Shown: positions 1-30,776 of the stretch, one piece after another
How positions within the stretch are numbered: position 1 is the stretch's first letter
Layout: every line of letters starts with the position of its first letter
DNA from: a virus
IMG/VR virus record: IMGVR_UViG_3300044833_000057
Location: 1 to 30,776 of that record
Strand: one strand, 5' to 3'
Length of the DNA stretch: 30,776 nt
Program-made: the position numbers and the translations under genes
The notes under the pieces: model-generated
Database searches by the model: none
Told to the model about the DNA's origin: nothing
The model's input: only the letters and a program-made list of their open reading frames with translations

Positions 1-1275
1 GTTGTTAAACCCCCCGGGGGGGCCGCCCACGACGATGCGGAAGTTCTCCGCGTCGTATCGGGTGCGAGCGATCTGCGACGCCATCGCGCCGAACAGCGGG
101 ACATGCTGGTAGGGCGTCGGGTTCGAGACGGTGAACGTGACGTTGTTCGTGCCCGACCAGTTGGTGTACGGGTAGAGGCCGAGCAGGTGGCCTCCGTTCA
201 GAGTGCCGGCATTCGTGCCGTCGCCCTGCAGCACCTCGCCGTCGAGGAACTTGTTGTACGCGGACATGAGGTCGGTGGTGATGACCTCGTCGACGATGCC
301 GTGCGGTGACTGCTCGAGCAGCTGGATCGCGACATCCGAGTAGCCGCCGATCGTCTTCACGTTCGCCTGCACGAACGTGTCCGTCCAGTCCTGCGACGGG
401 AGACCGGCGTTATTAGCCTGCTGGTAGCCGATCGTGGTCAGCGTGCTGAGCTTCGGCACGTTGATCGAATTGGTGCCGGGCGGCACGTCCATCTGTCGCG
501 GCAGGCCAGCCGCGATCAGGTGCGCGCGCAGACCCGGGATGTACTCGTCGATCAGCCAGGTCGGCGGAATGAAATATCCGCCGAAGCCGTCCGTCGAGTT
601 GGGGGTGACCCTGCGCTCGAACGGGTTGAACATCAGCCCGTTGTTGCGGAGCTCGCGGAGCAGCAGGTCGACCTTCGGGTCCTGCATGCGCACGTTCATC
701 CTTGCCAGGAACTCCGTCTCGGCCTGCGCGATCTGCTGCTGCGCGCGCTGCTCCAGCATCTTCGCTCGCCGCGGCAGCTCGACCTCCATCTCCTGGGCGT
801 GCGCGATCAGCCTGGCCTGCGCCTGGTCGCGGGTACCGCCCGTCTGCAACGAGATCCCGGGACCGTGGACGAGTGCGAGGTCCCGGTAGTAGCTGAGGCC
901 CTCGTCGCCCCGGGTGTTATCGGAGCGGTAGGTGAGCGGCTGACTTGTGATCGAGAGTCGGGGCGATGCGCCGGCCGCCTCGTCGCGGCGGCGGACGATG
1001 TCCTCCTGCTGGCGGATGCGCTCGTCGAGTTCCTTGATCTCGGCTTCCCGCTGGTCCGAGTCGGCCTTGAACGTCGCCTCGGCGTTGCGGAACGTCTCGA
1101 CTTCCTGGTCGCGCTGCTCCTGCGGTAGTGCGGTGAACTCGTCGCCCTGTGAGCGCTCGTGGAACGTGCCGCGCTCAAGTTCGCGGGCGTGGATGACGTC
1201 GGCCCACGCGTCGACCTTGGTGATGCGCTGTTCGCGCAGCTTGTCGAGCAGGGTGGGCTCCGTGACAACGGTCAT
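1..1275 (-). CDS. second HK97-type major capsid protein (partial, cut at window edge)
   Basis: The frame is open from ATG at 1275 to base 1, giving 425 residues with no stop. The first ~125 residues are charged and helical, like the delta (scaffold) domain of HK97 capsid precursors. The shell domain then follows: 'TDGFGGYF', a 'PPGTNSINVP' segment and 'DVAIQLLEQSP'. The same landmarks sit at matching places in the capsid gene immediately upstream (1402-2631), so the two are paralogs. This copy has a longer N-terminus. The start has a purine-rich ribosome site (AAAGGGG) 5 bases before ATG. It may be the pentamer (vertex) or an alternative shell subunit. The C-terminus is not seen, so the final length is unknown. 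The family call is firm; the division of labour is inference. Confidence 0.88.
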   Translation of the reverse strand, partial: MTVVTEPTLLDKLREQRITKVDAWADVIHARELERGTFHERSQGDEFTALPQEQRDQEVETFRNAEATFKADSDQREAEIKELDERIRQQEDIVRRRDEAAGASPRLSITSQPLTYRSDNTRGDEGLSYYRDLALVHGPGISLQTGGTRDQAQARLIAHAQEMEVELPRRAKMLEQRAQQQIAQAETEFLARMNVRMQDPKVDLLLRELRNNGLMFNPFERRVTPNSTDGFGGYFIPPTWLIDEYIPGLRAHLIAAGLPRQMDVPPGTNSINVPKLSTLTTIGYQQANNAGLPSQDWTDTFVQANVKTIGGYSDVAIQLLEQSPHGIVDEVITTDLMSAYNKFLDGEVLQGDGTNAGTLNGGHLLGLYPYTNWSGTNNVTFTVSNPTPYQHVPLFGAMASQIARTRYDAENFRIVVGGPPGGFNN

Positions 1276-1401
1276 GGGGTCCCCTTTCGGGAGTGGTGGT
1301 GCTTATGGACTCCCGGGTGACACCCCACGTAGGAGGGCCGGCGCGGGCGAGAAGGCGGGCGGGTGGGTCCGCGCGTGGCGAACCCGGCGCGCCCAGGGAA
1401 A
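1276..1401 (-). promoter_or_regulatory. leader between the two capsid genes with SD hairpin
   Basis: This 126-bp gap is long for a module whose genes otherwise abut. Just before the second capsid start, CCC-GAAA-GGG (1282-1291) can fold into a short stem with a GNRA-type loop that holds part of the ribosome site. This could lower or tune translation of the second capsid gene relative to the first. No convincing promoter hexamers are seen in the gap. The regulatory role is inference. Confidence 0.3.
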
Positions 1402-2631
1402 TCAGTAGCCGGACTGGACGACCATGCCGGTACCGGACAGAACGCCGATACCGACGGCGCGGCGGCCGGTGATCGCGGCCACGTTGCAGTGCATCATCAG
1501 GCGTACACCGAGGGTGCCGCTCATGGGTTCGCGTGCGATCACGGTCTGTGGTTCGCCCTCGGCGAGGATGAGGTCGGTTGGCCGAAGGCACACGATCTGG
1601 TCCTGGTTCGCGGCGGCGCCCTGCGTTGCGGGGATCGCGTCGTCGAGGAACACGGGCCAGCCCATGACGCCGGACACGGGGTCTGGGGTGGTGTCGTCGT
1701 TGCCGAGATAGAACTGGGTCGAGAGCCCGAACGGCCGGGTGCCGGTGTCTTCGGAGCCCTGCAGGTACGCCCACCTCGCGGTGCGCATCAGCCAGCACTC
1801 CGGCGGCCGGTTGCGCGCATCGCCGAGCTGGGCGGCGAGCTTGCTCATCGCGGTCCACATCAGCGAGCCGGTCGGGCTCGCGGACGTGTAGGAAACGGCG
1901 GTGATGCCTGTCACGTTCGTCACGCCGAGCAACGCATCGGTGCCGCCGCCGGTGAGCAGCTGCAATTCGAGGCTGGCGGCGTACGCTTCGGCGAGATCCA
2001 TGAAGATCGCCCAGTCAAGGTGCGCGCCGGGCGGCGACTGCTCGAGCAGCTGGAGTGCGACGTCGGCCGTCCCGGCGAGCGGCACGACGCTCGACGTTGC
2101 GCTGCTGTCCGTGAAGTTCTGCTTCTCGACGGCCGCGTCGTCGATCGCGGGCTGCACTGCAGTGCCGGTGTTCAGGACGGGCACGTTGATGGACGACACT
2201 CCGGCCGGCAGCTGGAAGCGCGGCATCAGGCCGCCGAGGACGCGTCCGACACGGTTCGCGGTCGCGAACAGCTCGTTCAGCCACAATGGTGCGGAGAAGT
2301 AGCCGCCGTACCCGTCGGTCCGGTTCGGCTCGACGCGGTATTCGAGCCCGCCGGCCCTCATCCGCTGCCACGCGCGGGCCTCACGCTCCTCCCGGACCTG
2401 GTCCATCTGCTCGCGGTGACGACGCAGCCGGTCATTGCCGCCGACACTCGTGATCCGCCCCGTCTCCTGGGCGAGCAGATCCCGGTAGTAGCTGTGCCGT
2501 CCCATCGGCGAGTAGACGAGCTCGTCGCCGGTGGCCGTGCGGGCGAGCAGGTCAAGGTGGCCGGCAACCCGGCGTGCGATCTCATCGGGGTCCTGTGCGA
2601 GTAGTTCGAGGTGCGTGGTTTCGATCGCCAT
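1402..2631 (-). CDS. HK97-type major capsid protein
   Basis: A 409-residue protein of normal length for an HK97-fold capsid precursor. The first ~110 residues are charged and helical, the expected delta domain removed by the prohead protease. The shell part has 'TDGYGGYF' near residue 107, 'SSINVPVL' and 'DVALQLLEQSP', followed by the long E-loop/spine region. ATG at 2631 lies one base after the stop of the protease gene, so the two are translationally coupled. The order terminase, portal, protease, capsid is the classical HK97 order. The adjacent gene at 1-1275 is its paralog. The product assembles the procapsid shell. The fold call is confident; which of the two subunits forms hexamers is unknown. 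Confidence 0.93.
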   Translation of the reverse strand: MAIETTHLELLAQDPDEIARRVAGHLDLLARTATGDELVYSPMGRHSYYRDLLAQETGRITSVGGNDRLRRHREQMDQVREEREARAWQRMRAGGLEYRVEPNRTDGYGGYFSAPLWLNELFATANRVGRVLGGLMPRFQLPAGVSSINVPVLNTGTAVQPAIDDAAVEKQNFTDSSATSSVVPLAGTADVALQLLEQSPPGAHLDWAIFMDLAEAYAASLELQLLTGGGTDALLGVTNVTGITAVSYTSASPTGSLMWTAMSKLAAQLGDARNRPPECWLMRTARWAYLQGSEDTGTRPFGLSTQFYLGNDDTTPDPVSGVMGWPVFLDDAIPATQGAAANQDQIVCLRPTDLILAEGEPQTVIAREPMSGTLGVRLMMHCNVAAITGRRAVGIGVLSGTGMVVQSGY

Positions 2632-2632
2632 G

Positions 2633-3613
2633 TCAGGCCGCCCTCAGCGCGGCGAGCTTCTGTTTCGCGGAGGTCGTGTGATCCGGCAGCAACAAGTCGG
2701 TGATACTTGCCGGCCCCGGAGAGTTCTCCTGCTCATCCTCGTCCGTGTCGATGTCGAGGAGCTCCGCGAGCGTGTTATCGTGCTCGACACCGTCGGTCAG
2801 GTAGTCGTGGATCGGCTGGAGCGCGTCCATGGTGGCCTGGGAGATCGTCTTGCCCGCCCGCAGCTCGACGAGCGACGCGACGAACGTTTCGCGCGTGAGA
2901 CCGCGCGTGGCCATGAGCGCGACAGCGGACCGCATCGTCACAAGGCCCCCGGTATGAGGGTTCGCTCCGTAGTTGACCGGACTGACGTCGCCCTTGTCGA
3001 GGTTGACCTCGGTGATCCACCGGCGGTCGTAGTCCTCGTTCCATTCCTGCCGGGTGACCCGGAACGCAAAGCTCATCTCGTCAAGTGCGCCGTCGTCGAT
3101 CGCGGCGCGGAGGATCTGCACGTCGCTGCGTTGCGGGTTCAGCGTCGCTTCCACATAGAGGCCGGTGAGATCCTCGTTCAGCTTGAGCGTACCCGGCTTG
3201 GTACGCGCCATCGTGACGCCACCATGGTTGAGGAGGAACGCGACGTCAGCGTTGTCGCCGATCGTCTTCTGGAACGCGCCGCGGACGATCGACTCGGTCC
3301 ACGGGCCCAGCCAGTCCTCCATCTCGTAGGTGTGCGACTCGTCGTCGTGGTCGGCACACGTCACTGACGCGTACCCGGTGAACAGGAGGTTCGAGCCGCC
3401 ACTGCCGTTCGGCACCTCGCGCAGTTCGAACCCGGTGACCGGCATGCGGCGTGTTTCGCGGCAGCCGCGCATGTCGTCGCGGGCTGTACGGAGCTCGTCC
3501 GTCGCGCGCGGCCGTGACTGGGCCTCGTCGACTAGAGCGGTGTCGTGGTCGCCGTGCGCGATCTCCGCAGCAGCGCGGGCGGCGTCCGACCAGAGGGATG
3601 TGTCATCAGCCAT
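2633..3613 (-). CDS. HK97-family prohead (maturation) protease
   Basis: A 326-residue serine protease of the U35/HK97 prohead class, which trims scaffold domains of the capsid protein inside the procapsid. The family's His sits in 'LLNHGG' (H130) and the nucleophile Ser in 'DEMSFAFRV' (S181). 'GRxx.P'-like charged segments and 'GDVSPVNYGANP' further downstream are typical. Residues 1-58 precede the usual 'TGFELREV' domain start, so an internal start at the methionine of 'RMPVTGFE' is possible. A clear AGGAGG ribosome site 5 bases before ATG 3613 favours the long form. The ~100-residue acidic tail after the core may be a scaffold segment. It lies between portal and capsid as expected. Confidence 0.9.
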   Translation of the reverse strand: MADDTSLWSDAARAAAEIAHGDHDTALVDEAQSRPRATDELRTARDDMRGCRETRRMPVTGFELREVPNGSGGSNLLFTGYASVTCADHDDESHTYEMEDWLGPWTESIVRGAFQKTIGDNADVAFLLNHGGVTMARTKPGTLKLNEDLTGLYVEATLNPQRSDVQILRAAIDDGALDEMSFAFRVTRQEWNEDYDRRWITEVNLDKGDVSPVNYGANPHTGGLVTMRSAVALMATRGLTRETFVASLVELRAGKTISQATMDALQPIHDYLTDGVEHDNTLAELLDIDTDEDEQENSPGPASITDLLLPDHTTSAKQKLAALRAA

Positions 3614-3630
3614 ACCGGCCTCCTACGTTG

Positions 3631-4860
3631 CTAATCGGACTTGTCGCCACCGGCGCCACCGGTCGCGGTGGGTTTGATCGGCGAGGAGTTGAACGGCTGA
3701 TCGAACGCTTCAAGCACGGTGGACTGGGCCGGGTCGGTGACCGGCGGCAGCCCCTCAACCTTCCGGATCTCGGCCGACGACATCGCCCCAATGACCCTGG
3801 CGATCTGCCAGGCGGACCAGCGCTGGAGGGTGTCGCCCCGGAGCCGCTGGCTGAGGTCGAACATCACGAACTGCCTTGGCGGCAGCCATGAGCTGAGGAG
3901 GTCCTCCCACCGCGACAGCCAGATCAGGAGCGTGTTCCGGACGTAGCCGAGCTCCTGCTGCTCAATGCCCGCACCCCAAGAAGTGTCCTTGTCGACCATG
4001 CCGAGCATGTGCGGCGGCACCCGGTAGATCCTGCCCGAGATCACGCTCTCCGACAGCTGCATCTGCTCGAGAAACTGGGCGTCCGCGAGATTCATCGTGA
4101 TCGGCTGAAACGTCGTCCCGCCGGTCAGGAACCCGGGCGTGAACATGCCGTTGATCCCCTGGTGCGACGAGTTCCACGAGTCCTTCATCGCCTTCAACTC
4201 GTTATCCGGAAGATCGCCCGGGACCAGGAACACGCCGTCGGGCCGGGCGCTGTTCGCGAAGAACGCGCCGCTCGCTAGGTCCTGCGCCCGGGCGAGTCCG
4301 AGCACGTTCCGCATGTACTCGATCGGGTTCAGCCCGACCAGGCCCTCGGGGACCTGGAGCGCCATCGCCCTCGTCACGTTGTCCGGCGGGACGAGCTCGT
4401 TCCAGTAGCGGACCTCGATCAGACCGCTGTCCCGGTTGCGCCTGACCGTCACATGGTCGGGGTGGACGAGCTTCACCTGGTCCGGGTAGAGCTTCTCATC
4501 ACGGCCGAGGATGTCGCCGTACAGGTTGCCGCGGAGCAGCATCGACACGGTGCCCTGCGTGATGAAGTCGCGCTGCGTGACCTCAGACCACGGCTGCGCG
4601 ATCACCGGCGCCGGGTCGATCTCGATAGCCGTATCGCGGCCCGTCGCACGGTACTGACGCAGCGGCAACGTCGCAATCGACGACGAGATCAGATCCACCG
4701 ATCCGAACACCGCAGCCAGCTGGAGCGCGCTCTGCTCGGTGACCGTCACGCCGGCGGTAGCCCAGCCCGCGCCCGGCGGCGGCGGTGCTGTCGAGCCCCA
4801 TGGGAGGTAGGGGTTCGCGCTCCGGGTCTCGAACCGGCCGTCGGCGGTACGGATCTCCAC
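3631..4860 (-). CDS. phage portal protein (HK97 family)
   Basis: A 409-residue portal subunit. Portals form the dodecameric ring at one capsid vertex through which DNA enters. Family traits include 'ALQLAAVFGSVDLISSSIATLPLRQY' (given here only as a landmark near residue 45, usual in HK97 portals), 'LLLRGNLYGDI'-type sequence near 100, 'EYMRNVLGLA' and the late motif 'RIYRVPPHMLGMVD' followed by a Trp/Glu-rich helix. The start is GTG at 4860, with AAAGGTG upstream. A start at 4867 in another frame was rejected. The protein is of usual length and complete. It follows TerL and a small Sm-like gene and precedes the protease. Confidence 0.9.
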   Translation of the reverse strand: MEIRTADGRFETRSANPYLPWGSTAPPPPGAGWATAGVTVTEQSALQLAAVFGSVDLISSSIATLPLRQYRATGRDTAIEIDPAPVIAQPWSEVTQRDFITQGTVSMLLRGNLYGDILGRDEKLYPDQVKLVHPDHVTVRRNRDSGLIEVRYWNELVPPDNVTRAMALQVPEGLVGLNPIEYMRNVLGLARAQDLASGAFFANSARPDGVFLVPGDLPDNELKAMKDSWNSSHQGINGMFTPGFLTGGTTFQPITMNLADAQFLEQMQLSESVISGRIYRVPPHMLGMVDKDTSWGAGIEQQELGYVRNTLLIWLSRWEDLLSSWLPPRQFVMFDLSQRLRGDTLQRWSAWQIARVIGAMSSAEIRKVEGLPPVTDPAQSTVLEAFDQPFNSSPIKPTATGGAGGDKSD

Positions 4861-4869
4861 GCCGCACCT

Positions 4870-5106
4870 TTACCGGATGTGCTGGACGAGAATGACCTGC
4901 CCCTTGGGGACAAACGTCTCGCCAGCCATCTCAGTCGCCGCAACACCACCCGGCTTCAACATCCGGCCGTGCCGCAACGCCACGCCCGCAACACCGTCGT
5001 CGCGATCCTTATAGACCCGGATCAGAATGCCCTCAATCGAGTCGGAATCCTTGAGATGCAGCAGGACCGTCCGGCCCTCCATCTGCTCGAGCCACGATCG
5101 CCGCAT
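4870..5106 (-). CDS. small Sm/LSm-like beta-barrel protein, function unknown
   Basis: A 78-residue protein starting at ATG 5106 behind a good GGAGGTGACGG ribosome site. The pattern 'GRTVLLHLKDSDSIEGIL.RVYKD' with 'FVPKGQVILVQHI' at the end resembles the strand arrangement of an Sm-like barrel: a short N-terminal helix, a bent beta-sheet with a Gly-rich turn, and a final 'I.V..I' strand. This fold is inferred from pattern only. It lies between TerL and portal, a position where phages often carry a small protein of unknown role. It could be a packaging accessory or a regulator of the head operon. Confidence 0.7.
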   Translation of the reverse strand: MRRSWLEQMEGRTVLLHLKDSDSIEGILIRVYKDRDDGVAGVALRHGRMLKPGGVAATEMAGETFVPKGQVILVQHIR

Positions 5107-5121
5107 CCGTCACCTCCCGCC

Positions 5122-6549
5122 CTACAGGTCGTTGAAGCTGACGAACCGGGACTTGGCCGGCTTTTTCTGCGCACCCCACAGCGCGAGCGTGATCGCGACC
5201 AGTGGAGAGATGTCGACGCCGGAGTTCTTCCGGCCCCACGCCCACAAGCCGTCGCCGACCGGGCGCTTCACCGCCCCATCGATCGCGGCCGTCACCTCTG
5301 GCGTCCCGAGATGGTGGACCTGCCGCTGGTCGACCGCGTCGAACAGGATGCCGCACGCCTGCCCATGCTCATTCGAGTTGACCGGGATCGCATCAACCCT
5401 CAGGCCCACAAGGTCCGGCAGCAGTGATCCTGCGGGGCCCGACGGGTCGCAGATCACCGCCGACGGATGGTGGCGTTCAACGAGTCGCGCGACCTCCTTC
5501 GCCACCCATCCGGTGCCGCGGCCCTGCCTGATGACCTCGACGTGAAACTTGCCGTCCTTGCGCCGGCCTGCAGCAGCGATCGACGATGCGGAACGGTCCG
5601 GCGTCACGTCAAACGACAGGCACACCGGGTCCATCGCCCGAGACTCGAAGTCAACGAGCTCGATCCACGCAGCCACCGGGATTACCGGATCGACCGACCC
5701 AGCCTTCCACCGGTTCAGGTAGGCGCGCTCAAACTCGTTCAGCGGCATCGACGCGAAATCAGCCCGAATAACCTCGACCGTCTGCGTGATCCCCAAAGCC
5801 GGCATACACGACCACCAGGTCTCCTCGGCGGCCGGGTCAGCATCCTCCGGTGGCGACCACTCGAAGTAGCAAACGCCCGACCGAGCGCCAGAAGCGGCCA
5901 GCTCCCGGCCGTGCTCGACCTTCCCCAACAGGTACGGCGACTCATCCGGCGTCCCGGCCGTCGAGATCACCCAGAACTGGGCGCCGCGGATCGTACTCAT
6001 CGCCGGCTTCAACGCCTGCTCGATACGCGCGTCCGGCTGAGCAAACGCCTCATCAACCGTCGCCTGGTGGATCGTGCCGCCATGGCCCGACTTTTTCACC
6101 GTCGCGACCAGCCCCGCATGCGACCCGTTCTTGAACTTCAACGCCTCATGGCCGTTTGTCATCCGCGGCTCAAACAAGCCGCGCCTCTTGAACGACGAAT
6201 CCTCCAGCGCCGGCAGCCAGTCATCGACCAGCTTCTTCCGAGCATCCGACCCTGTCTGCGCCGTATACCGGATGTTCTGCCGCGGCGCCGAAAGGGCGCG
6301 CGTGAAAATGTTCGCCAGCACCAGCGTCGTCTTCCCCGACTGGCGCGGCACCGTCAACCCCACCTCGCGGTACGCGAGCTTGCCGGTCGCCGGATCAACC
6401 TCCAGCGCCACATCCGCGACAAACTGCTGCCACGGCATGAAAGGCGTACCGAGCTCCGCCGCAACCCTGGCAGCCGCAGCCCCGTACGTCTTCCGGTCAG
6501 GCGACCGCGCTGTTGCCCACCTCGGCGAACAGGTCCGCGACGAACTCAT
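5122..6549 (-). CDS. terL: terminase large subunit
   Basis: The packaging motor ATPase and headful/cos nuclease. Walker A is 'PRQSGKTT' (about residues 68-75 from the chosen start) and Walker B is 'QATVDEAF'. The C-terminal RNase-H-like nuclease has Asp in 'LSFDVTPDRS', 'ICDPSGP' and 'SGVDISPL'. The length is about 475 residues, usual for the family. The frame is open to 6660, but the extra 37 residues are Arg/Ser-rich and are the antisense-like shadow of TerS. ATG 6549, preceded by GGAAG and overlapping the TerS end by 53 bases, is therefore taken as the start. It sits in the order HNH, TerS, TerL, portal. Confidence 0.92.
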   Translation of the reverse strand: MSSSRTCSPRWATARSPDRKTYGAAAARVAAELGTPFMPWQQFVADVALEVDPATGKLAYREVGLTVPRQSGKTTLVLANIFTRALSAPRQNIRYTAQTGSDARKKLVDDWLPALEDSSFKRRGLFEPRMTNGHEALKFKNGSHAGLVATVKKSGHGGTIHQATVDEAFAQPDARIEQALKPAMSTIRGAQFWVISTAGTPDESPYLLGKVEHGRELAASGARSGVCYFEWSPPEDADPAAEETWWSCMPALGITQTVEVIRADFASMPLNEFERAYLNRWKAGSVDPVIPVAAWIELVDFESRAMDPVCLSFDVTPDRSASSIAAAGRRKDGKFHVEVIRQGRGTGWVAKEVARLVERHHPSAVICDPSGPAGSLLPDLVGLRVDAIPVNSNEHGQACGILFDAVDQRQVHHLGTPEVTAAIDGAVKRPVGDGLWAWGRKNSGVDISPLVAITLALWGAQKKPAKSRFVSFNDL

Positions 6550-6757
6550 CGGCTTCCGTGACACCCTCGACGATCGACTTGACAAGCTCACGCAGCTCCT
6601 TCGACAGCGGCGCCATCGCCGCAACCACCGACCCGTTCGTCGAACCGCGGCTCGCGTCAAACGTCACCGCCAAGCCACGCGCCATCTCCGCGTACGTTTC
6701 GCCCGCCTCGTCAAGCACCAGCGTCTCGAGCAACGCCTCAAGCTTCTCGCCTACCAC
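6497..6757 (-). CDS. terS: probable terminase small subunit
   Basis: An 86-residue, mainly helical acidic protein starting at GTG 6757, which overlaps the HNH stop. It contains 'AGETYAEMARGLAVTFD' and a second helix pair 'LSKELRELVKSIVEG'. Small terminases recognise the packaging site and stimulate TerL. This one is shorter than most and shows no obvious HTH. The call therefore rests mainly on position between an HNH gene and TerL, and on resemblance to short actinophage TerS proteins. An alternative is an unrelated accessory protein. Confidence 0.65.
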   Translation of the reverse strand: MVGEKLEALLETLVLDEAGETYAEMARGLAVTFDASRGSTNGSVVAAMAPLSKELRELVKSIVEGVTEADEFVADLFAEVGNSAVA

Positions 6758-7050
6758 TCGCGCGACACCCGCCTCGCCGGCTGCCGCCGACCACTCCCGC
6801 GACGCGAGTTGCAGCCGTAATGCACCGCGCGAAGATTCGCATCATCAAGCACGAGCATGCTCCGCGTCTCCGCATCAACCCGGCTCAACGGGATCACATG
6901 ATCCACCGACGGCGACCACTTCGACCGAGCCGGCGCATCGAAGTCCAACGGCCGGTAGCAAACCAGGCAGACCGACGCGCCAGCGAGAACCTCTGCGCGC
7001 TTTGCCTTCCACGCCGGCGACCTAGCCGAAAACCGCGACACCGCGACCAT
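6751..7050 (-). CDS. HNH endonuclease next to the terminase
   Basis: A 99-residue HNH protein. 'CLVC' supplies the first zinc pair, 'SVDHVIPLSR' the catalytic His with its Pro, 'DDANLRAVHYGCN' the Asn and final His, and 'GCNSRRG' the end of the beta-beta-alpha metal fold. HNH proteins directly upstream of TerS/TerL (as HK97 gp74) are known to help terminase cut the packaging site. The same role is inferred here. ATG 7050 gives the usual 'ARSPAWKAKRAEVLAG' N-terminal helix. The stop overlaps the TerS GTG. Confidence 0.9.
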   Translation of the reverse strand: MVAVSRFSARSPAWKAKRAEVLAGASVCLVCYRPLDFDAPARSKWSPSVDHVIPLSRVDAETRSMLVLDDANLRAVHYGCNSRRGSGRRQPARRVSREW

Positions 7051-7252
7051 CCAAGCCGAAGGTTACGTCGCCACGGAGAGTATTTAGCGACCGGGCGGTC
7101 GCTAGCCGGTCGTCGCCTGGACTTTGCATCCCCCCGCCCCCGTCGGCTGGGGTCACCCCGGTCGCGTCAGGCTGCCGGGTTCCTCCAGCGTGATGCTTGC
7201 CGGTGTAGACCTTCGTCGAGCTGATGATCGTCAGTGTCTTGAGGTCAGCCAT
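7022..7252 (-). CDS. possible small protein upstream of the HNH gene
   Basis: A 76-residue frame from ATG 7252. The first half ('MADLKTLTIISSTKVYTGK') looks protein-like. The second half is Gly/Asp-rich, covers a perfect inverted repeat (7085-7104) and runs 29 bases into the HNH gene. ATG overlaps the stop of the 18-residue frame at 7245-7301 in the ATGGCTGA manner seen elsewhere here. An alternative is that this ~200-bp stretch is mostly non-coding and holds the packaging (cos/pac) site. No function can be assigned. Confidence 0.4.
   Translation of the reverse strand: MADLKTLTIISSTKVYTGKHHAGGTRQPDATGVTPADGGGGMQSPGDDRLATARSLNTLRGDVTFGLDGRGVAVFG
7085..7104. repeat. perfect inverted repeat beside the terminase genes
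   Basis: TAGCGACC-GGGC-GGTCGCTA is a perfect 8-bp stem with a 4-base spacer, about 35 bases upstream of the HNH start. Overlapping half-sites (CGACCGG further right) allow alternative pairings. A symmetric element just before HNH-TerS-TerL could be a terminase recognition site, an operator for late genes or an mRNA hairpin. There is no T-tract, so it is not a standard terminator. Confidence 0.55.
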
Positions 7253-7301
7253 CGGTCGCCTCCACGTCGGTCGCGAGCTGCGGCTCCTCGTCCTCGTGCA
7301 T
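7245..7301 (-). CDS. 18-residue acidic micro-ORF
   Basis: ATG at 7301 directly follows the stop of the gene at 7302-7466 (TGAATG). The short acidic product begins MHEDEEPQLATDV and its stop overlaps the next ATG (ATGGCTGA). It fits the coupled-gene style of this region, but it is too short to judge by composition and may be only a reinitiation spacer. Confidence 0.35.
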   Translation of the reverse strand: MHEDEEPQLATDVEATDG

Positions 7302-7466
7302 TCAGGCGGGCGGCCACCGAACGCGCTGCTTGCCATCGAGGAACAACAGCACGTACTTCCACGGAAGATCCGGATCGTCGTACTGCCATGTCTGGTAGAC
7401 GACGTCGCCTTCGTCGTTCGTGACCGTGACGGTCAGCCGTGGGCGTGTGGTGGGCTCGCTACTCAT
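7302..7466 (-). CDS. small hypothetical protein (54 aa)
   Basis: ATG 7466 to TGA 7302. The product has a beta-rich core with 'RLTVTVTNDEGDVVYQTW' followed by 'LPWKYVLLFLDGKQ', a balanced composition unlike the shadow frames here. No family is recognised. It is the first of the small genes leading into the packaging module and is coupled to the micro-ORF after it. Confidence 0.6.
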   Translation of the reverse strand: MSSEPTTRPRLTVTVTNDEGDVVYQTWQYDDPDLPWKYVLLFLDGKQRVRWPPA

Positions 7467-7508
7467 TCGGCCACCACACGTACCGAAGCTGGTATGGGCG
7501 AGTAGCGC

Positions 7509-7673
7509 TCACGACTGCTGCTCTTGAGGAACGGGAGTGTTGGGCGTTTCGAGTGCTCGCGCGAACCCGACCGTAGGCTTGCGGCCGCCGTCAGGAACGC
7601 CTTGCGGCACGTACAGGCCGGATGTGCTGCGACGCCAGTCGGGACGGTCGTCCTTCGTTGGTTCGTCGGTCAT
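7509..7673 (-). CDS. small hypothetical protein (54 aa)
   Basis: ATG 7673 overlaps the upstream stop (ATGA). The product is hydrophilic, Pro/Asp-rich and probably disordered (MTDEPTKDDRPDWRRS..., ending PVPQEQQS). No motif is recognised. Coupling to its neighbour is the main support. Confidence 0.55.
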   Translation of the reverse strand: MTDEPTKDDRPDWRRSTSGLYVPQGVPDGGRKPTVGFARALETPNTPVPQEQQS

Positions 7674-7861
7674 GTCCGTTCCAGCCGTCCCAGCGACGTC
7701 AAAACCGCTTTGCGGCCAGACGGATACCGCAAGACTGGTCTGAGTCCGTTATCGACGCCTATGACTCGGGTTTCCGGGTCCAGTCGCTCCAACGTGGCGC
7801 TCATCGCTGCCGTGAACGGGACGGGAGGAATCCACTTGGCGTTCACGTGGAAGACGGTCAT
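7670..7861 (-). CDS. small hypothetical protein (63 aa)
   Basis: ATG 7861 to TGA 7670, with ATGA overlaps at both ends. The product has beta-strand pattern 'MTVFHVNAKWIPPVPFTAAM' and 'ETRVIGVDNGLRPVLRYPSGR', suggesting a small beta-barrel. No family is recognised. Confidence 0.6.
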   Translation of the reverse strand: MTVFHVNAKWIPPVPFTAAMSATLERLDPETRVIGVDNGLRPVLRYPSGRKAVLTSLGRLERT

Positions 7862-8040
7862 GGCGACTCCTCAGCAGCCTTCGTGAGCGCAATCCACTCG
7901 ATGTCGTCACGGAGCCGCATGCACGATTCCGCCAGATCCGTGTTGTCGTGCTCCTCGGCGTAGGTTGCGACCTCGCCTACGAAGTCGAGCAGCCTCGCGA
8001 ACTGCGGGTCCAGCCTGACGTAGATAACCGTCGACGCCAT
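7858..8040 (-). CDS. small hypothetical helical protein (60 aa)
   Basis: The start is ATG 8040, which overlaps the TAA of the gene upstream (TAATG). A longer frame to 8337 exists, but its first 100 residues are Arg-rich shadow sequence. The chosen product is 'MASTVIYVRLDPQFARLLDFVG' followed by an amphipathic helix and 'CMRLRDDIEWIALTKAAEE'. It resembles small RHH-like or helical phage proteins. Function is unknown. Confidence 0.65.
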   Translation of the reverse strand: MASTVIYVRLDPQFARLLDFVGEVATYAEEHDNTDLAESCMRLRDDIEWIALTKAAEESP

Positions 8041-8372
8041 TACGCTGCTCGCCTTGTCTGCCAGGGCTGCGCACGATCTCGGGAACCGATCGCGACCGCT
8101 CGAGCCCGATCCTCGGTGCAGTCTGGGCAGGCGCAGGTCATCGTGCCGCTGCAGGCTGGGATCTCTGGGGCCGTGGTTTTGCCGAGCGTCTGGATTCGCA
8201 GCACGTTCGGCGGGTTCCCGTAGCAGGCGTGGCAACGGCAGCCAGGATTGCCTGGGCACGGAATGTCCTTGGCGATCACGAGCATGCGAACGATGTCTGC
8301 GCGCGAGAAGTCTCCGACTGGCAACAGCCACCTCCATGTGGACCGCGGGGACGTGAGCGGAAAACGGCGCAC
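8040..8372 (-). CDS. cysteine-rich putative zinc-binding protein
   Basis: The frame runs from GTG 8372 to TAA 8040 (110 residues). It carries cysteines in 'IPCPGNPGCRCHACYG' and 'ACSGTMTCACPDCTED', enough for one or two zinc sites. The start is uncertain: ATG 8285 would give about 81 residues and keep all cysteines, and neither has a strong ribosome site. It is the first gene after the double-HTH protein, separated by 48 bases. Function is unknown; nucleic acid binding is plausible. Confidence 0.55.
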   Translation of the reverse strand: MRRFPLTSPRSTWRWLLPVGDFSRADIVRMLVIAKDIPCPGNPGCRCHACYGNPPNVLRIQTLGKTTAPEIPACSGTMTCACPDCTEDRARAVAIGSRDRAQPWQTRRAA

Positions 8373-8387
8373 GTAGTCCGGCAGCTT

Positions 8388-8420
8388 GGTCCGGATTCTA
8401 CACGCACCGTTCGGATGGCA
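8388..8420 (-). promoter_or_regulatory. candidate leftward promoter after the early operon
   Basis: The gap between the double-HTH gene and the next gene holds TAGAAT (8400 to 8395), a 5/6 match to a sigma-70 -10 box, with transcription expected near 8388. The -35 region is poor, as expected for an activated promoter. It would serve the packaging/head genes. This rests on one hexamer only. Confidence 0.25.
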
Positions 8421-8993
8421 TCAGGCGGCACGCTTCAGGAGGCGGCGGATAGTCGTTTTCGGCAGCTTCGTCAACAGCCCGATCTGCCGCTCGGTCAATC
8501 CGCGCGATGCGAGTTCCGTCACGCGTTCCTTGTCCTCGACGTGGTCTGCGATCGGCGTGACCTTCGCGCCGTCCATGACCATTCGGTCGTTCGCGAGCCG
8601 GATCTTCCGCACCCGTGTCTCGGTGCATCTGAGCCTCACTGCGACCTCGGCGCACGACCATCCCTCCGCTTCAAGGATTCGGCTATCAAGGATTTGCGCG
8701 TCGGACGGGAGATCCTTCCGTGCCTGTTTGCCGTAGCCGCGCCATGTACGCAGCTCGGCAATCGCAGCCTGCACGACTCGTTCGCGCTTGTGCTTCTCGG
8801 CTTCGTCGAACCGCTGGCGCCAGTACACGTGCGGAGCGTCAGGAGTCTTCGACTCGTCGTCCGCCAGGAGCTTTGAATCCGGTACGCCGCCGCCGCCAGA
8901 CGCGTTCCACTGCGACGTCGTTCCGTGCGAGAGCATTTCGAGCGCGCCGAGCACGGTTCGCATCTGCTGCTCGATCGACGGCTTCTCAGTCAT
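8421..8993 (-). CDS. double helix-turn-helix DNA-binding protein, candidate late-gene regulator
   Basis: A 190-residue protein with two HTH-like segments near the C-terminus. The first is 'EGWSCAEVAVRLRCTETRVRKIRLAN'-like, around residues 110-135. The second is 'ASRGLTERQIGLLTKLPKTTIRRLLK', around 162-188, close to sigma region 4 / resolvase-type helices. The N-terminal half contains a basic helix with 'YWRQRFDEAEKHKRERV'. It is the last gene of the coupled early operon and precedes a gap with a possible -10 box, the usual place of a late-gene activator. That role is inference. ATG 8993 overlaps the upstream stop. Confidence 0.75.
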   Translation of the reverse strand: MTEKPSIEQQMRTVLGALEMLSHGTTSQWNASGGGGVPDSKLLADDESKTPDAPHVYWRQRFDEAEKHKRERVVQAAIAELRTWRGYGKQARKDLPSDAQILDSRILEAEGWSCAEVAVRLRCTETRVRKIRLANDRMVMDGAKVTPIADHVEDKERVTELASRGLTERQIGLLTKLPKTTIRRLLKRAA

Positions 8994-9229
8994 GCCCCGC
9001 TAGGCCCTCCCCGCCGCCGTTTTCCCAGGTCGCCATCAGTCCTTGAAGGGGTCGTAGACATCAGCACCGGCCATCGCCACGCCGATCGGGCGCAAGCGGT
9101 GGAGAACTTCGATCGTGTCTCCCTGCGGTGAGTTATCGCGCTGCGCGCCATCCCTTCCTGGGAATCGGTGTAGGCGCGGCCCGCGACGTAATCGAACACG
9201 ATCACCGGAGCCTCGGTCTGGCGCCTCAT
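8990..9229 (-). CDS. small protein with N-terminal RRQTEAP motif; frame uncertain downstream
   Basis: ATG 9229 overlaps the previous stop, and TGA 8990 overlaps the next ATG. The product is 79 residues, beginning MRRQTEAPVIVFDYVAGRAYTDSQEG. The first third is protein-like and repeats the start of the neighbouring gene at 9226-9456. The last half is Arg/Ser-rich. Another frame, ending at 9036 with 'GDTIEVLHRLRPIGVAMAGADVYDPFKD', reads more naturally, so a frameshift around 9120-9150 is possible. Its 3' end carries the 19-bp junction repeat shared with 12116-12134. Confidence 0.5.
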   Translation of the reverse strand: MRRQTEAPVIVFDYVAGRAYTDSQEGMARSAITHRRETRSKFSTACARSAWRWPVLMSTTPSRTDGDLGKRRRGGPSGA

Positions 9230-9456
9230 GACACGACCTCCCCAACACGCGGCTCCTGGCGTCGCCACCGCTCCGCCGCGCGCTGCGCGCCACGCAGTGT
9301 CCGGTGCAGCGACGTGGACCGTTCCGGGATCGCGATCCCCCACCGACGGTCGACGATGTAGCGAAACCACCAGCCGCGGTATTCGCGAATCTCGGACGTG
9401 AACTCCCACCGCAACCGCGGCACCGGAGCCTCGTTCTGGCGCCGGTCCTCAGCCAC
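9226..9456 (-). CDS. small basic protein with N-terminal DRRQNEAP motif
   Basis: GTG 9456 overlaps the preceding stop by 8 bases; the product is 76 residues. After MAEDRRQNEAPV it has 'LRWEFTSEIREYRGWWFRYIVDRRWG' (beta/aromatic) and a basic C-terminal helix 'LHRTLRGAQRAAERWRR'. The first ~21 bases of its RRQNEAPV coding stretch nearly match those of the downstream gene. No family is recognised. Confidence 0.6.
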   Translation of the reverse strand: MAEDRRQNEAPVPRLRWEFTSEIREYRGWWFRYIVDRRWGIAIPERSTSLHRTLRGAQRAAERWRRQEPRVGEVVS

Positions 9457-9553
9457 GTCCCATCGCCTCCTCGTAACTCACGATCCGCCGCCCGATCCAC
9501 TCCGCGCAGCCGACATTGACGGCGTTGCCAAGCCATCTGGCGCCGAAGATCAT
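9449..9553 (-). pseudogene. C-terminal remnant of a cytosine-5 DNA methyltransferase
   Basis: A 34-residue frame from ATG 9553 (ATGA overlap with the upstream gene) to TGA 9449. 'RWLGNAVNVGCAEWIGRRI' matches the last conserved block (motif X, G-N-A/S-V...A..IG.RI) of C5 methyltransferases. Motif X packs against the SAM-binding core and has no activity alone. None of the other motifs (PCQ, ENV, QRR) is found next to it. It is therefore best read as a leftover fragment that kept coupled translation signals. The family link rests on this one motif. Confidence 0.6.
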
Positions 9554-9786
9554 GCCGCCTGCTTCTGGGTGTGGTGCGGCCGGACAATCCCGAGAATCTC
9601 GATTGTCGGGACGTGCCAGCCGTCGATGACGGCGAACGCGCCGGTGACGGACACGTAGCTGACGTTGCCTTCGAGGCGTTGGATCATGCACCGTTTGGTG
9701 AGCGTGAGGACGACGGGTCGTCTGCTGATCCAGTGGCCGCGGAGTTCCCAGGCGATGGTTTGCTCGTTGCGTTCGAGCGCGGTCAT
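9550..9786 (-). CDS. small hypothetical beta-rich protein (78 aa)
   Basis: ATG 9786 and TGA 9550 both overlap neighbours (ATGA). The product is mostly beta-strand ('WISRRPVVLTLTKRCMIQRLEGNVSYVSVTGAFAVIDGWHVP'), ending with 'IVRPHHTQKQAA'. This pattern resembles small phage OB/SH3-like proteins, but no family can be named. Confidence 0.65.
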   Translation of the reverse strand: MTALERNEQTIAWELRGHWISRRPVVLTLTKRCMIQRLEGNVSYVSVTGAFAVIDGWHVPTIEILGIVRPHHTQKQAA

Positions 9787-10034
9787 GCCACCACCTTCCC
9801 GTCAGCGATGACCAGTTCCCATGCGCGTGAGTGCGTGGCGTCGCGGAGTGGTTCGAGGTGCGCTTCGACTTGGCGGACGGCGTCGAGACCGGCAAGGTAG
9901 TCCGCGACGTCAATCCGCTTCTCTTTGCGCGCCTGGTGCAGCTGGACGCGGTGCATGATGGCGGCGTCGAGTGCGGCGTCGAGGACGGCCGTGTAGGCCG
10001 GGTTCTTGCGGCGCTCAGAATGCCGGTCGGTCAC
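9783..10034 (-). CDS. small helical protein (83 aa)
   Basis: GTG 10034 overlaps the upstream stop. The product is charged and helical ('MTDRHSERRKNPAYTAVLD', 'MHRVQLHQARKEKRIDVADYLAGLD', 'QVEAHLEPLRDATHSRAWEL'). No motif is recognised. It is coupled on both sides. Confidence 0.65.
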   Translation of the reverse strand: MTDRHSERRKNPAYTAVLDAALDAAIMHRVQLHQARKEKRIDVADYLAGLDAVRQVEAHLEPLRDATHSRAWELVIADGKVVA

Positions 10035-10195
10035 GCCGCGTCGCGCTCCACGAGAGCCGCAGCGAGCTCGGCGCGGTCGAGGGCGATCGTCTCGCCGTCG
10101 TCGAGGACCAGGAGCAGGATGCGCGGGTCGTCGGTGTTGACGACCGCGGGCTCGGCTTCGTTCTCGTTGCGGGTGACCATCACGAGGCGGTCCAT
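10031..10195 (-). CDS. small hypothetical protein (54 aa)
   Basis: The start is ATG 10195. A longer frame to 10282 runs through the tRNA and was rejected. The product is 'DDPRILLLVLDDGETIALDRAELAAALVERDAA' preceded by a short acidic arm, with a compact beta-beta-alpha pattern common in small phage proteins of unknown role. Its 3' end (10031-10062) is 28/32 identical to 12023-12054, another stop/start junction. Confidence 0.6.
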   Translation of the reverse strand: MDRLVMVTRNENEAEPAVVNTDDPRILLLVLDDGETIALDRAELAAALVERDAA

Positions 10196-10226
10196 GCGGA
10201 CTCCAATCGGGTAGGTTTGGCCGCCC

Positions 10227-10297
10227 GGCGGGGTGGCCGAGTGGTTAGGCAGCGGTCTGCAAAACCGCGTAGGCGCGTTCAATTCGCGTCCCCGCCT
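10227..10297 (+). tRNA. tRNA-Cys (anticodon GCA)
   Basis: A complete cloverleaf in 71 bases. The acceptor stem GGCGGGG/CCCCGCC is followed by discriminator T. The D arm is GCC-GAGTGGTTA-GGC, and the anticodon arm is GCGGT-CTGCAAA-ACCGC with GCA at 34-36. The variable loop has 4 bases, and the T arm is GCGCG-TTCAATT-CGCGT with one G-U pair. No CCA is encoded. It lies on the strand opposite the early operon, just beyond the integrase, where tRNA-type attachment sites are often found. It may be a phage-carried tRNA or a captured host attB. Confidence 0.93.
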
Positions 10298-10418
10298 TCG
10301 TTCGCGCTCGCGAGCGTTCGCCGACCCACTGGCGCTGGTAGTTGCGCTTGTTCTCGGCGTTTCGTCCGCGGGGCTCGTGAAGCCGAGTCCCGGCGTTCTC
10401 TTTCTCGCGGGTAGTCAT
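10245..10418 (-). CDS. 57-aa basic ORF ending inside the antisense tRNA, probably truncated
   Basis: ATG 10418 overlaps the integrase stop (ATGA). The first ~40 residues ('MTTREKENAGTRLHEP', 'NAENKRNYQRQWVGERSRART') look like the basic N-terminal arm that precedes the metal fold in HNH/zinc proteins. The frame then enters the complement of the tRNA-Cys and stops. The remainder was likely lost when the tRNA was acquired. It may be expressed, but probably without activity. Confidence 0.5.
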   Translation of the reverse strand: MTTREKENAGTRLHEPRGRNAENKRNYQRQWVGERSRARTKAGTRIERAYAVLQTAA

Positions 10419-11353
10419 TGGGCGGATTGGGTCGTGGGGGAGGGGGTAGGCTCGGGGCTCGCTGTGGTACGGTCGTATCGGAGGCCGTGGACCGCGATCG
10501 TCAGCTGGTCTAGGGTGGCGTCGCCGACGTAGGCTTTGGTGGTTCGTACGTCGGCGTGGCCGAGCATCGCGCGGGCGAGTTCGATGCCGCCGTGACGGGC
10601 TACGTGGTCGCCGAACGCGTGCCGGAGAAGGTGGGGGTGGACGTGCGCGACGAGGCCGGCGCGCTTCCCTACGCGGCCGACGAGCTCCCAGAGCGGCTTT
10701 GGTGCCATCGGCTGGCCCGGGATCTTCCGGCGCTGCGTGTTGAACGGCGGATCCACCCACCGGGTAGCCGTCAGCACGTAGTCGAGGGCGCTTGAGGTGT
10801 CGAGGATGTCCGCGATGATCGGCTCGAGTTCTTCGATGATGGGGATGAACCGTTCGCGGCCGCCTTTTCCGATCTCGGCGGACACCCAGACGAACCCCGG
10901 GCGCAGGAGATGCTCGACACGCAGGCCCCGAAGCTCCGCGGAGCGCAGGCCGGCGCAGAGTCCGAGATGGATGGCCCGGGTTTCCTGTTCGGTTTCGCAG
11001 GCATTGAGCATCGCGATCGCCTCGCCCCTGGTGAGGCGGTAGACGCTCGTCGGTCGTGCTTTCGGACGGCGTGTCTGTTCGGCCGGGTTGTTTGCCCGTA
11101 TGCCTTCCTCTACGGTCCACCGGTAGAAGCTGACGAGTGCGGCGCGTCGTGCGCGCTGGGTGTTCGGGTGCGGCCAGCGCGTCAGGGTTCGTTTGACCTC
11201 GTCGCGGCCGATCGTTCTCGGGTCGCGGTTCCCGACATCCTGGGCGTGAAGGTCCAGCGTCGCCCGGTAGGACCGGTCGGTCGCCTCAGAATTGATCCGG
11301 CCGGCCTGCCGCTGGTCGGCGACGTACAGGTCGATCGCTTCGCGGAAGGTCAT
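10415..11353 (-). CDS. int: tyrosine recombinase / integrase
   Basis: A 312-residue protein. The N-terminal SAM-like core-binding domain covers about residues 1-95 and the catalytic domain about 105-290. Catalytic residues visible are R137 in 'AGLRSAELRG', K163 in 'GKGGRER', H241 and R244 in 'HPHLLRH', H266 in 'LGHADV' and nucleophile Y275 in 'TTKAYV'. The set is complete, so it should be active in site-specific recombination (integration/excision or dimer resolution). It has no arm-binding extension and looks XerC/D-like. It is coupled (ATGA) to RusA upstream, and a tRNA-Cys lies ~120 bases past its end. Integrases usually sit by the immunity region, so this placement within the early operon is less common. 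Confidence 0.92.
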   Translation of the reverse strand: MTFREAIDLYVADQRQAGRINSEATDRSYRATLDLHAQDVGNRDPRTIGRDEVKRTLTRWPHPNTQRARRAALVSFYRWTVEEGIRANNPAEQTRRPKARPTSVYRLTRGEAIAMLNACETEQETRAIHLGLCAGLRSAELRGLRVEHLLRPGFVWVSAEIGKGGRERFIPIIEELEPIIADILDTSSALDYVLTATRWVDPPFNTQRRKIPGQPMAPKPLWELVGRVGKRAGLVAHVHPHLLRHAFGDHVARHGGIELARAMLGHADVRTTKAYVGDATLDQLTIAVHGLRYDRTTASPEPTPSPTTQSAQ

Positions 11354-11823
11354 ACGGCGATCTCGGCCTGGACGGTGGTGCCGTTAAGCGGGATGGCCTC
11401 AAGGAATCGGATGGTGATCTCGACTCGTTCGGGGAGCCCGTACCGTTTCGACAGGTACTCGTCGACGATGACGGCATCGTCGGAATACACAATCCCACTC
11501 ATGGCGTCCTCAACGAGACGCCCGAGTTTCAGGGCGTCTGGTGCGCTTGTCGGCGCCCATGGCGCGCCCGGCTTCACGACGTCGGCGTTGCGTCCGGTGC
11601 CGTAGTGTGCGGCTGGGCGGCGGCGGAAGAACACGGCGGTCAGTTCGACGGGGCCGCGGTATGGGGCCTGTCCGTTCATGGCCGTGATGGCGGCGCCGGC
11701 GACTTGTTGTTTCCAGGGTGCGGCGTTGGGGTTGGCGTCGATGACGCGGACGTAGCCGCCGGTGCGGATCGCACGTTTTGATCCGCCTGGTGCGGGGGTG
11801 CCGTACACGACGAACTGGATCAC
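11350..11823 (-). CDS. rusA: RusA-family Holliday junction resolvase
   Basis: A 157-residue protein from GTG 11823, which overlaps the upstream stop; the longer frame to 11892 is Arg-rich and rejected. The family start 'FVVYGTPAPGGSKRA' is followed by the metal-binding acidic cluster: D96 in 'PDALKLGRLVED', D106, and D115/D116 in 'IVYSDDAVI'. RusA dimers cut four-way junctions and would resolve recombination or replication intermediates before packaging. It works in the same pathway as the ERF annealing protein at 20033-20707. Confidence 0.9.
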   Translation of the reverse strand: MIQFVVYGTPAPGGSKRAIRTGGYVRVIDANPNAAPWKQQVAGAAITAMNGQAPYRGPVELTAVFFRRRPAAHYGTGRNADVVKPGAPWAPTSAPDALKLGRLVEDAMSGIVYSDDAVIVDEYLSKRYGLPERVEITIRFLEAIPLNGTTVQAEIAV

Positions 11824-12026
11824 GACGTCTCCTCGCGCATCCGCGCCAGACCGAGGAGGCCTGCGATTCGTTCGTCGTGCGCCTTCTGCCACCTCTCGAT
11901 CCGCTCAGCGATCGTGTCCCATGACACCTCAGGGCGCCCATCCGTCCGGCGCACATAGGCGCTCAACGGCTCCACGGGCAGCGATTTGCTACTGCCGGTT
12001 TGCCCCTGTTGCGGCTGATCCGTCAT
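11820..12026 (-). CDS. small hypothetical protein (68 aa)
   Basis: ATG 12026 overlaps the upstream junction (ATGA); the stop overlaps the RusA GTG. It has a polar Gln/Ser-rich N-terminal 20 residues and then a helical region 'VSWDTIAERIERWQKAHDERIAGLLGLARMREE'. No family is recognised. It may be a RusA partner by position only. Confidence 0.6.
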   Translation of the reverse strand: MTDQPQQGQTGSSKSLPVEPLSAYVRRTDGRPEVSWDTIAERIERWQKAHDERIAGLLGLARMREETS

Positions 12027-12088
12027 GCCGCCTCACGCTCCACGAGCGCCGCAGATGGCCTGCTCGGTGCGCGTTCGAGCATCGTCAC
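12023..12088 (-). CDS. 21-codon micro-ORF at a repeated gene junction
   Basis: GTG 12088 overlaps the stop of an even shorter frame (ATG 12120 to TGA 12085, 11 codons), which itself overlaps the stop of 12117-12398. The product ends 'SAALVEREAA', matching the end of the gene at 10031-10195 ('LAAALVERDAA') both at DNA and protein level. It is probably the leftover 3' end of a lost gene that still passes ribosomes to the next ATG. Confidence 0.35.
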   Translation of the reverse strand: MTMLERAPSRPSAALVEREAA

Positions 12089-12116
12089 GCGATCACACCC
12101 GATAGGAGCAGAGCCG

Positions 12117-12398
12117 TCATGCCCCGCTAGGCCCCCGACTCGACGCCTCGCGCTCCATCGCCTTGCCGCGCAGATAGCCGTCCTCCTCCGGGCAGCACCC
12201 AGCGCCCGTGAACTCGTCGGGTGGCCCTTCGCACTGACAGTCCTCAGCGTTATCGCCGCAGTGCAGACAGATCAGATGCTCACCGGGCTCGCGCTCTCCT
12301 TGCCAGCAGTCGCACCAGAAGCCCGCACGCGCCGCGACGGTCTGCGCTGCGGCCTCGCGCGCCGTCCTCCACCACGCCTCGCTTTGGCGGCCGGTCAT
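12117..12398 (-). CDS. zinc-ribbon microprotein with N-terminal GRQSEAW motif
   Basis: ATG 12398 overlaps the upstream stop; 93 residues. The start MTGRQSEAWW carries the recurring island motif. Cysteines follow as 'WCDCWQG', 'ICLHCGDN', 'DCQCEG' and 'GCCPEED', enough for one or two zinc sites. A longer frame to 12614 was rejected because the gene at 12395-12523 uses that DNA in another frame. Function is unknown. The 3' end has the 19-bp junction repeat also found at 8989-9007. Confidence 0.65.
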   Translation of the reverse strand: MTGRQSEAWWRTAREAAAQTVAARAGFWCDCWQGEREPGEHLICLHCGDNAEDCQCEGPPDEFTGAGCCPEEDGYLRGKAMEREASSRGPSGA

Positions 12399-12523
12399 CG
12401 GAGCACCAGCCAGCACCAGACGCAGAACCAGCGCGCATGTATCGACGGGCAGCCCGTCGCGCCGCACGACGAGCACTTCACCGGCACGCCGATGGGCCAT
12501 GCCACGCTCAGGCGGCTGCTCAT
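12395..12523 (-). CDS. 42-aa zinc-ribbon microprotein
   Basis: ATG 12523 overlaps the upstream stop and TGA 12395 overlaps the next ATG. Two CxxC pairs ('KCSSCGATGCPS' and 'FCVWCWLV') form a simple zinc ribbon. Its start MSSRLSVAW is a worn copy of the MTGRQSEAW start of the next gene, at both DNA and protein level. Confidence 0.65.
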   Translation of the reverse strand: MSSRLSVAWPIGVPVKCSSCGATGCPSIHARWFCVWCWLVLR

Positions 12524-12699
12524 TTGGCCTCCTTGATCTTGGTGCGCAATGCTCTAAGCTCGCGTGCCCATTTCGCGCCGCTGGTGCCGCGCCCACTGCC
12601 GCGCAAGCGCGCAATCTCCTCGTTCACGAGTGCCAAGAGCCACTGTCGCTCGTCTACGTTCACCACGATCAAAGCCTCGTCCTGGCGACCCTCGGTCAT
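12520..12699 (-). CDS. 59-aa helical microprotein with EGRQDEA motif
   Basis: ATG 12699, coupled at both ends. After MTEGRQDEAL it has 'VDERQWLLALVNEEIARLRG' and a basic helix 'WARELRALRTKIKEAK'. It lacks cysteines, so the shared N-terminal motif is not part of a zinc fold. No function can be given. Confidence 0.65.
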   Translation of the reverse strand: MTEGRQDEALIVVNVDERQWLLALVNEEIARLRGSGRGTSGAKWARELRALRTKIKEAK

Positions 12700-12875
12700 A
12701 GCGCCAACTCCTCCGCGAGCAACGCACAGGCCACAGACTCCGTAGCCAGAGCACGGTCATGATCATCGAAACGCACCGCCCGCTCGACCTGCATCCGTTC
12801 CACGATCGAGTAGACCCGGTGGTGGAACACGGCATCCACCAGATAGCGGCGTGTCGCTTCCTCGGCCATCGTCAT
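12696..12875 (-). CDS. 59-aa helical microprotein
   Basis: ATG 12875 overlaps the upstream stop; the longer frame to 12983 lies inside the upstream gene and is rejected. The product is 'EEATRRYLVDAVFHHRVYSIVERMQVERAV' and then 'FDDHDRALATESVACALLAEEL', two amphipathic helices. No family is recognised. Confidence 0.6.
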   Translation of the reverse strand: MTMAEEATRRYLVDAVFHHRVYSIVERMQVERAVRFDDHDRALATESVACALLAEELAL

Positions 12876-13069
12876 GCGCTCAGACACCGACGCAGCCTCC
12901 TCCATATCGCCTTGGATTGAGCGCGCGAACACGCACGCCGATTGAGGCAGATCCACCGATCGCGATAGCTTGAACGGAGCCACCGCTTGCGCATCTCACG
13001 GCCGCAGATCGCACAGGTCGCATACTCCAACCACTGCGGCGGCCACGCCTCGTTTGGGCGGCCGGTCAC
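12872..13069 (-). CDS. zinc-binding microprotein with TGRPNEAW motif
   Basis: GTG 13069 overlaps the upstream stop (GTGA); 65 residues. MTGRPNEAWPPQW closely matches the start of 12117-12398. Then come 'YATCAICGREMRKRW' and 'WICLNRRACSRAQ', a treble-clef-like four-cysteine site, and a basic C-terminal helix. RNA or DNA binding is plausible but not shown. Confidence 0.65.
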   Translation of the reverse strand: MTGRPNEAWPPQWLEYATCAICGREMRKRWLRSSYRDRWICLNRRACSRAQSKAIWRRLRRCLSA

Positions 13070-13272
13070 GGTCGCACCCCCGGCACGAGCAGGCGGATGA
13101 TGTCCCGCGCCTGCTCCTCGGTATCGCACTCGCCGTGCGCACGGTTACGCGGACCCTCGATATGCCACTGCCACCAGCATCCGGAGACGTTCTCTTGAAT
13201 CCATGCCTGGCAGCCCTCGATCACGACGACGTCGATCATCTGTCGGCACAGGCGCCGACCCTCAGCGGACAT
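13066..13272 (-). CDS. small hypothetical protein (68 aa)
   Basis: ATG 13272 lies 11 bases inside the upstream gene. The start MSAEGRRLCRQ is a degenerate form of the island's MAEDRRQNE start. The body is mixed alpha/beta ('DVVVIEGCQAWIQENVSGCWWQWHIEG', 'DTEEQARDIIRLLVPG'), of the type seen in small phage proteins of unknown function. Confidence 0.65.
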   Translation of the reverse strand: MSAEGRRLCRQMIDVVVIEGCQAWIQENVSGCWWQWHIEGPRNRAHGECDTEEQARDIIRLLVPGVRP

Positions 13273-13573
13273 TGCGCATCGCCTCCGTTGCGTAGCCGCG
13301 GTAGCGGACCAGCGCTCCGCAGTCGTGAATCTGGATCAAGATCGATGCGGGCGGCGCTCCAATCGGCCACGCGTCGTAGGCCAGATAGTCGGGCTTGATC
13401 TCTCCTGCTTCCATCTGGTGATAGCCGCCACCCTGAGCAACGACAACACTGCGGAAGTCGATCACCGGCACCATCGGCGGCCAGTCGCCTAGCTTCCAGT
13501 CGCCGTTGACGCGAACGCGGCATACCTCCGCACCGCACTCGGGACAAGCCTCGCTCTGGCGCCGATCGCTCAT
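13262..13573 (-). CDS. zinc-ribbon protein with DRRQSEA motif (103 aa)
   Basis: ATG 13573, with GAGG 4 bases upstream. MSDRRQSEACPECGAEVCRV combines the island motif with a CxxC and a further Cys. The rest is beta-rich with 'IDFRSVVVAQGG', 'DYLAYDAWPIGAPP' and 'ILIQIHDCGALVRYRGYAT'. It looks like a phage homologue of small restriction-alleviation/Lar-like zinc proteins, but this is a weak resemblance. Function is unknown. Confidence 0.6.
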   Translation of the reverse strand: MSDRRQSEACPECGAEVCRVRVNGDWKLGDWPPMVPVIDFRSVVVAQGGGYHQMEAGEIKPDYLAYDAWPIGAPPASILIQIHDCGALVRYRGYATEAMRNVR

Positions 13574-13628
13574 AGATCCTCGGGCTTACGTTCTGGCGCC
13601 CGAACTCGGTCGTGACGATGCGGCTCAT
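13574..13628 (-). pseudogene. orphan gene start with an extra copy of the island motif
   Basis: ATG 13628 overlaps the previous stop (ATGA), exactly like a real gene start, and runs MSRIVTTEFGRQNVSPR with a near copy of the motif (CGCCAGAACG). It then leaves the frame of the gene beginning at 13573, and its continuation to 13236 is Arg-rich shadow sequence. It may be the start of a gene replaced by its neighbour, or a short leader for reinitiation. Confidence 0.35.
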
Positions 13629-13792
13629 GTGGGTCGCCCCCGACTCGGGGCCTCCAGGGCCTCCAGCCCGAGAATCACGCGAAAGCGATTGGGGTGGTCG
13701 TCGCCTAACTCCGAGCAGTGCACGCCAACGGGCGCCTCACAAGTTGGACACGGCACCGCTAGAGCCTGCTCCGGCTCGTTTTGGCGGCTCAC
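13625..13792 (-). CDS. zinc-ribbon microprotein with SRQNEPE motif (55 aa)
   Basis: GTG 13792 overlaps the upstream stop (GTGA). MSRQNEPEQALAVPCPTCEAPVGVHC is followed by 'HPNRFRVILGLEAL'. CPTC plus 'VHC' and a His give a likely zinc knuckle. The pattern resembles the small 'CP.C.AP.G..C...G..H..R' zinc-finger proteins common in actinobacteria and their phages, which have unknown function. Confidence 0.7.
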   Translation of the reverse strand: MSRQNEPEQALAVPCPTCEAPVGVHCSELGDDHPNRFRVILGLEALEAPSRGRPT

Positions 13793-14007
13793 ATCAGCCC
13801 CCGATCGACGCACTCCCGGCAGTCGCCGGGATCGGGCTGCTCAAACGACCTCGTGATCGCCGCCATCTGGACTGTGATCCGCTCGCGACGCTCGATCTCG
13901 CAGTCGTGGCACCACAAGCCGCTCGGGTTGAGCGCTAGGTCGGACGGTCGCCCACAATCGATACAACGAGGCGACGTTCCGTTTCGGCGCCGTTGCTCAG
14001 CGGGCAT
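13789..14007 (-). CDS. zinc-ribbon microprotein (72 aa)
   Basis: ATG 14007; the stop overlaps the next GTG. The start MPAEQRRRNGTSP is a diverged island motif. 'RCIDCGRPSDLALNPSGLWCHDCE' is a standard two-CxxC ribbon. A further 'DCRECVDRG' near the end could bind metal too. No family is assigned. Confidence 0.7.
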   Translation of the reverse strand: MPAEQRRRNGTSPRCIDCGRPSDLALNPSGLWCHDCEIERRERITVQMAAITRSFEQPDPGDCRECVDRGLM

Positions 14008-14187
14008 GTGCGTCCTCCTCTACTAGTGCTGCCATGTAGACCGCAGGCGGCGGATGATTCTCGGCGAGCCACTGGCGCCCAGCCTTGACTCCATCGGGCA
14101 TGTCGAAGACCGGGCAGTATTCGCCCGCGAGGTCGAGCAATTCCTTGATGATTGCTGGCCGCCAGGAAGCGTTCGTGACTCGTTCAT
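13997..14187 (-). CDS. helical small protein whose coupled start is out of frame
   Basis: The natural-looking product ('VTNASWRPAIIKELLDLAG', 'FDMPDGVKAGRQWLAENHPPPAVYMAALVEED') ends at 13997. The ATGA-coupled ATG at 14187 is in another frame. In-frame upstream starts (GTG 14251, or 14290) would overlap the preceding gene by 67-107 bases. A one-base indel within the first few codons, a sequencing error, or ribosomal slippage at the start would explain this. 'GRRRNE' precedes it, echoing the island motif. Confidence 0.5.
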
Positions 14188-14360
14188 TCCGACGCCTCCC
14201 GTCCGTCGAGCGAGTGGTGCGTGACAAGCCAGCCGATCGAGCCGTCGTCACGCACGACCGGCGTCTCCTCGGGACCGCACACGCAGTCACCGCCGTCCGT
14301 GTCGTGCTCGATCAGATCGTCCATGGGGACCACGTGTCGTCTGTCGCTTCGTCCCCTCAC
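14184..14360 (-). CDS. small hypothetical protein (58 aa)
   Basis: GTG 14360 overlaps the stop of the upstream gene; ATG 14324 is an alternative (46 residues). The product is 'LIEHDTDGGDCVCGPEETPVVRDDGSIGWLVTHHSLDGRE'. CxC plus two His could bind zinc. No family is recognised. Confidence 0.55.
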   Translation of the reverse strand: MRGRSDRRHVVPMDDLIEHDTDGGDCVCGPEETPVVRDDGSIGWLVTHHSLDGREASE

Positions 14361-14755
14361 AGGAGGTCGCATTCGATGTCGTTGGCGACCTGCTCGAACT
14401 CAGCCTGTGCATCGTCGCGGCTCATTCCAAGCTCGCCGATCAATTCGGCTGCGATATCGCGCAGTCCCACGAGAAGTGCCTCGCGCTTACCGCCCTGCGT
14501 CTCATCAACTGCGTAACTCACGACGGCACGACGACACGACGACTCATCGCCCCTCCTTAGCTCTGTCGCTAGGCGCTCAATCTCGCGCTCAAACCACCAC
14601 TGGCCGGTGTGTTGGTAGAGCCCTTCGAGCGGACAGCCGTCCGAATGAAACTCGCCGACACCCCCAGCGTCGGGGTGATGGCTCGATTTCCGTCCGCAGC
14701 CAGGACAACGCTGCCAGATCCACTCACGACGCCAGTCTTCGTTTTGGCGCCTCAT
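14357..14755 (-). CDS. zinc-ribbon plus helical domain protein with RRQNED motif (132 aa)
   Basis: ATG 14755 overlaps the stop of a 20-residue gene. MRRQNEDWRREW, then 'RCPGCGRKSSHH', 'HSDGCPLEGLY' (zinc site) and a Trp-rich stretch 'HTGQWWFEREIERLATEL'. The last 60 residues are helical and acidic. It may be a fusion of a zinc microprotein with a second small domain. It is the first member of the microprotein island after the helicase. Confidence 0.65.
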   Translation of the reverse strand: MRRQNEDWRREWIWQRCPGCGRKSSHHPDAGGVGEFHSDGCPLEGLYQHTGQWWFEREIERLATELRRGDESSCRRAVVSYAVDETQGGKREALLVGLRDIAAELIGELGMSRDDAQAEFEQVANDIECDLL

Positions 14756-14814
14756 TTTCCTAGCGCCTTCCGTGCAATCTCATGCACCTGTGCCGCCTGC
14801 GATAGATCAGTCAT
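14752..14814 (-). CDS. 20-aa coupled micro-gene after the helicase
   Basis: ATG 14814 overlaps the helicase stop and TGA 14752 overlaps the next ATG. The product MTDLSQAAQVHEIARKALGK is one amphipathic helix. Perfect coupling at both ends and a normal composition suggest it is translated. The function is unknown, and it may only carry ribosomes across the junction. Confidence 0.5.
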   Translation of the reverse strand: MTDLSQAAQVHEIARKALGK

Positions 14815-16148
14815 CTCCCAACCTCCCGGTACCGGACATACCGGCCCTCAAACTCGACCGCCACCCCACCAAGCGCACCGTTCCGGCACTTCGCGATCGC
14901 GATCACCCCGTCATCAAGCATCCGGACGACACCCACATTGTCGGCCTCCTGTTCACGGTGCACGAACAGCACGTTGTCAGCGTTATTCTTCAACATGCCC
15001 GACCCCCTGATATCCCTGATCACCGGCGGCGGCAGGATCGCGCTCTTCGCCCGCTCCTCGTTCAAATGGACCGTCGCAACCAGATGCGCGCCCGACGACT
15101 TCGCGGCCAGGGTGAGCGTCTGGCTGATCTCATCCAGGTCCTTCACCTCACGGTGCGGAATCAAATGCAAAATATCGACACCCACCAACTCCCAGCCCCT
15201 GAGGCGGATGTCCCTCGCGATCTCCTCCGCCGTCCAGCCGAACACGTCAGTAATCCCGAACGGCATCCCCCGCTTCAACACCGTCGTCGCCCGCTCCGCA
15301 TCCCCAGACTGCATCGTCTGCCGGTTCAACAGCCGCGACAGCGACACCTTCGCCTCAGCGGCAAGGATCCGCATCGACCGGACCTTCACCGTCATCTCGT
15401 TGATGTAAAGGTGCGTCCGGCAGCCATGGCGGGCGGCGTGCGTGAGAATCGTGTCCAGACACGCGCTCTTCCCCATGCTCGTCCAGCCGCCCAACAGCGT
15501 CGTCTCCGACTCCCGCAGGCCGCCCGCCATCGGGCCCGCCAATCCATGAAACACGAGCGGCAACACCTTGACGACCTGGCCGCCGTTCAAATGGTCAAAC
15601 AGCATGCTCGCCAACTGCTCCCCATCCTGCGACGACGTGTGCTTCGCCGGGACGCGCAGCATGCCCTCCGCCCGCTCCCGCCGCCCCGTATCCCTCATGT
15701 CCGCGGCGGCGACAAGCTCCGTGCCTGCGCGCTTCACCATCCGCCATCCGGCGAGCTCGACGAGCCGGGCCGCGTGCGCACGAACGTTGCCGAGGTTCGC
15801 GACCTGGCCGGGCAGGAGCTCGACGCGGTCCGCGTGCTGGGCCGGCATGCCGTTCGCTGCGAGCTCGTGGCGGACCGTGGCGGTGTCGACCGGGTCGCCG
15901 CGACTGTGCAACGTGAGCATGGCCGTGTAGACGTGCCGGTGCCAGACCCGGTAGAAGCAGACTGGTGCCAGGCCCTCGTCGACGGCGAGAACAGGGAGGA
16001 TCCGGTCGCTGATCAGGATCGCGCCGAGCACCCCGGCTTCGAGGTCGGGGTCGCACGGCATGCCCGGCTCGCCGTATGGCGTTTGGGGCGTGTCGGTTTC
16101 GACGAGACGGAGCGGACTGCTGGGGCGTGCCTGCCAGAGCGCGTTCAC
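14811..16148 (-). CDS. dnaB: DnaB-like replicative helicase
   Basis: A 445-residue hexameric helicase. The N-terminal DnaB domain covers about residues 25-130 ('EAGVLGAILISDRILP', 'YRVWHRHVYTAMLTLHSRGDPVD'). The RecA core begins at ~200, with Walker A 'GGWTSMGKSA' (220-229, where most DnaB have GRPSMGKT/S) and Walker B 'LVGVDILHLI' (321-330). 'VATVHLNEERAK' follows, with an arginine-finger-like 'RDIRGSGMLKNNADNVLFV'. The start is GTG 16148, overlapping the initiator gene. It unwinds phage DNA at the fork and is presumably loaded by the protein encoded upstream. Confidence 0.92.
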   Translation of the reverse strand: MNALWQARPSSPLRLVETDTPQTPYGEPGMPCDPDLEAGVLGAILISDRILPVLAVDEGLAPVCFYRVWHRHVYTAMLTLHSRGDPVDTATVRHELAANGMPAQHADRVELLPGQVANLGNVRAHAARLVELAGWRMVKRAGTELVAAADMRDTGRRERAEGMLRVPAKHTSSQDGEQLASMLFDHLNGGQVVKVLPLVFHGLAGPMAGGLRESETTLLGGWTSMGKSACLDTILTHAARHGCRTHLYINEMTVKVRSMRILAAEAKVSLSRLLNRQTMQSGDAERATTVLKRGMPFGITDVFGWTAEEIARDIRLRGWELVGVDILHLIPHREVKDLDEISQTLTLAAKSSGAHLVATVHLNEERAKSAILPPPVIRDIRGSGMLKNNADNVLFVHREQEADNVGVVRMLDDGVIAIAKCRNGALGGVAVEFEGRYVRYREVGR

Positions 16149-16975
16149 GGGGTTTCCTCCCGGGCTGCGAGGCCTTGGATCATCTGTAGCCCAGACGGCT
16201 GCACGGGCCCGACCGTATTCCGGGCAATGAACGACTCGAGTTTGCTGCCGTTACGGCAGATCAGCTCAATGTCGTCATATCGACGACCGCCGTCACTGAC
16301 GAACGGGTCCCGTGCGGCGCCGTCAATACCTTCACGCACCTGCTCCGGGGTATAGCCATCCTTGAGCCGGGCCTGGATCTTCGTCCGACGCTCCGAGGTC
16401 AACTTCGCCGCCGCGTGACCGCACCGCTCCTGCCAGTACGTGAAAAGCTCGCGCACCCGCGCGTGTATTTCTTCCGTTCCTTGGAGCGTTGTTTCTTCTT
16501 CTAGGAAAGGAACGGAACGCGCGCCTGCGCGTGGGGGTGTGAGGTCCTCACGGACAAACTCCGTGAGTTTCTCAGTGAGGACCTCCGTGCGGTACACCTT
16601 GATCGCCTCCGTGATCGGCATGTCGGCGAACATGTCGTCCGGGTGCGGCGGGTAGTCCGACTCCGTCGGCCGGTTGATCACCTGGTGCTTCCAGAAGTTC
16701 GGCAGCCACAGGTACTCGAACGGCCCGTGCGCGTACAGCTTCGAGAAGCCGACACCGACAATCTCGCCGACCCAGCGAGCGAGTTGTTTGGCGTTCACAT
16801 CGCCACCCGGGAAGATGTGCCCCAAGATCGCCTGCGACTCGTTAGCCTGTCGCCCCCGGTCATCCGCGCGGCTGATGAGCCCAATCGCGACGAGCCGAGC
16901 ATCGCGAGATAGAAGCTTGATCTTCTCGTCACGGAAGAACTCAGGTTTGAGAGTTCTGATGCGCTCACGACTCAC
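16145..16975 (-). CDS. replication initiator / helicase-loader-like protein
   Basis: A 276-residue protein from GTG 16975 (GTGA overlap with the HNH stop; ATG 17008 is possible). 'RIRTLKPEFFRDEKIKLLSRDARLVAIGLIS' followed by a winged-helix pattern ('ADDRGRQANESQAILGHIFPGGDV') is typical of N-terminal wHTH domains of phage replisome organisers. A charged linker and a C-terminal domain ('YTPEQVREGIDGAARDPFVSDG') like the DnaD/DnaT-type helicase contact region follow. Its position right before the helicase supports origin binding and helicase loading. Any origin may lie within this gene but was not identified. Confidence 0.8.
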   Translation of the reverse strand: MSRERIRTLKPEFFRDEKIKLLSRDARLVAIGLISRADDRGRQANESQAILGHIFPGGDVNAKQLARWVGEIVGVGFSKLYAHGPFEYLWLPNFWKHQVINRPTESDYPPHPDDMFADMPITEAIKVYRTEVLTEKLTEFVREDLTPPRAGARSVPFLEEETTLQGTEEIHARVRELFTYWQERCGHAAAKLTSERRTKIQARLKDGYTPEQVREGIDGAARDPFVSDGGRRYDDIELICRNGSKLESFIARNTVGPVQPSGLQMIQGLAAREETP

Positions 16976-17262
16976 CGCCAGCGAAATCCAGGTCGTGTCT
17001 GGCCCCACCGCTTGCGATACAGGAGGAACTCAAGGAGAGGCTTAGCGCATTTGCTCGCGTTGCAGTAGTTGCACGCGCGCGTCAGGTTCGTCCATTCCCA
17101 GATGCCATCGCCGTCCAGCGGTTCGATGTGGTCGAGCTGGTGTTTGGGATTGGCTGGTGCCCCGCAGTAGCAGCACGGATCACCGGCAAGTAGGCGCGCA
17201 TAGGCGGCCACGAAGTCTCTGCGCTTGACGTCAACGGCGCTCAGCTTACGGCGCGGAATCAT
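16972..17262 (-). CDS. HNH endonuclease
   Basis: A 96-residue HNH nuclease: 'CCYCGAP' zinc pair, 'QLDHIEPLDGDG' with the catalytic His, and 'WTNLTRACNYCNASK' with Asn, the second zinc pair and the final helix. It starts at ATG 17262, coupled on both sides. It is placed among replication genes rather than by the terminase, so it may act in recombination, host DNA breakdown or homing. Confidence 0.9.
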   Translation of the reverse strand: MIPRRKLSAVDVKRRDFVAAYARLLAGDPCCYCGAPANPKHQLDHIEPLDGDGIWEWTNLTRACNYCNASKCAKPLLEFLLYRKRWGQTRPGFRWR

Positions 17263-17522
17263 GTGATCCGGATCGTCTGGATGCGTTCGGTCGCGGTCAC
17301 GACGCCGTGCTCGTCCAGCTTGTCCTTGAACGCGACAGCGACCACCCGTCCGTACCCGTCAGCGACGATCTCCCCGTCCATCCCGGACACGATCATGTGC
17401 ACCTCGTCGCCTTTCGCGAGTTCTTTGTGGAGCATGGCACCGCCGCTGACCCGGAGGATTGATAGGTCGGGTGGGTTGCCGCCGACGTCGAAGGTGAGCT
17501 GTTGGGCGTCGGTATCACTCAC
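17259..17522 (-). CDS. conserved phage protein of unknown function (87 aa)
   Basis: GTG 17522 overlaps the upstream stop. The sequence pattern is 'QLTFDVGG...LSILRVSGG', 'LAKGDEVHMIVSG', 'VADGYGRVVAVAFKDK' and 'TERIQTIRI'. It is a small beta-sandwich-like protein familiar from actinophage recombination modules next to RecB-like nucleases, but without assigned function. It sits beside DUF669-like and nuclease-remnant genes. Confidence 0.75.
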   Translation of the reverse strand: MSDTDAQQLTFDVGGNPPDLSILRVSGGAMLHKELAKGDEVHMIVSGMDGEIVADGYGRVVAVAFKDKLDEHGVVTATERIQTIRIT

Positions 17523-18013
17523 CAGGGGATCACCTCCTCTTCGGTCTGGAGTGTTGCTGGCGGCTGAAAGTCGGTCACGTCGGTCGGCACGTCCGTTGAC
17601 TGTTGAATCTCACGATCCGCGTCTGCCTGGCGTACGGGCCCGTTGATATACGTGTTGCGGAACTCGCCGTTCGTCTGGACGGTCACCTCGAAATAGCCGC
17701 CCACCTTCCGCTCGAGCTCCTGGCCGAGCTGCTCAAGCGAAAACACCTCGTCGACCTGGACACCAAGCCGGAAGCACGCCGTTTTCGTGACGTTCGCCTG
17801 CCCCTGGGATTTGAAGCCGAGCATGACCGTCCAGTCATGCCCCGACCGGATCTCCCGGAACTCGAGGACGACCCAGTCGTCGCCCTTCTTGGATGTGAGC
17901 GCCGATGCCTTGCGGAGTTCTGCGATGTGGTCGCCGTCGGGCGGCGGGTCGAAGTTGGACTGTTCGCCGTCGCCGACCGATGCTGAGCCCCAGGCGCTGT
18001 CGAAATCAGACAT
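17519..18013 (-). CDS. DUF669-like protein, putative ssDNA-binding recombination accessory
   Basis: 164 residues from ATG 18013; the frame to 18043 adds an Arg-rich shadow. The pattern 'WGSASVGDGEQ', 'PPDGDHIAELRKASALTSKKGDDWVVLEFREI' and 'QLGQELERKVGGYFEVTVQTNG...YINGPV' fits the OB-like DUF669 family, whose members sit beside phage nucleases and annealing proteins. The tail is acidic and Thr/Gln-rich, as in SSB-type C-termini, and ends 'EEEVIPW'. The role in recombination is inferred from neighbours. Confidence 0.65.
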   Translation of the reverse strand: MSDFDSAWGSASVGDGEQSNFDPPPDGDHIAELRKASALTSKKGDDWVVLEFREIRSGHDWTVMLGFKSQGQANVTKTACFRLGVQVDEVFSLEQLGQELERKVGGYFEVTVQTNGEFRNTYINGPVRQADADREIQQSTDVPTDVTDFQPPATLQTEEEVIPW

Positions 18014-18164
18014 TTGCGGTCTCCTCCTCAGTGATCTCCTCAATGCTGGCGTCGTCCGTCGTGTCGTCGGGCTCGGTATCCGTGGGGACGTCTCCGGGCT
18101 CCTCCAGCGCGGCGACTGCCTCAGGCGTGTCGGAGGCAGGCTTCGGGTTCAAACCCTCATACAT
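18006..18164 (-). CDS. 52-aa acidic protein, possible tail of the broken nuclease gene
   Basis: ATG 18164 overlaps the stop of the truncated nuclease (ATGTATGA), and its stop overlaps the next ATG in the same 8-base manner. The product is strongly acidic ('PEAVAALEEPGDVPTDTEPDDTTDD', 'IEEITEEET'), with no fold visible. The frame is open further upstream ('SSLRLTALYLGMYEGLNP'), which continues well from the nuclease helix. It may therefore be the C-terminus left after a frameshifting deletion. Confidence 0.5.
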   Translation of the reverse strand: MYEGLNPKPASDTPEAVAALEEPGDVPTDTEPDDTTDDASIEEITEEETANV

Positions 18165-18504
18165 GCCCAGATACAGGGCGGTCAGCCGCAGCGACGACGA
18201 GGCGCCACGGGTTGCCGGCGTTCAGTTCCTTCTCGGTGAGATGCTCGTCGAGAACGACCTGGAAGCCGATCTCCGGCTCGCCGGCGTTCAACGCTTCGGC
18301 GAATCCGCGGCCGAGCGCGAGCGGGGCTGCGGTGACGGCGGGGCGCAGCCGCTGCTCGTAGTGGAGGGCGTAGCGTTGCTCGCAGGCGAGCAGGGTGCCA
18401 ATGCTGGAATGACTGAGATGATCGCGACCCGTCTCCAGGCCGTGCAAATTCGCGCGCTCCGGAGGGCGTAGAACCCAAGGAAGGTCTAGGATGGTTTCGG
18501 TCAT
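18157..18504 (-). pseudogene. truncated RecB/Cas4-like PD-(D/E)XK nuclease
   Basis: 115 residues from ATG 18504. 'DLPWVLRPPERANLHGLE', then 'LSHSSIGTLLACEQRYALHYEQRLRP' and 'PLALGRGFAEALNAGEPEIG', match the N-terminus of phage RecB/Cas4-like exonucleases, including the first Cys that in this family often binds an iron-sulphur cluster. These proteins normally run to ~280-320 residues. Here the frame stops after 'NPWRLVVAAADRPVSGHV', before the D...ExK core and the three later Cys. It is therefore probably inactive as a nuclease, or acts only by protein contact. Flanking coupling signals are intact, so an internal deletion is likely. Confidence 0.65.
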
Positions 18505-18719
18505 TGGAATGCTCGTTCCTTTGGCTCGCGCGCCGGGCAGCCATCACTGCGCCGGCGCATCTTGTTGAAGAGGCCGACGAAGTCGGCCATGCTGACGATG
18601 AGGATCCGGCCGTCGTCGGCTCTGAGCCACACGCGGGTGATCGAGGCGATCTCTACCGTGAATGGTTGGCCGTCGAGCAGGAACACGTCACCAGGAGAGA
18701 TATCCGCGAGGGCGGTCAT
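18501..18719 (-). CDS. small hypothetical SH3-like protein (72 aa)
   Basis: ATG 18719 overlaps the upstream stop (ATG 18725 also possible). 'ISPGDVFLLDGQPFTVEIASITRVWLRADDGRILIVSMADFVGLF' suggests five short strands, followed by a basic tail. The pattern is similar to the 76-residue protein at 21632-21862 ('[21 protein letters not shown]'). Both look like small KOW/SH3-type barrels. Function is unknown. Confidence 0.65.
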   Translation of the reverse strand: MTALADISPGDVFLLDGQPFTVEIASITRVWLRADDGRILIVSMADFVGLFNKMRRRSDGCPAREPKERAFQ

Positions 18720-18811
18720 CCCCATACCAGGTAGCCTGCCAGGAACCCCAAACCCAAATAGATGACGGCGAGTACGCCGAACACCAGGACCCACTCAGGA
18801 CGGTCAGTCAT
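18716..18811 (-). CDS. 31-aa single-pass membrane peptide
   Basis: ATG 18811 is coupled at both ends. After MTDRPEW comes a ~20-residue hydrophobic segment 'VLVFGVLAVIYLGLGFLAGY', ending 'LVWG'. It is a clear transmembrane helix with a short cytoplasmic or outer head. Such peptides in early operons may modulate host membrane proteins or exclude superinfecting phage, but no role is proven. Confidence 0.6.
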   Translation of the reverse strand: MTDRPEWVLVFGVLAVIYLGLGFLAGYLVWG

Positions 18812-18981
18812 CGGCGCTGCTCCTGCGAAGTCAGATGCCATCCGCCGCATCGCGGGCACTGGTAGCACGCCCGCAGTCGCAATCCCCTCGCGGAGTCCAT
18901 CGCCATGGCGGCCATCGCTGCAATACGGTTGCGGTAGGTTCGCTTCCAACATCCACGATGCGCCCTGCTGTACTTGCTCAC
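18808..18981 (-). CDS. zinc-binding phage protein (57 aa)
   Basis: GTG 18981 (GTGA overlap) to TGA 18808. 'KYSRAHRGCWKRTYRNRIAAMAAMAM' (basic helix) is followed by 'ACYQCPRCGGWHLTSQEQR'. The CxxCG.WHLTS ending is typical of a widespread small phage/actinobacterial zinc protein of unknown function that probably binds nucleic acid. Confidence 0.75.
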   Translation of the reverse strand: MSKYSRAHRGCWKRTYRNRIAAMAAMAMDSARGLRLRACYQCPRCGGWHLTSQEQRR

Positions 18982-19130
18982 GGCTTTCTCCCGTAGGTGC
19001 GTCGCATCGCCTTCAACCTCCGACGATGCTCACGCCTCAACCTAGCCACGTCGGTAAGAAGCGCGCCGACGATGACTGCGGCAATAAGGGCAGCCACGAA
19101 CAGGTCGAGAGGACTCAGATGGGGGATCAC
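18978..19130 (-). CDS. 50-aa membrane protein with basic tail
   Basis: GTG 19130 overlaps the upstream stop. 'LSPLDLFVAALIAAVIVGALLTDVAR' forms one transmembrane helix. The remaining 22 residues are very basic ('RREHRRRLKAMRRTYGRKP'), predicting a cytoplasmic C-terminus. It sits two genes from another small membrane peptide. Function is unknown. Confidence 0.6.
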   Translation of the reverse strand: MIPHLSPLDLFVAALIAAVIVGALLTDVARLRREHRRRLKAMRRTYGRKP

Positions 19131-19582
19131 GCCGCCCGCCTCCCGCCGTGAATGTGGCCAGTCGCCCGCGCGGTAGGCGCAGAATCCTCGCCCGTCAACA
19201 GCTTCGCCTCCGTCTGCAACCCCGACAGCTGTTTCGCCTTCAACGAACCGAACCGCTGCAACGCGTCCTGACGGCTCGTAAGACGCTTGACTTCGCGGTA
19301 AAGCTCCCGGTCGATCCGCCGGTGAATCAGCGCCCTACGCGCCTCCTCGCCCGGCAGACGGCCGCCACGCGTCTCGTACTCCCCGACGAGCACCTCAAGC
19401 TCCGCGCCGAACGCGTCCTCATAAAGGATCTCGGCCTCGCCGAGGAGTACGGTCACGTTGCCGATCTCGTCCGCGCATCTGCCGAGGACGGTCCCGAGCC
19501 GTTCGATTAGGAGTGCAACGCTCATCGGGTCGCCGGATGGTTCGTGGCCCTGCATGCTCTCGCTGAACGAAATGTCAGTCAC
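19127..19582 (-). CDS. helical phage protein of unknown function (151 aa)
   Basis: ATG 19582 lies 8 bases inside the upstream gene; ATG 19525 ('MSVALLIERLG') is an alternative. It is mostly helical and charged: 'LGEAEILYEDAFGAELEVLVGEYE', 'GEEARRALIHRRIDRELYREVKRLTSRQDALQRFGSLKAKQLSGLQTEAK'. Such a protein commonly accompanies phage annealing proteins and could be a coiled-coil partner. No family is named. Confidence 0.65.
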   Translation of the reverse strand: MTDISFSESMQGHEPSGDPMSVALLIERLGTVLGRCADEIGNVTVLLGEAEILYEDAFGAELEVLVGEYETRGGRLPGEEARRALIHRRIDRELYREVKRLTSRQDALQRFGSLKAKQLSGLQTEAKLLTGEDSAPTARATGHIHGGRRAA

Positions 19583-20036
19583 GTCCGACGCTCACTCTCC
19601 GGCCCTCAGGAGCCACAAGCGTCCGGCACTCCTCGATCCGCCCAGCAATCGCCGGGCTCTTCAACAGCGCGTTCACGCCCGCAGCGATCACCTTCAGCTC
19701 GATCCGGGGCTGTACCGCCCGGTTTGCTGCGTCCGGGGTGATCGTTCCGTCCGCGACAAGCTCATCCAGCACCTCCTGCAATGCGTCTGCATCCCAGACT
19801 GCTACCGGGGCGTCCGAGGGGATCGACAGCTTCATGCCGCCGTCGCAGTGGATCGTCCACTCCCTAGCCCGGTCGCAGCGGCGAGCAACTTCCTCAGCCA
19901 CCAGCTGCTTCAACTCCCGCAACCGGGACTCATGCTCCCGCACATCCAGCAACAACTGGCCCAGCCGACCAGGCGATGCGGTGGCGAGATCCAATTGCTC
20001 GCCCATGACAGGATCAACGACCAGAAGCTCGGTCAT
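19575..20036 (-). CDS. phage recombination-module protein of unknown function (153 aa)
   Basis: ATG 20036 overlaps the ERF stop. A coiled coil near residues 20-55 ('GQLLLDVREHESRLRELKQLVAEEVARRCD') is followed by a small beta domain ('TIHCDGGMKLSIPSD') and helices. The layout resembles host-nuclease inhibitor/Gam-like or siphovirus Gp157-like proteins only in general shape. Its position next to ERF suggests a role in recombination. Confidence 0.65.
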   Translation of the reverse strand: MTELLVVDPVMGEQLDLATASPGRLGQLLLDVREHESRLRELKQLVAEEVARRCDRAREWTIHCDGGMKLSIPSDAPVAVWDADALQEVLDELVADGTITPDAANRAVQPRIELKVIAAGVNALLKSPAIAGRIEECRTLVAPEGRRVSVGRD

Positions 20037-20707
20037 TCGACCACCACCGGCGCATCAAAAACGTCGTGAGCGATCTGCTCAAGCTCCGGATCAACGTCGC
20101 CCGGCTCAACATCAGACGGAATATCCGACGGAACCAGCCAATCCAAGTATTTGCGGATCGCACGCGCGTCCACCAACGTCAACCGGTCAACGCCACCAGT
20201 CACGCTCGCGCCCTTCAACGCGCGCGGAATAGTCTCGCCTGCGTCAGTGATCGCGGCAAGAACCCGCGCCCTCTCGTCCTCTGTAAGCAGCCGCGGACCG
20301 GCCTGCGCCTGTCGTGGCTGTTCCGAGCCCTTATGGCCGTCGTCGTCCTCGTTGCCCACCAGGTCGAGGACCGCCATCGCCGCGTAGCGGCGTCCGTACG
20401 ACAGGGCTGAGCCTTGCGCCTGCGGCGTCACGCGCTCGCCGACGCAGAGCGGCATCACGTCCTCGATCAGCTCACCCGATCCGTGCAGCAGCCGGTAGCG
20501 CAGCGCCGGCCTTCCCTGATCGTCCGTGGTCGGGAGCGTCATCCAGACCAGGCCGTGAGCGGACAGGACGGGCGTGACCTTCTCGACGATCTCGTCCAGA
20601 GGCACGAACTTCGAGTTAAAGTGCGGGTTGGTCGCGCTTCGCCGCAGGTTCGGCATCTCAGCCTTCGCTGCGAGGAGAGCTTCGACCAGCGTCTTGTGCT
20701 CGGTCAT
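20033..20707 (-). CDS. erf: ERF-family single-strand annealing recombinase
   Basis: 224 residues. The ERF core covers about residues 5-125: 'EALLAAKAEMPNLRRSATNPHFNSKFVPLDEIVEKVTPVLSAHGL' and 'PQAQGSALSYGRRYAAMAVLDLVGNEDDDG', hallmark segments of the family. The C-terminal ~95 residues form a separate helical/acidic domain. ERF proteins form rings that anneal complementary single strands during phage recombination and genome circularisation. ATG 20707 overlaps the upstream stop. Likely partners are the DUF669-like protein and RusA. Confidence 0.9.
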   Translation of the reverse strand: MTEHKTLVEALLAAKAEMPNLRRSATNPHFNSKFVPLDEIVEKVTPVLSAHGLVWMTLPTTDDQGRPALRYRLLHGSGELIEDVMPLCVGERVTPQAQGSALSYGRRYAAMAVLDLVGNEDDDGHKGSEQPRQAQAGPRLLTEDERARVLAAITDAGETIPRALKGASVTGGVDRLTLVDARAIRKYLDWLVPSDIPSDVEPGDVDPELEQIAHDVFDAPVVVE

Positions 20708-20913
20708 GCCACACGCTCCGCAGCCAAAACCGCCAGCAGACGCGTCTCGGTCTGCTTCCTCGCCGCCCGCAACGTGCGTTCCGCGAACGGCCGTTCCAAC
20801 GAGCCAGCAGGAAGATTGTCAAGCATCTCCTGGCAGTACGTGGTGAACGACTCGCACGACCGGAGGCTGCTACGGAGAGCCTCAAGGGGGACCGACTCGG
20901 AATAAAGGGTCAT
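20704..20913 (-). CDS. small helical protein (69 aa)
   Basis: ATG 20913 overlaps the stop of the pentapeptide protein. The sequence is helical with '[35 protein letters not shown]' and a basic helix '[27 protein letters not shown]'. No family is recognised. It is coupled to ERF. Confidence 0.6.
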
Positions 20914-21635
20914 GACGCGCGCACCCACAAGCCCGAGTCGCCCAACTTCCAACCATCAGGCATCCCACTAGCGGGGAGGCCGCGGGCACCAGAGAACTCG
21001 GCGTAGCGCAGGTCGGCGGAGCTCAGGACGGCGGAGCGCAGGTCGGCGTAGCGCAGGTCGGCGTAGCGCAGGTCGGCGGAGCTCAGGTCGGCGGAGCGCA
21101 GGTCGGCGTAGCTCAGGTCGGCGGAGCTCAGGACGGCGGAGCGCAGGTCGGCGTAGCTCAGGACGGCGTAGCGCAGGACGGCGGAGCGCAGGTCGGCGTA
21201 GCGCAGGTCGGCGTAGCTCAGGACGGCGTAGCGCAGGACGGGCCTCTCCTTAGTGATCTTCCACGCCGCGATCCGCCCGAGCGCCCGGAGTGTCCGGGCG
21301 TGCTGCGTGATCTCCTCGTCCTTACTCGTCAGTGTGAGCGCCCAGGCGAGTACCGGGCCGGGAACCCACCACGTGTCGAGTACGCCTTCCTGGCCGGCGC
21401 GGACAAGCTCAGCCCGCGTCTCCGGGGTTGCTGTCTTGGTGTCGTTCGCGGCGATCACCCAGTCAGCGATCTGCGGGTGCGCGCACACCGGATGGTCCGT
21501 CCACTCCTGTCCGGCGATCCAGGCGAGGAGGGTCATGGCGCAGGCTTTCCGGTCGGTTTCGCTGCCGCTGCCGGCGATGAGTTCGAACTGGTTGAGGGCC
21601 TCGTCGACGGTGTGAGTGTTCGAAGGAGGGGTCAT
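20910..21635 (-). CDS. pentapeptide-repeat protein with helical N-terminal domain
   Basis: 241 residues from ATG 21635 (ATGA); the frame to 21929 adds Arg-rich shadow. Residues 1-~125 are helical ('[27 protein letters not shown]', '[20 protein letters not shown]', '[18 protein letters not shown]'). Residues ~130-215 are ~16 pentapeptides of the A(D/V)L(R/S)(Y/S) type, forming a right-handed quadrilateral beta-helix. The end is '[15 protein letters not shown]'. Known members such as Qnr/MfpA mimic DNA and bind gyrase, but many have no known role. It could be a DNA-mimic effector. Repeats are nearly identical at DNA level. Confidence 0.85.
20995..21240. repeat. tandem 15-bp repeat array encoding the pentapeptides
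   Basis: About sixteen 15-base units, each close to GCGKAGCKCAGGWCG on the plus strand, differ only at a few positions (T/G, G/T, T/A). The units are in frame with the pentapeptide repeats. The near identity points to recent expansion by slippage or unequal recombination, so repeat number likely varies among related phages. Confidence 0.9.
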
Positions 21636-21862
21636 AGGACGTTGACCATCGAATCGACCTGAAGCTCGGCGTCGTACCGCTCGCCGCTGGATTTGCGAAC
21701 CGCTACGACCACGCGGCCAGGACCGCGCGGCGAGACCTGCTCCACCTCGTGCCGCAAGCCATCGTGGCTTGGGAACACGTCCCCGACCTGCAAGCAGTTC
21801 ACCGAGATCGGGAATGCGCGCGTGTAGGGATCGTCTGTCTCGTCTATCGTGTGGGTGTCCAC
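21632..21862 (-). CDS. small hypothetical SH3-like protein (76 aa)
   Basis: GTG 21862 has a perfect AGGAGG ribosome site 8 bases upstream, one of few non-coupled starts in the operon. The product has '[53 protein letters not shown]', a run of short strands. It resembles the protein at 18501-18719. Function is unknown. Confidence 0.7.
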
Positions 21863-21873
21863 TTCGTGCCCTC

Positions 21874-21939
21874 CTAACGGGCCGGATTGGATATGACGCC
21901 CGGCGCATCCACGTCGGGCGTCGATTCATAGAAGGTCAT
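21874..21939 (-). CDS. 21-aa micro-ORF
   Basis: ATG 21939 overlaps the upstream stop; TAG 21874 is followed by the AGGAGG of the next gene. The product begins [14 protein letters not shown]. Its start resembles that of the upstream neighbour (MTFPKASP). It could be a short peptide or the remains of a shortened gene. Confidence 0.4.
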
Positions 21940-22502
21940 ACGGCCCGCTCCTGACGCGCCTGCGTCATCCGCCGACCGACCTCGACCATGTGGGGCGGCC
22001 GGCGGGACGGGAAGTCGTAGCCACGGGCGCGGAACTTCGCGATGCTCGCGTGAACGGAGAGTCGCTTCCAACCCGTCGCCTCGCCAATCTCGCGCGCGGT
22101 CATGCCCTGAGCCCACATCGCCTGCCATTCCGCGATACGGACGGCTTCCATCTCCGACGCGAGTGCGGCCCAGTCGGCTTGCGCGCAGTCCCTGCACAGG
22201 CGAACCGCCGTCGCACCATCGGAGTAGGAGAACGATTGAGCGCCGCACCGGACACACGGGTGCATGTACTTCGTCTTGCGCCGACAGTTGTCGTCGCAGT
22301 AGGTGCGGGGCCGTGGCGGCTTGCACCGGTGGTCAAGCGGGACGGGTCCGCCGCAGTAAGCGCAGCCACTGAGGGCGAGGGCGCTACGGTCCTCCCGCGC
22401 GCCCTTCGCCCCCGTGGTGTCGGACCTCGGGTCCGTATGTGGGCGACGTGATGCCGCCGTTGTCCCAGCACCCGTGATGGGCGAGGCCTTTGGAAAGGTC
22501 AT
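21936..22502 (-). CDS. zinc-finger plus HTH DNA-binding protein (188 aa)
   Basis: ATG 22502 is coupled to the GIY-YIG stop. A disordered N-terminal 40 residues precedes cysteine pairs 'GCAYCGGP', 'YCDDNCRRK', 'PCVRCGAQ' and 'LCRDCAQ', two zinc knuckles. The C-terminal HTH is 'EWQAMWAQGMTAREIGEATGWKRLSVHASIAKFRARGYDFPSRRP'-like, around residues 125-170, similar to sigma-4/Rha-type recognition helices. It is probably a sequence-specific regulator or nuclease-associated DNA binder in the early operon. Confidence 0.75.
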   Translation of the reverse strand: MTFPKASPITGAGTTAASRRPHTDPRSDTTGAKGAREDRSALALSGCAYCGGPVPLDHRCKPPRPRTYCDDNCRRKTKYMHPCVRCGAQSFSYSDGATAVRLCRDCAQADWAALASEMEAVRIAEWQAMWAQGMTAREIGEATGWKRLSVHASIAKFRARGYDFPSRRPPHMVEVGRRMTQARQERAV

Positions 22503-22870
22503 GCGGCGCGCTCCAGTTCGGCGCGAAGCTGATCTGCCACCATCCGATCGGCCGGCCATACGACCGATGCGACCGGCGCGAGATAGCGACGCCGATGGTC
22601 CTCGGCGAACCGGTCCGTTGCGACGCGATTCGGCGCGACGCCGGAACTCTGGTGCGCGTTACGCTCGGGGCGTAGGTTCGCAATCAGATGGGCCTCGCGC
22701 GCAAAGGCCGTGTCGCGGTCAAGCGGCCCCTCCGCGGAGATGCTGGCGCCCTCCCATCCCAGTATCCAAGCGTGCGACTTCAGCCGGGACGCAAGGTGCG
22801 ACGTGCAGCCCACGTAGACGACGCGGGTGCCCTGCTCGACCCAGACGAAATAAACGAAGTGGTCGGTCAC
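22499..22870 (-). CDS. GIY-YIG domain nuclease
   Basis: A 123-residue protein. The variant GIY-YIG core is 'VYFVWVEQGTRVVYVGCTSHLASRLKSH', with the second element 'VYVG', the Arg of 'SRLKSH' and the metal-binding Glu in 'FAREAHLIANLRPERN'. It is a stand-alone domain with a basic C-terminal extension. Such small enzymes cut DNA in homing, repair or host-genome attack. It is the second gene of the leftward operon. GTG 22870 overlaps the upstream stop. Confidence 0.88.
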   Translation of the reverse strand: MTDHFVYFVWVEQGTRVVYVGCTSHLASRLKSHAWILGWEGASISAEGPLDRDTAFAREAHLIANLRPERNAHQSSGVAPNRVATDRFAEDHRRRYLAPVASVVWPADRMVADQLRAELERAA

Positions 22871-23058
22871 GCCGCGGCCTTGTCGCGCTCGGCGTCGACC
22901 TCGGCGATGTAGCCGCGGATGGCCTGACGAACCTCAGCCGCGAGCGCGCGGTCGTTCTGGCGGGCGATACGCCGCAGGGCGTCCATGAGACTGGACGGCA
23001 CGCGGGCCGAGATCTGCTCTTCGCGGACCTCAATCTCGTCCTTGCAGTTCGCCTCCAT
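22867..23058 (-). CDS. ribbon-helix-helix (Arc/CopG) regulator
   Basis: 63 residues from ATG 23058: 'EIEVREEQISARVPSSLMDALRRIARQNDRALAAEVRQAIRGYIAEVDAERDK'-type RHH (strand about residues 11-20, helices 22-33 and 38-52). Dimers would bind short palindromes. It is the first gene of the long leftward operon and diverges from the XRE repressor. Its mRNA is predicted to begin at or next to the ATG, and no ribosome site exists. It could be the Cro-like partner of the switch. Confidence 0.85.
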   Translation of the reverse strand: MEANCKDEIEVREEQISARVPSSLMDALRRIARQNDRALAAEVRQAIRGYIAEVDAERDKAAA

Positions 23059-23093
23059 GTCGCGTACTGTACACGAACCAATGACGAAGTCAA
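23042..23093. promoter_or_regulatory. overlapping divergent promoters of the lysogeny switch
   Basis: Leftward: TTGACT (23093-23088), 16-base spacer, TACAGT (23071-23066), predicted start ~23059, next to ATG 23058. Rightward: TTGCAG (23042-23047), 17-base spacer, TACTGT (23065-23070), predicted start ~23077-23081, next to ATG 23081. Both -10 boxes occupy the same bases, so polymerase can bind only one promoter at a time. GTAC-containing half-sites (GTACTGTAC at 23064-23072; GTACGT at 23110, 23121, 23148) are operator candidates. Confidence 0.65.
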
Positions 23094-23557
23094 GTGTCGC
23101 GTTCCCGCAGTACGTGCCTGGTACGTCGCGCCAACCCCGCAACGTGGGTACGTTCTTCGCCCAGATGGAGGCCGCTGAACTTCAGCGCCGTCGCAAGGCG
23201 ATGCGCGACGAACGAGGGATGACTCAGCCCGAGGTCGCCCTAGCGATTGGCGTCGGTCTGCGCGCCTACCAGAAGTGGGAGGCTGGCGGCGGAATGAAGG
23301 CCGCGAACCGCCGCAAGCTATCGGCGCTCTGGAAGGTGCCGATCGCGGAGCTACGAAACGACGAGGCGGACTACGTCTTCGCCTCGGCAGCCGACGTGCG
23401 ACGCATGGAGCGTAAGCTCGACGCGTTCCTCACGGTCGCGGTGCGGGGACTTCAAGGAGCAGAGGCCGCCCTAGCGCTCGAGCAAGCCTTGGCAGAAGCC
23501 GAAGAAGGATCGGACGAGCAGGATCGTCCGGAGGAATCAGAGGAAGGCGATCTCTGA
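23081..23557 (+). CDS. XRE-family (Cro/CI-type) repressor
   Basis: 158 residues from ATG 23081, predicted leaderless; ATG 23165 (130 residues) is the alternative, but neither has a ribosome site. The HTH lies at about residues 40-95: 'RRKAMRDERGMTQPEVALAIGVGLRAYQKWEAGGGMKAANRRKLSALWKVP', a textbook XRE domain. The C-terminal part is a long helix ('DVRRMERKLDAFLTVAVRGLQGAEAALALEQAL') and a very acidic tail, suggesting a coiled-coil dimer rather than a RecA-cleavable LexA-like domain. It is the only sizeable rightward gene. It most likely represses the leftward early promoter and maintains lysogeny. Confidence 0.87.
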   Translation: MTKSSVAFPQYVPGTSRQPRNVGTFFAQMEAAELQRRRKAMRDERGMTQPEVALAIGVGLRAYQKWEAGGGMKAANRRKLSALWKVPIAELRNDEADYVFASAADVRRMERKLDAFLTVAVRGLQGAEAALALEQALAEAEEGSDEQDRPEESEEGDL

Positions 23558-23627
23558 CGAGCGCGAACACTTCGCTCATCAGCGCGGCCCCGTCGTAGGG
23601 GATCTCGTCGGGCTCACGCATCGCCAT
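23430..23627 (-). CDS. possible 65-aa protein overlapping the repressor gene in antisense
   Basis: ATG 23627 has GGGAGAG about 10 bases upstream. The product begins MAMREPDEIPYDGAALMSEVFALVRDRL and continues with 'PARPILLRLLPRLARALG', a reasonable amphipathic helix. Its last 128 bases are antisense to the repressor 3' end. It may be real, or simply the complement of the repressor's biased codons. Confidence 0.4.
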   Translation of the reverse strand: MAMREPDEIPYDGAALMSEVFALVRDRLPLIPPDDPARPILLRLLPRLARALGRPLLLEVPAPRP

Positions 23628-23721
23628 CGTTGGCTCTCCCTCTGGTCGGTGTGTGCTCGCGCCGGAAGCTAGCACCCACCCCAGGTTATGACAAGCCCGG
23701 ACATCCGTCCCCAGGAACGAC

Positions 23722-23755
23722 AAAACCCCCGCCAGCCGATAAGGGCCGACGGGGG
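23722..23755 (-). terminator. strong Rho-independent terminator ending the late transcript
   Basis: On the minus strand a 12-bp stem (CCCCCGTCGGCC / GGCTGGCGGGGG, with two G-T pairs) and a 6-base loop is followed by TTTTG. It stops leftward transcription from the lysis genes before it reaches the switch. Reading rightward, the hairpin lacks a T-tract and would terminate poorly. Confidence 0.88.
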
Positions 23756-23791
23756 CTTGCCGCTTCCACGGGAGGAGAGGGCGCGGAAGGT

Positions 23792-24130
23792 CTAGGGTGC
23801 GGGCGGAGCCGGAGGAGTCGGCGTCAGCGCGCCAAGCGCAACGACGGCTGCGTCGAGAGGGGCAACCGCGGCCGTCAACGCTGTGAGGTCCGGCTGCACC
23901 CCTGCCGTGATCTGCGCCTGTAGGGCGGTCAGCTCGGCCTGAATGTTCGTCGATGCGGTCGCAAGATCGGTCGCGACCTGGCCTACCGCGGCGGTGAGGG
24001 CGTCTACTGCGCTTTGCTCCGTGCTCATCTGCTGCTCCAATCGTTGGGTTAGGTCCTCGAGGCGCTCCACGCGCTCGCGAAGTTCATCGTCGGGCCTGTC
24101 GTGGCGTCCAAACACGGCTACCTTTCTCAT
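23792..24130 (-). CDS. coiled-coil protein, last gene of the late operon
   Basis: 112 residues. Residues 14-38 form a coiled coil ('DELRERVERLEDLTQRLEQQMS'). Residues 39-100 are an Ala/Thr-rich helical stretch with heptads ('ALTAAVGQVATDLATASTNIQAELTALQAQI'), and the end is Pro-rich 'TPTPPAPPAP'. It is similar in style to short trimeric coiled coils of phage fibres or to lysis accessory proteins. Function is unknown. It ends just before the terminator. Confidence 0.65.
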   Translation of the reverse strand: MRKVAVFGRHDRPDDELRERVERLEDLTQRLEQQMSTEQSAVDALTAAVGQVATDLATASTNIQAELTALQAQITAGVQPDLTALTAAVAPLDAAVVALGALTPTPPAPPAP

Positions 24131-24131
24131 G

Positions 24132-24680
24132 TCAGTACCAGCCGACAGATCGTTCGTGGGCCAACGCTCCGCATAAGTCGCCGTACCGGGCGTCCGAATA
24201 GGAGATCAGCCAACGCAGCTGCGTCTGGGGATCGGTCTGCCAATCAGGGCCAGCTGAAGCCATGCCGCCCATCGCCTGCGGGATCCCATACGCGCCCGAT
24301 CCGCCCGTGTTCGACTGCAGCGGGTTGTACGACGGGTCCTCGACGGCGATCACGCTCTCGGCGCAGGCTGCCTCTCCTGCGCCGACCAACTGCACCAGGT
24401 AGGCCTGATCGCACGCCACGGAGCCGCACGCCGTGTCCACGAGGACATGAGCGACGTGCGCCTGCGGCCGGTGACGCCGCCAGATCAGACAATGGTGCCG
24501 GTCGTGGTGGCGCTCGCACGACCGGTGCGCTACGCGGACGATGCACGCCAGGTTCGGCCCGCAGTGAGGCTGGCGAGCGCCCAGGGCGATCGCCGATCCT
24601 ACGAGGGTTAGCGCAGCGAGAACCGCCGCGACGAGGAAGCGTTGCAGCGCATCGAACCTCCGTTCAGGGTCGCCGAGCAT
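24132..24680 (-). CDS. membrane-anchored transglycosylase/lysozyme-like protein
   Basis: 182 residues with an N-terminal hydrophobic segment 'FLVAAVLAALTLVGSAIALGA' (about 15-35), a signal or anchor. A Cys/His-rich linker ('HCGPNLACIVRVAHRSCERHHDRHHC') follows. The C-terminal lysozyme-like domain has 'SVIAVEDPSYNPLQSN', with the probable catalytic Glu, then 'GSGAYGIPQAMGG', 'GPDWQTDPQTQLRW' and 'YGDLCGALAHERSVGWY', the characteristic end of actinobacterial/phage SLT-type domains. It would cleave peptidoglycan glycan strands from the membrane side. Confidence 0.82.
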   Translation of the reverse strand: MLGDPERRFDALQRFLVAAVLAALTLVGSAIALGARQPHCGPNLACIVRVAHRSCERHHDRHHCLIWRRHRPQAHVAHVLVDTACGSVACDQAYLVQLVGAGEAACAESVIAVEDPSYNPLQSNTGGSGAYGIPQAMGGMASAGPDWQTDPQTQLRWLISYSDARYGDLCGALAHERSVGWY

Positions 24681-24881
24681 CTGCCCGGCCCGATCGCCCG
24701 CAGCGTCGCGGGCTCTCTGCTGGTCGTGTTACGCTTGCCGTGGGTGGCGGTCTCCCCGGGGTGAGCGCCACAGGCCCTAGGCAACATTCCCCGTGGACCC
24801 GAGCTAACGGCCGACACAACGTGGGGTGAGCCTGGGGCCTTTCCAGTCCGGACTGCCGGACGGTCAGGTAAGATGCGAGCC
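24681..24881. promoter_or_regulatory. non-coding gap with a palindrome and a rightward -10 box
   Basis: No convincing gene lies here; minus-strand frames are Arg/Pro-rich. AGTCCGGACT is a perfect 10-bp palindrome (24845-24854). TAAGAT (24869-24874) lies 7 bases before ATG 24882, fitting a -10 box for a leaderless rightward transcript. No -35 is clear; the palindrome sits where one would be, so an activator or repressor may bind there. Confidence 0.4.
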
Positions 24882-24998
24882 ATGATTTGGTACCTATGGC
24901 TCCTCGTTGCGCTCGCCGCGATCCCCGTCCTCTTCGTCGTGTTTCTTCACGCGCTGCATCGTCGTCGGAGACACATACGACGTTCCCGTCGAGCATGA
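24882..24998 (+). CDS. 38-aa rightward membrane protein
   Basis: ATG 24882 to TGA 24996-24998. One hydrophobic helix 'WYLWLLVALAAIPVLFVVFLHAL' is followed by a very basic tail ('HRRRRHIRRSRRA'), predicting a cytoplasmic C-terminus. It is isolated on the plus strand among leftward late genes and may have its own promoter, so it could be expressed from the prophage. Superinfection exclusion or envelope modification are possible roles, with no direct proof. Confidence 0.55.
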   Translation: MIWYLWLLVALAAIPVLFVVFLHALHRRRRHIRRSRRA

Positions 24999-25019
24999 GC
25001 ACCGGTTCGCCGGCCACCC

Positions 25020-25064
25020 GTGTCCGTCGGCTCCCAAACGCCGTCGACGAGCTTCGCGCCGCCC
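25020..25064. repeat. 45-bp copy of a lysozyme-gene segment (copy 1, non-coding)
   Basis: 44 of 45 bases match 29282-29326, where the sequence encodes part of the lysozyme-like protein ('GGAKLVDGVWEPTDT'). Only the base at 25049 differs (G against A). Here it lies outside any supported gene. Confidence 0.95.
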
Positions 25065-25084
25065 AGCGTCGCGGGCCCTCGACT

Positions 25085-25137
25085 AACGGCTGCGTTACTT
25101 CGAGGCCGCGCTACTAACGGAAGCGGGGCTAGGCGTT
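25085..25137. repeat. two hairpins built on TAACG at the end of the peptidase gene
   Basis: TAACG-GCTG-CGTTA (25085-25098) is a perfect small hairpin. ACTAACG (from ~25114) pairs with CGTTAGT (~25134), enclosing the stop codon of 25129-25890. There is no T-tract. These may stabilise the 3' end of the upstream mRNA or act as a weak terminator/processing site. Confidence 0.5.
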
Positions 25138-25890
25138 AGTAAGCTGGCCGAGATCGGCCTGCATACGCGCGAAATCAAAACCGCCGGGACCAACCTTGGC
25201 GCTGTTCAGCTGATCCACGGACAACGGGACGAGCGCCATCTCCCCGTAGTTCGACCAGAACGCGTCGTCCATATCGCCCTCCTGGCCCCACGAGATGAAG
25301 CCGAGCAGGCCGTCCGTGTAGGAATCCCCGGCTATGGCGTGACCGCCCCACGAGCCGGGAGAACCATCCCCGCCTGACCCGAGATACCGCCAGTTCACGC
25401 CCTGCGACTGCGCCGTCACCGGCAACGCGATCGCATACATGACGGCGCCGAACTCCCACACCGCGCGCTTGATGTTCGCCGAGTCGGGCTGCAACGTGCC
25501 GAACCCCGCCAGCTTGTGGCCGGGCAGGCCGGTCTGCTGCCAGTACTGCATCGCCGCCGAAGGGTCAGAGCCCTGGTCCGAGCTTGAGCCGGGAGGGCCC
25601 GGAGGGACGCCGTTGATCTTGAAGTACTCCGCGAGCACGGTCCCGGCGGCCCACGGGTGCGGCTCGATGCCCTCCTTGAGCCGGAACGTCTCCTGGCTGT
25701 GGTACATGGCCGCCGCGACACAGTCCCCATAGCTGTCGTTGTCGAGCATCCCGTACTGGTAGCCCGACGCGTCGGCGGGCCGCGCGAGCGTCGAGGGGAC
25801 GACGACCGTGGGGTCTGCGATGTACCGGTCGAGGTCGAGTGCGCCGTGCGCCTTCGGGTTGCTGCCGAGCTTCATGCCGAGCTTGTTCAC
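25129..25890 (-). CDS. papain/C39-like cysteine peptidase-fold protein
   Basis: 253 residues from GTG 25890. 'NDSYGDCVAAAMYHSQETFR' offers the nucleophile Cys (C57) at the start of a helix. 'WGGHAIAGDSYTDGLLGFISWGQEG' supplies the His (H184) in a strand and the usual Trp-Gly. Between them are segments such as 'IKRAVWEFGAVMYAIALPV'. This layout is that of C39/papain-like folds. It may be a peptidoglycan or protein peptidase used in lysis or entry. No signal peptide is present, so export would need a holin. The fold is a moderate-confidence inference. Confidence 0.7.
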   Translation of the reverse strand: MNKLGMKLGSNPKAHGALDLDRYIADPTVVVPSTLARPADASGYQYGMLDNDSYGDCVAAAMYHSQETFRLKEGIEPHPWAAGTVLAEYFKINGVPPGPPGSSSDQGSDPSAAMQYWQQTGLPGHKLAGFGTLQPDSANIKRAVWEFGAVMYAIALPVTAQSQGVNWRYLGSGGDGSPGSWGGHAIAGDSYTDGLLGFISWGQEGDMDDAFWSNYGEMALVPLSVDQLNSAKVGPGGFDFARMQADLGQLTNA

Positions 25891-26060
25891 GGCTTCTCCT
25901 CAGACCAGCAGTCGTTGTGTGCGTCCCCGCGGCCGGGCACGCACCAGTGCAGTTCTTCGGTCGCAATCGGCTCGCCGCACACGAAGCACGTCGTCCGGCA
26001 GGGCGAAGCGAACTGGCCTTCAGGCAGCTGCTCGATCGCAGTGTTTTCGGCTGGGGTCAC
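25887..26060 (-). CDS. small zinc-binding protein (57 aa)
   Basis: GTG 26060 with AAGGAGAAGCC directly upstream; the stop overlaps the next GTG. 'CRTTCFVCGEPI', 'LHWCVPGRGDAHNDCW' form a four-Cys/His zinc site. The junction sequence GGAGAAGCCGTGA occurs at both its start and its end. Function is unknown. Confidence 0.65.
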   Translation of the reverse strand: MTPAENTAIEQLPEGQFASPCRTTCFVCGEPIATEELHWCVPGRGDAHNDCWSEEKP

Positions 26061-26341
26061 GGCTTCTCCTTGAGTAGAGCGTCAAGCTTGCGGTGCAGTG
26101 CCGCGAGCGATTCGGCGTGTGCGGCGTGCAGCTCCTGGTGCGCGTCAAGCTTCGCGTGCAGATGCTCGATCTCGTGGCTGATCGGCCGCAACGGCCAGAA
26201 CTTGGTCCTGCTCCACAGCCAGCCCAGTGGGGCGATTACGGCGACGACGAAGAGGTTGCCCCAGACGTTCCCGGTGTACCAGGCGCCCCGGGCCGGGACG
26301 TAGAAGTAGTGGAACCAGTTGGAGAGGAAGAAGGCGAGCGT
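26057..26341 (-). CDS. membrane/coiled-coil lysis-region protein with apparent ACG start
   Basis: 94 residues. 'FFLSNWFHYFYVPARGAWYTGNVWGNLFVVAVIAPLGWLWSRTKFWPLRP' gives one membrane helix after an aromatic amphipathic start. Then comes a coiled coil ('HEIEHLHAKLDAHQELHAAHAESLAALHRKLDALLKEKP'). This is a common phage protein next to holins. No ATG, GTG or TTG precedes the domain in frame. ACG 26341 stands 6 bases after a perfect AGGAGGAGGT, so either ACG is used or an ATG has mutated. It overlaps the upstream gene by 106 bases. Confidence 0.7.
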   Translation of the reverse strand, partial: TLAFFLSNWFHYFYVPARGAWYTGNVWGNLFVVAVIAPLGWLWSRTKFWPLRPISHEIEHLHAKLDAHQELHAAHAESLAALHRKLDALLKEKP

Positions 26342-26574
26342 GGGACCACCTCCTCCTCGCTCAGTCCAAGGTGCACCGCGATCTTCTGCGTCAACACGTG
26401 GTCTTGCTGCGCCTGTTCATGGTCCTGGCGGCGCTGATCCTCATACCGGTGTTCGTTCACCCACGTGTTCACGATCCCCGCAACCGCCGCAGCAATGTTC
26501 GCGAGGCCGCCGGTGATCGCGACGACGATGAGCACCGTCACCGGCACCGACGTCGAAGCAGCGAGGATCATCAT
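26236..26574 (-). CDS. holin/antiholin-like membrane protein overprinting the next gene
   Basis: 112 residues from ATG 26574 (ATGATG overlap). One or two hydrophobic stretches 'VPVTVLIVVAITGGLANIAAAVAGIVN' are followed by a charged coiled coil ('NEHRYEDQRRQDHEQAQQDHVLTQKIAVHLGLSEEE'). The last 34 residues are low-complexity Ser/Thr/Gly/Pro, as expected where this frame is overlapped by the next gene. Membrane-plus-coiled-coil proteins of this size in lysis cassettes often act as holins or holin partners. Confidence 0.65.
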   Translation of the reverse strand: MMILAASTSVPVTVLIVVAITGGLANIAAAVAGIVNTWVNEHRYEDQRRQDHEQAQQDHVLTQKIAVHLGLSEEEVVPRSPSSSPTGSTTSTSRPGAPGTPGTSGATSSSSP

Positions 26575-26651
26575 CTCGCGAACACCCAAGTAAGCGCGAA
26601 CCCGACCGCAAAGGCGAGCAACCACAAGCACGTCAAGCGCCAGCCGACCAT
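26571..26651 (-). CDS. 26-aa membrane peptide
   Basis: ATG 26651 overlaps an upstream TAA (TAATG); TGA overlaps the next ATG. MVGWRLTCLWLLAFAVGFAL followed by TWVFAR is essentially one transmembrane helix. It lies directly before the holin-like gene, so it may belong to the lysis set. Confidence 0.55.
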   Translation of the reverse strand: MVGWRLTCLWLLAFAVGFALTWVFAR

Positions 26652-26685
26652 TAGACGGTCATGCGGTAAACGTGTCGACGATCAC
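26650..26685 (-). other. chain of micro-ORFs linking two genes
   Basis: GTG 26685 opens an 8-codon frame (MIVDTFTA) ending at 26659. ATG 26661 opens a 3-codon frame (MTV) ending at 26650, whose TAA overlaps ATG 26651. The first frame ends with the same 'TFTA' coding sequence as the phosphoesterase gene (26897-26913), so it looks like a duplicated gene end. The chain could pass ribosomes by repeated reinitiation. Confidence 0.4.
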
Positions 26686-26900
26686 GGCCGGCTGTGATAG
26701 TCGCGGGCTTCCTGCCACGTCTCGCTCGTCTCGCCGCGAGCACAGACGGCCGCGAGCACGGAGGCCCACTCGCCCTCGGGCACAACGATCGACGCTACGA
26801 AGTCATCGCCAGCCCCCTTCGCTGGGCGTCGAAACTCGATGGCGACGTCGCCCTTGTAGTTGCGCTCGAAGCTGAATCCGTCGCGTAGATGGAACATCAT
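26682..26900 (-). CDS. small hypothetical protein (72 aa)
   Basis: ATG 26900 overlaps the phosphoesterase stop. 'FHLRDGFSFERNYKGDVAIEFRRP' forms a beta-hairpin, and 'DDFVASIVVPEGEWASVLAAVCARGETSETWQEARDYH' a strand and helix. It is similar in shape to small phage proteins in lysis or tail regions. No function is known. Confidence 0.65.
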   Translation of the reverse strand: MMFHLRDGFSFERNYKGDVAIEFRRPAKGAGDDFVASIVVPEGEWASVLAAVCARGETSETWQEARDYHSRP

Positions 26901-27952
26901 GCGGTGAACGTGTAGGCGCCCAGGCGGACCGTCCCATCGTGGGCGACCTGCACGTAGTCGCCCACAATCTTCCCGCCAGTGACGGTCAGCCTCAGATAGC
27001 CCCAGCCCGACGCGTCCCCGTAGTCGAACGTCACGCCAGGCACGACCTCCATGCCCGGGGTGGCATCCCCCGCGAGCGCATGCAGATTCCGGTAGCCGGA
27101 GTTCCCGATCACCACATACTTGACCTTCGTGCCGTCCCCGACCTCCTCCGTGAAAAATTGCGCGTCGTGAACATGACCTGAAAGGATGAGCGCCGGCCAG
27201 CGGACGGCCTGCTGGAACGCCCCCGCGAGCGCGTCTCCCATCCCCTTCGACCCGCCGTGATGGGCATCAACAGAAAGGGGCGGGTGATGCAACTGGACGA
27301 TCAGGGGACGGTCCCTTGGCGCGGCCGCAACCTCCTGAGTGAGCCACGCGACCTGCGACGCCGCAAGCCGGCCACCTGACGGGACGTTCGACCAGACACC
27401 AACGATCGTCACCGCCTCCAGCTGGAGCGTCCAGTCGCAGTACGGCTGCGTCTGCGTGTGGCGGCCGAACTCGAGCTCCGGATCACCAGGGGGTGCCGCG
27501 GGGCTCGGGGTGCACAGGTTCGCCATCCACGACGGGATCCCCGAGCCCGATACGACCGGGTTCGGATCACCGTCATGGTTCCCAGCTATGCCGACGAACG
27601 GGACCGGCACGTGCGTGTACGGCGAATAGAACTGGGGCATCCACTGGTCGGGGTCCGAGTCGTAGTAGCACCAGTCACCGACAGAGTTGACGAACGAGAT
27701 CCCGCCCGCGGCGACCTCCAACGCGAGCGCCGCGGCCACATGGTCCTGTGGGACCGGGTTCTCGATGCCGCCGTGATCACCGATCACCAGGAACGACAGC
27801 GTGGCGCCCGGATCCTTGATCCCGACCTGCTCGCCGGTCGCCCGTCCCGGCGTTCCTGGGGGGAGCGGCTGGGTGATGCCGGGCGGGAATGATTTCTGGA
27901 GCTGGTCAGCCGCCCGGACGGTGGACGGCGCGGGGAGACCGACACGCCGCAT
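26897..27952 (-). CDS. calcineurin-like metallophosphoesterase
   Basis: 351 residues from ATG 27952, overlapping the upstream stop; the frame to 28090 is shadow. Metal-binding motifs are in order: 'FLVIGDHGG' (D59, H/G variant of D-x-H), 'SVGDWCYYDSD' (D93), 'GIAGNHDGDP' (N125, H126), 'IVQLHHPPLS' and 'LSGHVHDAQFF'. This is the full set of a purple-acid-phosphatase-type enzyme. A ~90-residue beta domain follows. Between tail-spike and lysis genes it may be a virion or secreted enzyme attacking surface phosphates, such as teichoic-type or lipid phosphates, but the substrate is unknown. Confidence 0.88.
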   Translation of the reverse strand: MRRVGLPAPSTVRAADQLQKSFPPGITQPLPPGTPGRATGEQVGIKDPGATLSFLVIGDHGGIENPVPQDHVAAALALEVAAGGISFVNSVGDWCYYDSDPDQWMPQFYSPYTHVPVPFVGIAGNHDGDPNPVVSGSGIPSWMANLCTPSPAAPPGDPELEFGRHTQTQPYCDWTLQLEAVTIVGVWSNVPSGGRLAASQVAWLTQEVAAAPRDRPLIVQLHHPPLSVDAHHGGSKGMGDALAGAFQQAVRWPALILSGHVHDAQFFTEEVGDGTKVKYVVIGNSGYRNLHALAGDATPGMEVVPGVTFDYGDASGWGYLRLTVTGGKIVGDYVQVAHDGTVRLGAYTFTA

Positions 27953-28233
27953 CAGAACCCTCGCGAGAGATAGCTCTGCTGCACGATCCCGTTGCCCAGC
28001 CCCGACGCGACGCTCGTCTCGCCTACCTGCTGCGGGCCTTCCCAGGTGTTCCCGCCGTGCCAGACGACCGGCCACGGGTACGGGTTGCATGGCGGCACGT
28101 AGGGGCTATACGGGACATAGTGGTAGGGCGTATTGACCGCGGGCTGCAACATTGCGGCGGTGAGCGCGGCGATGTCGTCCTTCAGCTTGGCGACCTCCTC
28201 GCGGAGCGCCTTGACCTCCTCACGCGCGGTCAT
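27952..28233 (-). CDS. coiled-coil and Pro/Tyr-rich structural-type protein (93 aa)
   Basis: ATG 28233 is coupled to the upstream stop. A coiled coil ('EEVKALREEVAKLKDDIAALTAAM') is followed by an aromatic Pro-rich stretch ('TPYHYVPYSPYVPPCNPYPWPVVW') and a Gly-rich end. Such proteins often decorate or trimerise fibre components. The role is inferred from composition and position. Confidence 0.65.
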   Translation of the reverse strand: MTAREEVKALREEVAKLKDDIAALTAAMLQPAVNTPYHYVPYSPYVPPCNPYPWPVVWHGGNTWEGPQQVGETSVASGLGNGIVQQSYLSRGF

Positions 28234-28457
28234 GAGATCACCCGGTCGAGGCCGACACCTGCAACGACGCCCACGAGCCCCGTCAGAGCGACCAGGCGGC
28301 CACGGACGAAGTAGATGGTCTTCGCCCAGCACGGCGGACGGTTCGCCCACACCTGGCGGCGCATGACATGCTTCGGGGGAGTTACTGAGCCGAGGCCGCT
28401 TGTGAAGGTGTTGAAGAAGGGCCCTGTGTCGGGGCCGTGGAGGTACTGAATAGCCAT
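28230..28457 (-). CDS. small protein with C-terminal membrane helix (75 aa)
   Basis: ATG 28457 lies one base after the holin-like stop. A soluble N-terminal half ('YLHGPDTGPFFNTFTSGLGSV', 'QVWANRPPCWAKTIYF') is followed by a hydrophobic stretch 'LVALTGLVGVVAGVGL'. Coupling on both sides fits a lysis-cassette accessory. Confidence 0.6.
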   Translation of the reverse strand: MAIQYLHGPDTGPFFNTFTSGLGSVTPPKHVMRRQVWANRPPCWAKTIYFVRGRLVALTGLVGVVAGVGLDRVIS

Positions 28458-28458
28458 C

Positions 28459-28854
28459 TCAGCCGATCCCGTACTTCGTCGCCGGAGGAACCGGCATCGG
28501 CCCGAACCCAAGCGTCGCAGCGAACACGACAATGCCCTGCAGGATGCCGGACCATGTCGGATCAAGCCCGAACGTCGGAATAGCGAACACGAGCGCAGTC
28601 AGGCCGGCGGTGATGATCAGCGATGCCGTCGCGCCGAGCCCAAGGGCGGTGCGAAATGCAGAACCCACCAGCGGAGAAATACCCAGCGCCCCGGTGAACA
28701 CGATAATCACCGCGACGTATCGCTCCCACGGTGCCGCAAATGAGAACGTGTGCACAAATCCTGCGACCACGCCAAGCGCGCAGCCGATCACAACGACAAC
28801 CCCAGAGGGAAGATTGAGCGGCGATGTGGCCGCAGGGCGAGGAGGAGAGTTCAT
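28459..28854 (-). CDS. holin-like multi-pass membrane protein (131 aa)
   Basis: About four hydrophobic segments: 'GVVVVIGCALGVVAGFVHTF', 'YVAVIIVFTGALGISPLVG', 'TASLIITAGLTALVFAIPTFG' and 'GILQGIVVFAATLGFG', with a short polar N-terminus. Size and location directly after amidase and lysozyme genes fit a holin that permeabilises the membrane. ATG 28854. Confidence 0.72.
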   Translation of the reverse strand: MNSPPRPAATSPLNLPSGVVVVIGCALGVVAGFVHTFSFAAPWERYVAVIIVFTGALGISPLVGSAFRTALGLGATASLIITAGLTALVFAIPTFGLDPTWSGILQGIVVFAATLGFGPMPVPPATKYGIG

Positions 28855-28866
28855 CTCAGCCTTTCG

Positions 28867-29493
28867 TTAGTGGTACTGCCAGGATGGGTGTGCGGCGAGC
28901 CATGCGGCGATCACCGGCGCGTTCGCCAGGACGTCGGCGCTGTAGTCGCCGAGCGTGGTGTGCAGGTCGACGTTCCCCGCCTCGTAGCCGTCGAGCGCGC
29001 CAGAGAAGCCGGCGTTGTGTGCGGCGATCACGAACCGGAGCGCGTCCGGGGCCTTCACCCGGTTCGCGTACGCCTGGCCGCGTTGCGTGATGATCTGTCG
29101 GAGCGTGTAGCCAAGGGCCGCCGACAAGGTGGGGTTGTGGTTTGCGGTGAGGGCGGTGACCGTGTGGGCGTCCCAGCCGGTCATGTCCGGCCGCCACGAG
29201 CCGTTCGGACAGCCAGGGACCGTCTTGAGCCACACCCGGTTCGGCTCCAGGGTGTTGGTGATCTGCAGCCAGCCCTCGTCGGTGTCCGTCGGCTCCCAAA
29301 CGCCGTCGACAAGCTTCGCGCCGCCCCTGATGTTGCGGAGTCCCGTCTCGCGCAGCCCGAGTGCCATCGCGTGCTCGGGCCGGAACCAGCCGCCGGGGAA
29401 CGCCACCAGGACCTTCCGTTGGACGATGAGCGCGGCCTCCTGGCCGAAGTTCTCCATCACGGGCGTGAGCTCGGCCTGCGTGTAGGTGCTCAT
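28867..29493 (-). CDS. GEWL/transglycosylase-like lysozyme
   Basis: 208 residues from ATG 29493 (ATGA overlap); the frame to 29547 lies in the amidase end. 'PEHAMALGLRETGLRN' carries the likely catalytic Glu (E49), 'TDEGWLQI' the typical second motif, and 'FVIAAHNAGFSGALDGYEAGNVDLHTTLGDYSADVL' the conserved end of this lysozyme class. It would cut peptidoglycan glycan strands. The segment 'GGAKLVDGVWEPTDT' is duplicated as DNA at 25020-25064. Confidence 0.83.
   Translation of the reverse strand: MSTYTQAELTPVMENFGQEAALIVQRKVLVAFPGGWFRPEHAMALGLRETGLRNIRGGAKLVDGVWEPTDTDEGWLQITNTLEPNRVWLKTVPGCPNGSWRPDMTGWDAHTVTALTANHNPTLSAALGYTLRQIITQRGQAYANRVKAPDALRFVIAAHNAGFSGALDGYEAGNVDLHTTLGDYSADVLANAPVIAAWLAAHPSWQYH
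29282..29326. repeat. 45-bp repeat, copy 2 (inside the lysozyme gene)
   Basis: 44/45 identical to 25020-25064, in the same orientation. Here it is in-frame coding sequence, so this is the parental copy. Confidence 0.95.
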
Positions 29494-30188
29494 GCCGGCC
29501 ACCTCCGCGAGTACGCCTTCCGGCAGAAGGTTTCGAATAGCTGCCACGGGTAGTGCGGGCCCGGGCAGTCATGGCCGCCCCACGCCAGGCCGCCGCAGCT
29601 ATGCGGCCAGACGTTGCCCTTCGCCGGGTTGGTCAGTGAGATGTCGGGCGGCCCGAGCCCGTACCGGCGCAGGATCCAGGCGACGCGGTATGCGGCGTTG
29701 CCGACCTCGTTGTAGTGGGTGACTTCCCACTCGTGGACGGATGTGCCGAACCCGGCCTGTTCGACTCCGGGCGCGAACTCGTTGGCAGCGACCGCGTGCC
29801 AGGCGACCGCGTCGACTGGCAGGAATTGGAGGGCCCCGTGGTCGGCGTAGATACTGGTGCTCGACTTGCCGGTGATGCCTTTCCCGCCGATCTCGAAGTG
29901 CGCCCCGACGCCCTGCGAGCCGTATGGTTCGGGCTGGCCGTTCGTGAAGAACCCGACGGTGCCGCTCCAGAAACCGGCGTTCACGTGCAACACGATTCCG
30001 CGTGTCTCCGCACGTATCCCGTGGTCAAGGATCGCCGCATAGCGCTGCTGGGTCTGCGGCACCCACCAGGTCGATGCCATCGTCGCGCGCTCGACAATCC
30101 CGTGCGCTGGCCTGCCTGCGGCCTCCCACGCCTGCTCCTGCTCAACCGACACGGCGTGGCGGCGGTCGAATCCCTGCGGAGCGGTCAT
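29490..30188 (-). CDS. N-acetylmuramoyl-L-alanine amidase (Amidase_2/PGRP fold)
   Basis: 232 residues from ATG 30188 (coupled). Zinc ligands are H68 in 'GIVLHVNAGF', a central His in 'DAVAWHAVAAN', and the final His/Cys in 'WGGHDCPGPHYPW', the classic end of the family. 'VGAHFEIGGKG' and 'ALQFLPVD' are core strands. It cleaves the stem peptide from muramic acid, acting as endolysin. It is followed by lysozyme-like and holin-like genes, a standard lysis order. Confidence 0.92.
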   Translation of the reverse strand: MTAPQGFDRRHAVSVEQEQAWEAAGRPAHGIVERATMASTWWVPQTQQRYAAILDHGIRAETRGIVLHVNAGFWSGTVGFFTNGQPEPYGSQGVGAHFEIGGKGITGKSSTSIYADHGALQFLPVDAVAWHAVAANEFAPGVEQAGFGTSVHEWEVTHYNEVGNAAYRVAWILRRYGLGPPDISLTNPAKGNVWPHSCGGLAWGGHDCPGPHYPWQLFETFCRKAYSRRWPA

Positions 30189-30776
30189 CCCAGCAGCCAT
30201 GCCTGGTTCGACTCGATCTCGAGCGCCCCGGTCCCCGCGCCACACGTCAGGATGCAGAACATGGGCTGCGGCGCCTCTTTCTGCGCATACGGTCCGAACG
30301 GAACGCCGTCCCAGACAACCCAGAACTCGGTCTGGGTGATGACGATCACGTGGTCGTGGAAGTTGCCGTCCGCCCAGTTACCCGGGGGTTCGAACACGTT
30401 CGGAGTGCCGGTGCTCCCGTCGGCGGGGTGGTAGGTCGTCGACAACGGATGAGCACCGCCGGACCAGTCAGCGGCCTCGGCGTAGTCGAGCTCGCGTTTC
30501 CCGTTGACGGTGAGCAGCCATACGGCCGACCAGTCGGTGACGGCGTCGCCCGAGCCGGGCCACCGGCATCGTGTCTGCCAGATGCCGGTGGTGATGAGGC
30601 CCCCCGTCTTGGCGCCCAGGCTGCCGCGGGTGCCGCCCGGCGTGTTCTGTGGCAGCGTGCAGATCGTCGAGCCCGGCTGCAGCGTGAGGATCCCGTTGGA
30701 GAGCGAGCACTGCGGGTTGTTCGTGGCGTTGTTCATCGAGCCGAATACCTTCGAGCCGCCCGCGCCCGAGTCGTAG
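30185..30776 (-). CDS. C-terminal part of tail spike/fibre with GH16-type glycanase motif (partial)
   Basis: The frame is open to the window edge (about 196 residues seen). 'WSAVWLLTVNGKRELDYAEA' matches the GH16 active site E-x-D-x-x-E within a concanavalin-like beta-jellyroll ('GLITTGIWQTRCRWPG', 'NFHDHVIVITQTEFWVVWDGVPFG'). GH16 enzymes hydrolyse beta-1,3/1,4 glucans or galactans, so this is probably a polysaccharide depolymerase at the phage tip. ATG 30736 is internal, and the reading frame continues upstream ('YDSGAGGSKVFGS'), so the true N-terminus lies outside. Confidence 0.8.
   Translation of the reverse strand, partial: YDSGAGGSKVFGSMNNATNNPQCSLSNGILTLQPGSTICTLPQNTPGGTRGSLGAKTGGLITTGIWQTRCRWPGSGDAVTDWSAVWLLTVNGKRELDYAEAADWSGGAHPLSTTYHPADGSTGTPNVFEPPGNWADGNFHDHVIVITQTEFWVVWDGVPFGPYAQKEAPQPMFCILTCGAGTGALEIESNQAWLLG

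What the first reader, a model, noticed from the sequence alone, without database searches (positions are those of the whole stretch)
1..2631. Two homologous major capsid genes in tandem
Genes 1402-2631 and <1-1275 share several landmarks (TDGxGGYF, SINVP, QLLEQSP) in order but have different delta domains. Most HK97-type phages have one. Separate hexamer and vertex subunits exist in a few phages (T4 gp23/gp24). A doubled HK97-type gene behind a single protease would be a notable variant.
Basis: partly seen in the sequence, partly recalled or inferred. Interest (0 to 1): 0.65.

Follow-up and report, generated by a model that had tools for sequence, protein, structure and literature searches.

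The report
Phage heads with two capsid proteins
This virus fragment really carries two related but distinct shell-protein genes side by side, a pairing kept in a whole uncultured phage lineage, which suggests that the two proteins divide the work of building the head, as is known from phage T4.

Summary
On the minus strand, behind TerL, portal and one S78 protease, lie two HK97-type major capsid genes: MCP-A (2631-1402, 409 aa, complete) and MCP-B (1275 to <1, cut by the contig end). They share 37% over 189 aa (E 1e-30), and the pair is not an oddity of this contig. Of 27 contigs with an A-type gene, 22 carry B next downstream; four of the other five end before B could be seen and one (L007) is an odd contig. 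A and B each form a clade (100/100), diverge in parallel (Mantel r 0.89), are under purifying selection, and occur exactly once each in 11 of 11 records searched. No named phage in the collection has two.

The copies differ clearly. B keeps the long N-terminal coiled-coil (delta) region of ordinary single capsid proteins; A has lost or replaced it. B also has a conserved structured 5' leader and groups with single-copy relatives; A diverges faster. I read B as the main lattice subunit and A as a specialised, probably vertex, subunit relying on B's scaffold, as T4 gp24 relates to gp23. Position in the virion is inferred. A simple sister duplication is marginally rejected (AU p 0.043).

The parts
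1402..2631 (-). MCP-A: HK97-type capsid protein, 409 aa, short N-terminal region (104 residues before TDGYGGYF), starts directly after the protease stop
   Evidence: AlphaFold model mean pLDDT 75.7, HK97-fold matches
1..1275 (-). MCP-B: HK97-type capsid protein, N-terminal 425 aa present, C-terminal ~145 aa beyond the contig end; long N-terminal coiled-coil (delta-like) region
   Evidence: model of the close relative L002 B, mean pLDDT 74.9, HK97-fold matches
1281..1320 (-). Conserved structured 5' leader of MCP-B: stem CGGGAG/CTCCCG directly followed by the GAAAGG ribosome-binding site
   Evidence: model hit 39.2 bits (the window is one of the 12 rows the model was built from); covariation counts
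2633..3613 (-). Head maturation protease, Peptidase_S78 (PF04586)
   Evidence: 84.3 bits, E 1.3e-23
3631..4860 (-). Portal protein (PF04860)
   Evidence: 224 bits, E 3.5e-66
4870..5106 (-). Small ORF (78 aa) between TerL and portal, function unassigned
5122..6660 (-). Terminase large subunit (phrog_9)
   Evidence: 246.7 bits, E 1.4e-72; Terminase_6N
6751..7050 (-). Likely HNH endonuclease of the packaging module (under the Pfam cut-off)
   Evidence: 18.7 bits against cut-off 21.4

Best explanation
A lineage of uncultured tailed phages builds its head from two HK97-fold subunits encoded side by side. MCP-B is the conventional subunit: it carries the long coiled-coil delta region that acts as built-in scaffold in single-MCP relatives, and it makes the hexamer lattice. 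MCP-A is a specialised second subunit that has lost that coiled coil, co-assembles with B under the direction of B's scaffold, is matured by the same single S78 protease, and most likely forms the 11 non-portal vertices (pentamers), as gp24 does beside gp23 in T4. Shown here: two intact conserved capsid genes, same operon order, separate clades, parallel divergence, purifying selection, different N-terminal regions, HK97 fold for both. Inferred: that both are in the virion, that A sits at the vertices, that A needs B's delta region.
For: Homology and fold of both. Tandem A-B order in 22 of 27 contigs with an A-type gene; in 4 of the other 5 the contig ends too early to tell. TerL, portal and protease precede A in the same order wherever the contig reaches that far and a match was found, except L007. 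11 of 11 records searched hold one A and one B and no third copy. A: 17 rows, one clade, 100/100; B: 16 rows, one clade, 100/100. A and B distances over 15 contigs correlate, Mantel r 0.891, 0 of 5000 shuffles. dN/dS 0.27-0.36 in 6 of 9 A pairs and 0.17-0.42 in 5 of 7 B pairs; the rest gave no ratio. Residues before the conserved SYFxDL motif: B 116-147 (13 of 14 measured), single MCPs 75-140 (22 of 24), A 19-48 in 11 of 15 measured and 137-145 in 3 that carry an unrelated added domain; the fifteenth, L012, also has the added domain but the script mis-hit its motif. T4 parallel: the protease removes 65 residues from gp23 but only 10 from the vertex protein gp24 (PMC9958956, passages). A is less conserved than B in all 12 pairs with A identity above 60%, and in 67 of 105 pairs overall. 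The structured leader is found before B and not before A.
Against: No virion, proteomic or cryo-EM data for any member. The ribosome-binding-site test does not clearly separate the two: with a short anti-SD, 7 of 14 and 10 of 15 pairs favour B (p 0.63 and 0.93); only a longer actinobacterial anti-SD, chosen after the first result, favours B (11 of 15, p 0.018). Neither structure search favours pentamer over hexamer chains in either model. A+B as sister clades is marginally rejected (AU p 0.043), so a plain gp24-style duplication is not shown. One chromosome (Paraconexibacter) has an A-type gene with no B, although that element also lacks a detectable portal.
Confidence: 0.5

Rival explanations
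1. Mixed lattice: A and B both enter the hexamers, or A replaces B in a subset of hexamers, so A adjusts head size or stability rather than marking the vertices.
For: A is an intact HK97-fold protein under purifying selection and co-inherited with B, which fits any obligate structural partner. Two-component HK97-fold shells are in the PDB (titles 9bje, 9bix).
Against: Lack of the scaffold coiled coil, faster divergence and lack of the MCP leader in A fit a minor specialised subunit better than an equal partner; none of these excludes it.
Confidence: 0.22
2. Reversed roles: A is the hexamer subunit, and B, with the long delta region, forms the vertices or nucleates assembly at the portal.
For: A is encoded first, directly behind the protease; role assignment from sequence is indirect.
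Against: B keeps what single-copy MCPs have (long coiled-coil N-terminus) and groups with a set of them at 100/93; T4's vertex protein has the short propeptide (PMC9958956).
Confidence: 0.08
3. A is not a shell subunit of the mature virion: it is an assembly factor, a decoy or size-switching subunit, or is used in an alternative small particle.
For: No virion data; the only A-type gene without B sits in a 16-kb element with helicase, HNH, protease remnant and integrase but no detectable portal, as a satellite or remnant would.
Against: A lies in the head operon between protease and B in every contig long enough, L007 excepted, and keeps the full HK97 fold.
Confidence: 0.12
4. Artefact or decaying duplicate: an assembly error or a recent pseudogene copy.
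For: The window ends inside B at a homopolymer-rich run, and the last residues match no relative.
Against: 22 contigs carry the same tandem; A-B identity within a contig is only 28-40%, so the pair is old; both are under purifying selection.
Confidence: 0.02

Closest known systems
T4 gp23 / gp24 (major capsid and vertex protein)
   Same: Two paralogous HK97-fold shell proteins in one phage, one protease maturing both, and a much shorter N-terminal propeptide on the vertex protein (10 against 65 residues; PMC9958956, passages read)
   Different: Here both genes sit in an HK97-type operon with an S78 protease, the delta-bearing copy has a coiled coil like that of single-MCP relatives, and neither profile found a T4 protein among its PDB sequence hits. 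A sister duplication is not supported.
Single MCPs of cluster J and related mycobacteriophages (Courthouse, MiaZeal, Typha, Nadezda; the cluster name is recalled)
   Same: Closest named relatives of both A (31-32%) and B (29% over most of its length, up to 45% in the core) by tblastn
   Different: 57 of 57 matching records have one place each for either query; they have one MCP
HK97 gp5
   Same: Best or near-best solved match for both models (1ohg, 2ft1, 2fs3); delta-type scaffold fused to the MCP
   Different: One gene makes both pentamers and hexamers in HK97 (recalled)
Family 2B two-component encapsulins (9bje, 9bix, Streptomyces lydicus)
   Same: Two different HK97-fold shell proteins in one shell (entry titles)
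   Different: Cellular compartments (recalled); here the genes lie in a terminase-portal-protease phage operon

Membership tests
HK97-type phage major capsid protein (PF05065 / phrog_2263) | Sequence profile over cut-off | tested here: met
   A 34.8 and B 28.8 bits against 24.2; phrog_2263 E 1.3e-24 and 1.2e-20
HK97-type phage major capsid protein (PF05065 / phrog_2263) | HK97 fold | tested here: met
   A: Z 19.9 to 1ohg_A, rmsd 5.5, 259 aligned; B of L002: Z 17.8, rmsd 5.0, 255 aligned
HK97-type phage major capsid protein (PF05065 / phrog_2263) | Lies in a terminase-portal-protease operon | tested here: met
   same order in relatives, L007 excepted
HK97-type phage major capsid protein (PF05065 / phrog_2263) | N-terminal delta region removed by the protease | not testable with these tools
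   Needs N-terminal sequencing or mass spectrometry of virions
T4-type dedicated vertex subunit (gp24-like) for MCP-A | Second homologue of the MCP in the same genome | tested here: met
T4-type dedicated vertex subunit (gp24-like) for MCP-A | Much shorter N-terminal propeptide than the MCP | tested here: met
   Length only: A 73-105 residues before the GGYF motif in 12 of 16 (183-199 in 4 with an added domain), B 201-242 in 14 of 14; cleavage itself untested
T4-type dedicated vertex subunit (gp24-like) for MCP-A | Origin by duplication of the MCP of the same lineage | tested here: inconclusive
   A and B each one clade, but A+B together AU p 0.043
T4-type dedicated vertex subunit (gp24-like) for MCP-A | Sequence relationship to gp24 itself | tested here: inconclusive
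   PDB profile search with A lists 7 sequences, six HK97-type gp5 entries and one other capsid protein, none named gp24
T4-type dedicated vertex subunit (gp24-like) for MCP-A | Occupies the pentameric vertices, 55 copies | not testable with these tools
   Needs virion cryo-EM or quantitative proteomics
Two-component family 2B encapsulin | Cellular compartment without phage packaging genes | tested here: not met
   TerL, portal and protease adjacent

The most novel reading that the evidence does not exclude
An independent, non-T4 solution for a two-protein head: one subunit (B) carries the scaffold for the whole shell, the other (A) has shed it and depends on B in trans, and a structured RNA leader specific to the B gene helps set the A:B ratio. 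Because A and B are not clearly sister copies, the pair may have arisen by joining capsid genes of two lineages rather than by simple duplication.
Probability: 0.25. Interest if true: 0.75.

Novelty: new variant of a known kind. Interest (0 to 1): 0.58.

Why it matters
How one HK97-fold protein makes both pentamers and hexamers is a central question of head assembly. A natural system in which the job is split between two small HK97-type proteins behind an S78 protease, with single-copy relatives for comparison, would make it directly testable outside the large T4 head. It also shows that capsid genes in metagenomic phages cannot be assumed to be single-copy markers, and it offers a two-component shell with a scaffold on only one part.

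Tried and rejected
Ribosome-binding-site strength as a proxy for copy number: no difference with a short anti-SD (7 of 14, 10 of 15, p 0.93); B stronger with a longer actinobacterial anti-SD (11 of 15, p 0.018). I chose that anti-SD after seeing the first result, so I give it little weight.

Structure comparison as a test of pentamer against hexamer use: both models match HK97 pentamer (G, recalled labelling) and hexamer chains alike. T=1 encapsulins rank a little higher for A than for B, but within ties; not used.

Sigma-70 promoter and terminator scan of 1200-2800: none found, as expected by chance.

First relative searches with single proteins found none for A and 5 loci for B; alignment queries found 71 and 21 loci. 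They rest on two short peptide patterns each, so the counts are lower bounds. Genome contigs with B found nothing, with A one locus; L091's MCP found nothing in viral contigs. Of 399 genomes of the class of the Paraconexibacter genome, 17 matched the A profile; apart from that genome itself, the five best were single MCPs nearer the ordinary kind.

Literature: six searches (a seventh was for T4) listed no paper whose title or abstract start describes tandem HK97 capsid genes of this kind. Only titles, abstract starts and, for five papers, passages were seen; subscription journals are mostly not held.

Rows dropped: before the tree near-duplicates and partial rows (L013-L017, L019, L023, L025, L030, L040, L046, L048, L049, L066-L068, L071-L074, L083, L084, L087), L038, L006's first exon and L008's partial B; L088-L090, scored nearer A by a crude ratio but single-copy and remote, were dropped. 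L004 B was cut by 60 residues (frame change near its end) and window B by 8.

One search used a wrongly recalled family accession (a holin) and tells nothing.

Full report
The window is an IMG/VR virus record of 30,776 bases, probably a fragment. Its left end holds a minus-strand head module: HNH-like ORF, TerL, a small ORF, portal, S78 protease, then two capsid genes. MCP-A (1402-2631) starts directly after the protease stop. MCP-B (1-1275) starts 126 bases after A and runs off the record. Both pass Pfam's Phage_capsid cut-off, have phrog_2263 as best PHROG and match each other at 37% over 189 residues, E 1e-30.

The pair is a conserved arrangement. Profile searches over the fetched IMG/VR loci (typed) give 27 contigs, window included, with an A-type gene. 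On 22 of them a B-type gene follows on the same strand. The other five are L014, L068 and L071, where the contig ends in or right after A; L023, with 904 bases left while its relative L022 has a 1,384-base gap; and L007. L007 has TerL, then A, then the start of a protease, with no portal hit; it is either a chimera or a real exception. One more contig (L003) begins inside B. Several contigs are near-copies (L012-L017, L018/L019, L024/L025), so the tandem stands for about 16 distinct lineages. Where a contig reaches far enough upstream and the window's proteins find a match, protease, portal and TerL precede A as in the window. A profile search of 11 whole records finds one A and one B in each, and no third copy.

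In a tree of 69 capsid cores (TDGxGGYF to the end), 17 A rows form one clade and 16 B rows another, both with 100/100 support, apart from 36 single-copy relatives. B groups with a subset of the single-copy proteins at 100/93. Holding A and B together as one clade costs 6.8 log units (AU p 0.043). So a tandem duplication inside this lineage is not shown: either the duplication is older than the split of the single-copy relatives, or the second gene came from elsewhere, or long branches mislead. Over 15 contigs the A and B distances correlate strongly (Mantel r 0.891, 0 of 5000 shuffles), so the two have travelled together. Within contigs A and B share 28-40%, so the pair is old. dN/dS was 0.27-0.36 for 6 of 9 A pairs and 0.17-0.42 for 5 of 7 B pairs, the rest giving no ratio; synonymous distances are high, so these are rough, but both genes are clearly constrained.

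The clearest difference is at the N-terminus. Before the TDGxGGYF motif B has 201-242 residues (14 rows), single MCPs 152-225 (24 rows), A 73-105 in 12 of 16 rows. What is missing in A is the first ~100 residues, which AlphaFold models as long helices in B (residues 9-104 of L002 B, pLDDT about 80-90) and which single MCPs carry as well (sequences). In four A proteins (L004, L006, L012, L026) an unrelated domain stands there instead; of the two tested, both match phrog_760 and one also matches a head-maturation-protease family weakly. In HK97-type phages that N-terminal region is the built-in scaffold (established knowledge), so A probably cannot organise a shell by itself.

Both models have the HK97 fold: A (mean pLDDT 75.7) Z 19.9 to mature HK97 gp5, B (74.9) Z 17.8. 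PDB sequence profiles agree. The folds do not say which protein sits at the vertices.

The most likely mechanism is thus division of labour. The assignment B = hexamers, A = vertices rests on four indirect points. B keeps the features of single MCPs. A has the shortened propeptide, as T4 gp24 does (10 against 65 residues removed; PMC9958956, passages; 55 against 960 copies, PMC5694885, passages). A is the less conserved copy in all 12 of the closest pairs and in 67 of 105 overall. And B alone has the conserved leader. Against it stand the mixed ribosome-binding-site results, the absence of virion data, and the unsettled origin. I put this reading at 0.5.

The B leader deserves its own mention. 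In 12 aligned leaders a stem (CGGGAG/CTCCCG in the window) ends directly at the GAAAGG ribosome-binding site. Three of its six pairs show changes on both sides, 4 of 500 shuffles reach the covariation score, and all six slid versions score lower; the segment cut for L008 was partly off register in that alignment, and L004, L005, L006 and L012, where the stem was weak or not seen by eye, were not among the 12. A model built from it and run over 58 sources gives 15 hits at E up to 1: 13 lie before B genes, one weak one (L045, E 0.22) before a single MCP, one (L082) elsewhere, none before A. Twelve of the 13 come from rows used to build the model; only L006 is independent (E 0.77). A short consensus box is in 10 of 18 B leaders and 0 of 17 A leaders. 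Rfam lists no family there in the six loci scanned. This is suggestive, not proof, of a translational control element.

The one A-type gene in a named organism lies in Paraconexibacter antarcticus (Solirubrobacterales), in an element of about 16 kb between a tRNA-Arg and an integrase, with a helicase, an HNH gene, a shortened S78 protease, the capsid gene and an NlpC/P60 tail-like protein. No B and no portal were found in that genome. It falls in the A clade at 100/100, with unresolved place inside. It reads as a remnant or satellite, so it neither supports nor overturns the pairing; it hints that hosts of this lineage are actinobacteria.

Among 50,697 named phage records, 57 match A and 57 match B by tblastn, each with a single place. 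Six literature searches listed nothing describing such a pair. The kind (two HK97-fold shell subunits) is known from T4; this lineage, its operon and its scaffold asymmetry make it a new variant.

Noticed in passing
window 1281-1320 (-); L002 2491-2528; L011 7092-7131; L022 2518-2556; L027 7250-7301; L070 8197-8235: Conserved stem directly before the ribosome-binding site of MCP-B, with changes on both sides in 3 of 6 pairs; not found before MCP-A
   Followed up: partly
L006 8639-8867: Group I intron-like insert (RF00028, 42.3 bits, E 1.2e-9, under the curated cut-off of 50) splitting MCP-B at the TDGYGG/YF codons
   Followed up: partly
L038 about 5530-5800: A single-copy MCP split at the same motif by an insert that looks like the L006 intron by eye, though Rfam reports no match
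   Followed up: partly
L111 15036 to L112 10881 (Paraconexibacter antarcticus): About 16-kb integrated element with an A-type capsid gene and shortened protease; no B copy or portal found in the genome; possible satellite or prophage remnant
   Followed up: partly
L004 4669-5100; L006 6300-6750; also A of L012 and L026: Some A proteins carry an added N-terminal domain matching phrog_760 (two tested) and, for L006, weakly a head-maturation-protease family, as if moved from the protease to the capsid gene
   Followed up: partly
L009 6024-6656; L018 9087-9731: A ~210 aa protein that looks alike in both loci follows MCP-B, no PHROG match; candidate head decoration protein
   Followed up: no
L007 1-4430: Gene order TerL - MCP-A - protease with no portal match; chimeric contig or a real rearrangement
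   Followed up: partly
L027 7094-7164: A tRNA gene sits between MCP-A and MCP-B
   Followed up: no
window 1-20 (-): The last codons of MCP-B at the contig edge match no relative and lie by a GGCCCCCCCGGGGGG run; likely end-of-contig error
   Followed up: partly

Follow-up and report, generated by a model that had tools for sequence, protein, structure and literature searches.

How are two divergent regulator genes transcribed when their start codons lie only about 22-23 bp apart? This question is raised by the virus record IMGVR_UViG_3300044833_000057 of IMG/VR, which was taken whole (30,776 bases, referred to here as the window; 62-69% GC per kilobase, 66% overall). Our preferred answer, to which we assign a probability of roughly 0.6, is that a temperate phage has its immunity switch at this locus and that one bidirectional promoter, with the near-symmetric core TACTGTA, serves both regulators.

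Gene layout, probable host, and the two regulators

Genes were called by codon bias and then assigned by family searches (Pfam, PHROG). The minus strand was found to carry the portal, protease, capsid, and terminase genes (1402-6438), a tyrosine integrase gene (10415-11353), and early genes that include RusA, DnaB, and Erf and extend to approximately 22.9 kb. Among rightward genes, XRE alone combined a good codon score with a family match; the other confident calls were all leftward, and a few low-scoring rightward frames also listed by gene calling are probably spurious. Terminase matches in annotated phages were mostly to actinophages (best, 35% identity), and 12 of the 13 genome loci with related terminases were labelled as Actinomycetota lineages, the remaining one being a Pirellulales assembly. 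Because the terminase relatives are nearly all actinobacterial, the host is probably an actinobacterium. The record is probably that of a temperate phage, with the layout of a lysogeny switch in its XRE/RHH region.

Elsewhere in the window, a complete tRNA-Cys(gca) gene was detected at 10227-10297 (+), approximately 118 bp past the 3' end of the integrase gene. It is a candidate for tRNA-dependent lysogeny, for which the accessible part of PMC10865867 names the isotypes Lys, Ile2, and Leu. A pentapeptide-repeat protein (20910-21635, minus strand; Pfam E=6.7e-29) is encoded in the early region downstream of the first genes of the switch operon, and a calcineurin-like metallophosphoesterase (Pfam E=1.2e-9) at 26897-27952 (-).

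The leftward regulator gene (22867..23058, minus strand) starts at ATG 23058, encodes a probable Arc-like ribbon-helix-helix (RHH) protein of 63 aa, and overlaps the next leftward gene (GTG 22870) by 4 bp. It is the first gene of the leftward early operon and heads a series that includes GIY-YIG-like, Erf, DnaB, and integrase genes. The protein matched Pfam RHH_1 under the curated cut-off (E=0.0017), the PHROG family 'Arc-like repressor' (E=0.0075), and PDB chain 1u9p, pArc (E=5.9e-4). The rightward gene (23081..23557, plus strand) encodes an XRE/HTH_3 regulator, a putative lysogeny repressor, of 158 aa if read from ATG 23081. Its residues 39-70 matched HTH_3 above the cut-off (E=2.7e-6), and its best matches in PHROG were phage transcription regulators. 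GTG 23144 and ATG 23165 (130 aa) are among its other in-frame starts.

Promoter elements and the start of the XRE gene

The preliminary description had placed a promoter TTGACT-N16-TACAGT leftward and a promoter TTGCAG-N17-TACTGT rightward on the same -10 bases, and all of these letters and distances hold. The predicted leftward promoter (23066..23093, minus strand) has its -35 at 23093-23088 and its -10 at 23071-23066, 7 nt from the RHH start codon, and of all sites in the record it matches the sigma-70 consensus best. The predicted rightward promoter (23042..23070, plus strand) has its -35 at 23042-23047, inside the RHH gene, and its -10 at 23065-23070. It is the weaker match to the E. coli consensus, its -10 agreeing with TATAAT at only 3 of 6 positions, and the distance to ATG 23081 is 10 nt, compared with 6-8 nt in most relatives; both points weigh against a shared promoter. 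The overlap of the two elements was confirmed within TACTGTA (23065..23071, both strands), a 7-bp near-palindrome in which the opposing -10s are offset by one base and have five bases in common. Positions 23066 and 23070 serve reciprocally as the -11A and -7T of both -10s, which is the 18-bp register of bidirectional promoters (PMC10268837).

RNA starts were predicted with the usual seven bases between the -10 and the start. The leftward RNA would begin at 23059, or, with a purine, at 23058, the A of the RHH start codon, and the rightward RNA at 23076-23078, leaving a leader of approximately 3-5 nt before ATG 23081. As had been described, neither gene has a ribosome site: a Shine-Dalgarno sequence is absent from the RHH and XRE starts, whose duplex energies (+0.6 and +0.1 kcal/mol, respectively) are among the weakest of the approximately 52 called starts. 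Leaderless mRNAs are indeed common in actinobacteria, where more than 20% of genes are leaderless with TANNNT signals (PMC3160421). From the first T of TANNNT to the start codon, the leaderless type measures approximately 12 bp (PMC3160421), compared with 13 bp for RHH and, at the long end, 16 bp for XRE from ATG 23081. The earlier view that both messages are leaderless is therefore retained for RHH, which is predicted to fit leaderless transcription with its 7-nt gap, and only approximately for XRE at 23081, with its 10-nt gap and predicted short leader.

For the XRE start, placed at 23081 in the preliminary description, the data are divided. The codon score of 23081-23164 was 3.3, a value reached by 15% of wrong-frame stretches, with 3% of true gene beginnings scoring as low. 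The codon bias of residues 1-28 was ambiguous, and residues 1-29 had a pLDDT below 50 in a low-confidence single-sequence structure model. The coding bias suits ATG 23165 at least as well, and a second possible -10, TACGTT (23149..23154, plus strand), lies 10 nt upstream of that codon. A possible but rather unlikely alternative is that only the leftward promoter of the core is real and that XRE is read from ATG 23165 with a separate promoter, TACGTT for example, so that the two promoters are divergent and unshared. The coding signal of XRE is clear only from approximately 23153, and from ATG 23165 the HTH would begin near residue 11, as is usual for XRE-type regulators; other actinophage switches, moreover, have two separate promoters. 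However, a search for a -35 of the TTG[AC] pattern for TACGTT found none, whereas TTGCAG-N17-TACTGT has a -35 of the kind seen at many genes of actinophage switches, and approximately 12-25 residues precede the HTH in related leaderless regulators. XRE may start at 23081 or at 23165.

Candidate operators and the proposed switch mechanism

GTAC repeats near the promoters had also been pointed out. Five copies, at 23064, 23069, 23110, 23121, and 23148 (23064..23151, both strands), are candidate operators; the last three read GTACGT. Such a cluster of five within 88 nt was reached in 0 of 200 shuffles, two of the five belonging to the -10 palindrome, and GTACGT was not enriched record-wide (12 occurrences, compared with 9 for the reversed control). 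Three GTACGT also occur at 7351, 7478, and 7609 (-), spaced 127-131 bp apart, in a region of small leftward frames (7351-7614). It is plausible that RHH and XRE act on the GTAC repeats of the switch.

A second explanation, which we consider unlikely, is that GTACTGTAC is first of all an operator, at which one bound regulator silences both directions, and that the symmetry of the -10 is a by-product of a palindromic site lying over the leftward promoter. Repressors usually have palindromic sites overlapping -10s, the GTAC cluster is denser than in shuffles, and the GTACGT repeats 11 bp apart (23110, 23121) would suit an RHH tetramer, this spacing being presumably comparable to that of Arc-type half-sites. 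Against this, the rightward direction has a -35 of its own at 17-bp spacing, and repression in both directions alone would not keep lysogeny without a further XRE promoter. An operator at this site is compatible with a shared bidirectional promoter, and the two are not exclusive.

The preliminary description had further held that the choice of direction by polymerase gives bistability by itself, and on this point the evidence is unfavorable. In a 2026 study of five E. coli bidirectional promoters, transcription at its basal level was too low for polymerases to compete; competition appeared once one direction was strengthened, and this interference lowered the noise between cells (PMC12825309). 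In our simulation, whose parameters were illustrative, protein levels from two genes on an exclusive shared promoter stayed unimodal in weak and strong regimes alike as long as feedback was left out, and one-sided states appeared only once mutual repression was added. Bistability from exclusive binding alone was rejected accordingly; because exclusive binding without feedback is unimodal and interference lowers noise, bistability should come from XRE/RHH feedback.

The sequence itself shows the promoter letters with their register and rarity, the lack of Shine-Dalgarno sites, the divergent layout, and the clustering of GTAC. For the shared promoter, we infer from the DNA that both directions fire, where the two RNAs and the XRE protein start, which protein binds where, and that the locus governs lysis and lysogeny. 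Leftward, the core would make a leaderless (or one-nucleotide-leader) mRNA that covers the Arc-like RHH gene and the rest of the early operon. The rightward product would be the XRE repressor mRNA, with the short leader if translation begins at 23081. Because the core could not hold two polymerases simultaneously, heavy transcription one way would reduce transcription the other way. What makes the lytic or lysogenic state last would be protein feedback, through binding of XRE and RHH to the GTAC sites or close to them. Any protein sitting on the shared core would shut off transcription both ways, and lysogeny would therefore depend on binding that leaves rightward transcription free or else on another promoter for XRE. 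It is doubtful, though conceivable, that the orientation in which polymerase docks on the one symmetric -10 is itself the control point, with XRE and RHH steering it and not blocking separate promoters. If this were true, the locus would be among the smallest lysis-lysogeny control elements known.

We also regard it as improbable that the pair is not the lysogeny switch at all, the RHH protein being of an antitoxin or partition type, the XRE protein an accessory regulator, and the immunity repressor encoded elsewhere. The RHH protein does match a FitA-like antitoxin (E=0.0035) and the partition family phrog_2685 (E=3.1e-5), the integrase gene is approximately 12 kb away, and the repressor function of XRE is putative. 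On the other side, XRE is the only confident rightward gene and diverges from an operon with Erf and DnaB, and phage transcription regulators are its closest PHROG relatives.

The promoter letters stand out from chance. A both-strand sigma-70 scan of the record gave a single 9/12 match, the leftward site, and one other site at 8/12; the leftward site alone lies at leaderless distance. TANNNTA occurs once in the 30,776 bp, at 23065, compared with a mean of 7.1 in dinucleotide shuffles, and TANNNT at a gap of 4-11 nt precedes 1 of the 50 other called gene starts. The relaxed pattern TTG[AC]NN-N15-19-TANNN[TC]-N5-10-[AG]TG, set after the data had been seen, hits one further place besides the two switch starts, the overlapping start codons 17261/17263. 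That TA-containing hexamers merely happened to fall between two divergent genes is very improbable: the rightward consensus match is weak and, with no homologous switch found, conservation gives no check, but TANNNTA and leaderless-distance promoters are rare in the record, both occur at a divergent regulator pair, and both starts are without a Shine-Dalgarno sequence.

Other actinophage switches and known systems

No homologues of XRE, RHH, or the switch DNA were found in phages, viral contigs, and genome contigs, none of the GIY-YIG-like protein in phages, and none of XRE or RHH in the 13 genomes with related terminases. The pattern CAT-N5-GTACWGTAC-N8-ATG matched 71 stretches in viral contigs; 13 had open frames both ways, and 0 of these 13 encoded an XRE/RHH pair. 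Phages and prophages whose terminase or Erf genes are related have other XRE-type pairs at the switch, with start codons 84-164 bp apart. Several of these pairs have TANNNT 6-10 nt before both starts (L069, 3870/3966; L058, 3882/3966; L055, 4448 and its partner; L072, 1884/1794) or before a single start (L029, L073, L050), counts that are only suggestive because starts were picked among alternatives. In 610 kb of related sequence, one other TANNNTA site leaderless both ways (L060) came up and was rejected, its leftward frame not being gene-like. L058, a Rarobacter prophage region, has a divergent XRE-type pair (3882, -; 3966, +) with TACGTT at gap 6 before both starts and a consensus TTGACA -35 at 17 bp for the leftward start. 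By its letters, it would serve well as a model of a switch that is leaderless on both sides and keeps its two promoters apart.

A cleaner sample was provided by 16 annotated actinophage switches (L145-L160) from Gordonia, Mycobacterium, and Arthrobacter phages, for which the depositors' start codons were used and which were chosen by similarity to the XRE proteins of two relatives. TANNNT at a gap of 5-10 nt preceded 12 of 32 regulator starts compared with 0 of 81 other starts (Fisher p = 4.6e-8), where the control starts lie mostly inside operons, needing no promoter of their own, and the relatedness of several of the phages makes the p value overstate independence. TTGC-type -35s with spacers of 17-19 (17-18 at the rightward genes), like TTGCAG here, were found upstream of one leftward repressor and, among the 16 rightward regulator genes, upstream of 10, a pattern noticed after the data had been seen. 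The start codons of these switches are 78-311 bp apart, compared with 23 here, and a single -10 serving both starts was not found in the other actinophage switches examined. Leaderless-type TANNNT at actinophage switch regulators, and TTGC-type -35s at the rightward ones, may possibly be general. The occurrence of leaderless-type -10s before many of these regulators, and rarely elsewhere, suggests that leaderless translation is frequent among them, a point that could be relevant to starvation conditions and to the annotation of start codons.

The layout at the present locus is of the cI/cro type, in that divergent XRE (+) and RHH (-) genes flank a control region and RHH heads the early genes. 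The immI region of P22, with Arc and Mnt, would be similar in that RHH regulators of the Arc kind act at divergent promoters that overlap closely; P22 has two RHH proteins and an antirepressor, whereas the partner here is an XRE protein. In phage PY54, the divergent cI and cro mRNAs of the switch were mapped by RACE as leaderless, and lambda cI is cited as leaderless too (PMC4488713). PY54 likewise pairs a repressor with a divergent lytic regulator; in contrast, an operator lies between its two separate promoters, the lytic regulator is Cro and not RHH, and its host group is different. The repressor/Cro-type switches of actinophages (e.g., BPs; PMC4557955) also have divergent DNA-binding regulators, many starts with leaderless-type TANNNT, and TTGC-type -35s, but no -10 common to both starts. 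For M. tuberculosis, the accessible part of PMC3898074 classes a transcript as leaderless when it begins no more than 5 bp from the start codon. It describes divergent promoters in close juxtaposition as common, with TANNNT -10s; one case is a regulator and its divergent target, both of whose mRNAs are leaderless. These are chromosomal genes and not a phage switch, and that part of the source reports no shared -10.

In promoter structure, the locus resembles the bidirectional promoters described by Warman, Grainger, and colleagues, in which -10s on opposite strands have coinciding -7 and -11 positions (PMC10268837). The phage core has the same overlapping opposite-strand -10s, the same reciprocal -7T/-11A, and predicted starts approximately 18 bp apart (PMC12825309, PMC10268837). 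It differs from them in leading each way almost directly into the start codon of an opposing regulator, and its two-way activity is predicted. If both directions fire, nature would here have pared a phage switch down to a single promoter core, and the locus would be a clean system for asking whether polymerase competition, recently measured at chromosomal promoters of E. coli, contributes to a developmental decision. The parts are known from these systems; what is new, and makes the combination an unusual one, is that the promoters of the two regulators would coincide on a single symmetric -10, with approximately 22 bp between the start codons.
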